Positions 1-46,209 of a stretch of 46,209 nucleotides of DNA are shown here, in pieces (within the stretch, counting starts at the first letter, position 1; every line of letters begins with the position of its first letter). The notes beneath the pieces are model-generated. The model searched no databases. It was not told the DNA's origin and saw only the letters and a list, made by a program, of their open reading frames with translations. Source of the DNA: Ignavibacteriae bacterium HGW-Ignavibacteriae-2 (GTDB lineage Bacteria; Bacteroidota; Ignavibacteria; Ignavibacteriales; Melioribacteraceae); NCBI GenBank assembly GCA_002839805.1, contig PGYT01000031.1, forward strand, positions 1 to 46,209, written 5' to 3'. Both the position numbers and the translations under genes were made by a program.

Positions 1-1013
1 TACCAGTGACCTGAATTATCAGGGTCTGAAGAATTATTTCCGGGTAATTTAAAAAAGCGGTTTAAATACGCATCAACTTCGTGATTTCCGTAAATTGGCA
101 TCATTGGAATAGTATTAAGCAGTGGGGCCCAGTCGGCAAATAAATCGAACCAGTATGCGAGTCTGGTTCCATATTGTACCAAATCTCCTGTGTGCAAAAC
201 AAAATTTGCTTTATCGTTGATAACTCCCTGCATTACCGCGGTATCAATACCGGGACGATTATCTCCAATAACAACAAACATAAACTTTTCTGAATAATCG
301 GCGGTTTTAAATTCTCTCAAATCACTTTCATAAACTCCATTAGTTATCACTTTATACTTATAATTCGAATTTGGCTGCAAATTATTTATTTCCGCATGAT
401 GAATAAGTTTATCTCCGTTACTTATCATATCGGTATGCTTTGTTATATCCAGAATATTTTCATTTTCATCTCCGATACCGTAATAAATTTTGCTTTCGGC
501 AAAGGTTTCAGTAGCCCAGGAAACGGCAATGTCGGTTTGCGGATTACTATTATAAAAGGTTAGTACAGGGGTCCCATTCTCGGGTTTTGGAGGTTGAGTA
601 AAATCTTTCCAACTAAAAACTGTGTCGTAAAATATTAGCGGATCCAGTTCTTCGTCAATAAAGACAGATCTTAGTTCTATTTCGGTGCTGTCTGTATTAT
701 TCTCTAGGGTTTCAAGACTACCGCGAGTATATTTATATTGATATGTAGCTCCGACGCTAAGGTAAATTTTTATCTGCCATACACCCGAAGGAACAAAGTT
801 AAGAGCAAGATCGGTTGAATCGGGCTCCAAAAAAGGTCCCGGATCCCAATTATTCATGGATCCGTATAGATAAATAATATCGGAAGAAGGTGTGTTTGAT
901 GGAATTACTACATTAAAAGTAACCTGAATTTCTTTTGCGTAATACAGCCCGTTGAGGCGGAGTAATCCGGTGAAGTTGAGAATAAGAATTAAAAAAAATA
1001 TTTTGTTGTACAT
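1..1013 (-). CDS. Metallophosphoesterase with PAP-like Fn3 domain and N-terminal starch-binding-like domain (3' end beyond window)
   Basis: The reading frame starts with ATG at 1013 and stays open to base 1, so only the first 337 codons are present. It has a hydrophobic signal peptide (about residues 1-25), then a domain with the YLYGSMNNWDPG motif seen in CBM20/CBM48-like starch-binding domains, then a fibronectin-III-like domain (about 143-235, with VSWATE and LQPNSNYKYKV) as in purple acid phosphatases, and then the start of a calcineurin-like phosphoesterase. The metal-binding blocks GDNR, HTGDLVQYG and GNHE are visible; the later VxxH and GHxH blocks would lie outside the window. It is inferred to be an exported phosphoesterase; the substrate is unknown. 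It is divergent from the protease/CotH operon at 1196. A T9SS sorting domain could exist on the missing C-terminus. Confidence 0.9.
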   Translation of the reverse strand, partial: MYNKIFFLILILNFTGLLRLNGLYYAKEIQVTFNVVIPSNTPSSDIIYLYGSMNNWDPGPFLEPDSTDLALNFVPSGVWQIKIYLSVGATYQYKYTRGSLETLENNTDSTEIELRSVFIDEELDPLIFYDTVFSWKDFTQPPKPENGTPVLTFYNSNPQTDIAVSWATETFAESKIYYGIGDENENILDITKHTDMISNGDKLIHHAEINNLQPNSNYKYKVITNGVYESDLREFKTADYSEKFMFVVIGDNRPGIDTAVMQGVINDKANFVLHTGDLVQYGTRLAYWFDLFADWAPLLNTIPMMPIYGNHEVDAYLNRFFKLPGNNSSDPDNSGHW

Positions 1014-1123
1014 ATGCAAATAATTTGTAGGGTTAAGTATTGTATTAAAGTACTTATTATTTATGGTGAAAATCAATAAAATTTTTCTGATATATTAGGA
1101 TAACAATAAACGGACTGATTAGA

Positions 1124-1143
1124 AACCACATAAGTATGCGGTT
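1124..1143. promoter_or_regulatory. Imperfect 20-bp palindrome in the divergent intergenic region
   Basis: AACC-a-CATA, a 2-base centre AG, then TATG-c-GGTT: all paired positions match except one a/c pair. It lies 53 bases before the protease start and 111 bases before the start of the divergent phosphoesterase. It could be an operator or a hairpin in a leader; no regulator is identified. Confidence 0.3.
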
Positions 1144-1195
1144 GATAATAAAACAATATGTGTTAAATTGAAGTAAAGTATGAGGCGATATTAAA

Positions 1196-3190
1196 ATGAA
1201 GTTATTTGTCCTCCTGATAATTATTTTATGTGGTATAACAACTCAAATAATACCCCAGGCTTACGGAAAATATATTTGGAGGGATTCTGTAGAAACTAAT
1301 ATCAGCATAAACCAATCGGAAAAAAAAATCAGTTCAATAAATTTAACGACTTCACATCCTATTGATGTTATGGTTGTAATTATGGGGATTCTTGATAATC
1401 CTACTAACGACAATAGTTGGCCCAAAATAGAAAACCCAAGAGAATACCCCAACGAATTGTTTCCGCTATTGGGCACATTTTGGGACAAAACTCTTCTTAG
1501 AAAACATATAGAGAAAAACGGGCCTATTGATCTTGAAGACTGGATTATTCCCCAAATGCAGGATTATTTCGATTTTAATTCGAATGGAAAATTTAAAATA
1601 AATCTGATAGTTCCGAAAACGTCCGATGGAAAACTTTATATAACCGATTTCCCTTATGAATACTTGGTAAGCAGAAATGAAAACTCCAAAGCCGGAATGA
1701 TAATGCGTTATCAGAACTGGAAAATAATCGCGGAAAATATTCTCTCTAAAATTGCGGCCGAGCACCCGGGAATTCTTTCGAATGTTAAACTGCTTAATCT
1801 TGTATACCTTGTTACAGGCGAAGAATATTCGCGTGATAATTATGTTGCATATTCACCAGATGTGAAATTTAGTTTTACATCCCCGACCGGCGAAATTTTT
1901 TATAATGGATTTGTTACAACATCATTTAGCACAGATCCCATTCTTCACGAAATTTTCCACAGGGTGGGTTCTATTGTCGGAACTCCCGATGGATTCGAGG
2001 GTTTGCCCGACAGAACAACTTCAGAATTTTATGAAGCTCCTCAAAATATGACTTGGGGCCACGACATAATGTGCAACAAGGGTCAAATCCCTTCAGAAAA
2101 TGCTTTATTTGGTGTGCCTCCTATGCTAACTACGGATAGAATGTTTTTCGAATGGATTGAACCGGAAGAAGTGATAACTATAAGTTTTGAAAACAGAGAA
2201 AAAATAAAACTAATTGATGTTAACAGCAAAGTTCCATCTGATTTAATCGGTAAATATTTTCGAGCGGCAAAAATAATGATTCACGAAAATTTTGACGGCG
2301 ATCTCGATGAATATTTTTTACTTGAATTTAGAAACGGTTCAGGGTTCGACCGAAATTTTTACAATATATATGAGACCAATGTCCATACAGGCATGTTGAT
2401 ATGGCATATAAAAGAGAATACAAATTTGTTAAACAGGGAGAGGCATAACGATCATTTTTATGATCTTGAAGTTGCAGTGCCTTATAATGGCTGGTTGGGA
2501 ACGCCAGTCCCTAATGATGATTTTCCCCGATATTATTCTATTTCTGGAGATGCAAAATCAAGAACAAACGATGCAGGCGATTACGATTATTTAGACGATT
2601 CCTCATCTCCTCCATCTTTACCTGATGGAGGAGTTCACCGATGGGAACTATCAGATACTACTCATCCGCAATGGCACCCCTATTATTTGCGAAGAAATAC
2701 GCTTACTACCGATTTTTTTACGGATAAAATATTAAGAGGAAATATTGTAAATAGAATCACCAATACTACAAGGCCTTCTACAAAAGATTGGGCGGGGCAT
2801 TTAACAGACATTGCCGTATATAATATTAAACAATATGATGATTATATGACCTTTGATGTTACTTATGATGGAGCGGTTCTATCTGTGGATAAAGAAATAA
2901 ATGAGGATTTCTTTTATACGCTGAGCAACAATTATCCCAATCCATTTAATCCCGAAACTACAATTGAATATAACATTCCTTCGGAAAAATCGGGCACACA
3001 GCAACAACAAGTAAAACTTGTTGTATACGATATACTCGGAAATCAAGTTTCCACATTAATAAACGCTATACAATCCCCGGGTAAATACAAAGTTGTTTTT
3101 AACGGAACTAAATTATCAAGCGGAATTTATTACTATAGAATTACCGCGGGAAGTTTTGTTAAAACTAACAAAATGATACTCGTCAAATAA
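1196..3190 (+). CDS. Secreted M6-like zinc metalloprotease with T9SS C-terminal sorting domain
   Basis: 664 aa. A signal peptide (about residues 1-24) is followed by a large catalytic region. The zinc motif HEIFH (H251, E252, H255) with a following G258 gives HExxHxxG, and a DIM motif about 45 residues later (TWGHDIMCNKG) fits a Met-turn, as in M6 / immune-inhibitor-A type peptidases. The C-terminus from about residue 570 carries NNYPNPFNPETT (N578 onward) and ends in the GxYYYRITAGxFVKTNKMILVK-type pattern of T9SS type A sorting domains, so the protein should be exported across the outer membrane and attached to or released from the surface. A GAGG sequence 10 bases upstream supports the ATG. 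The gene is followed after 19 bases by the CotH gene, probably in one operon. Peptidase family is inferred from motif and layout. Confidence 0.88.
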   Translation: MKLFVLLIIILCGITTQIIPQAYGKYIWRDSVETNISINQSEKKISSINLTTSHPIDVMVVIMGILDNPTNDNSWPKIENPREYPNELFPLLGTFWDKTLLRKHIEKNGPIDLEDWIIPQMQDYFDFNSNGKFKINLIVPKTSDGKLYITDFPYEYLVSRNENSKAGMIMRYQNWKIIAENILSKIAAEHPGILSNVKLLNLVYLVTGEEYSRDNYVAYSPDVKFSFTSPTGEIFYNGFVTTSFSTDPILHEIFHRVGSIVGTPDGFEGLPDRTTSEFYEAPQNMTWGHDIMCNKGQIPSENALFGVPPMLTTDRMFFEWIEPEEVITISFENREKIKLIDVNSKVPSDLIGKYFRAAKIMIHENFDGDLDEYFLLEFRNGSGFDRNFYNIYETNVHTGMLIWHIKENTNLLNRERHNDHFYDLEVAVPYNGWLGTPVPNDDFPRYYSISGDAKSRTNDAGDYDYLDDSSSPPSLPDGGVHRWELSDTTHPQWHPYYLRRNTLTTDFFTDKILRGNIVNRITNTTRPSTKDWAGHLTDIAVYNIKQYDDYMTFDVTYDGAVLSVDKEINEDFFYTLSNNYPNPFNPETTIEYNIPSEKSGTQQQQVKLVVYDILGNQVSTLINAIQSPGKYKVVFNGTKLSSGIYYYRITAGSFVKTNKMILVK

Positions 3191-3209
3191 AATTATTCAA
3201 TTAAAGTTC

Positions 3210-5099
3210 ATGACTAAAAAAATATTCGCCGTAATATTTATTCTATTATTATCCGGAACAATTAAAGGACAAATAAATTTTGTATCCTCGCATCTTCCTA
3301 TAATTATTATTGACACAGAAAAAAAAGCTATAACCGAAAACATAAAAATACCCGCCGGTATGAAAATAATTTGCAACAATGAAAATAAATTGAATTATTT
3401 AACAGACCCTCCCTCAGAATATGACGGATTTATTGGAATAGAACTTAGAGGGTCAAGTACACTTCGTTTCCCCAAAAAATCTTACGGAATTGAAACTAGA
3501 GATAGTCTTGGGGAAAATTTGAATGTTTCCATTTTAGGAATGCCTCCCGAAAATGATTGGATATTGTATGCTCCATACAGCGATAAAACATTAATCAGAA
3601 ATGTACTGGCATATAAACTGAGCCGTAAAATGGGACAATATGCTGTAAGAACAAGATTTTGTGAACTTTTTGTAAATGGTGACTACAAGGGATTGTATGT
3701 TCTGATGGAAAAAATTAAAAGGGATCGAAACAGAGTTGATATAAAAAATCTTGAGGAGAAAGACGCAGAAGGGGTAGCGCTTACAGGAGGTTATATTTTA
3801 CAAATTGACAGGTCTGATTCCGAAGGGTGGTTTTCCGATTTTTTATCACAAATTGATAGTAATAAAAAATATTTTTATCAATATTATTTTCCCAATCACA
3901 ACAGCATAACTGATATCCAAAAAATTTATATAAAAAACTGGATTCAAAAATTTGAGGCGATAATAGATTCCGAACATGTCGACCACCCTGATAGCGGGTT
4001 TGTAAAATATCTGGATGTTGATTCGTTTGTTGATTATTTAATAATATCAGAACTTTCTAAAAACGTTGACGCGTATAGGTTGAGTACATTCATATATAAA
4101 GACAGAGACGATAAAGATCCCAGGTTAAAATTTGGACCCGTGTGGGATTTTAATATAGCTTTTGGTAACGCCGATTTCTATCGCGGCCAGTTTATAGACG
4201 GATTTCAAATTACAACGGAACTTTCGGATTTATATCAAACACCATTCTGGTTTATGAAACTGTTTGCTAACGCACTCATATTTAATAAGTTCAGTAAAAG
4301 GTGGAATTTATTGCGTAATGCAACATTTTCTACCGATAGTATTATTAAATACATTGATGATAATGTTACTGAAATTGGTTCGGCAGTTGACAGAAATTTT
4401 AACAAATGGAATATAATCGGCAAATATGTCTGGCCTAATCCGGTAGTTTATAATTCATACATCCAGGAAGTTGACCAATTAAAAAACTGGTTAACAAAAC
4501 GTCTTAATTGGATAGATTCAAAAGTAAACAAGGAATATTCATCTATTGATTGGGTACAAAAATATCAGTTGAGCATAAATAGCGGAAAAACAACCACCAT
4601 TTTAAAAGAAGAATTTTTTGTTAATAAAAAGAATATTGACAGCATAAAATTTGTCCCCATAAGTAATAACCTGGTTATTAATTCATCCAATAATTATGCT
4701 GTATTTACAAATTATGGGGAAGAGGTTAAATATTTTATAGCAACCGGTTTCCATAATGGAAGTGTAGTGGAATCCTCACCGCTCTATTCGGTAAGGTCAG
4801 ATATTACAGTCAATAAAGCTGAATCTAAGACGATAAGTAATTTTTCCTTACAACAGAACTACCCTAATCCTTTTAATGCAAAGTCAAATATCATATATCA
4901 ATTATCTAAAAGCGAGTTTGTAAAACTTTCAGTGTACGATGTTTTGGGAAAACAAATATGCATACTCGTTAACGAGAATCAATATCCCGGACAATATTCA
5001 ATTGTTTTTGACGGAACTCAAATAGCCGGCGGAATATATTTTTATACTTTGCAAGCGGGCAGTTTTACGGAAACACGAAAAATGATTCTACTCAAATAG
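3210..5099 (+). CDS. CotH-family protein kinase, exported, with T9SS sorting domain
   Basis: 629 aa. Signal peptide at about 1-20 (ends GTIKGQ). The CotH fold is recognised from ELRGSSTLRFPKKSYGIE near residue 80, the block YKGLYVLMEKIKRDRNRVDI starting at Y159, and WDFNIAFGNAD starting at W312, which corresponds to the conserved WD(F/Y)D-type metal-binding region; here the second acidic position reads N. CotH proteins are atypical protein kinases (named from Bacillus spore coat) that phosphorylate Ser residues. A short Fn3-like stretch and a T9SS type A domain (from about residue 544, YPNPFN at 551-556) follow. It sits 19 bases after the metalloprotease gene. Its stop is 2 bases from the stop of the convergent peptidase gene, leaving no room for a separate terminator. 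The kinase substrate is unknown; kinase activity is inferred from family only. Confidence 0.92.
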   Translation: MTKKIFAVIFILLLSGTIKGQINFVSSHLPIIIIDTEKKAITENIKIPAGMKIICNNENKLNYLTDPPSEYDGFIGIELRGSSTLRFPKKSYGIETRDSLGENLNVSILGMPPENDWILYAPYSDKTLIRNVLAYKLSRKMGQYAVRTRFCELFVNGDYKGLYVLMEKIKRDRNRVDIKNLEEKDAEGVALTGGYILQIDRSDSEGWFSDFLSQIDSNKKYFYQYYFPNHNSITDIQKIYIKNWIQKFEAIIDSEHVDHPDSGFVKYLDVDSFVDYLIISELSKNVDAYRLSTFIYKDRDDKDPRLKFGPVWDFNIAFGNADFYRGQFIDGFQITTELSDLYQTPFWFMKLFANALIFNKFSKRWNLLRNATFSTDSIIKYIDDNVTEIGSAVDRNFNKWNIIGKYVWPNPVVYNSYIQEVDQLKNWLTKRLNWIDSKVNKEYSSIDWVQKYQLSINSGKTTTILKEEFFVNKKNIDSIKFVPISNNLVINSSNNYAVFTNYGEEVKYFIATGFHNGSVVESSPLYSVRSDITVNKAESKTISNFSLQQNYPNPFNAKSNIIYQLSKSEFVKLSVYDVLGKQICILVNENQYPGQYSIVFDGTQIAGGIYFYTLQAGSFTETRKMILLK

Positions 5100-5101
5100 T
5101 A

Positions 5102-6706
5102 TCAAACAACAAATTGTAGCGAATAATATTTAGGATTCAAGGGTTCACCGGTAGCTTTTAAAATTAATTCCTTCCAATTATATAAAGCGCCATAATTAAA
5201 AAAAAGATTTTTCAAATATTCGCCGGCATCATTTTTATCAGCGAAACATTCAAACTCCGGATTATTACTTCTCAGTACTTTGTTTGAAATGTAATGGTAA
5301 AGTTGAGAAGCAAGTAATTCGCCAAGCATGTAATTATGATAATAAGCAGGATAAAGAGCCATATGAATTTTCGCTGCCCAATCAGGCTCATTGCGCCCTT
5401 CGGGTTTTTTAAGCAATTGGTACTTTTCAACTATCTCCCACCACAATGAATTTAAATCTTGGTCTGGATTGATATACAACTCTTTCTCAAATCTATACAT
5501 AACCTGGGTCCAACGTGAAAAAACGAGCTGCTCCAAACGCAGAGCATTATGACTTAGTTTCTCAATTTTCCGCGCATTCTCCAGTCCGATGTTTAGCATT
5601 TGATTCATCCAGTAAGGGTTGGAGGCAAATCTCCCGAACAACATAGCTATTGATTCGGTGGTAAATATATGTGCGTGTGTTCTTAGCTGCCATGGAAGTT
5701 GAGGAGAGATATACTTGTCGTAAACCGCGTGCCCGGTTTCATGAAGCATAGTCGACATCCACCGATGATTGGTTTTAAGGTTGCATACAATTCTTATGTC
5801 CCCCTCTCTATCTATATCGGTACAATAGGCATGTTGGTATTTCTTATCTTTCTCGTAAAGGTCGCTTTTGTTAATTATATCCTCAATTTGCAAACCAATG
5901 CTTTCAAAATATTTTATTGTTTTGTCAACCAAATCAACGTCTTTATAATACTTGTCGTAGTCTACTTCGTAAATACGCGGACCCTGCTGAAAAAATTTAT
6001 CCTGATAATGCCAAGGCATTAAATCCTTTGTGGGAATTTTAAGCCGGCCGGAAATATAGATATCAATTTCTGATTTTAGCTCGGTAAAATTATCCCTTGT
6101 AAGAAAATCCAATTCATCGAATAGTTTATCCAAATCTTCCGTAGTCTGTTCATTTAATTTCAAACTCATTTGATGATAATTATCGTATCCTAAAATTCGT
6201 GCGGCTTGATTGCGCAGTTTAACAAGCTCAATAACTTTATCCTTTACTTCTTTTCCTATTGATTTACTTGCTTCCCAAGTAATTTTAAGTTCTTCATTAT
6301 CCGTGGAATATTTTAAAATATCATCAATTTCATTGTCTGTTAAATTTCGCCCGTTAGCTTCGGCACGGAAAGTTGAAAATTTTTCTTCAATATGGGTGCT
6401 GCAATCAATTATTTTTTTATGCAGATCTTCGTCAAATTGATTTTTTGCGAAATCGTTAAAAAAAAGATCAACCTGGCGTTTAATTATAGGATCATCAATT
6501 TCCATCTGAGCGAATTTTTTTAATTTCGCATATATATTTTTATCCGAATAAAACTTGCTCAACTCAAATTCAAATTCCGATGCTTTTTTATATTCTTCCG
6601 AATTCCCCGATATAGATGCCTCGAAATTGGCAATATTACAATTCTTATGCAGATTGATAACTTTATTTTCGATTTCCAGAATTAATAGTTCAATTTCCTT
6701 CAACAA
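5102..6706 (-). CDS. M2/M3-clan zinc metallopeptidase (ACE-like fold)
   Basis: About 534 aa, no signal peptide, so cytoplasmic. The gluzincin motif HETGH is at 322-326, and the third ligand is probably E351 (FTTESIAMLFGR), 25 residues on. The C-terminal half (LWWEIVEKYQ, then WAAKIHMALYPAYYHNYMLGELLASQL) resembles the layout of M2 (angiotensin-converting-enzyme type) peptidases, with M3 oligopeptidases as the alternative. No ATG is available: an AGGAG box lies just upstream of two consecutive TTG codons (6706 and 6703), and spacing favours the second. It is last of three co-directional genes, 31 bases after the GroES-like gene. Its role is probably turnover of short peptides. Confidence 0.88.
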   Translation of the reverse strand: MLKEIELLILEIENKVINLHKNCNIANFEASISGNSEEYKKASEFEFELSKFYSDKNIYAKLKKFAQMEIDDPIIKRQVDLFFNDFAKNQFDEDLHKKIIDCSTHIEEKFSTFRAEANGRNLTDNEIDDILKYSTDNEELKITWEASKSIGKEVKDKVIELVKLRNQAARILGYDNYHQMSLKLNEQTTEDLDKLFDELDFLTRDNFTELKSEIDIYISGRLKIPTKDLMPWHYQDKFFQQGPRIYEVDYDKYYKDVDLVDKTIKYFESIGLQIEDIINKSDLYEKDKKYQHAYCTDIDREGDIRIVCNLKTNHRWMSTMLHETGHAVYDKYISPQLPWQLRTHAHIFTTESIAMLFGRFASNPYWMNQMLNIGLENARKIEKLSHNALRLEQLVFSRWTQVMYRFEKELYINPDQDLNSLWWEIVEKYQLLKKPEGRNEPDWAAKIHMALYPAYYHNYMLGELLASQLYHYISNKVLRSNNPEFECFADKNDAGEYLKNLFFNYGALYNWKELILKATGEPLNPKYYSLQFVV

Positions 6707-6737
6707 ATGCTCCTTTTTTAACAGCCAAAATAAATGT

Positions 6738-7106
6738 TTAGAAGTTTACCAAATCATCTTCTCTTAATAAAAGAAGTATTGAAGTATGGGGAACTATAAT
6801 CAATTTTTCATTATCAAGTTCAAGCTCAATCGCATCCTTTTTAAGAAACAGCGCAAAATCACCCGCTTTTGCCTGGAGCGAAATATATTTTGTGGCCTTA
6901 TCTTCTTTCCAGAATTCTTCATCAGAAGCTGAGGGTAAAGGGTATCCAGGCCCGGTTTTAATGATATATCCACTCTGAACTTTCTCTTTTTCTACGACGC
7001 TAGGGGGAAGGTATAATCCCCCGTGTGATTTATCAGAACTTTTTGATGGACGTATTAAAACTCTGTCTCCGACAATTATTATTTTATCAGTATTAACCAC
7101 TTTCAA
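6738..7106 (-). CDS. Diverged GroES-like co-chaperonin family protein
   Basis: About 122 aa against about 95 for ordinary GroES. The N-terminal strand VGDRVLIRPSKS, the mobile-loop region with HGGLYLPPSV (GGLYL at the place of GroES GGIVL), the block GYIIKTGPG and the C-terminal VPHTSILLLLRED all fit the GroES fold. The roof-loop region between about residues 55 and 80 is longer and acidic (SASDEEFWKED). There is no groEL beside it. It probably starts at TTG 7106 or, better spaced from GGAAA, at GTG 7100; no ATG is present. It lies 66 bases after the secreted-protein gene and 31 before the peptidase gene. It may still bind the chaperonin ring, or may have lost that role; this cannot be decided from sequence alone. 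Confidence 0.85.
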   Translation of the reverse strand: MKVVNTDKIIIVGDRVLIRPSKSSDKSHGGLYLPPSVVEKEKVQSGYIIKTGPGYPLPSASDEEFWKEDKATKYISLQAKAGDFALFLKKDAIELELDNEKLIIVPHTSILLLLREDDLVNF

Positions 7107-7172
7107 TTTCCGGTATTGTTGTAAAATTTTTTAAAGAATTTATTTTAATGAACTTACTATTTTGTATAAAAA

Positions 7173-8432
7173 TTATGTTTTTTGTTTTTTCTTTTTAGCT
7201 GCTGGAAAAAGAATATTGTTTAAAATTAATCTGTAACCAGGGGAGTTTTTAAACAAACTAAGATCAGTAGGCGGATCACCAACAGCATGCTGATAATCTT
7301 CGGGATCGTGTCCGCCATAAAATGTAAAAGTGCCCCTTCCAAAATTCCCATGTATATATTTAACCTGATCTGTTCCCGCCCGTTCACCCAAAATATAAAC
7401 TGATTTTTTTATGAGTTTTTTGCGAAACATTGTAGTTTGACCCATAAATCCTTTGATGACGCTAACATGGTCTTGAATAAGCATTGTTGGCACAGGATCA
7501 TATTTTGCGGAATAATCGAAAAGGGTAAAGTAGTCGTTATTTCTGTCGCCGACTTCTGTAGGCTGAATGTCAATGTCGCTGTACTCATAAATCATTGGGT
7601 TCATTTCTAATCTAAAATTTTCGAACGCGAAAGTATCGTTAAAGTTTAATTTATTTTGTGCGTTCACATCAGGCGCGTCACCGTCAAACATTCTATCCAC
7701 TATATCGACATTTAATGCGGCAAGAGCAATGTCGTAAGAATCCGTAGCTGAACACATAGCAAAAAGAAAACCGCCATTTGAAATATAGTCGCGTATTGTG
7801 CTTACAACAGCCTTTTCCATATCCGATACTTTTGTGAAGCCGAGTTTTTTTGCTTCGCGTTCATACAACATTTGTTGCTCGATATACCATTGTGCGGTTC
7901 TGAATGAAGCGTAAAATTTTCCAAATTGACCCGTAAAATCTTCGTGATGTAAATGCAGCCAGTCATATTTAGCCAAATCTCCTCGTAAAATCTGTTCCAG
8001 CCAAATTTTTGTATATGGAACCTCAGCGTAGTCAAGTACTAACGATACGGCGTCATCCCAAGGCAAATAACCTTCTGGTACGAAAACAGCAATTTCAGGC
8101 GCTTTTTCAAGTCTTACAACTTCCATATTTTGTTCTTCGCTTTGCACAAAAGCATAAATCTGAACAGCTTCGTTAGCGCTTAGGACTTTAAAGCCCACGC
8201 CTTTAATTCTGCATTTTAGGGCAAATTCTTCAGAATAATCGAGCATAAAAGAACCGCCCCTGTAATTTAAAAGCCAATCGGCGGTAGCCCCATTTTTTAA
8301 TTGATTGAATGTTAAGCCATAAGCTTTCAGGTGATCTTGTTGTTCAAGATCCATAAAAATGAGAAGTTTTTGCTGAGCAAAAATTGAAAAGCATGACAGA
8401 AAGAATAAAACAAGAGCAGTTTTTTTAATCAT
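7173..8432 (-). CDS. Secreted conserved protein of unknown function (often named asparagine synthetase B in databases)
   Basis: 419 aa with a clear signal peptide (MIKKTALVLFFLSCFSIFAQ). Highly characteristic segments are MDLEQQDHLKAYGL near residue 27, DWLLNYRGGSFMLDY, LHLHHEDFTGQFGKFY and FLFAMCSATDSYDIALAA. From memory, proteins with these segments are common in Bacteroidota and are labelled asparagine synthetase B, but no glutamine-amidotransferase class II N-terminal Cys and no PP-loop ATP site are visible, and the protein is exported, so that name looks wrong. The order IAVFVPEGYLPWDD ... KYDWLHLHHED ... GGFLFAMCSATD suggests a class I glutamine-amidotransferase/ThuA-like fold with a Cys at the nucleophile-elbow position; this is inference. 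First gene of the GroES-like/peptidase group; the start is ATG. The C-terminus is very basic (KKKKQK). Confidence 0.82.
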   Translation of the reverse strand: MIKKTALVLFFLSCFSIFAQQKLLIFMDLEQQDHLKAYGLTFNQLKNGATADWLLNYRGGSFMLDYSEEFALKCRIKGVGFKVLSANEAVQIYAFVQSEEQNMEVVRLEKAPEIAVFVPEGYLPWDDAVSLVLDYAEVPYTKIWLEQILRGDLAKYDWLHLHHEDFTGQFGKFYASFRTAQWYIEQQMLYEREAKKLGFTKVSDMEKAVVSTIRDYISNGGFLFAMCSATDSYDIALAALNVDIVDRMFDGDAPDVNAQNKLNFNDTFAFENFRLEMNPMIYEYSDIDIQPTEVGDRNNDYFTLFDYSAKYDPVPTMLIQDHVSVIKGFMGQTTMFRKKLIKKSVYILGERAGTDQVKYIHGNFGRGTFTFYGGHDPEDYQHAVGDPPTDLSLFKNSPGYRLILNNILFPAAKKKKQKT

Positions 8433-8630
8433 TGCAATTCATTTTAATTATCAAATTATAAAAAATATGCGATCAATATAGCCGCTGGGCAACTTATACA
8501 AACACCCAGTTTAAATATGGTGTTCTAAAATAAAGATATCGGAATAAAAATGGAATGGTCAAAAAGTTCGGTATTCTGTTGAACCAGTCGGTATAATACC
8601 CGATTAAAATAGATTCGTTATTTAAGAATA

Positions 8631-8655
8631 AATTTCCGGACAATGTCCGGAAATT
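8631..8655 (-). terminator. Hairpin downstream of clpX, probable terminator
   Basis: An 11-bp perfect inverted repeat, AATTTCCGGAC and GTCCGGAAATT, separated by 3 bases, begins about 22 bases after the clpX stop. On the minus strand it is followed by an AT-rich stretch (TATTCTTAAAT) rather than a pure T run. It closes the trm112-glcD-TPR-clpX operon. The rest of 8433-8630 shows nothing else I can support. Confidence 0.7.
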
Positions 8656-8676
8656 AGAAAAATAATCTTTATAAAA

Positions 8677-9930
8677 CTAAGCAGATTTACGGTCGGATTC
8701 GATATAAATCGGTTTAGACTGTTCTTCAACGGTATCTTTTGTTATAAGACACTTGTCGATATTCTCTTTATTAGGCAGTTCGTACATAATATCTAAAAGG
8801 ATTGATTCAACAATTGAACGTAAAGCCCTCGCGCCTGTTTTTCTTTCCATGGCTTTTTTTACAATTGCTGAAACAGCAAGATCGTCGAACTCCAATTCCA
8901 CACCTTCCAACATAAATAATTTTTTAAACTGTTTTATTATCGCATTCTTTGGTTCAGTAAGTATATTTTTCATTGCTTCTTCGTTCAAGGATCTTAACGG
9001 CGCAACCATAGGTAAACGTCCTACCAGTTCAGGAATAAGTCCGTAACGAATCAGATCTTCCGGCTGAATTTTTGCTAAAAGATCATCTTTTTCGAAATGA
9101 TCTTTTTGATCGACCTCAATATCAAAACCGAGAGTATTTTTATTTATTCTCGAGGCTATTATAGGCTCTATACCGTCGAAAGCACCGCCACAAATAAACA
9201 ATATATTTTTTGTATTAATATTGATTAAACTTTGTTCGGGATGTTTTCTCCCGCCTCTTGGAGGGACACCGGCAACGGTTCCTTCTAAGATTTTAAGAAG
9301 CGCCTGTTGTACTCCTTCACCGGAAACATCTCTTGTAATAGAAACACTTTCGCTTTTACGCGCAATTTTATCTATTTCGTCTATATAAATAATACCCTTT
9401 TGGGCTTTTTCAAGATTATAATCGGCGGCCTGAAGTATACGCACAAGAACGGTTTCAACGTCATCGCCCACATAACCTGCTTCGGTTAAAGTGGTTGCAT
9501 CCGCAATTGCAAATGGAACATCCAATATTTTTGCTAAAGTCTGGGCAATTAAAGTTTTTCCTACACCCGTCGGACCGACCAAAAGGATATTGCTTTTCTC
9601 AATTTCCACGTCATCGAGTTCAAAAAAACTTGCGCTAGCATTAATACGTTTGAAATGATTATATACTGCAACCGCAAGCACTTTTTTTGCGAGGTCCTGT
9701 CCAATTACATATTCATCCAAATTTTTATGCAGGGATTCGGGTGTTAAACTTGATTTTCCTACCGGTTTCGAACTGAAAGCAGCAATATTATTTTTTAATA
9801 TATCAACGCTTGTTTTTATACAAATATCACAGATATATACATCAGGACCAGCAACCATACTGGTCACTTCGCTTCCGTCTCTACCGCAAAAGGAACATTT
9901 AACGGATTTATTGTCTTCGTTTTTGCTCAT
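8677..9930 (-). CDS. clpX: ATP-dependent Clp protease ATP-binding subunit ClpX
   Basis: 417 aa, the usual ClpX length. The N-terminal zinc-binding domain has C12-x2-C15 and C34-x2-C37. The AAA+ core has Walker A GPTGVGKT (119-126), pore loop GYVG (152-155), Walker B IIYIDEID (180-187), the RKH loop, a ClpP-binding loop reading LGF at the IGF position, and sensor-2 TGARALR. ClpX unfolds tagged or native proteins and feeds them to ClpP. No clpP or tig gene is beside it; instead the start overlaps the stop of the TPR gene by ATGA, so translation is probably coupled. It is the last gene of a four-gene operon that ends in the hairpin at 8631-8655. Confidence 0.98.
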
Positions 9931-11813
9931 TTAGTAATGCCATCTTTATTATTTAGTCTTTGAATTAATTCACGAGATCTGTCAAAATATAATGAGTTTG
10001 GATAAAACTCAAGTATATTTTGGTAGAACTTGATCGCTTTGTTACTGTTATTAAGCGCAAACTGAAAAATTTGAGCGCTAAGAAAATAACTTTTGTCATT
10101 AATCAAGCCGGAATCGTCATTTTCAATAATTTCAGTAAGAACATTTAATGCATCGTCGTACAAATTTTGTGCAACCAACATTTCTGCTAAATTGTAAGCC
10201 GACAGCTTACTTATGAATAACAACGATTTATTATCGAAAAGTTCTTTATAAATAGAAGATGCTTCCGAAAATTTTTTTTGTTCCTCTAAAAAAGAAGCAG
10301 AGGCATATTTGGCCAGGTTAAGTGAATCCTGTTTATTTGTTGTTATTAAAAGCTCAAGTTCAAGCGCGTCGTTGGCAAAATCATTATTAAGATTTTTTGT
10401 CACTTTTGAAAGATTATTGCCCGCAACAGTAAAACGACCCTGCCAAAAATACAATTTTGCCAGCTTAAATAGAATTCGATTTTGATTAATATCATTTTTA
10501 TTGTTTAATGAAAAAGCTTTCTGGAAATAGACTTCCGCCTTAGATAAGTTCCCCATGTAAACATTAATGTCACCTAATAACTCAGTGGCCGCTGGATAAA
10601 CAGAATAATTTAGCTGACCTCCATCGATGGAGGAAAGCAGCTCAATAGCTTCCTCAATTTCCAATTGTTTGTGGAATTTAATTTCAGCCAAACGATATAT
10701 AGCTTCAGCAGACATTTGAGAGTTAGGAAACGTTTCAATTATTTCGCGATACTGCTTTATTACTTTCTCAAATTTTTCCGCGTTGGATATGTCATAGTCG
10801 GAAACTTGTTTCCAGCTTGGATTTTCGGATTCAATATTACTCTCAACAGATGATTGTAATGTTTTTGCAAAGCCTATTTTTGCGCTTGGAAAATAAGGCG
10901 AGGACTTATAATTGTTGATTATCGCGGCATAACATTTTGACGCAGTGTCAAAAATATTATCATTATATAACTGCTGCGCATATGAATATAGGACAGCACC
11001 TTTCGCGTCCGAGGTTTTATCTATCTCCTGAATAATATTAAAAGCCGTATCATAATTTTTATTGCTAATATAAACAAAGGCCAGCAGTTCTTTAAGTGTT
11101 CTATTATCTGAAGAAGCAATAAAGTTCTGTATTGATGATTCAGCAGCTTCACCCGCACCCGGCCGACTCAAAAAGATGGCAATTCTGTTTTTAACCACTT
11201 CGAGCTGTAGCGGATCGTTTATAACCAATAAACAAAACTCATCAACTGCTAAATTGTACTGCATGTTGGCGGCATAAATATTTGCCAGATCGTACGAAAA
11301 TATTTTTGGATCGGAGGACTTTTCTTTTCCTCTCAGCAAATACTCAATGGCTTTATCGAACGCACGATTTTCTAATGCATAATTCGCAATTATTCTGTAA
11401 TTAATCTGATTACCAGCGTTTATTTCGAGACCCTTATTCCAGGTGTTAAATGCATCATTTTGGCGTCCCATAACATAAAATGTGGTTCCGAGCAATCCAT
11501 AAGCATTAACGTCATTTACGTTCAATTTTAAGCTGTTTTCGAGCAATTTAATAGATTGATCGTACTTTTTAAACTGAAGATAAAGATTATTGAGGGCAAT
11601 TATATAGGTTTGATTCCATGGTTGAATTTTTAATAAATCGATATAAATAGATTCTGCCCGGCTATAATCGCCTGCTTGTTCGTAATTCCTGGCAAGTTGA
11701 TACTTGTTTTCAAGATTTAATTGGTTTTCTTGTGCCTGGAGTGAATTGGAAAAAACCAGCATAACGAATAAACACACCGAGCAAAAAAGTAAGATAAATA
11801 ATTTATTTTTCAT
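9927..11813 (-). CDS. Exported tetratricopeptide-repeat protein
   Basis: About 628 aa with a signal peptide ([19 protein letters not shown]...LQAQ), followed by TPR-type helical repeats through the whole length, for example [22 protein letters not shown] near the N-terminus and [22 protein letters not shown] near the C-terminus. The start at 11813 is preferred because the protein then begins directly with the signal peptide; an in-frame ATG at 11831 would add six residues. The gene start overlaps the end of the glcD-like gene and its stop overlaps the clpX start (ATGA). It is probably a periplasmic or membrane-associated scaffold; partner unknown. Its link with clpX is positional only. Confidence 0.88.
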
Positions 11814-13293
11814 CAAAATAGTTTGTTTCAAATATATTGCCTATACCCAAGATTAAATTAGGGTCCAGCGCCTTTTTAAGTTGCGCCATTTCTTTAATTT
11901 CAGTTTCATTGAACATTATGTTTAGGAAATTTCGTTTCAGTTTACCAATACCATGTTCGGCTGAAATAGTTCCTTTCATTTCAACGGCTTTCGAGCATAA
12001 ATCGGCATAAATTTTTCGAGCTTTTAAATATTCGGTTTCGTTTTTGGGCAACATGTTCAAATGCACATGAGAATTTCCAGCATGTCCGTAGCAGATATAA
12101 TTTAATCCGTTCGATTTAACGGTGGTTATAATATAATCATAATATTCTAAAAATTTATTGTCGGGAACGGCTGTGTCTGTGCCAACCTTGCGTACGTTTT
12201 CGCGAGTAATATATTCAGTAACTTTCCATGAAATGGCGTGTCTGAAATCTTTAAATTTTGTTCTATCCTTTTCGTTTGTAGCTATCCAGGCGGTTTCCAG
12301 ATCACCATTGTTTTTTTCTATTAGCTCCATCCAGTTGTTAAGGGCTTCTTCTTCGCTGACGTCGTCAATTTCTTGTTCAAACCAAACTGCGGCATTAGCT
12401 GTTTGGGGAATTTGAGTATATTCTTCAATCATAAATTTTAATGAATTATTATCGAAGAATTCCAAACCAAGCGCATTAATAAGAGAAAGATCATTACTAT
12501 TTCTATTACTTTTTGAGGATTCGCGCACTTCCGTAATAAAGTTTAACGCGTCCATCTCGTCATCAAAAAAGATTATGCTCGAAAGAATGTTTCGAGGCAA
12601 ATCAATAAGTTTAAGTTTTATTTCGCTTAAAAATCCTAACGTTCCTTCTGACCCTATAAACAAGTCAATAGCATCCATGCCTGGTTTATAATAATAACCC
12701 GCGGTGTGTTTGGTTTCGGGCATTGGATGCGCCGGCAAATTCAATTTAATTAATTTACCGCTCTTTGTAATAAACGATAAGATGTTATCTACAGCGTATA
12801 CGTCGCCTCTATTCAAATAAACTTCTTCACCATCGGGCAAAATAATATTTGCGGCTTCAACATAATCACGTGTCGGTCCGTATTTAAATGTTTTTGCTCC
12901 GGAAGAATTATTTGCTACTGTCGCGCCTACAAAACAATTCCGTTCTGTTGGATCCGGAGGATAAAACAAGCCTTTGGATTCAACAAGATCCTGAAAATCT
13001 TTTAAAATCACTCCCGGTTCAATAACAGCGTATTTATTGGTTTCGTTTATCTCTATTATTTTATTCAACAGATTAGTGGAAATTACAATTCCATCTTCGG
13101 GCACTCTTGCACCGGTAAGTCCCGTACCATTGCCAGATATTGTAACGTGAGTTCTGTTTTTGTTCGCGTCAATTAAAATTTGTTTAACTTCTTCGGCCTC
13201 TTTGGGAAAGTATACCGCGTCACAATCGCCTTTAAAATTTGATGCATCCTGGAAGAAGTCCATTATTTCGGATTTGTCTGTTTTAATTATCAT
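11803..13293 (-). CDS. FAD-linked oxidase, GlcD / D-lactate dehydrogenase family
   Basis: 496 aa. The FAD-binding type 4 (PCMH) domain has GNGTGLTG (54-61), VATVANNSSGAKTFKYGPTRDYV-type segment near 130, and the C-terminal FAD-oxidase domain has YGHAGNSHVHLN and SAEHGIGKLKR, the usual substrate/flavin-binding signatures. Such enzymes oxidise 2-hydroxy acids (D-lactate, glycolate or D-2-hydroxyglutarate) and pass electrons to quinone or a partner. No glcE/glcF or iron-sulfur partner is adjacent, so the substrate stays open. It lies 47 bases after the Trm112-like gene and overlaps the TPR gene by about 11 bases. The start is ATG. Confidence 0.94.
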   Translation of the reverse strand: MIIKTDKSEIMDFFQDASNFKGDCDAVYFPKEAEEVKQILIDANKNRTHVTISGNGTGLTGARVPEDGIVISTNLLNKIIEINETNKYAVIEPGVILKDFQDLVESKGLFYPPDPTERNCFVGATVANNSSGAKTFKYGPTRDYVEAANIILPDGEEVYLNRGDVYAVDNILSFITKSGKLIKLNLPAHPMPETKHTAGYYYKPGMDAIDLFIGSEGTLGFLSEIKLKLIDLPRNILSSIIFFDDEMDALNFITEVRESSKSNRNSNDLSLINALGLEFFDNNSLKFMIEEYTQIPQTANAAVWFEQEIDDVSEEEALNNWMELIEKNNGDLETAWIATNEKDRTKFKDFRHAISWKVTEYITRENVRKVGTDTAVPDNKFLEYYDYIITTVKSNGLNYICYGHAGNSHVHLNMLPKNETEYLKARKIYADLCSKAVEMKGTISAEHGIGKLKRNFLNIMFNETEIKEMAQLKKALDPNLILGIGNIFETNYFDEK

Positions 13294-13340
13294 TTTTCAG
13301 ATTTCTTTTTATTGGTAAGTATTAACTAGAATGGTTTTAT

Positions 13341-13559
13341 CTATTGTTTAACTGTTATTCCGTGTTTCTGCATTAAAGACAGCCACGTTTCCATATCCAG
13401 CTGTTCCGATTCCTCAATAAGCATAATAGGAATATCATCCTCAATTTTATACCTTCGTCGAGTATTAATATCTGTGGATACAAGGGTATCACCCTCAAGC
13501 ACTAAATCAGCTTTGGATTCCGGGCAACATAAAATGTCTAATAATTCTTTACTTATCAT
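13341..13559 (-). CDS. Trm112-family small protein
   Basis: 72 aa. LLDILCCPESKADL near the N-terminus and the block YKIEDDIPIMLIEE match the Trm112p/UPF0434 family, whose members activate methyltransferases or have unknown roles in bacteria. The usual zinc-type CPxC is reduced to CCPESK (C11, C12), so zinc binding through a full set of cysteines is unlikely, as in many bacterial members. A GAGG sequence 8 bases before the ATG supports the start. It is the first gene of the operon that runs to clpX; the promoter candidate at 13600-13607 lies about 40 bases upstream. Confidence 0.88.
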   Translation of the reverse strand: MISKELLDILCCPESKADLVLEGDTLVSTDINTRRRYKIEDDIPIMLIEESEQLDMETWLSLMQKHGITVKQ

Positions 13560-13599
13560 TATTGAACCTCGGGCGGCTTAATGGTTTAATTTTTGAGTG

Positions 13600-13607
13600 C
13601 AAATATA
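13600..13607 (-). promoter_or_regulatory. Candidate Bacteroidota-type -7 box (TATATTTG)
   Basis: On the minus strand the sequence reads TATATTTG, an exact match to TAnnTTTG, 41 bases before the ATG of the Trm112-like gene. A T-rich stretch lies about 20 bases further upstream but no clean TTTG -33 box. It could drive the trm112-glcD-TPR-clpX operon. Confidence 0.4.
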
Positions 13608-13683
13608 ACATAGTTTAATATGAAAAAGTAATCCCTAAACAAATCAACAGGTAACAATTGGTCAAAAGTATAAACAAATAAAT

Positions 13684-15378
13684 TTAGGATCTCAATAAAA
13701 CGCCGGGTCTCTCTCCCGTATGTCGTCCCTCGTCAATAACTACCTTGCCGTTAACAATAACGTAAGGAATACCTTTTGGATATTGGTGAGGATCCAGAAA
13801 TGTGGCACGGTCTTCAATAGTATTAAAATCAAATATTGTTATATCGGCAAAATTATTCTGTTTAATTCTACCTCGATTTTTAATGAATAACTTATCCGCC
13901 GGCATGGAAGTCATTTTTTTTATCATTTCTTCAAGAGAGCAAATGTTGCGTTCGCGTACATATTTGCCAATAGCCCGCGGAAAAGTGCCGTAAGCACGGG
14001 GGTGAGCAATTCGATTGTTCATAGGCGGATATGGTGCATGAGCGCCGGCATCAGAGGCGATCATAACACGTGGATGAGAAAGTATTTTTTCTGTGGATTT
14101 TTCGCTCATTCCAAAACCAACCATAGAAACATCGGCGCTTGAATTTATTAAAAGATCTACGGCTGTGTCAAATGGATCTTTGCCAAGTTGTTGCGAAATT
14201 TCTTTTATCGACTTTCCCTTAAATATTTGATAATCGGTGTTATTAATTCCGCTGATTACAACACCCGCCCAATCACCGTCAAGATTCATAGCTTTTTTAT
14301 CTGAGTATTTTCTCATCTCAATCAGGAGGGAATCATTTTGCAGACGCTGTATAAATGATTCGTTACCGCCGTCTCTGGCCCATAAGGGGAAAAGATTTCC
14401 AAGTCCCGTGTGGTAAGCGACATAGGTATATCTATCCGCGTGGACTTCCAAACCGTTTTTTACAGCCTCATCCATTTTATTCAATAGAGATTCTGCTTTG
14501 TGCCAGTTAGATTTGCCGGAAGCTTTTAAGTGTGACATCTGCAGTCTGCAGCCGGACTCTAAGGCTATTTTAATCGCCTCATCAACAGCCTCCTCGCCAA
14601 AATCATCTTCGTTTCTCATGTGAGTGGCGTATAATTTTGTTTTACCCTGTGGCACCGATCCGCAGACTTCAATTAATTCTTCTGTGGAGGCAAAACTTCC
14701 TGGAGTGTACTCTAAGCCAGAAGCTAAACCAAAAGCACCTTCCTCAATAGCTTTTTGAATTTCATACTTCATTCTGCGCATTTCATCGACTGTTGCCGGC
14801 CTATCGTCCATTCCTACACAGATTTCTCTTATTGTTCCCAAACCTAAAAGAGTGGCCTGATTAACTGAAAATTTTTGTCCCGAAAGCATATTTAAAAAAG
14901 CACCCATCGAATTATTCGCTACGGTTGTCCCGTACTTTTCTTCAAATCTTTCGTTTATTTCGGAAAGTTTTTCAGGATTTACCGGCGCGAAAGATTCACC
15001 GCAATTTCCGCTTATTTCCAGAGTAATTCCTTGTCTGACTTTACTTTCACCATTGGGATTACTTAAAACTCCAAGATCGGTATGAGTGTGAATATCAATA
15101 AAACCGGGGGTAACCTTTAATCCGGTTGCGTCTATAATTCTATCGGCTGAGGCGCTTTTCAGATTTTCTAAAGCCAATATTTTGCCATCCTTAATACCAA
15201 TATCGGCGCGGAATTCTTTTGAACCTGTGCCGTCTATTATTAATCCATTTGAAATAACTATATCGAAACTATTGCCTTTCCATGTGATTGCGGGAATACC
15301 GGCAGCACCTAAAACAAATGTAGATGCGGTTAATAAAGTTGAATTCTCAAGAAATTTTCGACGATTAATTTTTTTCAT
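13684..15378 (-). CDS. Tat-exported D-aminoacylase / N-acyl-D-amino-acid deacylase family amidohydrolase
   Basis: 564 aa. The N-terminus has a twin-arginine signal (NRRKFLENS, R6-R7, then a hydrophobic segment to about residue 31), so the protein is folded with its metal before export. The amidohydrolase core shows DIHTHTD (H97, H99), a GNCGES motif with C126, which is a zinc ligand in D-aminoacylases, and later ATHMRNEDD, QMSHLKASGK and MIASDAGAHAPYP. The reaction is probably removal of an acyl group from a D-amino acid or a related dipeptide in the periplasm. It follows the PPK2 gene by 11 bases on the same strand and is likely co-transcribed with it. ATG start with a GGATAT-like ribosome site. 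Confidence 0.92.
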   Translation of the reverse strand: MKKINRRKFLENSTLLTASTFVLGAAGIPAITWKGNSFDIVISNGLIIDGTGSKEFRADIGIKDGKILALENLKSASADRIIDATGLKVTPGFIDIHTHTDLGVLSNPNGESKVRQGITLEISGNCGESFAPVNPEKLSEINERFEEKYGTTVANNSMGAFLNMLSGQKFSVNQATLLGLGTIREICVGMDDRPATVDEMRRMKYEIQKAIEEGAFGLASGLEYTPGSFASTEELIEVCGSVPQGKTKLYATHMRNEDDFGEEAVDEAIKIALESGCRLQMSHLKASGKSNWHKAESLLNKMDEAVKNGLEVHADRYTYVAYHTGLGNLFPLWARDGGNESFIQRLQNDSLLIEMRKYSDKKAMNLDGDWAGVVISGINNTDYQIFKGKSIKEISQQLGKDPFDTAVDLLINSSADVSMVGFGMSEKSTEKILSHPRVMIASDAGAHAPYPPMNNRIAHPRAYGTFPRAIGKYVRERNICSLEEMIKKMTSMPADKLFIKNRGRIKQNNFADITIFDFNTIEDRATFLDPHQYPKGIPYVIVNGKVVIDEGRHTGERPGVLLRS

Positions 15379-15389
15379 TAGATATCCAA

Positions 15390-16232
15390 TTAATAAATTT
15401 CGGGAATAAAAGTCTGATCTGTTATTGGGGGACGCTCATAACCTTTCTCTTTAATTCTGGGAGGAAGTTTTAACGGCTGAGGAGTAAGATCCTTGTATCC
15501 TATCATACTTAGCAGGTGAGCAATAGTGTTTAATCGGGCTCGCTTTTTGTCATCGGCGTTCACAACAAACCATGGAGCTTGTTTTATATCCGTAAAATTA
15601 AACATCTCGTCTTTAGCTTTGGAATAATCTTCCCATAATTCGCGTGATTTAAGATCCATCGGGCTTAGTTTCCACCTGCGACGCGGATCTCTGATTCTTT
15701 GCTGAAATCTTTTTTCCTGCTCTTCATCACTTACAGAGAACCAGTATTTGATAAGTATAATACCAGAGCGCACGAGCATACGTTCAAACTCCGGACAAGA
15801 TCTTGTAAACTCCTTATATTCTTCTTCTGTACAAAAGCCCATTACCCTTTCAACGCCGGCCCGATTATACCAGCTCCTGTCAAAAAGGACCATCTCTCCG
15901 GCGGCAGGTAATTGAGTTGTATATCTCTGAAAATACCATTGAGCTTTCTCTCGTTCTGTAGGGACACCCAATGCAACTACACGGCAAATACGAGGATTTA
16001 ATTTATCCATAATACGTTTTATCGTTCCGCCTTTGCCTGCGGCGTCCCGACCTTCAAAAATAACTACTACTTTTAATTTTTCGTGTTTTATCCACTCCTG
16101 TAGTTTTACCAATTCCACCTGGAGTTTAGCCAGCTCTTTTTCGTATATATTCTTAGAAAGTTTTTTATTCTCCTTTTTTACATCCGGCTCTTCTGCGGAT
16201 TCTTCTTTTGAATGTTTCTTCTTTTTTGACAT
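15390..16232 (-). CDS. ppk2: Polyphosphate kinase 2 (PPK2)
   Basis: 280 aa. After a charged N-terminus (about 1-30), the PPK2 domain shows Walker A EGRDAAGKGG (60-69), Walker B LFDRSWYNRAGVE, and the lid segment RIRDPRRRWKLSPMD. PPK2 enzymes move phosphate between polyphosphate and nucleotides; the single domain and length fit class I (NDP to NTP or the reverse), although class cannot be proved here. AGGAG 8 bases before the ATG (GGAGTATACGATG) supports the start. It lies upstream of the amidohydrolase gene with an 11-base gap. Confidence 0.96.
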   Translation of the reverse strand: MSKKKKHSKEESAEEPDVKKENKKLSKNIYEKELAKLQVELVKLQEWIKHEKLKVVVIFEGRDAAGKGGTIKRIMDKLNPRICRVVALGVPTEREKAQWYFQRYTTQLPAAGEMVLFDRSWYNRAGVERVMGFCTEEEYKEFTRSCPEFERMLVRSGIILIKYWFSVSDEEQEKRFQQRIRDPRRRWKLSPMDLKSRELWEDYSKAKDEMFNFTDIKQAPWFVVNADDKKRARLNTIAHLLSMIGYKDLTPQPLKLPPRIKEKGYERPPITDQTFIPEIY

Positions 16233-16453
16233 CGTATACTCCTAGATTTAATTAAATCCACAGAATGCCTAATTGAAATCAAACCCCTTATCAAAAAAAA
16301 GCAGTGGCTTTTACAAAAAACCGGACTGTTGAACATTGAGAAGGAATAAAACTATTATGAATATAAAATTCGTTTGTTACTTATTCCACAACTATTATAA
16401 AGAATAATTAAAAAGCATAATATCTTTTGAAGGAACATGACAAAATTATATGT

Positions 16454-17128
16454 TTAATTAATTATGCGGTACCTGTTCTTAGAAATTCTTTTAATGATTA
16501 AGTGCGCGAAATTATAATTAGGTCTGTAAAATTTGATAAAATCTAATATGTTGCTGCGGATAAATACCGCAATAGCTTTTTTAATGCTATATCGTCTTTG
16601 TAAGGTATCACGTTTAAAACGATTATTAAACTGTATAAGCCAACTGCAGTTTAAAATTACAATAAAATCTGATAAGCCTATTAATTCTTCAGAAAGGGAT
16701 AATTCGCCTTCAAGAATGTTAAATTTTTGCGGAGAGTATTTCTCAAAACTATCCGATGAACCTGTAACTGGATTGTAAAGAGGTTTATTGAATGATATAC
16801 CGGTTCTTATGTTTTTAATATGTTCGATTAAAAGCTCAACATTGTTAGCAGCAGGATTCGACCCTAATAATCCCGATTCAATTCTTTGAGGGCGCGGTTT
16901 CCTGTAATCATCTAAATGCAATATTTGGCTATCCGTTAAATATTTTGAAAGTTGGTTGGCAAAAGTAGACTTTCCCGATCCGCCTGGCCCCGCGATAGAA
17001 ATAATAATATTTCCTTCGCGCCCTTCAAAAACATTAAATAAATACTCAGCTGTTTTTTTTGAGGTCTCATCGATCGATGGATCCTCAATAAAAAATAACC
17101 AGCAGTCATTTTTATTGCTGCAGTACAT
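16454..17128 (-). CDS. Uridine kinase-like P-loop kinase
   Basis: 224 aa. Walker A GPGGSGKS (47-54) is followed by LHLDDYRKPRPQRIESGLLG, the typical DDxY/(R/K) substrate-side region of the uridine kinase/phosphoribulokinase family, and by NILEGELSL, which is at the position of the family's second acidic motif. The C-terminus (about 150-224) is basic and less typical. The substrate cannot be told: uridine, pantothenate-like or an unrelated small molecule. It stands alone; 16233-16453 between it and ppk2 shows nothing further. The ATG start at 17128 has no strong ribosome site. Confidence 0.82.
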   Translation of the reverse strand: MYCSNKNDCWLFFIEDPSIDETSKKTAEYLFNVFEGREGNIIISIAGPGGSGKSTFANQLSKYLTDSQILHLDDYRKPRPQRIESGLLGSNPAANNVELLIEHIKNIRTGISFNKPLYNPVTGSSDSFEKYSPQKFNILEGELSLSEELIGLSDFIVILNCSWLIQFNNRFKRDTLQRRYSIKKAIAVFIRSNILDFIKFYRPNYNFAHLIIKRISKNRYRIIN

Positions 17129-17429
17129 AATGATTTTCTTTATGAAAAATAAACGAGTTTGTCACGTCAAAAAATTCTCTATTTACAGAACTTATTACAG
17201 AATCACACATACTCCCAAGTTAGCAAAATAGAAGTAAGAGCTTAGAATAACATACCTCTTCATACAAAATTATTGGCATCTACAATTCGATTAAAAAAAA
17301 ACAATTTTATAGTTTAGTAGCCAAAAGAGTATAATAAACATATTCATTGCTCAGTTTGGACTCAGCGAAATTTTTATCTGCACTTAACCTAAGTAATCAG
17401 AAAGCGCATATGAATAAAATAAGCTGACA
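17129..17429. other. Intergenic stretch with no recognised feature
   Basis: 301 bases of AT-rich sequence between the kinase and esterase genes, both on the minus strand. It must hold the promoter of the kinase gene and the end of nothing else; I see no open frame, hairpin or repeat of note. Confidence 0.6.
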
Positions 17430-18212
17430 CTATTTGCGTATTTTACTAAACAGCCAATCAATCAAGAGGGGATTTTCGTAATTTTCTTTCCAAATAACAT
17501 GTCCCATGTTGGGCAGTTCCGTATAAATAACATCTCCGCTGCAGGCTTGTAATGCTTCTACCATCTTCCTTGAACCATCTACCGGAACGGCTGTATCAAG
17601 ATCACCATGGAAAACCCAAAGGGGTATGTGCTTAATCAACTCCGCTCTCGTAGGATCACCGGCTCCGCTCATTGGAATTGCCGCGGCAAATTTATGGGGG
17701 AATCGCGTTATCAAGTCCCATGTGCCAAATCCACCCATAGATAGACCGGTTAAATAAATTCTATCTGTATCTATTGGGTACTGCAAAACTAAGGAATCTA
17801 TAAGGTGGATTACAGTTTCAAGTTCGTTGCTTATTTTAATTGTGTCCTGTTCAACCGAAGAGTTTTTCCATTCAGCGTCTACCCATCGGTTGTTTTCCGG
17901 ACATTGGGGCGAAACAACAAAACATTTATATTTCATCTGGGTGGCACTGTCCGCCCAGGTTGTAGCCAGACCGTGCACTGCAATTTGTATTTCGTTGTCG
18001 CTGCCTCGTTCGCCCGAGCCGTGCAATGTTAACACCAATGGGTACTTAACTTGGTCTGTTAAATTTTCGGGAATAAAAAATCTATAGTTGATTGATGTAG
18101 TGTCGTAGCTAAAAGATCTTTTTTCAAACTGGTCAGTTAAAGTTTGTTCCGTTTGAGCGTTCATAATGGTACTTAAAATTATTATTAAGAAAATAATACT
18201 AGGTGTTTTCAT
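17430..18212 (-). CDS. Exported alpha/beta-hydrolase, CE1/feruloyl-esterase-like carboxylesterase
   Basis: 260 aa with a signal peptide (MKTPSIIFLIIILSTIMNAQ). The triad is visible: nucleophile in GLSMGG (S158), Asp in HGDLDTAVP and His in NMGHVIW near the C-terminus. LTLHGSGERG supplies the oxyanion-hole side. The layout is that of predicted-peptidase/PHB-depolymerase-type esterases that act on polysaccharide side chains or small esters outside the cell. Its ATG comes one base after the stop of the DUF5996 gene (TAA-a-ATG), so the two genes are probably translated together even though their products look unrelated. Confidence 0.92.
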   Translation of the reverse strand: MKTPSIIFLIIILSTIMNAQTEQTLTDQFEKRSFSYDTTSINYRFFIPENLTDQVKYPLVLTLHGSGERGSDNEIQIAVHGLATTWADSATQMKYKCFVVSPQCPENNRWVDAEWKNSSVEQDTIKISNELETVIHLIDSLVLQYPIDTDRIYLTGLSMGGFGTWDLITRFPHKFAAAIPMSGAGDPTRAELIKHIPLWVFHGDLDTAVPVDGSRKMVEALQACSGDVIYTELPNMGHVIWKENYENPLLIDWLFSKIRK

Positions 18213-18213
18213 T

Positions 18214-18993
18214 TTAGATTCGTTTTATTGTTTGTGGTAATTTTGAATTAAAAAAATTAATTATATAGAGATTCGGATTTTCTTTGTTTCTAAATTCTTC
18301 ATACGAAAGGTAAAATGTATTTTCGTTTTCTGAATTACAGCTTACTGAAAAAAACGGATCACAGTAAATTTCGTTTCCTGTGGAAAATTCAATCGATATA
18401 TTTTCTTGTGAATCCAGCCAATTTTTACTCTCTTTCCCATCAATTATTTTTCCGGTAAATAACAGCAACCCCAAGCTTAATTTTTCAGGATCAAAATATA
18501 TACAGCTGGTTTCATTCAGAATACCGCTTTTAAAATGGAGCATTATAAAATATACCTGATTAATAACTTTCCAATAATCAAGTATTACCGATGGATTATA
18601 ATACAATTGCCTGTTGTTGGAAAATTTTGAACTAATAAAATGGCAATTTACGGATAAACCGTTAAGCAGTAAACACAGTTCATTATTGAATGACATTATG
18701 GATTTATTTTGCAAATCCACACTTAAACGCGCTTTTCCACAAAATATTTTCAATTGATGTTCTAGAAAATTTAAGTTAAGGTCTAGTGTTTCAACTTTTC
18801 CGCCGGCTATTACGGGAATTGTAGAAGTAGTATATCCTTTGGCATAAATTTGTAACGTTTGTTCGTCTTTGTATTTTTGAGGCGGAGTAAAATGGCGTTT
18901 GATTTCCGACAGGAGTTGAGCATAAATTTTTATAGTTTGCATCGATTCGGACTTGCTGTTAAAATCTAAGACGGGAAATGAATAATTTGACAT
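18214..18993 (-). CDS. DUF5996 family protein
   Basis: 259 aa, no signal peptide. The segments YAKGYTTSTIPVIAGGKVE and LDLNLNFLEHQLKI, followed by LDYWKVINQVYF and the LLLFTGKI stretch, match my memory of DUF5996 proteins, which have no known function. The ATG follows an AT-rich leader. The gene is directly upstream of the esterase with a one-base gap. The product appears soluble and cytoplasmic. Confidence 0.82.
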   Translation of the reverse strand: MSNYSFPVLDFNSKSESMQTIKIYAQLLSEIKRHFTPPQKYKDEQTLQIYAKGYTTSTIPVIAGGKVETLDLNLNFLEHQLKIFCGKARLSVDLQNKSIMSFNNELCLLLNGLSVNCHFISSKFSNNRQLYYNPSVILDYWKVINQVYFIMLHFKSGILNETSCIYFDPEKLSLGLLLFTGKIIDGKESKNWLDSQENISIEFSTGNEIYCDPFFSVSCNSENENTFYLSYEEFRNKENPNLYIINFFNSKLPQTIKRI

Positions 18994-19084
18994 TTTTTAT
19001 TTAATAATTGTTATACGAAATAAATCTGCGCAAATAAATTAAATAAAAAAAGGGGAAGTGGAAATAAAAGAAGAAAGATATAAC

Positions 19085-19582
19085 TTATTTAATAGCCCAC
19101 TTATTAATTATATTATGATATTCTTGCCAGTCCTTCCATGTTTGGAATGCCCAATCACGAACTATTCCTTCGTGTTCAGTAAAGTTTTTAGTTTTAAATA
19201 CATCAACAATATTTAAGTAACTTTGTTTTTTAGGCGGCTCCAACCAATAAAATTGAGATTTATTTTTTAGTGAGCGGCGGACTATTTCTGTTACTTCTTC
19301 CGACGAAAATCCTTTTTCTATGCAGTAATACAATCCCAATAGATGAACAGCCATAGACTGTATTGTTAGGGGTGATTTATTGCCCGGATGTTGAACAGAA
19401 TATGTATCTACCGTTAATCTATGAATATCTGTACGATTATATTCCCCGTATTCGCGTTTCAATATTTTACAATAAATGTTCCAGCAGCCGGCCACCGCGC
19501 CAATGTATTTGTGAACGGGGCCGTTTACATTCAAAACCAAAGCCCCGCAGCCTTTACATTTAACAAATTGATTTGAAGACAT
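19085..19582 (-). CDS. DUF5946 family protein with N-terminal Cys pair
   Basis: About 165 aa. CKGCGALV gives a CxxC pair near the N-terminus; then GPVHKYIGAVAGCW, HRLTVDTYSVQHPG and SMAVHLLGLYYCIEKG, which together identify DUF5946. Conserved His and Cys residues suggest metal binding (inference). The start at 19582 is preferred because the family begins close to the CxxC; an in-frame ATG at 19651 would add 23 residues of atypical sequence and almost touch the aldo/keto reductase gene. The function is unknown. Confidence 0.85.
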   Translation of the reverse strand: MSSNQFVKCKGCGALVLNVNGPVHKYIGAVAGCWNIYCKILKREYGEYNRTDIHRLTVDTYSVQHPGNKSPLTIQSMAVHLLGLYYCIEKGFSSEEVTEIVRRSLKNKSQFYWLEPPKKQSYLNIVDVFKTKNFTEHEGIVRDWAFQTWKDWQEYHNIINKWAIK

Positions 19583-19659
19583 TTTAAATCCCACATCATA
19601 ATAAGATAATGTGTAGACGAATGGAAAATAAAAATGTTCTAATTTCAACAAGATATATT

Positions 19660-20568
19660 TTATGGTACCTCGTAACCTTTACTGGCGGTCCATACCTTAA
19701 ACCAATCTTCTCGGCTCAAAACAATTTCAGTTGCATATGCAGCGCCTTTTATCCTATCTATATTACCTGTTCCAATAACTGTTATTGGATTAGAAGGATG
19801 TCTGTTAACCCACGCCAGGGCTAATTGATCCATCGGAGCATTATTATATTTTGGTGAAATCTCAGCAAAAGTTTGGCGTACACGCTGGGCTGCTTCCGAT
19901 TCTTCATTGAATAACCTTCCTCCGGCAAGAGGAGACCAAATCATTGGCGAAACCTTCAACTGCTGCATATAATCGAACGTGCCATCCTCCATTGGGTCCA
20001 TATGCAATGCGGAAAATTCAACTTGATTGGTTACTAACGAAAAATCCAAACGGGATTGTAATAAAGCGAACTGCGCTGGCAAAAAATTGGATGTGCCGAA
20101 GTTTAATACTTTCCCTTCATTTTTTAGAATGTTAAAAGCCTCTGCAACCTCATCGGCATTCATAAGTGCGTCTACCCTATGAATAAGCAATACATCCAAA
20201 TAATCAGTTCCGAAGTTTTTTAATGAACGTTCAGCAGATTCAATTATATGGTCTTTTGAGGTGTCGTAGTAATGAAATTTATATTGAGGTCTTTGGGGGG
20301 AAGGATAAATAATTCCACATTTTGTAACTAGTTGAATCTGTTTACGTATATCCGCCGATGTTTTTAAAACATCGCCAAATAATTCCTCGCAAGTAAAGCC
20401 TCCATAAATATCGGCGTGATCGAAAGAGACGATGCCTAAATCTATTGATGATCGAATTATATTTTCAAGTTGAGATTTATTTACGTTCCATTTATTCAAA
20501 CGCCATAACCCCAAAACAATTTTTGATAACTCGGCTCCGTTAGGAGCTATCTCTATTTTATTTACCAT
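19660..20568 (-). CDS. Aldo/keto reductase (YdhF-like)
   Basis: 302 aa. The AKR tetrad is present: D50, Y55 (ADIYGG), K83 (TKCG) and H130 (LLIHR). The C-terminal NADPH-binding side shows VIGTGNIDRI. The sequence FHYYDTSKDHIIESAERSLK is typical of the YdhF subgroup of NADPH-dependent oxidoreductases. The physiological substrate is unknown. GGAAA before the ATG acts as ribosome site. The neighbouring genes downstream (DUF5946, DUF5996, esterase) point the same way but with gaps of 70-100 bases. Confidence 0.95.
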   Translation of the reverse strand: MVNKIEIAPNGAELSKIVLGLWRLNKWNVNKSQLENIIRSSIDLGIVSFDHADIYGGFTCEELFGDVLKTSADIRKQIQLVTKCGIIYPSPQRPQYKFHYYDTSKDHIIESAERSLKNFGTDYLDVLLIHRVDALMNADEVAEAFNILKNEGKVLNFGTSNFLPAQFALLQSRLDFSLVTNQVEFSALHMDPMEDGTFDYMQQLKVSPMIWSPLAGGRLFNEESEAAQRVRQTFAEISPKYNNAPMDQLALAWVNRHPSNPITVIGTGNIDRIKGAAYATEIVLSREDWFKVWTASKGYEVP

Positions 20569-20711
20569 GCTGTTTTCCTTAGTTTACAAAATTCGTATAA
20601 TGTTTTCCCCTGTCATTTTAAGACAAAAATTTTTTTAAAATAAACGGACAAAATTTATTAATATCTGATATTAGTCTATGTGATTTTGATCATCGAATTT
20701 GAGTGTTCAAT

Positions 20712-21200
20712 TTAAAATTTCGGAGGATTACTCCAATCTATCGGTCCATTTTCAAAACGCCACTCTAATCGAGGAAAGACAACCTTTTTCCAGGCTTTGT
20801 TGAAATATTCTAATGCTTTATCCCAATGTTGACCGTCGCCCCAACCTGTTTGGCAGAATTGAATTAAAGTTCGGCCGGTTCCTAATGAATGGAATTTTAA
20901 TGTAACCAAGGTTCTCTGCATTTGAATTTCCGGAAATGCGGGAGGGTTATTCCACGAAAAAGATATCATTTTGTCTTTTTCAAAAGCCATCACGCGCTGA
21001 TTTTCCGCCCCTCGTGATCCCGGCTCGGCATCCAAATCGAAAAGAATTTCAAACAAACCATCAATTTTTGGATCCACTGAGCATTTGGGCGCAAAAAAAG
21101 ATTCCAATCCTTCTTTTGTAACCCATGTGTTAAATACTTCGTTAACGTTAGCATTAACGCTAATTTCGTGATAAAGGTATTTCATGTTGATTACAGCCAT
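20712..21200 (-). CDS. SRPBCC / AHSA1-type START-like domain protein
   Basis: 162 aa. VNANVNEVFNTWVTKEGLESFFAP at the N-terminus and the pattern FSWNNPPAFPE ... LVTLKFHSLGTGRTLIQFCQTGWGDG are typical of the AHSA1 (activator of Hsp90 ATPase 1-like) branch of SRPBCC proteins, which bind hydrophobic ligands in a helix-grip cavity. The start at 21200 is set by AGAGGA at 21207-21212; the longer in-frame start at 21242 lacks this. The ligand is unknown. It is one of two AHSA1-type proteins in the window (the other at 27455). Confidence 0.9.
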   Translation of the reverse strand: MAVINMKYLYHEISVNANVNEVFNTWVTKEGLESFFAPKCSVDPKIDGLFEILFDLDAEPGSRGAENQRVMAFEKDKMISFSWNNPPAFPEIQMQRTLVTLKFHSLGTGRTLIQFCQTGWGDGQHWDKALEYFNKAWKKVVFPRLEWRFENGPIDWSNPPKF

Positions 21201-21206
21201 AATAAA

Positions 21207-21212
21207 TCCTCT
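21207..21212 (-). promoter_or_regulatory. Ribosome binding site deciding the AHSA1 start
   Basis: AGAGGA on the minus strand, 6 bases before the ATG at 21200. It excludes the longer frame that would begin at 21242. Confidence 0.7.
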
Positions 21213-21362
21213 ATGTATAAATGGATAATAAATTGAATACAATTAAGAGAATTATCTTCTAACTTAAACCTAACAATCGGCTCTGAAAAGATAAACTTCG
21301 ATCACTCTATAAAATCAATTTTTTTTACACAAAAACGTAAAACATATTAATTAACTATTTGC

Positions 21363-22097
21363 TCAATGAGATAATCCTGCTGCCCATGTCGGATTAAAAT
21401 CTATCAGATTTTTGTTCTTCAAATTTTCCGAAATAATCCAACGAATATCTTCATTGTCGATATTGGTCAATTTTTCAAATGATTCCCTAGCACCCGGGTA
21501 TGCAATTAATAGTTCACTCCAACATAAACTGAGAGTTCTCCTTAACGCCAGGAACATTTCATTAGCTGGGTGTTCTACCGCAGATAGCGATACCGATATT
21601 CTATATATTGTTGTTAATGCGGATGCAAAACTAAAAGTGTCCACAAAAAGTGATGGATCACAAATTGCATCTAGTAAAGCACATCTTTCGTATAAGTTAC
21701 CATCAGCCCAGGATGATGTCTTTTCTAATAAATACGTCATATTGTTTTGTCCAATTTGCTGCAATGCTTTAACGACCGCATCTCTTATAAGCCACCGCGG
21801 ATCAGAAGCAAACTTACGTAAACTATCAAAATAAATTTCTTTTCCATTAATTATTTGTTTGCCAAGGGCTAAAACACCGCAAAAACATAAAAATTCATTT
21901 GGATCATCAGAAGGGGCAATCACTTCTTCAAACTTTAGGAGAGCTAAAACAATTTTTTCATCCGCCACTTCAGAAATTGCATACGCAAGTTCAATATTCA
22001 ATTCTGGACCGGGGAAATTAGATTCATTTAGGATAAATGTCGCTAGATTTCTTTCGGACTTTAAAGCTTTAATATATTTTTCTTTTTTGGATGTCAT
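21363..22097 (-). CDS. HEAT-repeat-like protein of unknown function
   Basis: 244 aa, no signal peptide or membrane segment. The middle part (SDPRWLIRDAVVKALQQIGQ, about residues 91-110) is a classic HEAT-repeat helix pair, and the rest is helical with similar spacing. Such repeats mediate protein-protein contacts or, in the DNA-alkylation-repair branch, DNA binding; no catalytic residues of that branch can be pointed out. It stands 160 bases upstream of the AHSA1 gene on the same strand. Confidence 0.82.
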   Translation of the reverse strand: MTSKKEKYIKALKSERNLATFILNESNFPGPELNIELAYAISEVADEKIVLALLKFEEVIAPSDDPNEFLCFCGVLALGKQIINGKEIYFDSLRKFASDPRWLIRDAVVKALQQIGQNNMTYLLEKTSSWADGNLYERCALLDAICDPSLFVDTFSFASALTTIYRISVSLSAVEHPANEMFLALRRTLSLCWSELLIAYPGARESFEKLTNIDNEDIRWIISENLKNKNLIDFNPTWAAGLSH

Positions 22098-22512
22098 AAA
22101 AGTTGTGTTTAATAGAACAGAATAATATGAACAACTACCAAAATAGGCAAAAAATTATGAATATTGCATTGCCTCAAAAACAATTTTTAGTTACAAAACA
22201 AACCTAATATGAATAAAATGTTCTTTTGGAATTGGAATATTACCGAAAAATTTTCCAGTCACTTCATCTGTTATTATATGTTTAACTTAGATTGATCAAC
22301 CCTTCCATTTACCAATTTCTTTTAATAAAAACCTCTTAAAAACTTAAGTGTTATTTTAAATTATTTATAATTTTGGAAAACCTATGGTGGTTAGACTCAG
22401 AGAGAATACTACTTTGAATCAGTAAAACATAGTATAAAAAGTTGTTACTAAACACTATAAATCAGCACATAATTAAACCATTCCTAGATAAATTTTCGAC
22501 TGAATGAAATAA
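22098..22512. other. Intergenic stretch, possibly with a short coding remnant
   Basis: 415 bases without an intact gene. On the minus strand, about 22191-22290, one frame reads VKHIITDEVTGKFFGNI and ends in TAA, with two stops within the preceding 15 codons. It could be the tail of a lost gene or chance. Nothing else is visible. Confidence 0.3.
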
Positions 22513-23454
22513 TTATTTAACTGCAATTTCAAATACGCGCGAAATTCCTCCCTGAGGCGGTGGATTGAATACAGTTAATTTTAAGATATCCGTTTTCGTC
22601 AAGTTTATATCCACAAGTTTGGCACTCAAATTTTTACTATTTACAAATGTTGTGGGCAAATCTTTTCCGTTTGCGCGTACTATAGATTCTTTTATAAAAT
22701 CACAGCCTTCTATTTTTATTTCAGTGCCATCATCCCCTTTTCTTAATTCATGGGGTACTGTTTTTAAAATATCCGGCACTGGGTTTTTCACTTCAAGTTT
22801 GTTTTTTAATTGTTCCTCCTTTTTGCTTTGAAATACAACATCAAAAATGTCGCTAAGTTTGTACATAGCCTGCTTGGAAAACAGTCCAACAAGTCCCGAT
22901 AAGGCGATTAGTCCGTAAAATCCGTTCGGGTCTTTAATTCCGAAGTCGAAGCCCCAAAGGAAAATGAAAAAGAATAATAATGAAAGTAAACCCCCTACAA
23001 ACGGACGTGATATATACCAGATTATCCAATTCTCGTTAAAATCCTTATTTCCAACATATTCACCTAATGAAGCCAAGCCGTGCAAACAAGCTCCGAAAGC
23101 CCCAACAATTACAACCAATAAAATCATTTGGCCGCTTGAAACAGGTTCAACGGGTTGATTTTCGGATTTGGAATTTGGCTTCATGTTAAAGTCGAGTTGG
23201 GTCGATTCTGATGTTTGGATTGAATCGTTAATTTCTGATTCGTTTGATCTGACAATACCATTTGTTGGTGTATAGGTAGTGTCCCGGCCGGGATTAAATT
23301 TGTTTATTTGCGCATCTGAAGGCCAATTTGTGCTTAAAACCATTGAGAGCAATGCAACAATTGTAATAAAATAAGCGGTTAATATTCTTCTCCATTTGGT
23401 TCTAAGTATATCTTTTTCATTGCAGTTCGACGATTGATTGTTTTCGTTCGTCAT
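22513..23454 (-). CDS. Four-helix membrane protein with C-terminal IPT/TIG-like domain
   Basis: 313 aa. Four predicted membrane helices: about 21-44, 108-131, 142-172 and 175-195. The 45-107 loop is polar and low in complexity. The C-terminal part (about 225-313: NPVPDILKTVPHELRKGDDG, IKIEGCDFI, GISRVFEIAV) reads as an IPT/TIG immunoglobulin-like domain. By the positive-inside rule (KWRR before helix 1, KKEEQLKNK after helix 4) both termini should be cytoplasmic, which is unusual for IPT/TIG. The family is not recognised and no function is proposed. Its ATG lies 13 bases after the last stop of a decayed frame upstream. Confidence 0.85.
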   Translation of the reverse strand: MTNENNQSSNCNEKDILRTKWRRILTAYFITIVALLSMVLSTNWPSDAQINKFNPGRDTTYTPTNGIVRSNESEINDSIQTSESTQLDFNMKPNSKSENQPVEPVSSGQMILLVVIVGAFGACLHGLASLGEYVGNKDFNENWIIWYISRPFVGGLLSLLFFFIFLWGFDFGIKDPNGFYGLIALSGLVGLFSKQAMYKLSDIFDVVFQSKKEEQLKNKLEVKNPVPDILKTVPHELRKGDDGTEIKIEGCDFIKESIVRANGKDLPTTFVNSKNLSAKLVDINLTKTDILKLTVFNPPPQGGISRVFEIAVK

Positions 23455-23467
23455 TTTATTACTCCCG

Positions 23468-23754
23468 CTAAATTGTTACGGCGGACAACACTATTTTGCT
23501 CAAAACATTTAAAGCTGCGTTTATACCTTTTTGAAGTTCTATTATTGATAAAACGCCGGATTCGAGCAAATTGTTTTCGATTATAGCTTTACGCTGTCCG
23601 ACCAAAAAATTGAATTCTTGTGCGACTATTTCTCCATTAAATCTCTTTGAACATATTTTTTTAGTAATTCCTTCTCCACATCAAAGGCTTTCGATGAAAA
23701 TTTTATAAGAACAGTTGAATTCCCTTTAACTTCTTAGTTAAATTCGTTCAACAT
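23468..23754 (-). pseudogene. Decayed reading frame upstream of the IPT/TIG membrane protein gene
   Basis: Minus-strand translation gives coding-like text broken by stops and one frame change: from ATG 23754, MLNEFN, a stop, then EVKGNSTVLIKFSSKAF and DVEKELLKKYVQRDLMEK to a TAG; a second frame continues with EIVAQEFNFLVGQRK, LLESGVLSIIELQKGINAAL and ends at TAG 23468-23470. The two parts join naturally around 23630. No family is recognised. It could instead be chance open sequence, but the amphipathic composition looks coding. Confidence 0.35.
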
Positions 23755-24231
23755 CTGGGCAAGTATCTTAATCAGTTACAAACCCATTACTGTTGTCCTT
23801 CAATATTAATTACGAAGAATATTTTATGTTTCTCAAAACAAAGCCATGCTGCCAAATCGGAACTTCATTAAAATATTAATTGTTATAAATTGTTAGAAAA
23901 TCTTAGAATCATTGATTAGCGAAATATTTTTGTTTATGGATCCATCCGTCTTTCACATGAGAAAAATAATTTTTGCGAAAAGATAGACTTTAATAAATCA
24001 GAGAAATTTTCTGCATCAGAAACAGCAGTTGAATAACTGAAAATCGTAACCCTTGAGTATATATAAGGTATTGAGAAGAGTAGGTGAAAATATTCATTAA
24101 AACTTTATGCTGTCAAATTAAGAAAAAAATATTGTATAATCATCTGAAACCGAATGAAATTTTTTGAATTGAGATGTATCTAAGAAGAATTCGGAAAATT
24201 TGTATCTTTATCATTATTGAAAAAAATTATT
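23755..24231. other. Intergenic stretch before the M3 peptidase gene
   Basis: About 480 bases. Further short coding-like minus-strand pieces occur (for example VKDGWIHKQKYFANQ near 23950 and NEVPIWQHGFVLRNIKYSS near 23850), each closed by stops, which suggests that the decayed region extends further. The promoter of the M3 peptidase gene must lie at the right end; no clear TAnnTTTG box is seen. Confidence 0.35.
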
Positions 24232-24237
24232 AGAGGA
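24232..24237 (+). promoter_or_regulatory. Ribosome binding site deciding the M3 peptidase start
   Basis: AGAGGA, 6 bases before ATG 24244. It shows that the in-frame TTG at 24217 is not the start, since the site lies inside that longer frame. Confidence 0.75.
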
Positions 24238-24243
24238 TTTAAT

Positions 24244-26343
24244 ATGGTCAAAAAGATTTTAATGACAACAATTATAGGATTTCTGCTTATGTCTTTTACA
24301 ATGGAAGAAAAAAATCCGCTCCTGCAGGAATGGAATACACCGTTTGGCACACCCCCTTTCGATAAAATAAAACAAGAAAATTATTTGCCTGCCTTTAAAG
24401 CTGCAATAGAAAAACATACAGCAGAAGTGGAAGCGATTATCAAGAACGCTGAAAAGCCAACTTTCCAAAATACAATTGAAGAGTTAGAATACAGCGGTGA
24501 GTTACTTACCCGAGTCAGTCGTGTATTTGCTGCGATGAGTGAAGCTATGACCAACGATGAATTGCAGGATATTTCAAAAGAAGTTACACCAATGCTTTCC
24601 AAACATCAGGATGATATAAATTTAAATCCCGAATTGTTTAAAAGAGTTAAAACGGTTTACGAACAAAAAGATAATCTTAAATTAACTACCGAGCAATCTA
24701 GATTACTGGATGAATATTATAAAAGTTTTGTTCGTGGAGGAGCCAATTTAATAGATAAAGATAAAGAGGAGTTTCGGAAAATAAACGAAGAACTTTCTAT
24801 GCTGTCTTTGCAGTTCGGTGAAAATGTTTTAAAAGAAACAAATAAATATGAACTTGTACTGAGTACCGAAGAAGAGCTTGCCGGACTACCTGAAACTATA
24901 AAAGAAATGGGCGCTTCAGAAGCAGCCGAAAAAGGATATTCCGGAAAATGGGTATACACAATTCAACGACCAAGTATGTATCCTTTTCTAACTTACTCCA
25001 CCCGAAGGGATTTAAGAGAGAAACTCTACAAAGCATATATAAATAGAGGTGATAACGACGATTCTTTGGATAATAAAAAAATATTATCCAGAATCGCGTC
25101 ACTTCGTTTGAAAAAAGCAAATCTTTTAGGGTACACTACCCATGCAAATTATGTTTTGGATGATGAGATGGCTAAAACTCCCGAACAAGTTTATGACTTA
25201 TTGAATAAACTGTGGACTCCAGCTTTGGAAGTAGCAAAAAAAGAAAGAGCCGATATGCAGAAAATAATTGACAACGAAGGCGGAAACTTCAAATTACAAT
25301 CCTGGGACTGGTGGTATTATGCCGATAAAGTTAAAAAAGCCAAATATGACTTAGACGAAGAGGAGCTAAGACCATATTTTAAGGTAGAAAATGTTATTAA
25401 AGGAGTTTTCGGATTATCAACAAAACTTTGGGGAATAACATTCGAAGAAAGAAACGACATTCCAAAATATCACCCGGATGTAAAAACTTTTGAGGTGAAA
25501 GATAAAGACGGCAGTCATATTGCAATACTCTATACCGACTATTTTCCGAGGGATAGTAAACGCGGTGGCGCTTGGATGGATGTGTTTACAAAACAAAGTA
25601 AAAAAGACGGCAAATTTATCCACCCAATCGTTTATAATGTAGGAAACTTTGCAAAACCAACAGGTGATAAACCATCGCTTATAAGCGTTGATGATGTTAA
25701 CACTCTTTTCCACGAATTCGGTCACGCGCTGCACGGAATGTTATCCAACTGCACTTACGAATCACTTTCCGGTACGTCAACTCCAAGAGATTTTGTAGAA
25801 TTTCCTTCGCAGATAATGGAAAACTGGTGCATGAATCCTGTTGTTCTTAAAGAGTACGCGTTCCATTATATTACAGGTGAGCCGTTACCGGATGAACTGA
25901 TTCAAAAAATCAACAACTCCGGAAAATTTAATCAGGGATTTGCTACTGTTGAGTATCTTGCCGCATCTTTTCTGGATATGGACTGGCATACAATAACGGA
26001 TACAACGGAACAAAACGCAAGTGATTTCGAAAAGAATTCGCTTTCAAAAAGAGGTATGATTCCCGAAATAATTTCACGTTACAGAAGTACATACTTCAAT
26101 CATATTTTCAGTGGAGGTTATTCTTCGGGTTATTACAGCTATATATGGGCTGAAGTATTAGACGCCGACGCCTTCCGCGCTTTCGAAGAGACTGGCGATG
26201 TTTACAACCAGGATTTGGCAGGTAAATACAGAAAATATATACTTTCGGCCGGAGGCACTGAGGACGCTATGAAACTATATGAACAATTCAGAGGCAAAGC
26301 CCCGGAAATTGAACCTCTATTGGAGAAACGCGGTTTAAATTGA
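24244..26343 (+). CDS. M3 family zinc metallopeptidase (peptidyl-dipeptidase Dcp / oligopeptidase A type)
   Basis: 699 aa from ATG 24244. A signal peptide (MVKKILMTTIIGFLLMSFTM) suggests export to the periplasm. The zinc site HEFGHALH has H490, E491 and H494, with E519 (PRDFVEFPSQIMENW) as third ligand; both blocks are diagnostic of M3. GGYSSGYYSYIWAEVLDADAF near the C-terminus is the conserved substrate-side Gly/Tyr loop. The enzyme should cleave dipeptides or short oligopeptides from peptides; Dcp and OpdA are not separated by sequence inspection. It stands alone with its own terminator at 26375. Confidence 0.96.
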   Translation: MVKKILMTTIIGFLLMSFTMEEKNPLLQEWNTPFGTPPFDKIKQENYLPAFKAAIEKHTAEVEAIIKNAEKPTFQNTIEELEYSGELLTRVSRVFAAMSEAMTNDELQDISKEVTPMLSKHQDDINLNPELFKRVKTVYEQKDNLKLTTEQSRLLDEYYKSFVRGGANLIDKDKEEFRKINEELSMLSLQFGENVLKETNKYELVLSTEEELAGLPETIKEMGASEAAEKGYSGKWVYTIQRPSMYPFLTYSTRRDLREKLYKAYINRGDNDDSLDNKKILSRIASLRLKKANLLGYTTHANYVLDDEMAKTPEQVYDLLNKLWTPALEVAKKERADMQKIIDNEGGNFKLQSWDWWYYADKVKKAKYDLDEEELRPYFKVENVIKGVFGLSTKLWGITFEERNDIPKYHPDVKTFEVKDKDGSHIAILYTDYFPRDSKRGGAWMDVFTKQSKKDGKFIHPIVYNVGNFAKPTGDKPSLISVDDVNTLFHEFGHALHGMLSNCTYESLSGTSTPRDFVEFPSQIMENWCMNPVVLKEYAFHYITGEPLPDELIQKINNSGKFNQGFATVEYLAASFLDMDWHTITDTTEQNASDFEKNSLSKRGMIPEIISRYRSTYFNHIFSGGYSSGYYSYIWAEVLDADAFRAFEETGDVYNQDLAGKYRKYILSAGGTEDAMKLYEQFRGKAPEIEPLLEKRGLN

Positions 26344-26374
26344 TATTAAGTGCATTCTTTTTTTAATTATTGAG

Positions 26375-26405
26375 GGGCAGATTACCGATCTGCCCTATTT
26401 TTATA
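26375..26405 (+). terminator. Rho-independent terminator after the M3 peptidase gene
   Basis: GGGCAGAT (26375-26382), a 5-base loop, and ATCTGCCC (26388-26395), followed by TATTTTTATATTT. The 8-bp stem is perfect. The same stem occurs at 28427-28447. Confidence 0.9.
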
Positions 26406-26989
26406 TTTAATAAAAATATTTTAACTGCATCAAAGATTTGGTTGAATTCATTCATCGGAAATAATTGATAATAATTAATCCCATCAGTATCATTAATTCC
26501 TACCAACCGCTGGAATATATTTCATTATAAGAATAAATTAAAATATCGCCGATAATTTCGCCAGTCTCTTCTTTGGAAACATCCTATTATTTTCCCGTGC
26601 GAAAACACTAAGATTTAACACACTATATCACTAGCTGTTTTTAGGAGAATTGGAATTAATTATTAAAACCCATTCTCAGATAACATGATAAAATAAAAAT
26701 AAGAAATTGTGTCAATCATGGTAAAAACGTTAGACGTTTAACAAATATGGTATAAAATTATTTTAGTAAAAAAAATCTTCTTTATTCATCAAATATAAAA
26801 CACACCATATCCGATTTTTCTATTATATTTAATGTGGTACGTTCAAAAAATTCTTAAAAAGCAATTTTAAATAACAGATTAAAAAGGAAAGCTTAAGTGT
26901 TGTTTTATTACAGCCCCACAATCAACAGCTGTCTAATTCAATCATATCAATATAATTGAGCAAAGCTCATTAAGATGGGAGTAAGTAAC
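26406..26989. other. Intergenic stretch before the VOC-AHSA1-VOC operon
   Basis: About 580 AT-rich bases. A perfect TGAGC-AAA-GCTCA inverted repeat at 26957-26969 lies close upstream of the first VOC gene and could be an operator. On the minus strand at about 26510-26590 a 27-codon stretch reads like coding sequence (KEETGEIIGDILIYSYNEIY) but is closed by stops on both sides. Nothing else is recognisable. Confidence 0.35.
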
Positions 26990-27427
26990 ATGGCCAGAGT
27001 AAGCACTTACCTAAATTTCCTACGTAATACGGAAGAGGTTTTCAATTTTTATAAATCTGTTTTCGGCGGCGAATTCAGCGGCGGCGGAGTTGCGCGTTTC
27101 AAAGATATTCCGGAAATGGAAGGGCAACCGACATTTGCTGAGGAAGACAAAAATCTTATTATGCACATAGAATTGCCTATTCTCGGGGGGCATATACTTA
27201 TGGGCACAGACGCGCCGGAATCAATGGGCTTTAATGTGATTTTTGGAAATAATGTTCATATAAATATTGAGCCGGATACAAAAGCAGAAACTCTAAAACT
27301 ATTTAACGATTTATCTGCGGGAGGTAAAATCACTATGGAACTGCAGGATATGTTTTGGGGAGCTTACTTCGGAAGCTGCACTGATAAATATGGTGTTCAA
27401 TGGATGTTTAACTGTACTGAAAAGTAA
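26990..27427 (+). CDS. VOC family protein, PhnB-like
   Basis: 145 aa. VSTYLNFLRNTEEVFNFYKSVFGGEF and the C-terminal DMFWGAYFGSCTDKYGVQWMFNC are typical of the PhnB/3-demethylubiquinone-methyltransferase-like branch of the vicinal oxygen chelate superfamily. These are small dimeric proteins, mostly without a proved reaction. GGGAG at 26977-26981, 8 bases before ATG 26990, favours this start over the in-frame ATG 26975, which overlaps that site. It is the first gene of a three-gene operon. Confidence 0.93.
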   Translation: MARVSTYLNFLRNTEEVFNFYKSVFGGEFSGGGVARFKDIPEMEGQPTFAEEDKNLIMHIELPILGGHILMGTDAPESMGFNVIFGNNVHINIEPDTKAETLKLFNDLSAGGKITMELQDMFWGAYFGSCTDKYGVQWMFNCTEK

Positions 27428-27454
27428 ATATATAATGAGGAGATAAATAAAATA

Positions 27455-27880
27455 ATGGAACCGACAAATAAAATAATTATAACTGTACAGGCAATAATAA
27501 ATGCGCCTGTTGAAATTGTATGGAAGAACTGGACAACCCCCGAAGACGTTGTGAATTGGAACTACGCTTCAGAAGACTGGCATAGTACAAGAGCTGAAAA
27601 TGATTTAAGGGTCGGCGGTAAATTTAACTACAGAATGGAGGCTAAAGACGGAAGTATGGGATTTGATTTTGAAGGGGTGTATGATAATATAATTAACAAA
27701 CAACAAATAGATTATACTCTGGGTGATGGCAGAATTGTAAAAATCACTTTTTCCGACCGGGGCGATACTACGGAAGTAGTTGAATCGTTCGAAGCCGAGG
27801 AGATCAATTCTATAGAATTGCAGCGTGGCGGCTGGCAGGCAATTTTAAATAACTTTAAAAAATACGTGGAAATACATTAA
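27455..27880 (+). CDS. SRPBCC / AHSA1-type START-like domain protein
   Basis: 141 aa. VQAIINAPVEIVWKNWTTPEDVVNWNYASEDWHS, GGKFNYRMEAKDGSMGFDFEG and the last helix GGWQAILNNFKKYVE place it in the AHSA1 branch of SRPBCC. A GAGGAG site lies upstream. It sits 27 bases after the first VOC gene and 15 bases before the second one, so the three are co-transcribed. The recurring VOC plus AHSA1 pairing is common in soil bacteria; the ligand is unknown. Confidence 0.93.
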   Translation: MEPTNKIIITVQAIINAPVEIVWKNWTTPEDVVNWNYASEDWHSTRAENDLRVGGKFNYRMEAKDGSMGFDFEGVYDNIINKQQIDYTLGDGRIVKITFSDRGDTTEVVESFEAEEINSIELQRGGWQAILNNFKKYVEIH

Positions 27881-27895
27881 AAAAGGTATTATGAA

Positions 27896-28378
27896 ATGAC
27901 GAATCAAATTACACCATGTCTTTGGTTTAACGATAATGCTGAAGAAGCGGTAAATTTTTATATATCCGTTTTTAAAAACAGCCGGATTGAAACAATAAAC
28001 CGATACACAAAAGAAGGATCCGAAATTCACGGACATAAAGAGGGAGAAGTGCTTACTATCTCCTTCAATATTAATGGACAATCTTTTACTGCCTTAAATG
28101 GCGGGCCGATATTTAAATTTAATGAAGCTATTTCGTTTCAGGTGTTTTGCGAAACACAGGAAGAAATTGACAATTATTGGGATAAACTTACCCATGGAGG
28201 TGAGGAAGGTCAATGCGGCTGGTTAAAAGACAAATTCGGACTTTCGTGGCAAATAATTCCTAAAATCCTTCCCAAATTATTATGTGATCCGAAAATAGCG
28301 GGAAGAGTAACCAACGCTTTTATGCAAATGAAAAAATTTAATATTGAAAAAGTACTTCAAGCTAAAGATGGATTATAG
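27896..28378 (+). CDS. VOC family protein, PhnB-like (second copy)
   Basis: 160 aa. ITPCLWFNDNAEEAVNFYISVFKNS, LNGGPIFKFNEAISFQVFCETQEEIDNYWDKL and CGWLKDKFGLSWQIIP are the standard blocks of the PhnB-like family with the 3-demethylubiquinone-methyltransferase-like core. The C-terminus (AFMQMKKFNIEKVLQA) is the usual end helix. It is last in the operon and is followed after about 48 bases by the hairpin terminator at 28427. Confidence 0.95.
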   Translation: MTNQITPCLWFNDNAEEAVNFYISVFKNSRIETINRYTKEGSEIHGHKEGEVLTISFNINGQSFTALNGGPIFKFNEAISFQVFCETQEEIDNYWDKLTHGGEEGQCGWLKDKFGLSWQIIPKILPKLLCDPKIAGRVTNAFMQMKKFNIEKVLQAKDGL

Positions 28379-28426
28379 ATCTTTATACACTTATACCAAA
28401 GCCATCTGCTAAAATTTTTATTATTT

Positions 28427-28452
28427 GGGCAGATTACACATCTGCCCGTTTT
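28427..28452 (+). terminator. Rho-independent terminator after the VOC-AHSA1-VOC operon
   Basis: GGGCAGAT (28427-28434), 5-base loop, ATCTGCCC (28440-28447), then GTTTTA. The stem is identical to that of the terminator at 26375, with a nearly identical loop (TACAC against TACCG). Confidence 0.85.
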
Positions 28453-28496
28453 ATAAATTAAAAGGGAATAAAAAATATTTAAGCGGCCAGTCCGAT

Positions 28497-28866
28497 TTAC
28501 ACATGATAAATCTGCAACAAATTGCCGCAGGTATCCTCAAAAGGCAATTATCACTGTTCCGGCCTTTGTAGATTCCGTTTTAAAAACCACACACAACTTG
28601 CTTAATTTTTCAGGGTCTTTTTCTATATCGTCAACCTCAAAAGATAATAATGGTAAAAATACTCTTTTGATATGTATTCGCGACAGGAATAATGTTGGAC
28701 TCAAGTACTAACTCAATATTTTCGGGACCTTCAGAAAATTCTACTGTAAACCATTTAAATACACAAAGCAGAATTTCTGTTTTTTTACAATGCGCAAAAT
28801 TTCTATATAAAATTTAAGAGCTTTATCCAGGTTATCAACCAGTAGACTATTTAGTTTAATTAACAT
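28497..28866 (-). pseudogene. Broken VOC/glyoxalase-family gene with several frameshifts
   Basis: Reading the minus strand from ATG 28866 gives a glyoxalase-like protein in pieces: MLIKLNSLLVDNLDKALKFY and IEILRIVKK in the first frame; FKWFTVEFSEGPENIELVLE and NIIPVANTYQKSIF in a second; LLSFEVDDIEKDPEKLSKL and FKTESTKAGTVIIA in a third; and EDTCGNLLQIYHV ending at TAA 28497-28499 in a fourth step. Joined, they make a full-length protein of about 120 residues. The first and last shifts fall in A7 and T4 runs. The gene is on the strand opposite to the two intact VOC genes and is of a different VOC subgroup. Sequencing error at the runs is possible but would need three separate errors. Confidence 0.9.
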
Positions 28867-29174
28867 TTTACATCTTTATTTATTTAATCGATTAGAACGG
28901 TCACTTGATATTTTTTCGAGTAAATGTATTCAATTGTTTAACAATTATGACAAAAACTATTTTCTGAAAAACTCATTTCATGTTATAAAACGAAAAAAAA
29001 TATTCTTATTCAAAATGATAGTTCCGAACCAAAAAAAAGAATATCACATGAATCTTTTTAAAATACCAAATAAGAACTAAAAATATTTATTACACAGGGC
29101 TTATTTCCAATAGTAATCTTTTTGGTTATATTAAAAATTTTACTAACAAACACAAAATCTAATACTGAGGCGAG
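28867..29174. other. Intergenic stretch before the aminotransferase gene
   Basis: 308 AT-rich bases between the broken VOC gene and the plus-strand aminotransferase gene. It must carry the promoter of the latter; I see no clear box, hairpin or frame. Confidence 0.5.
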
Positions 29175-30473
29175 ATGCAGAATAATTCAAATCATGTTCA
29201 GGTAAATTTGAATCTGAATGTCAGAGGAATACCTCAATCAGCAACAATAAGAATTAATGAGTTGTCGGAAGAATTAAAAAATCAAGGAAAAGTAGTTCAC
29301 AAATTCGGACTCGGGCAATCGCCCTTTCCTGTGCCGGAACCGGTTGTTGAAGCGCTTCGATTAAACGCGTATCAAAAAGATTATCTTCCCACAAAGGGAT
29401 TGAAAGCTCTACGTGAATCCGTATCGGAATACTTTTACAGAAAACAGGGCGTTGCCTATACATGGGAAGATGTATTGATTGGCCCGGGTTCTAAGGAATT
29501 GATGTTTCTCCTCCAGCTGGTTTATTACGGTGATCTTATAATTCCTACGCCAAGCTGGGTTTCTTACGCTCCGCAGGCTCATATAATTGGCCGGCATGTT
29601 GGCTGGATACCTACACGAAAAGAAAATTGCTGGCGTTTAACACCGGATCAATTGGATAAGTATTGTAAAGACGATCCAGAAAGACCAAGAATTCTAATTC
29701 TTAATTATCCTTCTAATCCAAGCGGATGTTCGTTTAATAAAAAAGAATTGGAGGCACTCGCCTCGGTAGCTAAAAAGTATAAAATTATTTTATTATCCGA
29801 CGAAATTTATGGTGAACTCGATCACGAAGGTAATCACATTTCTATTTCACGGTTTTATCCTGAAGGAACAATAGTTTCAAGTGGATTAAGTAAATGGTGC
29901 GGTGCGGGCGGCTGGAGACTAGGAATATTTATTTTCCCAGATTCTATGCGCTGGTTATTAAACGCAATGACCGCGGTTGCGAGTGAAACATTTACTTCTA
30001 CAAGCGCGCCAATTCAATTTGCCGCGGTCCGGGCATTTAAAGGAGGAATAGAAATTGAAAGATATCTCTCTCAATCAAGACGGATTCTAAAAGTAATTGG
30101 AATGGAAATTTACAGGAAACTTTCTAAAGCCGGAGTAACACTGCCGGTGCCGACAGGAGGATTTTATTTGTTCGCTGATTTTTCTAAATTCAAGAAACAG
30201 CTGCTTAAAAAAGAAATCTATACATCACAACAATTTTGTACAAAATTACTTGAAGATACCGGAGTGGCAATATTGCCCGGAACTGTATTCGGCAGGCCTG
30301 AAGAGGAATACACAGCACGCATTGCTTATGTGGATTTTGATGGCGCCAATGCATTGGCACACGCGGAATTTATACCTATGGACAAAAATCTGAACGAGAA
30401 ATTTCTGCAGGACTGCTGTGGAAGGATTATTGAAGCAACAGATAAAATAATTTTATGGCTGAATAATTTATAA
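29175..30473 (+). CDS. Class I/II pyridoxal-phosphate aminotransferase
   Basis: 432 aa. The PLP lysine is K240 in SSGLSKWCGAGGWRLGIF; LNYPSNPSGCSF supplies the Asn and LLSDEIYGELDHEG the Asp/Tyr that hold the cofactor. FGLGQSPFPVPEPVVEAL and YLPTKGLKALRESVSEYF are standard fold type I N-terminal blocks of aspartate/alanine-type transaminases. The amino donor is not deducible. A GAGG box precedes the ATG. Twenty-two bases separate it from the acetoacetyl-CoA synthetase gene, so they form an operon, which suggests a link with ketone-body or branched-chain/lysine catabolism; that link is inference. Confidence 0.94.
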   Translation: MQNNSNHVQVNLNLNVRGIPQSATIRINELSEELKNQGKVVHKFGLGQSPFPVPEPVVEALRLNAYQKDYLPTKGLKALRESVSEYFYRKQGVAYTWEDVLIGPGSKELMFLLQLVYYGDLIIPTPSWVSYAPQAHIIGRHVGWIPTRKENCWRLTPDQLDKYCKDDPERPRILILNYPSNPSGCSFNKKELEALASVAKKYKIILLSDEIYGELDHEGNHISISRFYPEGTIVSSGLSKWCGAGGWRLGIFIFPDSMRWLLNAMTAVASETFTSTSAPIQFAAVRAFKGGIEIERYLSQSRRILKVIGMEIYRKLSKAGVTLPVPTGGFYLFADFSKFKKQLLKKEIYTSQQFCTKLLEDTGVAILPGTVFGRPEEEYTARIAYVDFDGANALAHAEFIPMDKNLNEKFLQDCCGRIIEATDKIILWLNNL

Positions 30474-30495
30474 GAACATTCTAGCAGAACAAACA

Positions 30496-32493
30496 ATGTC
30501 CGAAATACTTTGGAATCCGAAAGAAAATAGAATTAAAAACACCAACTTATTTAACTATACACGTTGGATTGAAAAAAAAATCGGACAAAATTTTACGGAT
30601 TATAAATCTCTTCATTCCTGGAGTACCGAAAACATTGAAGAATTCTGGGAATTATTCGTTGAATATTCCGGGATTATTTATCATACAAAACACACACGAG
30701 TTTTAAACTCATATCAAATGCCGGGAGCAAAGTGGTTCGAGGGCATGAAATTAAATTTCGCAGAAAATGTTATCGAGAATAAATATGATTGGCTTGCACT
30801 TAAATATTTAACAGAAAGCCAAAGCTTTAATATTAGCGGATTATATAAAACCGAGTATACTTTTAAAGAGTTAAAAACATATGTAAAAAAAGCGGCGATC
30901 GGATTAAAATTTCTTGGTGTAAAAAAAGGCGATTGTATTGCCGGTTATGTTGCAAATGTGCCGGAAGCAGTAATTGCCGCTTTGGCGGCTAGTGTTATCG
31001 GGGCCATATGGAGCAGTGCTTCTCCGGACTTTGGCATCGATGCCTTATGCGACAGGTTAAAGCAGATTAATCCCAAAATTGTATTCGTTTCGCCAGAGTA
31101 TATTTATAACTCTAAAACATTCAACTTAATATCTGTTGCCGATCAATTAAAAGAAAAAATTTCTTCAATTGAAAAAATTATAATATTGCCCTCTCCAAGC
31201 GGAAATAATATCAGCAGTATCAATTTCTCCTGGCACGACATGCTCTCATTATCAGTTAGTGATTCAATAAAGTATGCAGCTTTGCCATTCGATCACCCGC
31301 TGTACATTATGTTCTCATCGGGGACAACAGGCGCGCCAAAAGGTATTGTGCATGGAGCGGGCGGGACTATCATACAACATTTAAAAGAACATAAGCTGCA
31401 TTGTAATTTTAAACCGGGGGATAAACTTCTCTATTTTACTACAACTGGCTGGATGATGTGGAACTGGCAATTGTCTGCGTTGGCTTCGGGTGTGTCTGTT
31501 TATTTATATGACGGTAGCCCTGCGTATCCGGAATTAACATCTTTGTGGGACGTAGTAGCTGAAAATAAAATTACACATTTCGGCACAAGCGGACGTTATA
31601 TTGAAAGCTGTATGAAAAAGCAGCCTTCACTAATTCCTTATTCTATTGAAGGGTTGGAAAATTTGCAAGTCGTGCTTTACACCGGATCGCCGTTATCTGC
31701 TGCGGGCTATAAATGGATTTATAATGGAATTAAAAAGGATGTAATGTTGTCAGGAATTAGCGGCGGTACTGATATACTTTCCTGTTTTGTATTGGGCAAT
31801 CCGATACTGCCGGTTAAAGCAGGCAAAATACAATGCAAGGGATTAGGAGTTGATGTTGCGGCATTTGATGCAGAAGGAATTGAAACAATTAATGAAACAG
31901 GAGAAATGGTCTGTCGAAAACCATTACCTTGTATGCCGGTTAAATTCTTAAATGATGTAAACAAACAAAAATATACGAGCGCATACTTTAATGAGTATAA
32001 TAATGTATGGACACATGGGGATTATATTGAATTTGATGAAGAAGGGCATTCGGTAATATACGGACGCAGCGACGCGACGCTTAATCCAGGAGGGGTAAGA
32101 ATTGGATGCGCTGAAATATATTCGGCTCTGGATGAACTTATTTATGTTAATGGCGCCATTGCGGCCGGTTGGGTTCCGCCAAAACAATCCGATGAAATAA
32201 TTATTTTATTTGTTGTTATGAATAAAGGATTTTCATTAAATCAATTAATTGAAAAAGAAATCAAATCCACAATTCAAAAACACAGATCACCACGCCATGT
32301 TCCCAAATATATTTTCGCGATAACCGAGCTGCCGGTTACAAGGAGCGGCAAACCTGTTGAACTTACAATAAAAGCCGTATTAAAAAATACGGAGATAAAA
32401 AACAGATCGGCTTTACAAAATCCGGAAATAATTAAAGAGATTGAAGTCTATAGAGATCAACTTGAAAAATATTTTCGATATAATGTAACCTAA
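30496..32493 (+). CDS. aacS: Acetoacetyl-CoA synthetase (acetoacetate-CoA ligase)
   Basis: 665 aa, the usual length. The AMP-binding P-loop MFSSGTTGAPKGIVHG begins at M272; WFEGMKLNFAENVI and the acetoacetyl-CoA-synthetase-specific TTTGWMMWNWQLSALASG with GTSGRYIESCMKK are diagnostic. The C-terminal domain has YGRSDATLNPGGVRIG and the acyl-adenylate lysine in VTRSGKPVELTIKAVLKN. It makes acetoacetyl-CoA from acetoacetate, CoA and ATP in the cytoplasm, feeding lipid or PHB metabolism. It follows the aminotransferase gene. No terminator hairpin is visible after it. Confidence 0.97.
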   Translation: MSEILWNPKENRIKNTNLFNYTRWIEKKIGQNFTDYKSLHSWSTENIEEFWELFVEYSGIIYHTKHTRVLNSYQMPGAKWFEGMKLNFAENVIENKYDWLALKYLTESQSFNISGLYKTEYTFKELKTYVKKAAIGLKFLGVKKGDCIAGYVANVPEAVIAALAASVIGAIWSSASPDFGIDALCDRLKQINPKIVFVSPEYIYNSKTFNLISVADQLKEKISSIEKIIILPSPSGNNISSINFSWHDMLSLSVSDSIKYAALPFDHPLYIMFSSGTTGAPKGIVHGAGGTIIQHLKEHKLHCNFKPGDKLLYFTTTGWMMWNWQLSALASGVSVYLYDGSPAYPELTSLWDVVAENKITHFGTSGRYIESCMKKQPSLIPYSIEGLENLQVVLYTGSPLSAAGYKWIYNGIKKDVMLSGISGGTDILSCFVLGNPILPVKAGKIQCKGLGVDVAAFDAEGIETINETGEMVCRKPLPCMPVKFLNDVNKQKYTSAYFNEYNNVWTHGDYIEFDEEGHSVIYGRSDATLNPGGVRIGCAEIYSALDELIYVNGAIAAGWVPPKQSDEIIILFVVMNKGFSLNQLIEKEIKSTIQKHRSPRHVPKYIFAITELPVTRSGKPVELTIKAVLKNTEIKNRSALQNPEIIKEIEVYRDQLEKYFRYNVT

Positions 32494-32654
32494 AAAAAAT
32501 CGGAAATAATAATTCGAACCAATTTTGAAGAGGAAATAATGAAATATAATAATTTGACTTGTTTGTAGAATATTATTGAAAAATCTTTAGATACGCGATA
32601 TTGATTTGATCTATTTAGCTTGTTAAAAAATTAATTAGATGAAAGGGGAAGTAA

Positions 32655-33824
32655 TTATTTCTGTTTTCTAAATTCGGAAGGAGTGGTGCCAGTGTGTTTT
32701 TTAAAGATATTGTTGAATGTAGATTTAGAATTAAAACCCGCATCCATTGCAATTGAAAGCAAAGTATAATTTACTTTTGCTGGATCTGAAAGGGAGTTTT
32801 TAACCTCTTCTATTCTATACTGATTAATAAAATCGTAAAAATTCTGATTCAGTTTTGTATTAATTACTTCGGATAAATTGTGTGGGGATACAGCTAATCT
32901 TTTAGCAAGTTTATTAAGCGTAATGCCGCTTTCTATATATGGTTTTTCGCTGTTCATCAGGTCTAAAAGACCTCGCAAAATATCATCCGCTTTAACTTTG
33001 GAAAGTCCTGATTTTTCGTATCGTTTTGCCTTTTCATATTCAGTTGTTATTCTTAAAAAGGGCAAATTTGAGAATTCATGGACAGACTCACTGAAATCAG
33101 AACTTATAAATATTTCAGATTTCAATAAACCGAAATATCCCAAGGCGATAACATAGAAGCAAAAAATCACATTGGATAATCCAAAGTATTCGCTAATCTG
33201 GTAGCCTCCGAGCATAAAAGTGTTCTCGATTAGGAATATAATAATACCGGCGCCAATAAAAATTGTAATATAGCGTAACCAATTTAATTTTATTTTATCA
33301 ATCGAAGAAAACACCTGAGGAATAGAATTAGAATATTTTTTTATAATTTTAAGGGAAACTACTAAGTATAAAAGTACGTGAAATGTAATTACCCAATTAA
33401 ATAAAATAAAGTCATTAGAAACCGTTTCTTTGTTCAAATGATTTAATATAGAAATTAATTCACTCTTACTTTTAAACAAATCTTTCACCGTAAATAGAGT
33501 ATATAAAATAAAGGGTATAAAATGCAGCCAGTCTTTACGCTGAAATTTTCTTTCCGAATTTATCAAATACTTCGTGTACAGAAAATGCATAGGTCCCATC
33601 AGAAAAGAAATACTAATTGGCAGAATTAAAAAATGAGGAATAATAAGAAAATACATTAAATCCCAAAGAAAAAGACGCAACAAAATTAGAGTATATAAAA
33701 AAAGTAAAATCGCCAACAGCCGATTGGCCAGTGATTGCCCATACTTATGAAAAATTAATACTGAAAGAAATAATCCAAGACCAGATGAAAGCAGCAATAA
33801 AATATTTGTTAGAGTAAGTTCCAA
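32655..33824 (-). CDS. Membrane-bound AraC-family transcriptional regulator
   Basis: 389 aa. About seven hydrophobic segments fill residues 1-235, and the C-terminal 100 residues form the AraC/XylS double helix-turn-helix (LAVSPHNLSEVINTKLNQNF, then LLSIAMDAGFNSKSTFNNIFKKHTGTTPSEFRKQ). The protein would bind DNA from the membrane, reacting to an unknown signal. The only available start is TTG 33824, directly after a TAG in frame, with no strong ribosome site. Neighbours are a small Cys-rich protein and a TonB receptor on the same strand; regulation of the latter is possible but not shown. Confidence 0.92.
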   Translation of the reverse strand: MELTLTNILLLLSSGLGLFLSVLIFHKYGQSLANRLLAILLFLYTLILLRLFLWDLMYFLIIPHFLILPISISFLMGPMHFLYTKYLINSERKFQRKDWLHFIPFILYTLFTVKDLFKSKSELISILNHLNKETVSNDFILFNWVITFHVLLYLVVSLKIIKKYSNSIPQVFSSIDKIKLNWLRYITIFIGAGIIIFLIENTFMLGGYQISEYFGLSNVIFCFYVIALGYFGLLKSEIFISSDFSESVHEFSNLPFLRITTEYEKAKRYEKSGLSKVKADDILRGLLDLMNSEKPYIESGITLNKLAKRLAVSPHNLSEVINTKLNQNFYDFINQYRIEEVKNSLSDPAKVNYTLLSIAMDAGFNSKSTFNNIFKKHTGTTPSEFRKQK

Positions 33825-33970
33825 AAACTACATAAAAAAATTATTGAATGGCGAAATTTATGAAAAGCACAACAGAAATAATAGCGCTATAAATATCACG
33901 TTAAAACTATTAAGCACTGTGGAGATTAGAAATATTATGGTTTGTTAGCTGGCTGGATAACTATATGGTT

Positions 33971-34171
33971 TTATGAGGTTTTAATGTCAATCGGTTTGCA
34001 TAGGTTGTTTTTTTCGTTGCTAACACGCGCACATTTAATACAAAAATATTTCGGATCGTTTACCGACTTAATAATCTTTTTAAAATTCTTTTCAATATCT
34101 TTTTTTGTCAAATCGCAAAGACTAGGCATTAAACACCCTAAATTATTTTCACACCGACTGTAAATTATCAA
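33971..34171 (-). CDS. Small Cys-rich protein, possible zinc ribbon
   Basis: Up to 66 aa. Cys residues fall at 7, 13, 19, 44, 47 and 57; YFCIKCARVSNEKNNLCKP holds a CxxC followed by a Cys ten residues later, a half zinc ribbon. KKDIEKNFKKIIKSVNDPK makes an amphipathic linker. The start is uncertain: TTG 34171, or ATG 34129 which would remove two of the cysteines. The overlapping plus-strand frame at 33942-34163 has no such pattern and is rejected. I do not recognise the family by name; it resembles short conserved Bacteroidota proteins. Confidence 0.6.
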   Translation of the reverse strand: MIIYSRCENNLGCLMPSLCDLTKKDIEKNFKKIIKSVNDPKYFCIKCARVSNEKNNLCKPIDIKTS

Positions 34172-34286
34172 TAAAAAATATCAGCTTAAGTATGAACGGT
34201 ATTTGGTTATTAATAGTTCCCATGAGAAAGTTGATTAAATAATTATATTCTCCAGATCTCTTTTTCATATATGTCGAAAAAACCAA

Positions 34287-36584
34287 TTAAAACTCGAACT
34301 CCAGACCAAATATAGGAATTAAAGTCCATTGCTTCTCTTCCTGGGGCTCGTTTTTCAGATCATTCCATGAATACGCATACAAGTTTTTTCTTCCGTAAGC
34401 ATTCCAAACGCTGAAATAAAAAACAAGGGTTGAACTGCTAAAATGAAATCTTCTATCGAAGCGAAAATTTAACGAGTGATAATCGGGCAGCCGAACGCCA
34501 TTAATTCTATATTTATCATACACTCCATCATTCACTGCTTTTGAAGCGTTTAAATCAAATGGAGTGTAAGGAGCCCCGCCGGCGTAAATCCACCTTCCGC
34601 TGAATTCCCATTGTTCGTTTAGTTTGTAACCTCCTTCAATCGTAAAACTGAATTTGTTATCGTAAATTCTATCCCGCCAATTGTTTTTGAGATCTTTGTA
34701 TCTTGATCTGTAATATGTTCCGGCAATAAGACCATAAAAATTAGTGGCAAGTTTTTTTTGTAAGGAAATTTCAATTCCTCGGCTATAAGCTTTACCAGCT
34801 GAAATTAACTCTTTGTGACTATCGAAATCGGATTCAAAAATTGATTGATCATATGTCAATATTTGCGGAAGGGATGGATCCATAAGAAGTTTTTTATATT
34901 CTTTATCGTATAGCTCCAATGTTAATTTTGTATCCTGCGTAAGCAAGTGGTTGAAGCTAATTACATAATGGCTGGCTTGAGGGTCTTCTAAATTTTTGAA
35001 CAGTGTGTTCTGAGCAAGAAATATTGTTGGGATTGACTGATAATAAATTCCATAAGAAAAGCTAAGTGAAGATACCTCGTCTAATTTATAAGTAAAAGCT
35101 AATCTTGGTTCAATATGAAGTGTATTATTGTAATCGGAGTATGAAATTCTTAGCCCCGGAATTAAAATCATTTTATTATCGGTTTCCCAATTATAATTAA
35201 TAAAACCAGCTAATCTATAACCGTTCATCTTTCTTTGAACAATCAGTTCCGGAGTATCCTGGCCTAATGGATCAATAGCTTGAGAATATATGTTATTGTA
35301 TTTGTTGAATAGATATTTTGACTCCAAGCCAAAGTCCAGTTTATGTGTGGCATTAATTTTATAATGATTTGTATTTATGAATCGCACTTCCTGTTCGATT
35401 GTTTTCAATATTGACCTGTTGAGTCTGGTACGTGTATCGGTAAAATCTTTGTTGTCGTCCCAGTACAAATGAGAAACAGAAAAATCGGAATATCCCGATT
35501 TATTCCAAATATACTGCCAGTTAATTCCCAAAATATTCATGTTAATGTTTATGTCGAAATAATTGTTTTTATTGTAATCGAAGGCCTTTTTGTAGGTCAT
35601 AGTCTGACGATCTATTGATAAAATATTAAGTAATGAAATTTTATGATTTTGAGAAATATTATAGGTTATTTTTGCTTGAGAATCGTAATAACTTGGCATC
35701 GCCTCGCTGGGGGCAACAGATTCGAATAATATATCGAGATAACTTTTACGTACGGATAAAAACCATGAACCGTTTCCTTCATATATAGGACCTTCAACTA
35801 TTCCCCCTATAGCCTGAAAACTCAAATCGATTTGAGTTTCGTACTCATCCCTGTTACCTTCACGAAGCTTGATATCCATAATAGATGAAAGCCGGTTTCC
35901 GAAGTTGGAAGAAAATCCGCCCGAATAAAAATTTACGTCTTCAATAAAATCTACATTCAGCAGTCCTATGGGACCTCCGCTGGAACCAACCATAGGAAAA
36001 TGATTGATGTTTGGTATTTCGATGTTATCTATGTAAAAATTGTTTTCAATAGGGCTGCCGCCTCTTACAATTAAACTATTGCTTTGATCGTTAATTTTTG
36101 CCACACTTGGTAAACCCATGAGTATTCTACTTACGTCACCAGCAGAGCCGGGAGCTCGTCTTATTTCTTCATAAGAATAATTAGTTATACTATTTGGTTG
36201 AATTTCTGACTCATTGTAATAACCGCCAGATACTATTATCGAATCCGTTTGAAATGAAAATGATTTAAGCTCCGCCTCAACGAATGTAATTCTTTCAGGT
36301 CGTATAATTATATCGGTTTTGGTTACAGGATGGTATCCGATGTAGCTAAATTTTAAAGAATAACTTCCCGGCAAAACATTTTTAATCTCAAAATTTCCAT
36401 TAAGGTCAGTGGCCGCACCTTGCAAAGTATTAACTAATGTAACATTTGCGCCTATTAAATTTAATCTAGTGTCAGTATCGTAAATACTTCCCTTTATTGT
36501 TCCTGTGGCGGCATAGCCTTGCGCGTAAAAGCTTGTTTCTAGAAATAATGAAAAAAAGAAAAACAGTTTTAATAAAGATCTCAT
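34287..36584 (-). CDS. TonB-dependent outer-membrane receptor with carboxypeptidase-regulatory-like N-domain
   Basis: 765 aa. Signal peptide (MRSLLKLFFFFSLFLETSFYAQ), then a CarboxypepD_reg-like domain (GTIKGSIYDTDTRLNLIGAN ... AATDLNGNFEI, about 28-100), a plug (about 120-225, with ISNSLIVRGGSPIENNFYIDN-type block) and a 22-strand barrel ending in the aromatic C-terminal strand of FGLEFEF. It is shorter than SusC proteins and has no SusD partner, so the substrate is a small siderophore-, vitamin- or peptide-like molecule. ATG start. It is transcribed alone; no promoter box was certain. Confidence 0.95.
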   Translation of the reverse strand: MRSLLKLFFFFSLFLETSFYAQGYAATGTIKGSIYDTDTRLNLIGANVTLVNTLQGAATDLNGNFEIKNVLPGSYSLKFSYIGYHPVTKTDIIIRPERITFVEAELKSFSFQTDSIIVSGGYYNESEIQPNSITNYSYEEIRRAPGSAGDVSRILMGLPSVAKINDQSNSLIVRGGSPIENNFYIDNIEIPNINHFPMVGSSGGPIGLLNVDFIEDVNFYSGGFSSNFGNRLSSIMDIKLREGNRDEYETQIDLSFQAIGGIVEGPIYEGNGSWFLSVRKSYLDILFESVAPSEAMPSYYDSQAKITYNISQNHKISLLNILSIDRQTMTYKKAFDYNKNNYFDININMNILGINWQYIWNKSGYSDFSVSHLYWDDNKDFTDTRTRLNRSILKTIEQEVRFINTNHYKINATHKLDFGLESKYLFNKYNNIYSQAIDPLGQDTPELIVQRKMNGYRLAGFINYNWETDNKMILIPGLRISYSDYNNTLHIEPRLAFTYKLDEVSSLSFSYGIYYQSIPTIFLAQNTLFKNLEDPQASHYVISFNHLLTQDTKLTLELYDKEYKKLLMDPSLPQILTYDQSIFESDFDSHKELISAGKAYSRGIEISLQKKLATNFYGLIAGTYYRSRYKDLKNNWRDRIYDNKFSFTIEGGYKLNEQWEFSGRWIYAGGAPYTPFDLNASKAVNDGVYDKYRINGVRLPDYHSLNFRFDRRFHFSSSTLVFYFSVWNAYGRKNLYAYSWNDLKNEPQEEKQWTLIPIFGLEFEF

Positions 36585-36695
36585 TATAAACTTCCCCGAA
36601 AATGTTGTTTTTAGGATCTAAGCTAATTCGAGGATTAAATATATTCGCCCAATCCCAGCGATATAGACATTTTAATTGTTGATAGCAGGTTTTAG

Positions 36696-36708
36696 CCCAG
36701 AAGCTGGG
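36696..36708. repeat. Short perfect inverted repeat
   Basis: CCCAG-AAG-CTGGG between the TonB receptor gene start and the EamA gene end. No T run follows on either strand, so it is not called a terminator. It lies about 90 bases after the EamA stop. Confidence 0.35.
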
Positions 36709-36793
36709 ACGCTACTAAATTGATTTTAAGAAAGAATTTTAAACGAAAATTTTTAACATTGAAATTATATAATTGTAGAGTTGTAACAATTAG

Positions 36794-37663
36794 CTATTTT
36801 CTATTTACTAAAATCACCCCGGCAATTATTATAATCCCGCTTATCATCATAAGGAAAGTAATTTCTTCTTTAAGAAACAGCCAGGCAGTGAAAACTGTTA
36901 CAAAGGGCTCAAGGTATAGGAAAGCTCCGACTTTGCTCGCAGGCATTTCTTTCATAGCTTCCGCCCACAATACATATGCAATACCGGAACATAAAACTCC
37001 CAGAAACATTAATGATGCCCATCCGTGTACTGATAGATTTACTGCGGCTTTAATATTCTCTGGAGTAATTGTTATAGGCGACAAAATTATTGCCATTGTA
37101 ACAAATAAATATAGAATAGTCATAATTGGGGGATAGTTTAGCGTAACCTTTTTGCCCGCGAAAGAATAAAAACTCCATGTAAAAGCACTGCCCAATACAA
37201 GCAAATCCCCTTTGTTCTCAATTAAATTGATTGAATAAATATCGCCTTTACTTATAAGTAATAACAAGCCTGAAAGTGAGATAAAAATTCCAATTGATTG
37301 GAGGGGGGTTAATTTTTCGCGGTAGAATAAAAAGCCTAGTATTGCCATTATTACCGGAATTACTCCTATAATCCAACCAGTGTTGGAGGCAGATGTATAT
37401 TGAAGTCCAGTAACCTGAATCCACAAATGAGTAGTTGAAATTGCCGCTAACAATAAAATCCCTTTCATATCGCTGATTCGCATTTTAAAACTACGTTTTC
37501 TTTTTAATGCTATGGCTGTAACTGTAATAATTCCAAATAAAAGTCTGAAATAAATAATTGATAATGGATTTAGTTCGTCGAGGACAATTTTGGTCGCAAT
37601 AAATGACGCTCCCCAAAACACTACTGAAGCCAGTGGTTTCCAAATATATTTGAGGGTTATCAT
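36794..37663 (-). CDS. EamA/DMT-family transporter
   Basis: 289 aa with about ten membrane helices in two EamA halves (ASVVFWGASFIATKIVLDEL near the N-terminus; SAFTWSFYSFAGKKV starting the second). The C-terminal half ends in EEITFLMMISGIIIIAGVIL. These are drug/metabolite exporters; the substrate is unknown. ATG 37663 is preferred to TTG 37672, since AGGA lies 10 bases before the ATG. A TATATTTG box at 37701-37708 lies 37 bases upstream. The 138-residue frame on the plus strand within this gene is an antisense shadow. Confidence 0.93.
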   Translation of the reverse strand: MITLKYIWKPLASVVFWGASFIATKIVLDELNPLSIIYFRLLFGIITVTAIALKRKRSFKMRISDMKGILLLAAISTTHLWIQVTGLQYTSASNTGWIIGVIPVIMAILGFLFYREKLTPLQSIGIFISLSGLLLLISKGDIYSINLIENKGDLLVLGSAFTWSFYSFAGKKVTLNYPPIMTILYLFVTMAIILSPITITPENIKAAVNLSVHGWASLMFLGVLCSGIAYVLWAEAMKEMPASKVGAFLYLEPFVTVFTAWLFLKEEITFLMMISGIIIIAGVILVNRK

Positions 37664-37700
37664 GTATCGCAAATCCTGTAATATTTCCTAAATTTATTTG

Positions 37701-37708
37701 CAAATATA
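37701..37708 (-). promoter_or_regulatory. Candidate Bacteroidota-type -7 box (TATATTTG) for the EamA gene
   Basis: Minus-strand TATATTTG, an exact TAnnTTTG match, 37 bases before ATG 37663. The upstream side is a T-rich part of the hairpin at 37719-37739, about 20 bases away. Confidence 0.4.
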
Positions 37709-37718
37709 ATGGAGGGAA

Positions 37719-37739
37719 GGAGAAAAAACGTTTTTCTCC
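37719..37739 (-). terminator. Hairpin after the histidine kinase gene
   Basis: GGAGAAAAA, a 3-base loop, and TTTTTCTCC: a perfect 9-bp stem beginning 37 bases after the histidine kinase stop. The T/A-rich stem fits a terminator, possibly acting in both directions, right before the EamA promoter box. Confidence 0.55.
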
Positions 37740-37776
37740 CTTATTAAAAATTCTAAATTGTTACTAAGAAGAGTGC

Positions 37777-39324
37777 CTAATTTTGATTGTTATGCAAAGG
37801 CAATGTAAAGAAAAACCGGCTGCCCTTCCCTAATTCGCTTTCGAACCAGATTTTACCACCGTTTTTTTCAATGAATTCTTTGCATAAAATAAGTCCTAAA
37901 CCGGTTCCTACTTCGTTTGATGTTCCGCATGCGGAATGGTGTACATCAATTCTAAATAATTTTTCCGCAGTATCAGCGTCCATTCCAACTCCATTGTCCT
38001 CAATAACAGTCAGCAAATAGTCTTCTTGAATTGCGGCTGTAATAGAGACCACACCGCCTTCGTTTGTAAATTTCAGAGCGTTTGTAATTAAATTTCGGAT
38101 TACTGTTTTCGCCATATCCGGATCTGCGTAAACAAATATAGAGTTTCCAAAATTATTTATAATTTTTATTCTTTTTTTTGTAGCGGTTGTAACTAAAACG
38201 GTTAGACATTCTTCCGCTAATTTTTTAAAATCAATCTCTATCGGGCAGTAATCAATGCGTCCGGTTTGAGCGCGGGACCATTGTAATAAATTATCCAGCA
38301 ATTGAAATGAGTTTTTTGAAGCCGAATAAATGTTATGAATGTATTCAAATCTCTCATCATTTGACAAAGTATCGTAATCTTCGAGAAGGATTTCTGAAAA
38401 ACCCAATAAAGAAATAAACGGATTTTTAAGATCGTGAGCAATAATTGAAAAAAATTTATCTTTACTCGCGTTCAGATACTGAAGTTCATTTGTATACTTT
38501 AGTATTTTATTTTCAGCTTCTTTTAGTTCTGTAATATCGCGCGATATTCCCACCAAGCCAGTAGCTTCACCGTTAGCGTCAAAAATGGGGACCTTGGTAG
38601 CTGTTACCCACTTATAGTTTCCCGAGGAGTGTCTGATTCTTTCCGGTTTGGAAATAAGGGGGAGCCCTGTGTTAAATAATTCCTGTTCGTCTTTGTATGC
38701 TTCCTCTGCGTGATTTTGCGGGAAGAAGTCGGAATCTGATTTGCCTATCGCATCTTCACAATTTTTTACACCCAGCAATTTTGCCTGTGCAGAATTTACG
38801 AGGGTAAATTTAGATTCAGTGTCTTTAAAATATATTGTATCGGGAATGTTATCCATAAGAGCGTATAACAGATCTTTTTCGAATTCCAATTTTTGCTTGT
38901 TCGAAATTTCTGTGCAAATAATTAAAATAGCTTCGCTGCTTCCGTGATCAAATTTATGGACAAGTATTTCTACTGGAAAAACTTGCCCGTTTTTTGCAAA
39001 GTGCTTTGACTCAAAATTGGCATAAGTATTTTCGCCAATCGATTTAATTTTTTCCGAGATTAAATTTTTATCTAAATCGGAATAAAAATCGAAAAATGAA
39101 AGTTTAGAAAATTCTTCAAATGAATATCCATATCTGTCGCAAGCAAATTGATTTACTTCAATAAAAGCGCCCGTAAAATCAACAATAAAGAGTGCATTGT
39201 TATAAAGATGAAAGAATTGTTTGTATTTTTTTTCTGATTTGTACAACAATTCAAGTTGTTCTTTTTGAAATTCAATCAGGTTTTTAAGTTTTTGAATTTC
39301 GGAAATTGAATCCATATTTATCAT
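37777..39324 (-). CDS. PAS-domain sensor histidine kinase (orphan)
   Basis: 515 aa, no membrane segment. A short N-terminal coiled coil (1-35) is followed by two PAS domains (about 36-140 and 150-265), HisKA with H297 in FSIIAHDLKNPFISLLGFSEIL, and the ATPase domain with N-box LITNALKF, G1 VIEDNGVGMD and G2 GTGLGLILCKEF. It is a soluble kinase that autophosphorylates on His. No response regulator is within the window, so its partner is elsewhere. A second ATG at 39315 could be the real start. Confidence 0.95.
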   Translation of the reverse strand: MINMDSISEIQKLKNLIEFQKEQLELLYKSEKKYKQFFHLYNNALFIVDFTGAFIEVNQFACDRYGYSFEEFSKLSFFDFYSDLDKNLISEKIKSIGENTYANFESKHFAKNGQVFPVEILVHKFDHGSSEAILIICTEISNKQKLEFEKDLLYALMDNIPDTIYFKDTESKFTLVNSAQAKLLGVKNCEDAIGKSDSDFFPQNHAEEAYKDEQELFNTGLPLISKPERIRHSSGNYKWVTATKVPIFDANGEATGLVGISRDITELKEAENKILKYTNELQYLNASKDKFFSIIAHDLKNPFISLLGFSEILLEDYDTLSNDERFEYIHNIYSASKNSFQLLDNLLQWSRAQTGRIDYCPIEIDFKKLAEECLTVLVTTATKKRIKIINNFGNSIFVYADPDMAKTVIRNLITNALKFTNEGGVVSITAAIQEDYLLTVIEDNGVGMDADTAEKLFRIDVHHSACGTSNEVGTGLGLILCKEFIEKNGGKIWFESELGKGSRFFFTLPLHNNQN

Positions 39325-39541
39325 ACTCTGCCTTAAATAATCTAATTTATTTATAAGAGAATTTTTTCAGATGATCTCCGAACTCAGGAAAATATTTGCT
39401 TCATAAATTATATTATCGAAATAACCAGGTTTTAAATTATACTCCGCAAAAATCGATAAATAATTTATTTGACATTTAAATATTCTAATATCACAAAAAC
39501 GATAAGTATTATAAAAAATTTCTAAAGTTTGTAGGATTCAA

Positions 39542-40681
39542 TTAGTTCAAAAACAACAAACATACGGGAGAAGGAATATTTTCCGAAATTCCAGTAAAAT
39601 TAAGAAGACCGGTTAATGGATTAATTTTAAAAACTGTTACATTGTTTGATCGTTGATTCGCTACTAATAAAAAGTTGCCGGTAGGATCAAGAGTAAAATT
39701 GCGCGGCCATACTCCCTCAGTTGATTTGGTTTCTAAAAATTTTAACTTTCCCGTAAATTCATCAATTTCGTAAGTTACAATTGAGTTGTGTCCTCTGTTG
39801 GATCCATATAAAAATTTACCATTCGGGTGAATATGAATATCAGCGCAAAAACTTTCCCCAGTAAATTCAATTGGAAGAGTTGAGTATGTTTCAATTTCCG
39901 ATAGTTGTCCGTTCATTGAATTAAAACCGAAAACGGTAACGGTACTATTTAATTCATTAATTACATACGCGAATTTATTGTTCGGATGAAAAACGAAATG
40001 ACGCGGTCCCGCGCCCGGTGCGACTTTAACAAATGGAGTTTCAGCCGCCGAAAGTGTCCCTTTACGCGCGTCAAAATTATAAATCATTATTTTATCCAAA
40101 CCCAGATCGGCAACGTATAAAAATTTATTCTCTGCATCCAGATTAACCGAATGAGCATGGGGTGACTTTTGATTTATTTTAATACTTGAGCCATAGTGCT
40201 GTATTAAGTCCGTTGTTTGTCCGAGGCTGCCGTCATCAGAAACTTCTATTACACAAACGTTTCCACCCACATAATTTGCGGTTAATATATAATTGCCGGA
40301 TGAGTCTACAATAACATGGCATGGCGCACCACCTTCAGTAATTTTCTGATTTAGGAACTGCAAAGCCTTTGTATTCGGGTCAATTTTAAAGGCTGTAACA
40401 GTGCCTGTTTTTTCACCATTGAACTCAGTTAATTCATTAACAGCATAAAGTCCGCTATTGGTTTCGTCGATTGCAAGAAAAGAAGGATTATTTACTCCCT
40501 CTGTAACGCCCTTATATACAAGTTCTCCGTTTTCAATATTCATTTGGTATAAATAAATTCCTTTGCTTTCGGCGTCGGTGTATGTCCCTATATAAAAATA
40601 CAAATAGTTGTTATCGTTGAAAGAAGCTATTGTGGTAGTAATTGGTAGAGCTAAGCACAAAATTGTTTTTATGATATTCAT
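39542..40681 (-). CDS. Exported lactonase family protein (6-phosphogluconolactonase-like beta-propeller)
   Basis: 379 aa. A signal peptide (MNIIKTILCLALPITTTIAS) and then the seven-bladed propeller of the YbhE/Pgl-type lactonase family: YFYIGTYTDAESKGIYLYQM, ISFLAIDETNSGLYAVNEL-type block, SPHAHSVNLDAENKFLYVADLG, GAGPRHFVFHPNNKFAYVINEL, and GVWPRNFTLDPTGNFLLVANQ. The signal peptide argues against a role in the cytoplasmic pentose-phosphate pathway; sugar-lactone hydrolysis in the periplasm is more likely. ATG start, stands alone; 39325-39541 shows nothing. Confidence 0.93.
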   Translation of the reverse strand: MNIIKTILCLALPITTTIASFNDNNYLYFYIGTYTDAESKGIYLYQMNIENGELVYKGVTEGVNNPSFLAIDETNSGLYAVNELTEFNGEKTGTVTAFKIDPNTKALQFLNQKITEGGAPCHVIVDSSGNYILTANYVGGNVCVIEVSDDGSLGQTTDLIQHYGSSIKINQKSPHAHSVNLDAENKFLYVADLGLDKIMIYNFDARKGTLSAAETPFVKVAPGAGPRHFVFHPNNKFAYVINELNSTVTVFGFNSMNGQLSEIETYSTLPIEFTGESFCADIHIHPNGKFLYGSNRGHNSIVTYEIDEFTGKLKFLETKSTEGVWPRNFTLDPTGNFLLVANQRSNNVTVFKINPLTGLLNFTGISENIPSPVCLLFLN

Positions 40682-40759
40682 AACGTAAAACCTTTATAAG
40701 AAATAATAAAAATTTGATAATTATATATTTGCCCCTAGCAATAATATTTACGGCCACTG

Positions 40760-41608
40760 TTAATTGATTTTTACAGCGTTTATACAAACATAAGGCACTT
40801 TCAACTTTATACTTCCGGTCTGCCTGGAAACTTTATTTAACTCATATTCAAGTTCGTTATAAATTGAGGATGATATTTCGGGGGACAAAATATTAAACCA
40901 GCTTTCTTTGAAGGCAAGTTTAATAAAAAAATGATTTAACATTGATGTGCCGTCGGTATAGCGTAAATAGAACTCATCTTCAATTATTTTGTAAATGTGG
41001 AAACCGTTTTTTTCTACCAGATTTATAGTGTATTTAAGTGGTTTACGTTTCTTAAAAATATGTTCTGAAAGTTTTTCAATTTCATCGTTCAAATTATTTT
41101 TTACTAAAACAGATTTGTAAATATTATAAAATTCAATCATTGTTTCTTGCAGATTTATTGTAAAGACTAATTGAGCGCCGGCTTTCGCCACTCGGGCAAT
41201 TTCGGAAAATGTTTTTTCATCGTTTTCAACATTATTTAATCCGTTATTCGATGTTATAAGTTCAAATTGGTCGTTATCGAATGGGATTGATTCCGCTACC
41301 GCATCAATAATTTTAATATTATTTAATCCCCAGGATTTTATCTTTACACTGGCTCTTTGATTTGCTTCTTTCCAGGGATCAATGCCAAACACTTTGCAGG
41401 TATCTCCTAATCGCGATGCAATTTCTATAGAAGGAAAACCAAATCCGCTGCCAATATCCAACACAGTTATGTTGTTTTTATATTCAATTTGATCGAGCAG
41501 CTTTAGCCCAAAAGGTGCCGACCACAAAGAGAGATCATCTATAGAAGAAACAATAGATTTATCTGACAAATTATATTTTGAACTAAAAGAAATTATAAAA
41601 CTCCACAA
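40760..41608 (-). CDS. SAM-dependent methyltransferase
   Basis: About 282 aa. Motif I TVLDIGSGFGFP (D51-G57), acidic residue in VFGIDPWKEAN, and IPFDNDQFELITSNNGLNNVEN followed by FSEIARVAKAGAQLVFTIN make a class I (Methyltransf_11/25) fold. The C-terminal 100 residues are not of a known type. The start is uncertain: TTG 41608 is the first possible codon and no ribosome site is visible. The substrate is unknown. It is not clearly co-transcribed with its neighbours. Confidence 0.88.
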   Translation of the reverse strand: MWSFIISFSSKYNLSDKSIVSSIDDLSLWSAPFGLKLLDQIEYKNNITVLDIGSGFGFPSIEIASRLGDTCKVFGIDPWKEANQRASVKIKSWGLNNIKIIDAVAESIPFDNDQFELITSNNGLNNVENDEKTFSEIARVAKAGAQLVFTINLQETMIEFYNIYKSVLVKNNLNDEIEKLSEHIFKKRKPLKYTINLVEKNGFHIYKIIEDEFYLRYTDGTSMLNHFFIKLAFKESWFNILSPEISSSIYNELEYELNKVSRQTGSIKLKVPYVCINAVKIN

Positions 41609-41677
41609 AAACTGTTAAAAGTATATTACGAGTATAAATATTTATCATAAAAAAGGTTTTAACAAATCTTGAGAAAA

Positions 41678-42265
41678 TTAATCGTTAACGGGCACCGGTT
41701 TCAAAATTATAGTTGTCCTTTTATTAAGAACTATTTTCACAAAGTTTATCCTTTCTTTTGTAACATGTAAATGATTCTGTCCCTTCCAAAATTGGGCGAA
41801 AAAATCTTTAGTGCTAAATTGGGGGTCCTTCTGACCGATTGTTTCCCAAAAATTCATAGGTATATCCAACAACACCTCAAAGCTATCCCCGGGCTTAAGC
41901 TCTGATAATGATGTATAATTAATCGGAGGAGGTTTAATCAGAACATATGTTATTCCGTCAACGTCTTGAATCTCATATCTATCGTTAATAAAACTTAGTG
42001 TAATGCTTTGATAGGAATCGTTAACAATTTTGATTTTTAATTTATTTCCTTCGAGCTCGGCCCAACTAAATATCTTAGAATCCATCAGAACATTATTTGT
42101 ATATGAGATGCCGTCAATTTCCGAATATCTTTGGATTTGAAAATCGTGATAGTCGTCGGTGTCCATTTTAATTCCAAAAAAATCATTTATACTCAATCCA
42201 CTCGAGCAGCTTGAAATGGATAGTAATAATAAAAAGCTAAGTAGATTAAATAATATCCGTAACAT
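41678..42265 (-). CDS. Putative lipoprotein of unknown function
   Basis: 195 aa. The signal sequence MLRILFNLLSFLLLLSISSC has a lipobox-like ISSC with C20 as the lipidated residue. The start at 42265 is set by GGAG at 42271-42274, 5 bases upstream; the longer frame from 42292 is not supported. The mature part has beta-rich sequence (WAELEGNKLKIKIVNDS, YEIQDVDGITYVLIKPPP) but no recognised domain. The function is unknown. Confidence 0.78.
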   Translation of the reverse strand: MLRILFNLLSFLLLLSISSCSSGLSINDFFGIKMDTDDYHDFQIQRYSEIDGISYTNNVLMDSKIFSWAELEGNKLKIKIVNDSYQSITLSFINDRYEIQDVDGITYVLIKPPPINYTSLSELKPGDSFEVLLDIPMNFWETIGQKDPQFSTKDFFAQFWKGQNHLHVTKERINFVKIVLNKRTTIILKPVPVND

Positions 42266-42381
42266 TATTTCTCCAAAAGAATTATTGGACAAATTATTTA
42301 ACTAATAATTTCATTTATATTTTGGCGGTTTAAAATACTCCTAACAATATGGATTAATGGAAACTAAATGATAAAAACAAA

Positions 42382-42858
42382 TTACTCCTCAATCCGAGTA
42401 AAATAAAAATTCAGGCGTAAAAATTTATTGTCCTTATATCCCTCAACCGAAGCTTGTATGGCATCATTTGACATATATTTGTAAATAATTTTTTGTGGAA
42501 AATCGTGTTCTGTATTTTCGAAAACAAATCCAGTGTCCGATAACGCTGTTAGATTAAATAAGGTTGGAAACTGGTTTACAGGAGAGGCGATATAAACTAT
42601 TTTTGAGCTAATGCTTTTAATTATCAAATATTCAGTAGTGTCTGATCTAGTGGGAGTTTGTGTAAAACCACATCCAACTAACTCGTCTCCCTTAAATTTC
42701 CACTCCTCAAAAATCTCCAGATTATTTTCAGTTAACTGCCATTTGCCAACAAGCCAACTAAAATTCGCTATTGTATTAGCCTGACCATACAATGTCCAGG
42801 GCGTAATTAGCAATAGAGTATGGAATAACACTATTTTTATTGAAAATAAATTAGTCAA
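42382..42858 (-). CDS. DUF6265 family exported protein
   Basis: 158 aa. A signal peptide (about 1-26) and then FSWLVGKWQLTENN, IFEEWKFKGDELVGCGFT, VFENTEHDFPQKIIYKY and ASVEGYKDNK, the marks of DUF6265, a small lipocalin-like beta-barrel of unknown function. There is no ATG: TTG 42858 follows GGTGA, 6 bases upstream, which overlaps the stop of the YfiT/BstA-like gene. The two genes are therefore coupled. Confidence 0.88.
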   Translation of the reverse strand: MTNLFSIKIVLFHTLLLITPWTLYGQANTIANFSWLVGKWQLTENNLEIFEEWKFKGDELVGCGFTQTPTRSDTTEYLIIKSISSKIVYIASPVNQFPTLFNLTALSDTGFVFENTEHDFPQKIIYKYMSNDAIQASVEGYKDNKFLRLNFYFTRIEE

Positions 42859-42864
42859 TAAAAA

Positions 42865-43392
42865 TCACCATCCCATTCTTTGTTTTAACGAAGTTATATG
42901 CGCAATATGATGACGCCCATGCCACTCGTAAAGCGCAAGCGCCTCATTCAAAGTTACGCGAGATCCTGTTTCTGGATGATGATACGCTTTTTCGTAATCA
43001 TCGTCTGTTAGCGTTCTTAACAGGACTTCCCATTTTTTATGCAGAGCTTCAAGCAGATCTAAGGATAAACTAATATCACCAAGTTTGCCTTCAAATGTTT
43101 CCGCCCACATAGCTTCTTCATAAGGTTTAATGGTCGGTTCAATTTCGGTTAGAGTCCACTTAAATCTTACGAATGCATTTAGATGACTATCCGCCAGATG
43201 ATGCACTACCTGTCTAATAGTCCAACCACCTGGTCTGTATGGAGTATCCAACTGTTCGTCTGTAAGTTCCTCAACTTCCGCTCTTAAAATCATCGGTATC
43301 ATTAGCAGACTTTCAATAAGCATTAATCTTTCGTCGTCGGATTCAATTATAATATATTCAAATTCGCCAATTGGATATTGCAATTCTTTCAT
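42865..43392 (-). CDS. YfiT/BstA-like DinB-fold protein (putative bacillithiol-transferase family)
   Basis: 175 aa. GGWTIRQVVHHLADSHLNAFVRFK (H65 in HHLADSH) and WHGRHHIAHITSLKQRMGW (H158, H161/H162, H165) give the three metal-binding His of YfiT, with the four-helix DinB_2 fold. B. subtilis YfiT (BstA) is a metal-dependent thiol transferase; the thiol used here is unknown. GGAG lies 5-6 bases before the ATG. The TTG of the DUF6265 gene comes 6 bases after its stop. Confidence 0.93.
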   Translation of the reverse strand: MKELQYPIGEFEYIIIESDDERLMLIESLLMIPMILRAEVEELTDEQLDTPYRPGGWTIRQVVHHLADSHLNAFVRFKWTLTEIEPTIKPYEEAMWAETFEGKLGDISLSLDLLEALHKKWEVLLRTLTDDDYEKAYHHPETGSRVTLNEALALYEWHGRHHIAHITSLKQRMGW

Positions 43393-43756
43393 AATTACTC
43401 CTAAAGTTTATAGTTCTCAAGTCAAGTTGTAACAAAATAACATTCTGCATCAGAAATGTAAGTAAACACAAAATTGTCAGCATGAATAAAGAGGGAAAAA
43501 TTCGCGTTATGTTGCGAATAATAATTAAACAAACACAAAAATCGTAAAATTTCCGAAACCTAAAAAGCCAATTAATCTTTCAGAAATGATATAATTATTG
43601 GAAAAACAACATTATTAAGATATAAATTTATTTGTGTTGAAAGAAGAAATTAGTAAATAATTTTTATCCCAAATAAACGCGAAGCGCATCTAAATATTTT
43701 GATAAACAAAACATAATAGTGCGCTTCAATTGTAATAGAAATTGTCATCAGATTTA
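43393..43756. other. Intergenic stretch between bfr and the YfiT-like gene
   Basis: 364 AT-rich bases. It holds an inverted repeat GAAGCGCA (43681-43688) and TGCGCTTC (43720-43727) with a 31-base loop, beginning about 29 bases after the bacterioferritin stop on the minus strand. It may be a terminator or an mRNA end structure; the loop is long for a terminator. Nothing else is seen. Confidence 0.4.
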
Positions 43757-44254
43757 CTACATGGCAGGAGCGCCGGTTTCCCTTCCTTTGCTTCGTTCAA
43801 TTGACTGTAATGCAAGATAGTTGTCGCCAAATTTTTTCAGATTTTCCAACTCGGTATCATACTGGTCAAAATGCATTTCTTCTTCAGCAACAAGACTTTC
43901 AAAAACCTGTTTGGAAACTGAGTCGGCATTTGCAGAACATTGGTTTGCCCAAACATTATATTCTTTGGCAGATTCATCTTCCATTTGAACGGCCATTTTT
44001 AACATTTCGGACACATCTTTAAGTTTTTTTACCGGACCAGCGGGCGTCATTTCAACGTCACCTTTTAAAAACAAAATTCTTTCCGCGAGTTTTTCTACAT
44101 GTAACATTTCCTGAATAGCAGTTCTCTTAAAAAGTCCCGCAAGTAAATCAAATCCCTGGTCGTCGCAATGGAAATGAAAATACATGTATTGATGAACCGC
44201 CTGAAGTTCGTCGGCGACGCCTTTGTTTAATAGTTCAATACTTTTCTCATGCAT
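43757..44254 (-). CDS. bfr: Bacterioferritin
   Basis: 165 aa. The dinuclear iron site is complete: E16, E49, H52, E92, E125 and H128, in the order of E. coli Bfr. M50 is at the position of the heme-ligating Met52, so the protein can be heme-binding Bfr rather than plain ferritin. It stores iron as a mineral in the cytoplasm. The start is ATG after GAGGAG. It stands alone, without a bacterioferritin-associated ferredoxin beside it. Confidence 0.95.
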   Translation of the reverse strand: MHEKSIELLNKGVADELQAVHQYMYFHFHCDDQGFDLLAGLFKRTAIQEMLHVEKLAERILFLKGDVEMTPAGPVKKLKDVSEMLKMAVQMEDESAKEYNVWANQCSANADSVSKQVFESLVAEEEMHFDQYDTELENLKKFGDNYLALQSIERSKGRETGAPAM

Positions 44255-44368
44255 AAAAACTCCTCGATTATTAACACTATTGAAATTAAAAAAATATTAA
44301 AAATAGATATACGTAACTTATTAAAAAATTTTTAAAGAGTTATCCACTTTGTGTTGTTCTAGCCTAGT

Positions 44369-44395
44369 AACCGCTTCTTACAATACAACGCGGTT
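44369..44395. repeat. Inverted repeat downstream of xth
   Basis: AACCGC (44369-44374) and GCGGTT (44390-44395) with a 15-base loop, about 75 bases after the xth stop. No T run follows. It is a weak hairpin of unknown role. Confidence 0.3.
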
Positions 44396-44469
44396 CCGCC
44401 AATATTCATCTTTAGAAACCCGATTTTAATATTAATTGTAATGGATTAACGGTACTATGAAATATCTTA

Positions 44470-45243
44470 TTAAAACTTAACTTCTATTACCACAGGACAA
44501 TGATCAGATCCCATAACATCGGGCAGAGTGTATGCATTTTTAACATTATTCTTAATATTATCGCTCACAAAAAAATAGTCGATACGCCACCCTACATTTC
44601 GTTCCCGAGCTCTGCTAATCATATCCCACCAAGTATAAATTTCACCTTCTTGTGTAAACATGCGTAAGGTATCATGAAATCCCGCATCCAAAAACCTGTC
44701 AATCCAGTCGCATTCCTCCGGAAGAAAACCCGATGTTTTACGGTTCTCTTTCGGTCGGGCTAAATCAATTTCTTTGTGCGCCGTATTCACGTCTCCGCAA
44801 ATAATTAATTTTTTTCCCTTTTTTGTCAAGTCCACAGCATATTTTTGGAACGCTTCGTAAAAATTCATTTTATAATTCAGTCTTTCCTGGTCGCGTTTAC
44901 CATTTGGATAATATATGTTGAATAAAACGTATTCGGGAAATTCGGCAATTAAAAACCGTCCCTCTCTATCAAATTCTTCAACACCTATTCCATTTTTGAT
45001 CTCCTCGGGTTTTTGTTTTGTATAAATTGCGACTCCGCTATATCCTTTTTTATAAGCTTCCGAAAAGTAACTTTGGTAGCCTTCAATATTTATCAATGAA
45101 TCGTCCAATTGTTCTTTCCACGCTTTTGTTTCCTGAAGGCATAGTATATCAGGATTCTCTTTCTGAAGCCATTCATGAAATCCTTTTTTAGCAATTGCAC
45201 GTATTCCATTTACATTCCATGAGATTAGTTTTTGTTTATTCAT
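44470..45243 (-). CDS. xth: Exodeoxyribonuclease III / AP endonuclease
   Basis: 257 aa. The blocks ISWNVNGIRA (N10), LCLQETK (E38), IICGDVNTAHKEIDLARP and GSDHCPV (D247, H248) are those of ExoIII-type exonuclease/AP endonucleases. It removes nucleotides from abasic sites and 3' ends. ATG 45243 is preferred over GTG 45249, with GGTGA in front. The gene overlaps the end of the RES toxin gene by 8 bases, so it is translated with the toxin-antitoxin module. Confidence 0.95.
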   Translation of the reverse strand: MNKQKLISWNVNGIRAIAKKGFHEWLQKENPDILCLQETKAWKEQLDDSLINIEGYQSYFSEAYKKGYSGVAIYTKQKPEEIKNGIGVEEFDREGRFLIAEFPEYVLFNIYYPNGKRDQERLNYKMNFYEAFQKYAVDLTKKGKKLIICGDVNTAHKEIDLARPKENRKTSGFLPEECDWIDRFLDAGFHDTLRMFTQEGEIYTWWDMISRARERNVGWRIDYFFVSDNIKNNVKNAYTLPDVMGSDHCPVVIEVKF

Positions 45244-45715
45244 GCTCACCTTTCATTTTTTTTAATAATCTAATGTCGAATGAATAATTAGTTCGCGTTT
45301 TAACCGTCACTTTGTTTATATCTCCGTGCAGGGGATTTATAAGATAATTAAATTCATCCTTAACTATTACAGAAGGCACGCGAAGTATTAGTGACTGTTT
45401 ACTCAAAATCCATGATGTTCCCAAGTTTATAACGTCTAACGGCGCCGGATATTCTTTCCAATTAAGAGGGAGTTCTTTTTCATTAATTTCTGTAATTTGT
45501 GGTTTACCGGCAATTTCTATAGTAGCAACACATAAATTTAATGGGATTGAACTCATTGCTGTGTGAACTAAAAATTCAAGACTCGCCAACGATCTGGATT
45601 CGGATGTATAGATTAACGGAATCCCCTTTTTATTCCACCTTCCGCCGTAAAGTTCCGCGCCTTTGCCCGTCAAATCATCAATAAAATAGCATTTGGCAAT
45701 TCTAAATACTTTCAC
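45236..45715 (-). CDS. RES-domain toxin of a Xre-RES toxin-antitoxin pair
   Basis: 159 aa. R26 (GGRWN), Y36 (YTSES) and E47 (LEFLVH) have the same spacing (10, 11) as the catalytic residues R31/Y41/E52 of Res from Pseudomonas, and VPSVIVKDEFNYLINPLHGD near the C-terminus is the conserved end block. RES toxins degrade NAD+. The start is GTG at 45715, sharing one base with the antitoxin stop (TAGTG). Its 3' end overlaps xth. Confidence 0.93.
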   Translation of the reverse strand: MKVFRIAKCYFIDDLTGKGAELYGGRWNKKGIPLIYTSESRSLASLEFLVHTAMSSIPLNLCVATIEIAGKPQITEINEKELPLNWKEYPAPLDVINLGTSWILSKQSLILRVPSVIVKDEFNYLINPLHGDINKVTVKTRTNYSFDIRLLKKMKGEHE

Positions 45716-46182
45716 TAAACATTTACCCCATGCTCAATTCTTCCAAGTTCCTGCAAAACTAAATTGCATCCGAATCTTGAATTTAGAAAATTTATGGGTT
45801 TCTCGTTGCCTAAAGCTATGCAGGGTGAATTAAACCACTCTAAAAAAAGTTCTCGATCCTCAAATACCTGAAATCCTCTGGCGGCGACCTGAGCAATTTG
45901 CAGCACCTGTTCAGTTACATACTTATCCAATTTATGATTTTTTGTGTATCGATAGAATGTACGTTCGGTTATGGGGAGCAATTTGGAAATTTGCGCGATC
46001 GATAAATTTAATTGCTTTGCGAGGTTCAATGCTGATGTTTTTGTAACTCCGGTATTTGCAAGTTCCATCATTCCGAAATCATCGTAAACTGTTCTGTTGC
46101 CCTTTTTGAATCCCATTAAAGTATTTAAATCGTGAGGAACCAATTTTTTGCCTCTGATAATTTTCTTGAAAAATAATGACAA
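45715..46182 (-). CDS. Xre/MbcA/ParS-type antitoxin
   Basis: 155 aa. A Xre-like helix-turn-helix (LNLSIAQISKLLPITERTFYRY, about 60-81) is followed by the toxin-binding C-terminal domain (GFQVFEDRELFLEWFNSPCIALGNEKPINFL), the form seen with RES toxins. The only start near the edge is TTG 46182; ATG at residue 23 (LMGFKKG) is the alternative. A TGA closes the frame just upstream, so the gene is complete. The antitoxin should bind the palindrome at 46176-46189 and repress the operon. Confidence 0.9.
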   Translation of the reverse strand: MSLFFKKIIRGKKLVPHDLNTLMGFKKGNRTVYDDFGMMELANTGVTKTSALNLAKQLNLSIAQISKLLPITERTFYRYTKNHKLDKYVTEQVLQIAQVAARGFQVFEDRELFLEWFNSPCIALGNEKPINFLNSRFGCNLVLQELGRIEHGVNV

Positions 46183-46189
46183 ATGTCAT
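46176..46189. promoter_or_regulatory. Palindromic operator candidate over the antitoxin start
   Basis: ATGACA-AA-TGTCAT, a perfect 6-bp inverted repeat with a 2-base centre. It covers the TTG start codon (46182-46180), so a bound repressor would sit on the translation start region, as expected of autoregulated antitoxins if transcription starts close by. Confidence 0.5.
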
Positions 46190-46209
46190 ATATAGCAACT
46201 AATTATTAA

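Follow-up and report, generated by a model that had tools for sequence, protein, structure and literature searches.

The first 5.1 kb of the window, a stretch of 46,209 nucleotides at the start of a contig (C7:1-46209) in a 4.16 Mb draft genome, is best understood as an accessory and fast-changing locus of T9SS-exported enzymes that act separately, with a dispensable protease and a dispensable kinase and no obligate pathway. We place the probability of this reading at roughly 0.6. The locus would consist of a divergent purple acid phosphatase-like (PAP-like) phosphatase and a two-gene unit encoding a putative InhA/M6-like zinc protease and an enzyme of the CotH kinase fold. All three proteins would be secreted through Sec and T9SS, and each would act on extracellular or surface material in its own manner, namely by protein cleavage, by phosphate release, and by a nucleotide-dependent modification catalyzed by CotH. 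The locus appears to be older than the split of two genera, transfer between the genera also being possible, and these co-inherited enzymes would be under weak or changing selection. The three genes named in the original prediction (CotH, M6-like, and a divergent phosphoesterase) were confirmed as open reading frames, and their positions are provided in Table 1.

Table 1. Coordinates of the features at the start of the window.
Feature	Position	Strand	Basis
PAP-like gene (purple-acid-phosphatase-like)	3-1076	(-)	ORF and Pfam domains; C-terminus cut by contig start
PAP / M6-like intergenic region, divergent	1077-1195	.	ORF positions
M6-like gene, 664 aa: signal peptide, long N-terminal region, T9SS tail	1196-3190	(+)	ORF, Pfam, alignment
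HEIFH motif of M6-like protein, residues 251-255	1946-1960	(+)	Alignment; H251, E252, H255 invariant
T9SS sorting domain of M6-like protein, residues 580-661	2933-3178	(+)	PF18962 E 9.5e-8; TIGR04183
CotH gene, 629 aa: signal peptide, T9SS tail	3210-5099	(+)	ORF, Pfam, alignment, fold match
CotH domain	3438-4514	(+)	PF08757; D287 = 4068-4070, D313 = 4146-4148
T9SS sorting domain of CotH, residues 551-626	4860-5087	(+)	PF18962 E 1.2e-8; PDB 8glj E 4.1e-5
M2/M3-like peptidase gene, convergent, outside the trio	5102-6706	(-)	Family match; marks site common to G015

The M6-like and CotH genes, which lie on the same strand with a gap of 19 bases, would form one operon. The CotH gene ends 2 bases from the convergent M2/M3-like peptidase gene, beyond which are found, in order, a GroES-like ORF, an ORF of 419 aa, and ClpX. 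The GroES and ClpX identities are our provisional reading of the sequence, and the 419-aa ORF has no family match in Pfam or NCBIfam. Scanning the locus for promoters and terminators was uninformative: 27 promoter-like matches were counted between positions 900 and 5300, little in excess of the mean of 20.8 (sd 4.9) for shuffled sequence.

The CotH protein is the most securely assigned member of the trio. It matches PF08757 over positions 1-322 of 322 with E 9.3e-62 (209.8 bits against a cut-off of 23.8), and its profile matches PDB entries 5jd9 and 5jda. The predicted model (pLDDT 80) has as its top fold matches 5jda (E 4.8e-14) and 5jd9 (E 6.2e-14), the former, and best, being the Bacillus cereus CotH with Mg/AMP. 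An alignment of 25 rows, the window protein and 24 others, shows D287, D313, K89, K90, and E167 to be invariant in 25/25, and the core of the T9SS tail motif is likewise kept across the aligned copies. On the basis of the 23-residue spacing in 5jd9, D287 and D313 most likely correspond to D228 and D251 of the Bacillus subtilis enzyme. Bacillus CotH is reported to phosphorylate coat proteins, and the D228Q and D251A forms of the B. subtilis protein to be catalytically inactive (PMC7821199). A CotH domain lacking its catalytic residues, which the original prediction had named as counting against it, is not what was found, given that both aspartates are present in every row and the fold is matched. 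As judged from the alignment and the predicted model, the window CotH would be a structurally intact member of its family and could be an active enzyme. Fold and catalytic aspartates are thus the same as in the Bacillus spore-coat protein (PF08757; 5jd9/5jda), whereas the T9SS tail sets the window protein apart and the fold match shows only 17% identity. The Bacillus protein, for its part, is produced in the mother cell. Altogether, seven CotH proteins are encoded in the window genome. No gene for a substrate with Ser/Lys/Arg repeats was recognized by eye among the window ORFs, and a literature search yielded no publication on a CotH secreted through T9SS.

The original prediction of an M6-like protease with a T9SS domain holds for the tail, Por_Secre_tail (PF18962), while the M6 assignment is remote. 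No protease match to the window protein was obtained in Pfam or NCBIfam even at E values up to 10, PDB profile searches yielded neither a protease nor an M6 relative, and no family-level M6 model reaches its cut-off. The TIGR03296 "M6 domain" model matches one of the five relatives scanned (E 2.5e-4; 21 bits, the cut-off being 110.8), and an InhA-like VEG domain is matched at E 0.0096-0.065 by three of six proteins, the window protein not being among them. The predicted model is poor (pLDDT 46), its top fold match being the InhA2 zymogen, 4yu6, with E 2.6e-3. In an alignment of the window protein with 8 further rows that represent two families within the order, H251, E252, H255, D272, D290, and the PDR motif are invariant (9/9), and D272 and D290 may serve as zinc ligands. 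These hints agree, none being conclusive alone, and point to a remote metalloprotease of the M6/InhA type, probably made as a zymogen. Features in common with InhA and the M6 family (PDB 4yu6, TIGR03296) include the HExxH motif, the later PD, the long N-terminal region, and the weak fold and profile matches. The window protein differs in that some 11 additional residues lie between HExxH and PDR. A family member encoded in G015, a genome of another genus (contig C168), is without these residues and reads HExxHxxGLPD, which we take to be the usual M6 spacing. The M6-like family is rare: protein searches detected it in six of the 79 family genomes, the window's own and a remnant in G047 included, and a class-level search, which scored no more than 3 candidates for each listed genome, in 8/391.

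The divergent gene had been described as an exported PAP-like phosphoesterase. The family holds, for the encoded protein displays both Pur_ac_phosph_N (E 5.3e-11) and Metallophos (E 1.2e-7), each above cut-off. As for export, the listed TTG start at 1076 is probably too early, and the ATG at 1013 opens what reads as a signal-peptide-like stretch. The full set of purple acid phosphatase metal motifs numbers five; GDNRP, HTGDL, and YGNHE are visible in the window protein, the remainder lying past the contig end, and the remaining ones are present in the G015 relative. This relative is intact at 629 aa and has a T9SS tail, which for the PAP-like proteins was observed only there, the C-terminus of the window protein lying off the contig. 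Compared with purple acid phosphatases (PF16656 and PF00149), with which it shares both domains and the visible metal motifs, the window protein has an extra N-terminal part that weakly resembles AMPK-beta glycogen-binding chains (E 0.26), and the T9SS tail of its G015 relative is a further difference. Close relatives (E < 1e-40) were found by protein search in four of the 79 family genomes (G000, which is the window's own, G015, G030, and G047). That of G030 lies on a 12-kb contig and, tails aside, has neither an M6-like nor a CotH gene beside it. A class-wide search gave 4/391 genomes, a weak figure since 3 of 30-154 candidates were scored per listed genome; T9SS tails probably swamped its first look.

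The T9SS sorting domains predicted for the CotH and M6-like proteins are both recognized by PF18962, and the genome encodes SprA (E 3.7e-294), the one T9SS component that was sought. Such tails are abundant. Indeed, the M6-like query has 124 matches in the window genome, and, the query's own gene aside, every match begins at residue ≥483, mostly in the tail. Among 109 of these 124 tail rows, with frame starts estimated from stop to stop, there are 13 same-strand pairs within 150 bases, comprising 23 genes and including the window pair. Tandem T9SS cargo is therefore ordinary here, and adjacency alone is weak evidence. That the trio represents nothing other than neighboring, unrelated T9SS cargo genes is nevertheless very unlikely: two other genomes contain the same three families in an identical order, and an M6-like gene of the window type is seen only in the trio setting (3/3). 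Conserved order is a stronger argument than adjacency.

The order PAP-like/M6-like/CotH is present in three of the 79 family genomes, the window's own counted (G000, G047, and G015), which represent two genera. Its occurrence in two further genomes means that the grouping is not peculiar to the window genome. The conservation in relatives that had been anticipated is thus borne out as regards order in two genera. It is rare, however, and the catalytic part of the M6-like protein is missing in both other genomes, as is the CotH core in one. In G047, which belongs to the same genus as the window genome, the CotH gene is whole, the PAP-like reading frame is broken, and the M6-like gene is a remnant corresponding to about residues 1-199 and the tail end, with in-frame stops and no HExxH. 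In G015 an intact PAP-like gene diverges from a single open frame that fuses M6-like residues 39-100 to CotH residues 371-629, and this chimera has neither HExxH nor the CotH kinase core. The protease is therefore broken in two of the three trio genomes and the kinase core lost in one. Both remnants are closest to the window M6-like protein when compared with nine other M6-like sequences (161 versus ≤94 bits and 50 versus ≤27 bits). The stretch between the chimera and the G015 contig end encodes the end of an M3-type peptidase, the one that also adjoins the window trio (64% over 39 aa). A second M6-like gene in G015, that on C168, keeps its HExxH and could replace the lost one. Neither trio locus contains an N. 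Both genomes are drafts (580 and 410 contigs), and assembly or base errors could explain some of the damage, above all the frame breaks in the G047 PAP-like gene. A 969-aa ORF near the CotH gene of G008, considered as a possible M6 gene, proved to be a loose-linkage cluster member without HExxH and without an M6 profile match. The statements on conservation rely on protein searches over the 79 family genomes.

The protease and the kinase would be dispensable and hence not members of an obligate pathway. Their parts were lost while the PAP-like gene stayed, intact in G015 and with a broken frame in G047, which speaks against a pathway that needs all three. This result bears on the joint phosphorylation and processing of surface proteins proposed in the original prediction. 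The fuller form of that proposal is a reversible extracellular module, in which CotH phosphorylates surface proteins, the PAP-like enzyme dephosphorylates them, and the M6-like protease acts on the targets, or on CotH itself, by maturation or trimming. Genes for a kinase fold and a phosphatase do lie close together in three genomes, the CotH catalytic residues are kept, PAP metal motifs are visible, and the coat-protein kinase activity reported for Bacillus CotH (PMC7821199) offers a precedent. Support for joint action stops at co-location, however. An intact PAP-like gene in G015 has no CotH kinase core or protease at its locus, and in G047 the intact CotH gene is accompanied by a protease remnant and a broken PAP-like frame. 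Beyond the window and G047 C535, none of 23 CotH loci, some of which are cut by contig ends, adjoins a PAP-like or M6-like gene, whereas glycoside hydrolases lie within 3 kb of nine. A donor is not known outside the cell. We consider such a module unlikely; a dedicated phosphorylation-and-processing pathway in the window genome itself is possible, but is a less likely reading than the accessory set. A general CotH-PAP-M6 module was rejected, in that, of the 24 CotH loci aligned besides that of the window, only G047 C535 adjoins either partner, the G015 fragment providing the third case. Against the accessory reading it may be said that there are three instances only, and that the copy in the window is intact, such that the unit may work as a set there.

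A bolder proposal, which we regard as very improbable, is a self-contained, T9SS-exported protein-modification system composed of a kinase-fold enzyme, its own phosphatase, and a maturing protease, supplied by an extracellular donor (nucleotide or polyphosphate). It would shed protease and kinase parts and give rise to M6-CotH chimeras in the manner of a locus for interaction or self-recognition that is subject to diversifying selection. A polyphosphate donor gene beside the window CotH was looked for and rejected at this locus. The VTC genes of the genome are at C32 and C24, the latter lying with another CotH gene and with DUF4956, HlyD, and OEP genes. That C24 CotH, with its DUF4956 and VTC neighbors, resembles the Gram-positive Pel loci, which are reported to combine CotH with a polyphosphate polymerase and DUF4956 accessory genes (PMC7112168). 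The window CotH differs from these loci in having neither DUF4956 nor VTC beside it.

The accessory reading also draws on the pace of change. The trio proteins of G000 and G047 are 40-45% identical, whereas their neighbors reach 61% (M3 peptidase), 78% (GroES), 79% (419-aa ORF), and 86% (ClpX). The M3 peptidase is the fairer yardstick because ClpX and GroES are slow proteins. These identities suggest that the trio locus evolves faster than its neighbors or else was exchanged. In a third species of the genus (G032) the M3-GroES-419-ClpX block is kept with another gene in the CotH place next to M3, and searches of this genome gave no M6-like match and no close PAP match. In G047 the block is on a different contig from the trio, also with another neighbor.

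Of the 57 family genomes sampled, 24 encode a relative of the window CotH, a count that takes in the window genome and the G015 fragment. Glycoside hydrolases are encoded within 3 kb of nine of the 25 CotH loci, seven with GH16 and two more with GH3 or GH5. The 23 genomes holding these loci have 49 GH16 genes in total, and by our arithmetic, which ignores the kinship of the loci, roughly 0.1 of the 25 would be expected near GH16. A paralogue in the window genome itself, on C28, sits among GH16 and GH3. In a quick tree, eight of the nine linked CotH proteins form one clade (SH-aLRT 100), and the seven GH16 cases, which fall in four genera, are thus not independent. The window CotH groups with that of G047 (SH-aLRT 98), outside this clade.

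These neighborhoods raise the idea that the window CotH assists extracellular polymer degradation as an accessory factor, a role that has been suggested for cellulosomal CotH, the M6-like protease and the PAP-like enzyme being further scavenging enzymes. Besides the GH16 excess and the C28 paralogue, it can call upon CotH modules that occur in cellulosomes (PMC12484212, PMC6083626). There, in Clostridium thermocellum (CseP, Cthe_0239) and in anaerobic fungi, a secreted CotH is carried on an extracellular system; in our family, relatives of the window CotH adjoin GH16, GH3, or GH5. The window protein differs from the cellulosomal ones in having a T9SS tail instead of a dockerin, and its neighbors are a protease and a phosphatase rather than a glycoside hydrolase. 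Given its place outside the linked clade and the lack of a glycoside hydrolase neighbor in view, which covers the peptidase side, that beyond the PAP-like gene being off the contig, a glycoside hydrolase partnership was rejected for this copy, and the polymer-degradation role is quite doubtful. A wider contig profile search with the CotH query returned 80 loci, of which 38 match the CotH part by coordinates and the rest mainly the T9SS tail. The neighborhood survey took in 37 of these 38 loci (L089-L125), with CotH found in 36 and 29 rows entering the tree. Among them, by narrow profiles, GH16/GH3 lies beside CotH only at L105 (Marinilabiliales), and hence the link is not general. The linked CotH proteins are a lead on the role of secreted CotH in this group, not evidence on the window copy.

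To our knowledge, protein phosphorylation outside bacterial cells has been little studied and has no obvious donor. All three enzymes are of known kinds, and they may act jointly in modifying surface proteins. The presence of CotH relatives in 24 of the 57 genomes, together with the retention of the catalytic residues, makes phosphorylation by secreted CotH a testable question. Because it loses its parts singly, the trio locus argues only weakly for a dedicated pathway, and the glycoside hydrolase-linked clade would be the better model for testing secreted CotH. With our profiles, no CotH was detected near the nine other M6-like loci. Five of those nine M6-like genes (L079, L080, L081, L192, and L193) follow a member of a T9SS-tailed ORF family of ∼430-460 aa, which is split in L193.

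In a genome of the same family from another genus, a single reading frame fuses an M6-like N-terminal stretch to the C-terminal part of CotH, including its T9SS sorting domain. This chimera apparently originated in a single deletion. In a genome from another family of the same order, an M6-like gene lies ∼4 kb from a GroES-like and M3-like peptidase pair, the same pair that adjoins the window CotH. The gene order is not that of the window, and the proximity may be due to chance.

Coordinates of the features described
Feature	Location	Arrangement
M6-CotH chimera	L176 139-1026 (G015:C196)	in-frame
M6-like gene near GroES-like/M3-like pair	L191 7511-15704 (G417:C68)	
Second CotH of the window's own genome, 467 aa	L083 (G000:C24:42000-56848), gene run at 7958-14847	same-strand run
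PAP-like protein, extra N-terminal part	window 3-1076(-), about residues 66-110	

At loci L079, L080, L081, L192, and L193, an ORF with a T9SS tail, some 430-460 aa long and in L193 split into two frames, lies immediately before the M6-like gene; the two genes constitute a candidate conserved pair.

The second CotH is accompanied by DUF4956, HlyD-like, OEP, VTC, and lamin-tail-domain genes. Gram-positive Pel loci, as described in PMC7112168, combine CotH with a polyphosphate polymerase and DUF4956; in L083 this grouping is joined by an outer-membrane export pair. Genes for GH16, GH3, or GH5 adjoin CotH in L060, L063, L069, and L073-L078, and likewise the own-genome paralogues in L085 and L088. 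These are possibly loci for β-glucan or a related polymer with a secreted CotH.

The extra part of the window PAP-like protein weakly matches AMPK-β glycogen-binding chains (E 0.26-0.27).
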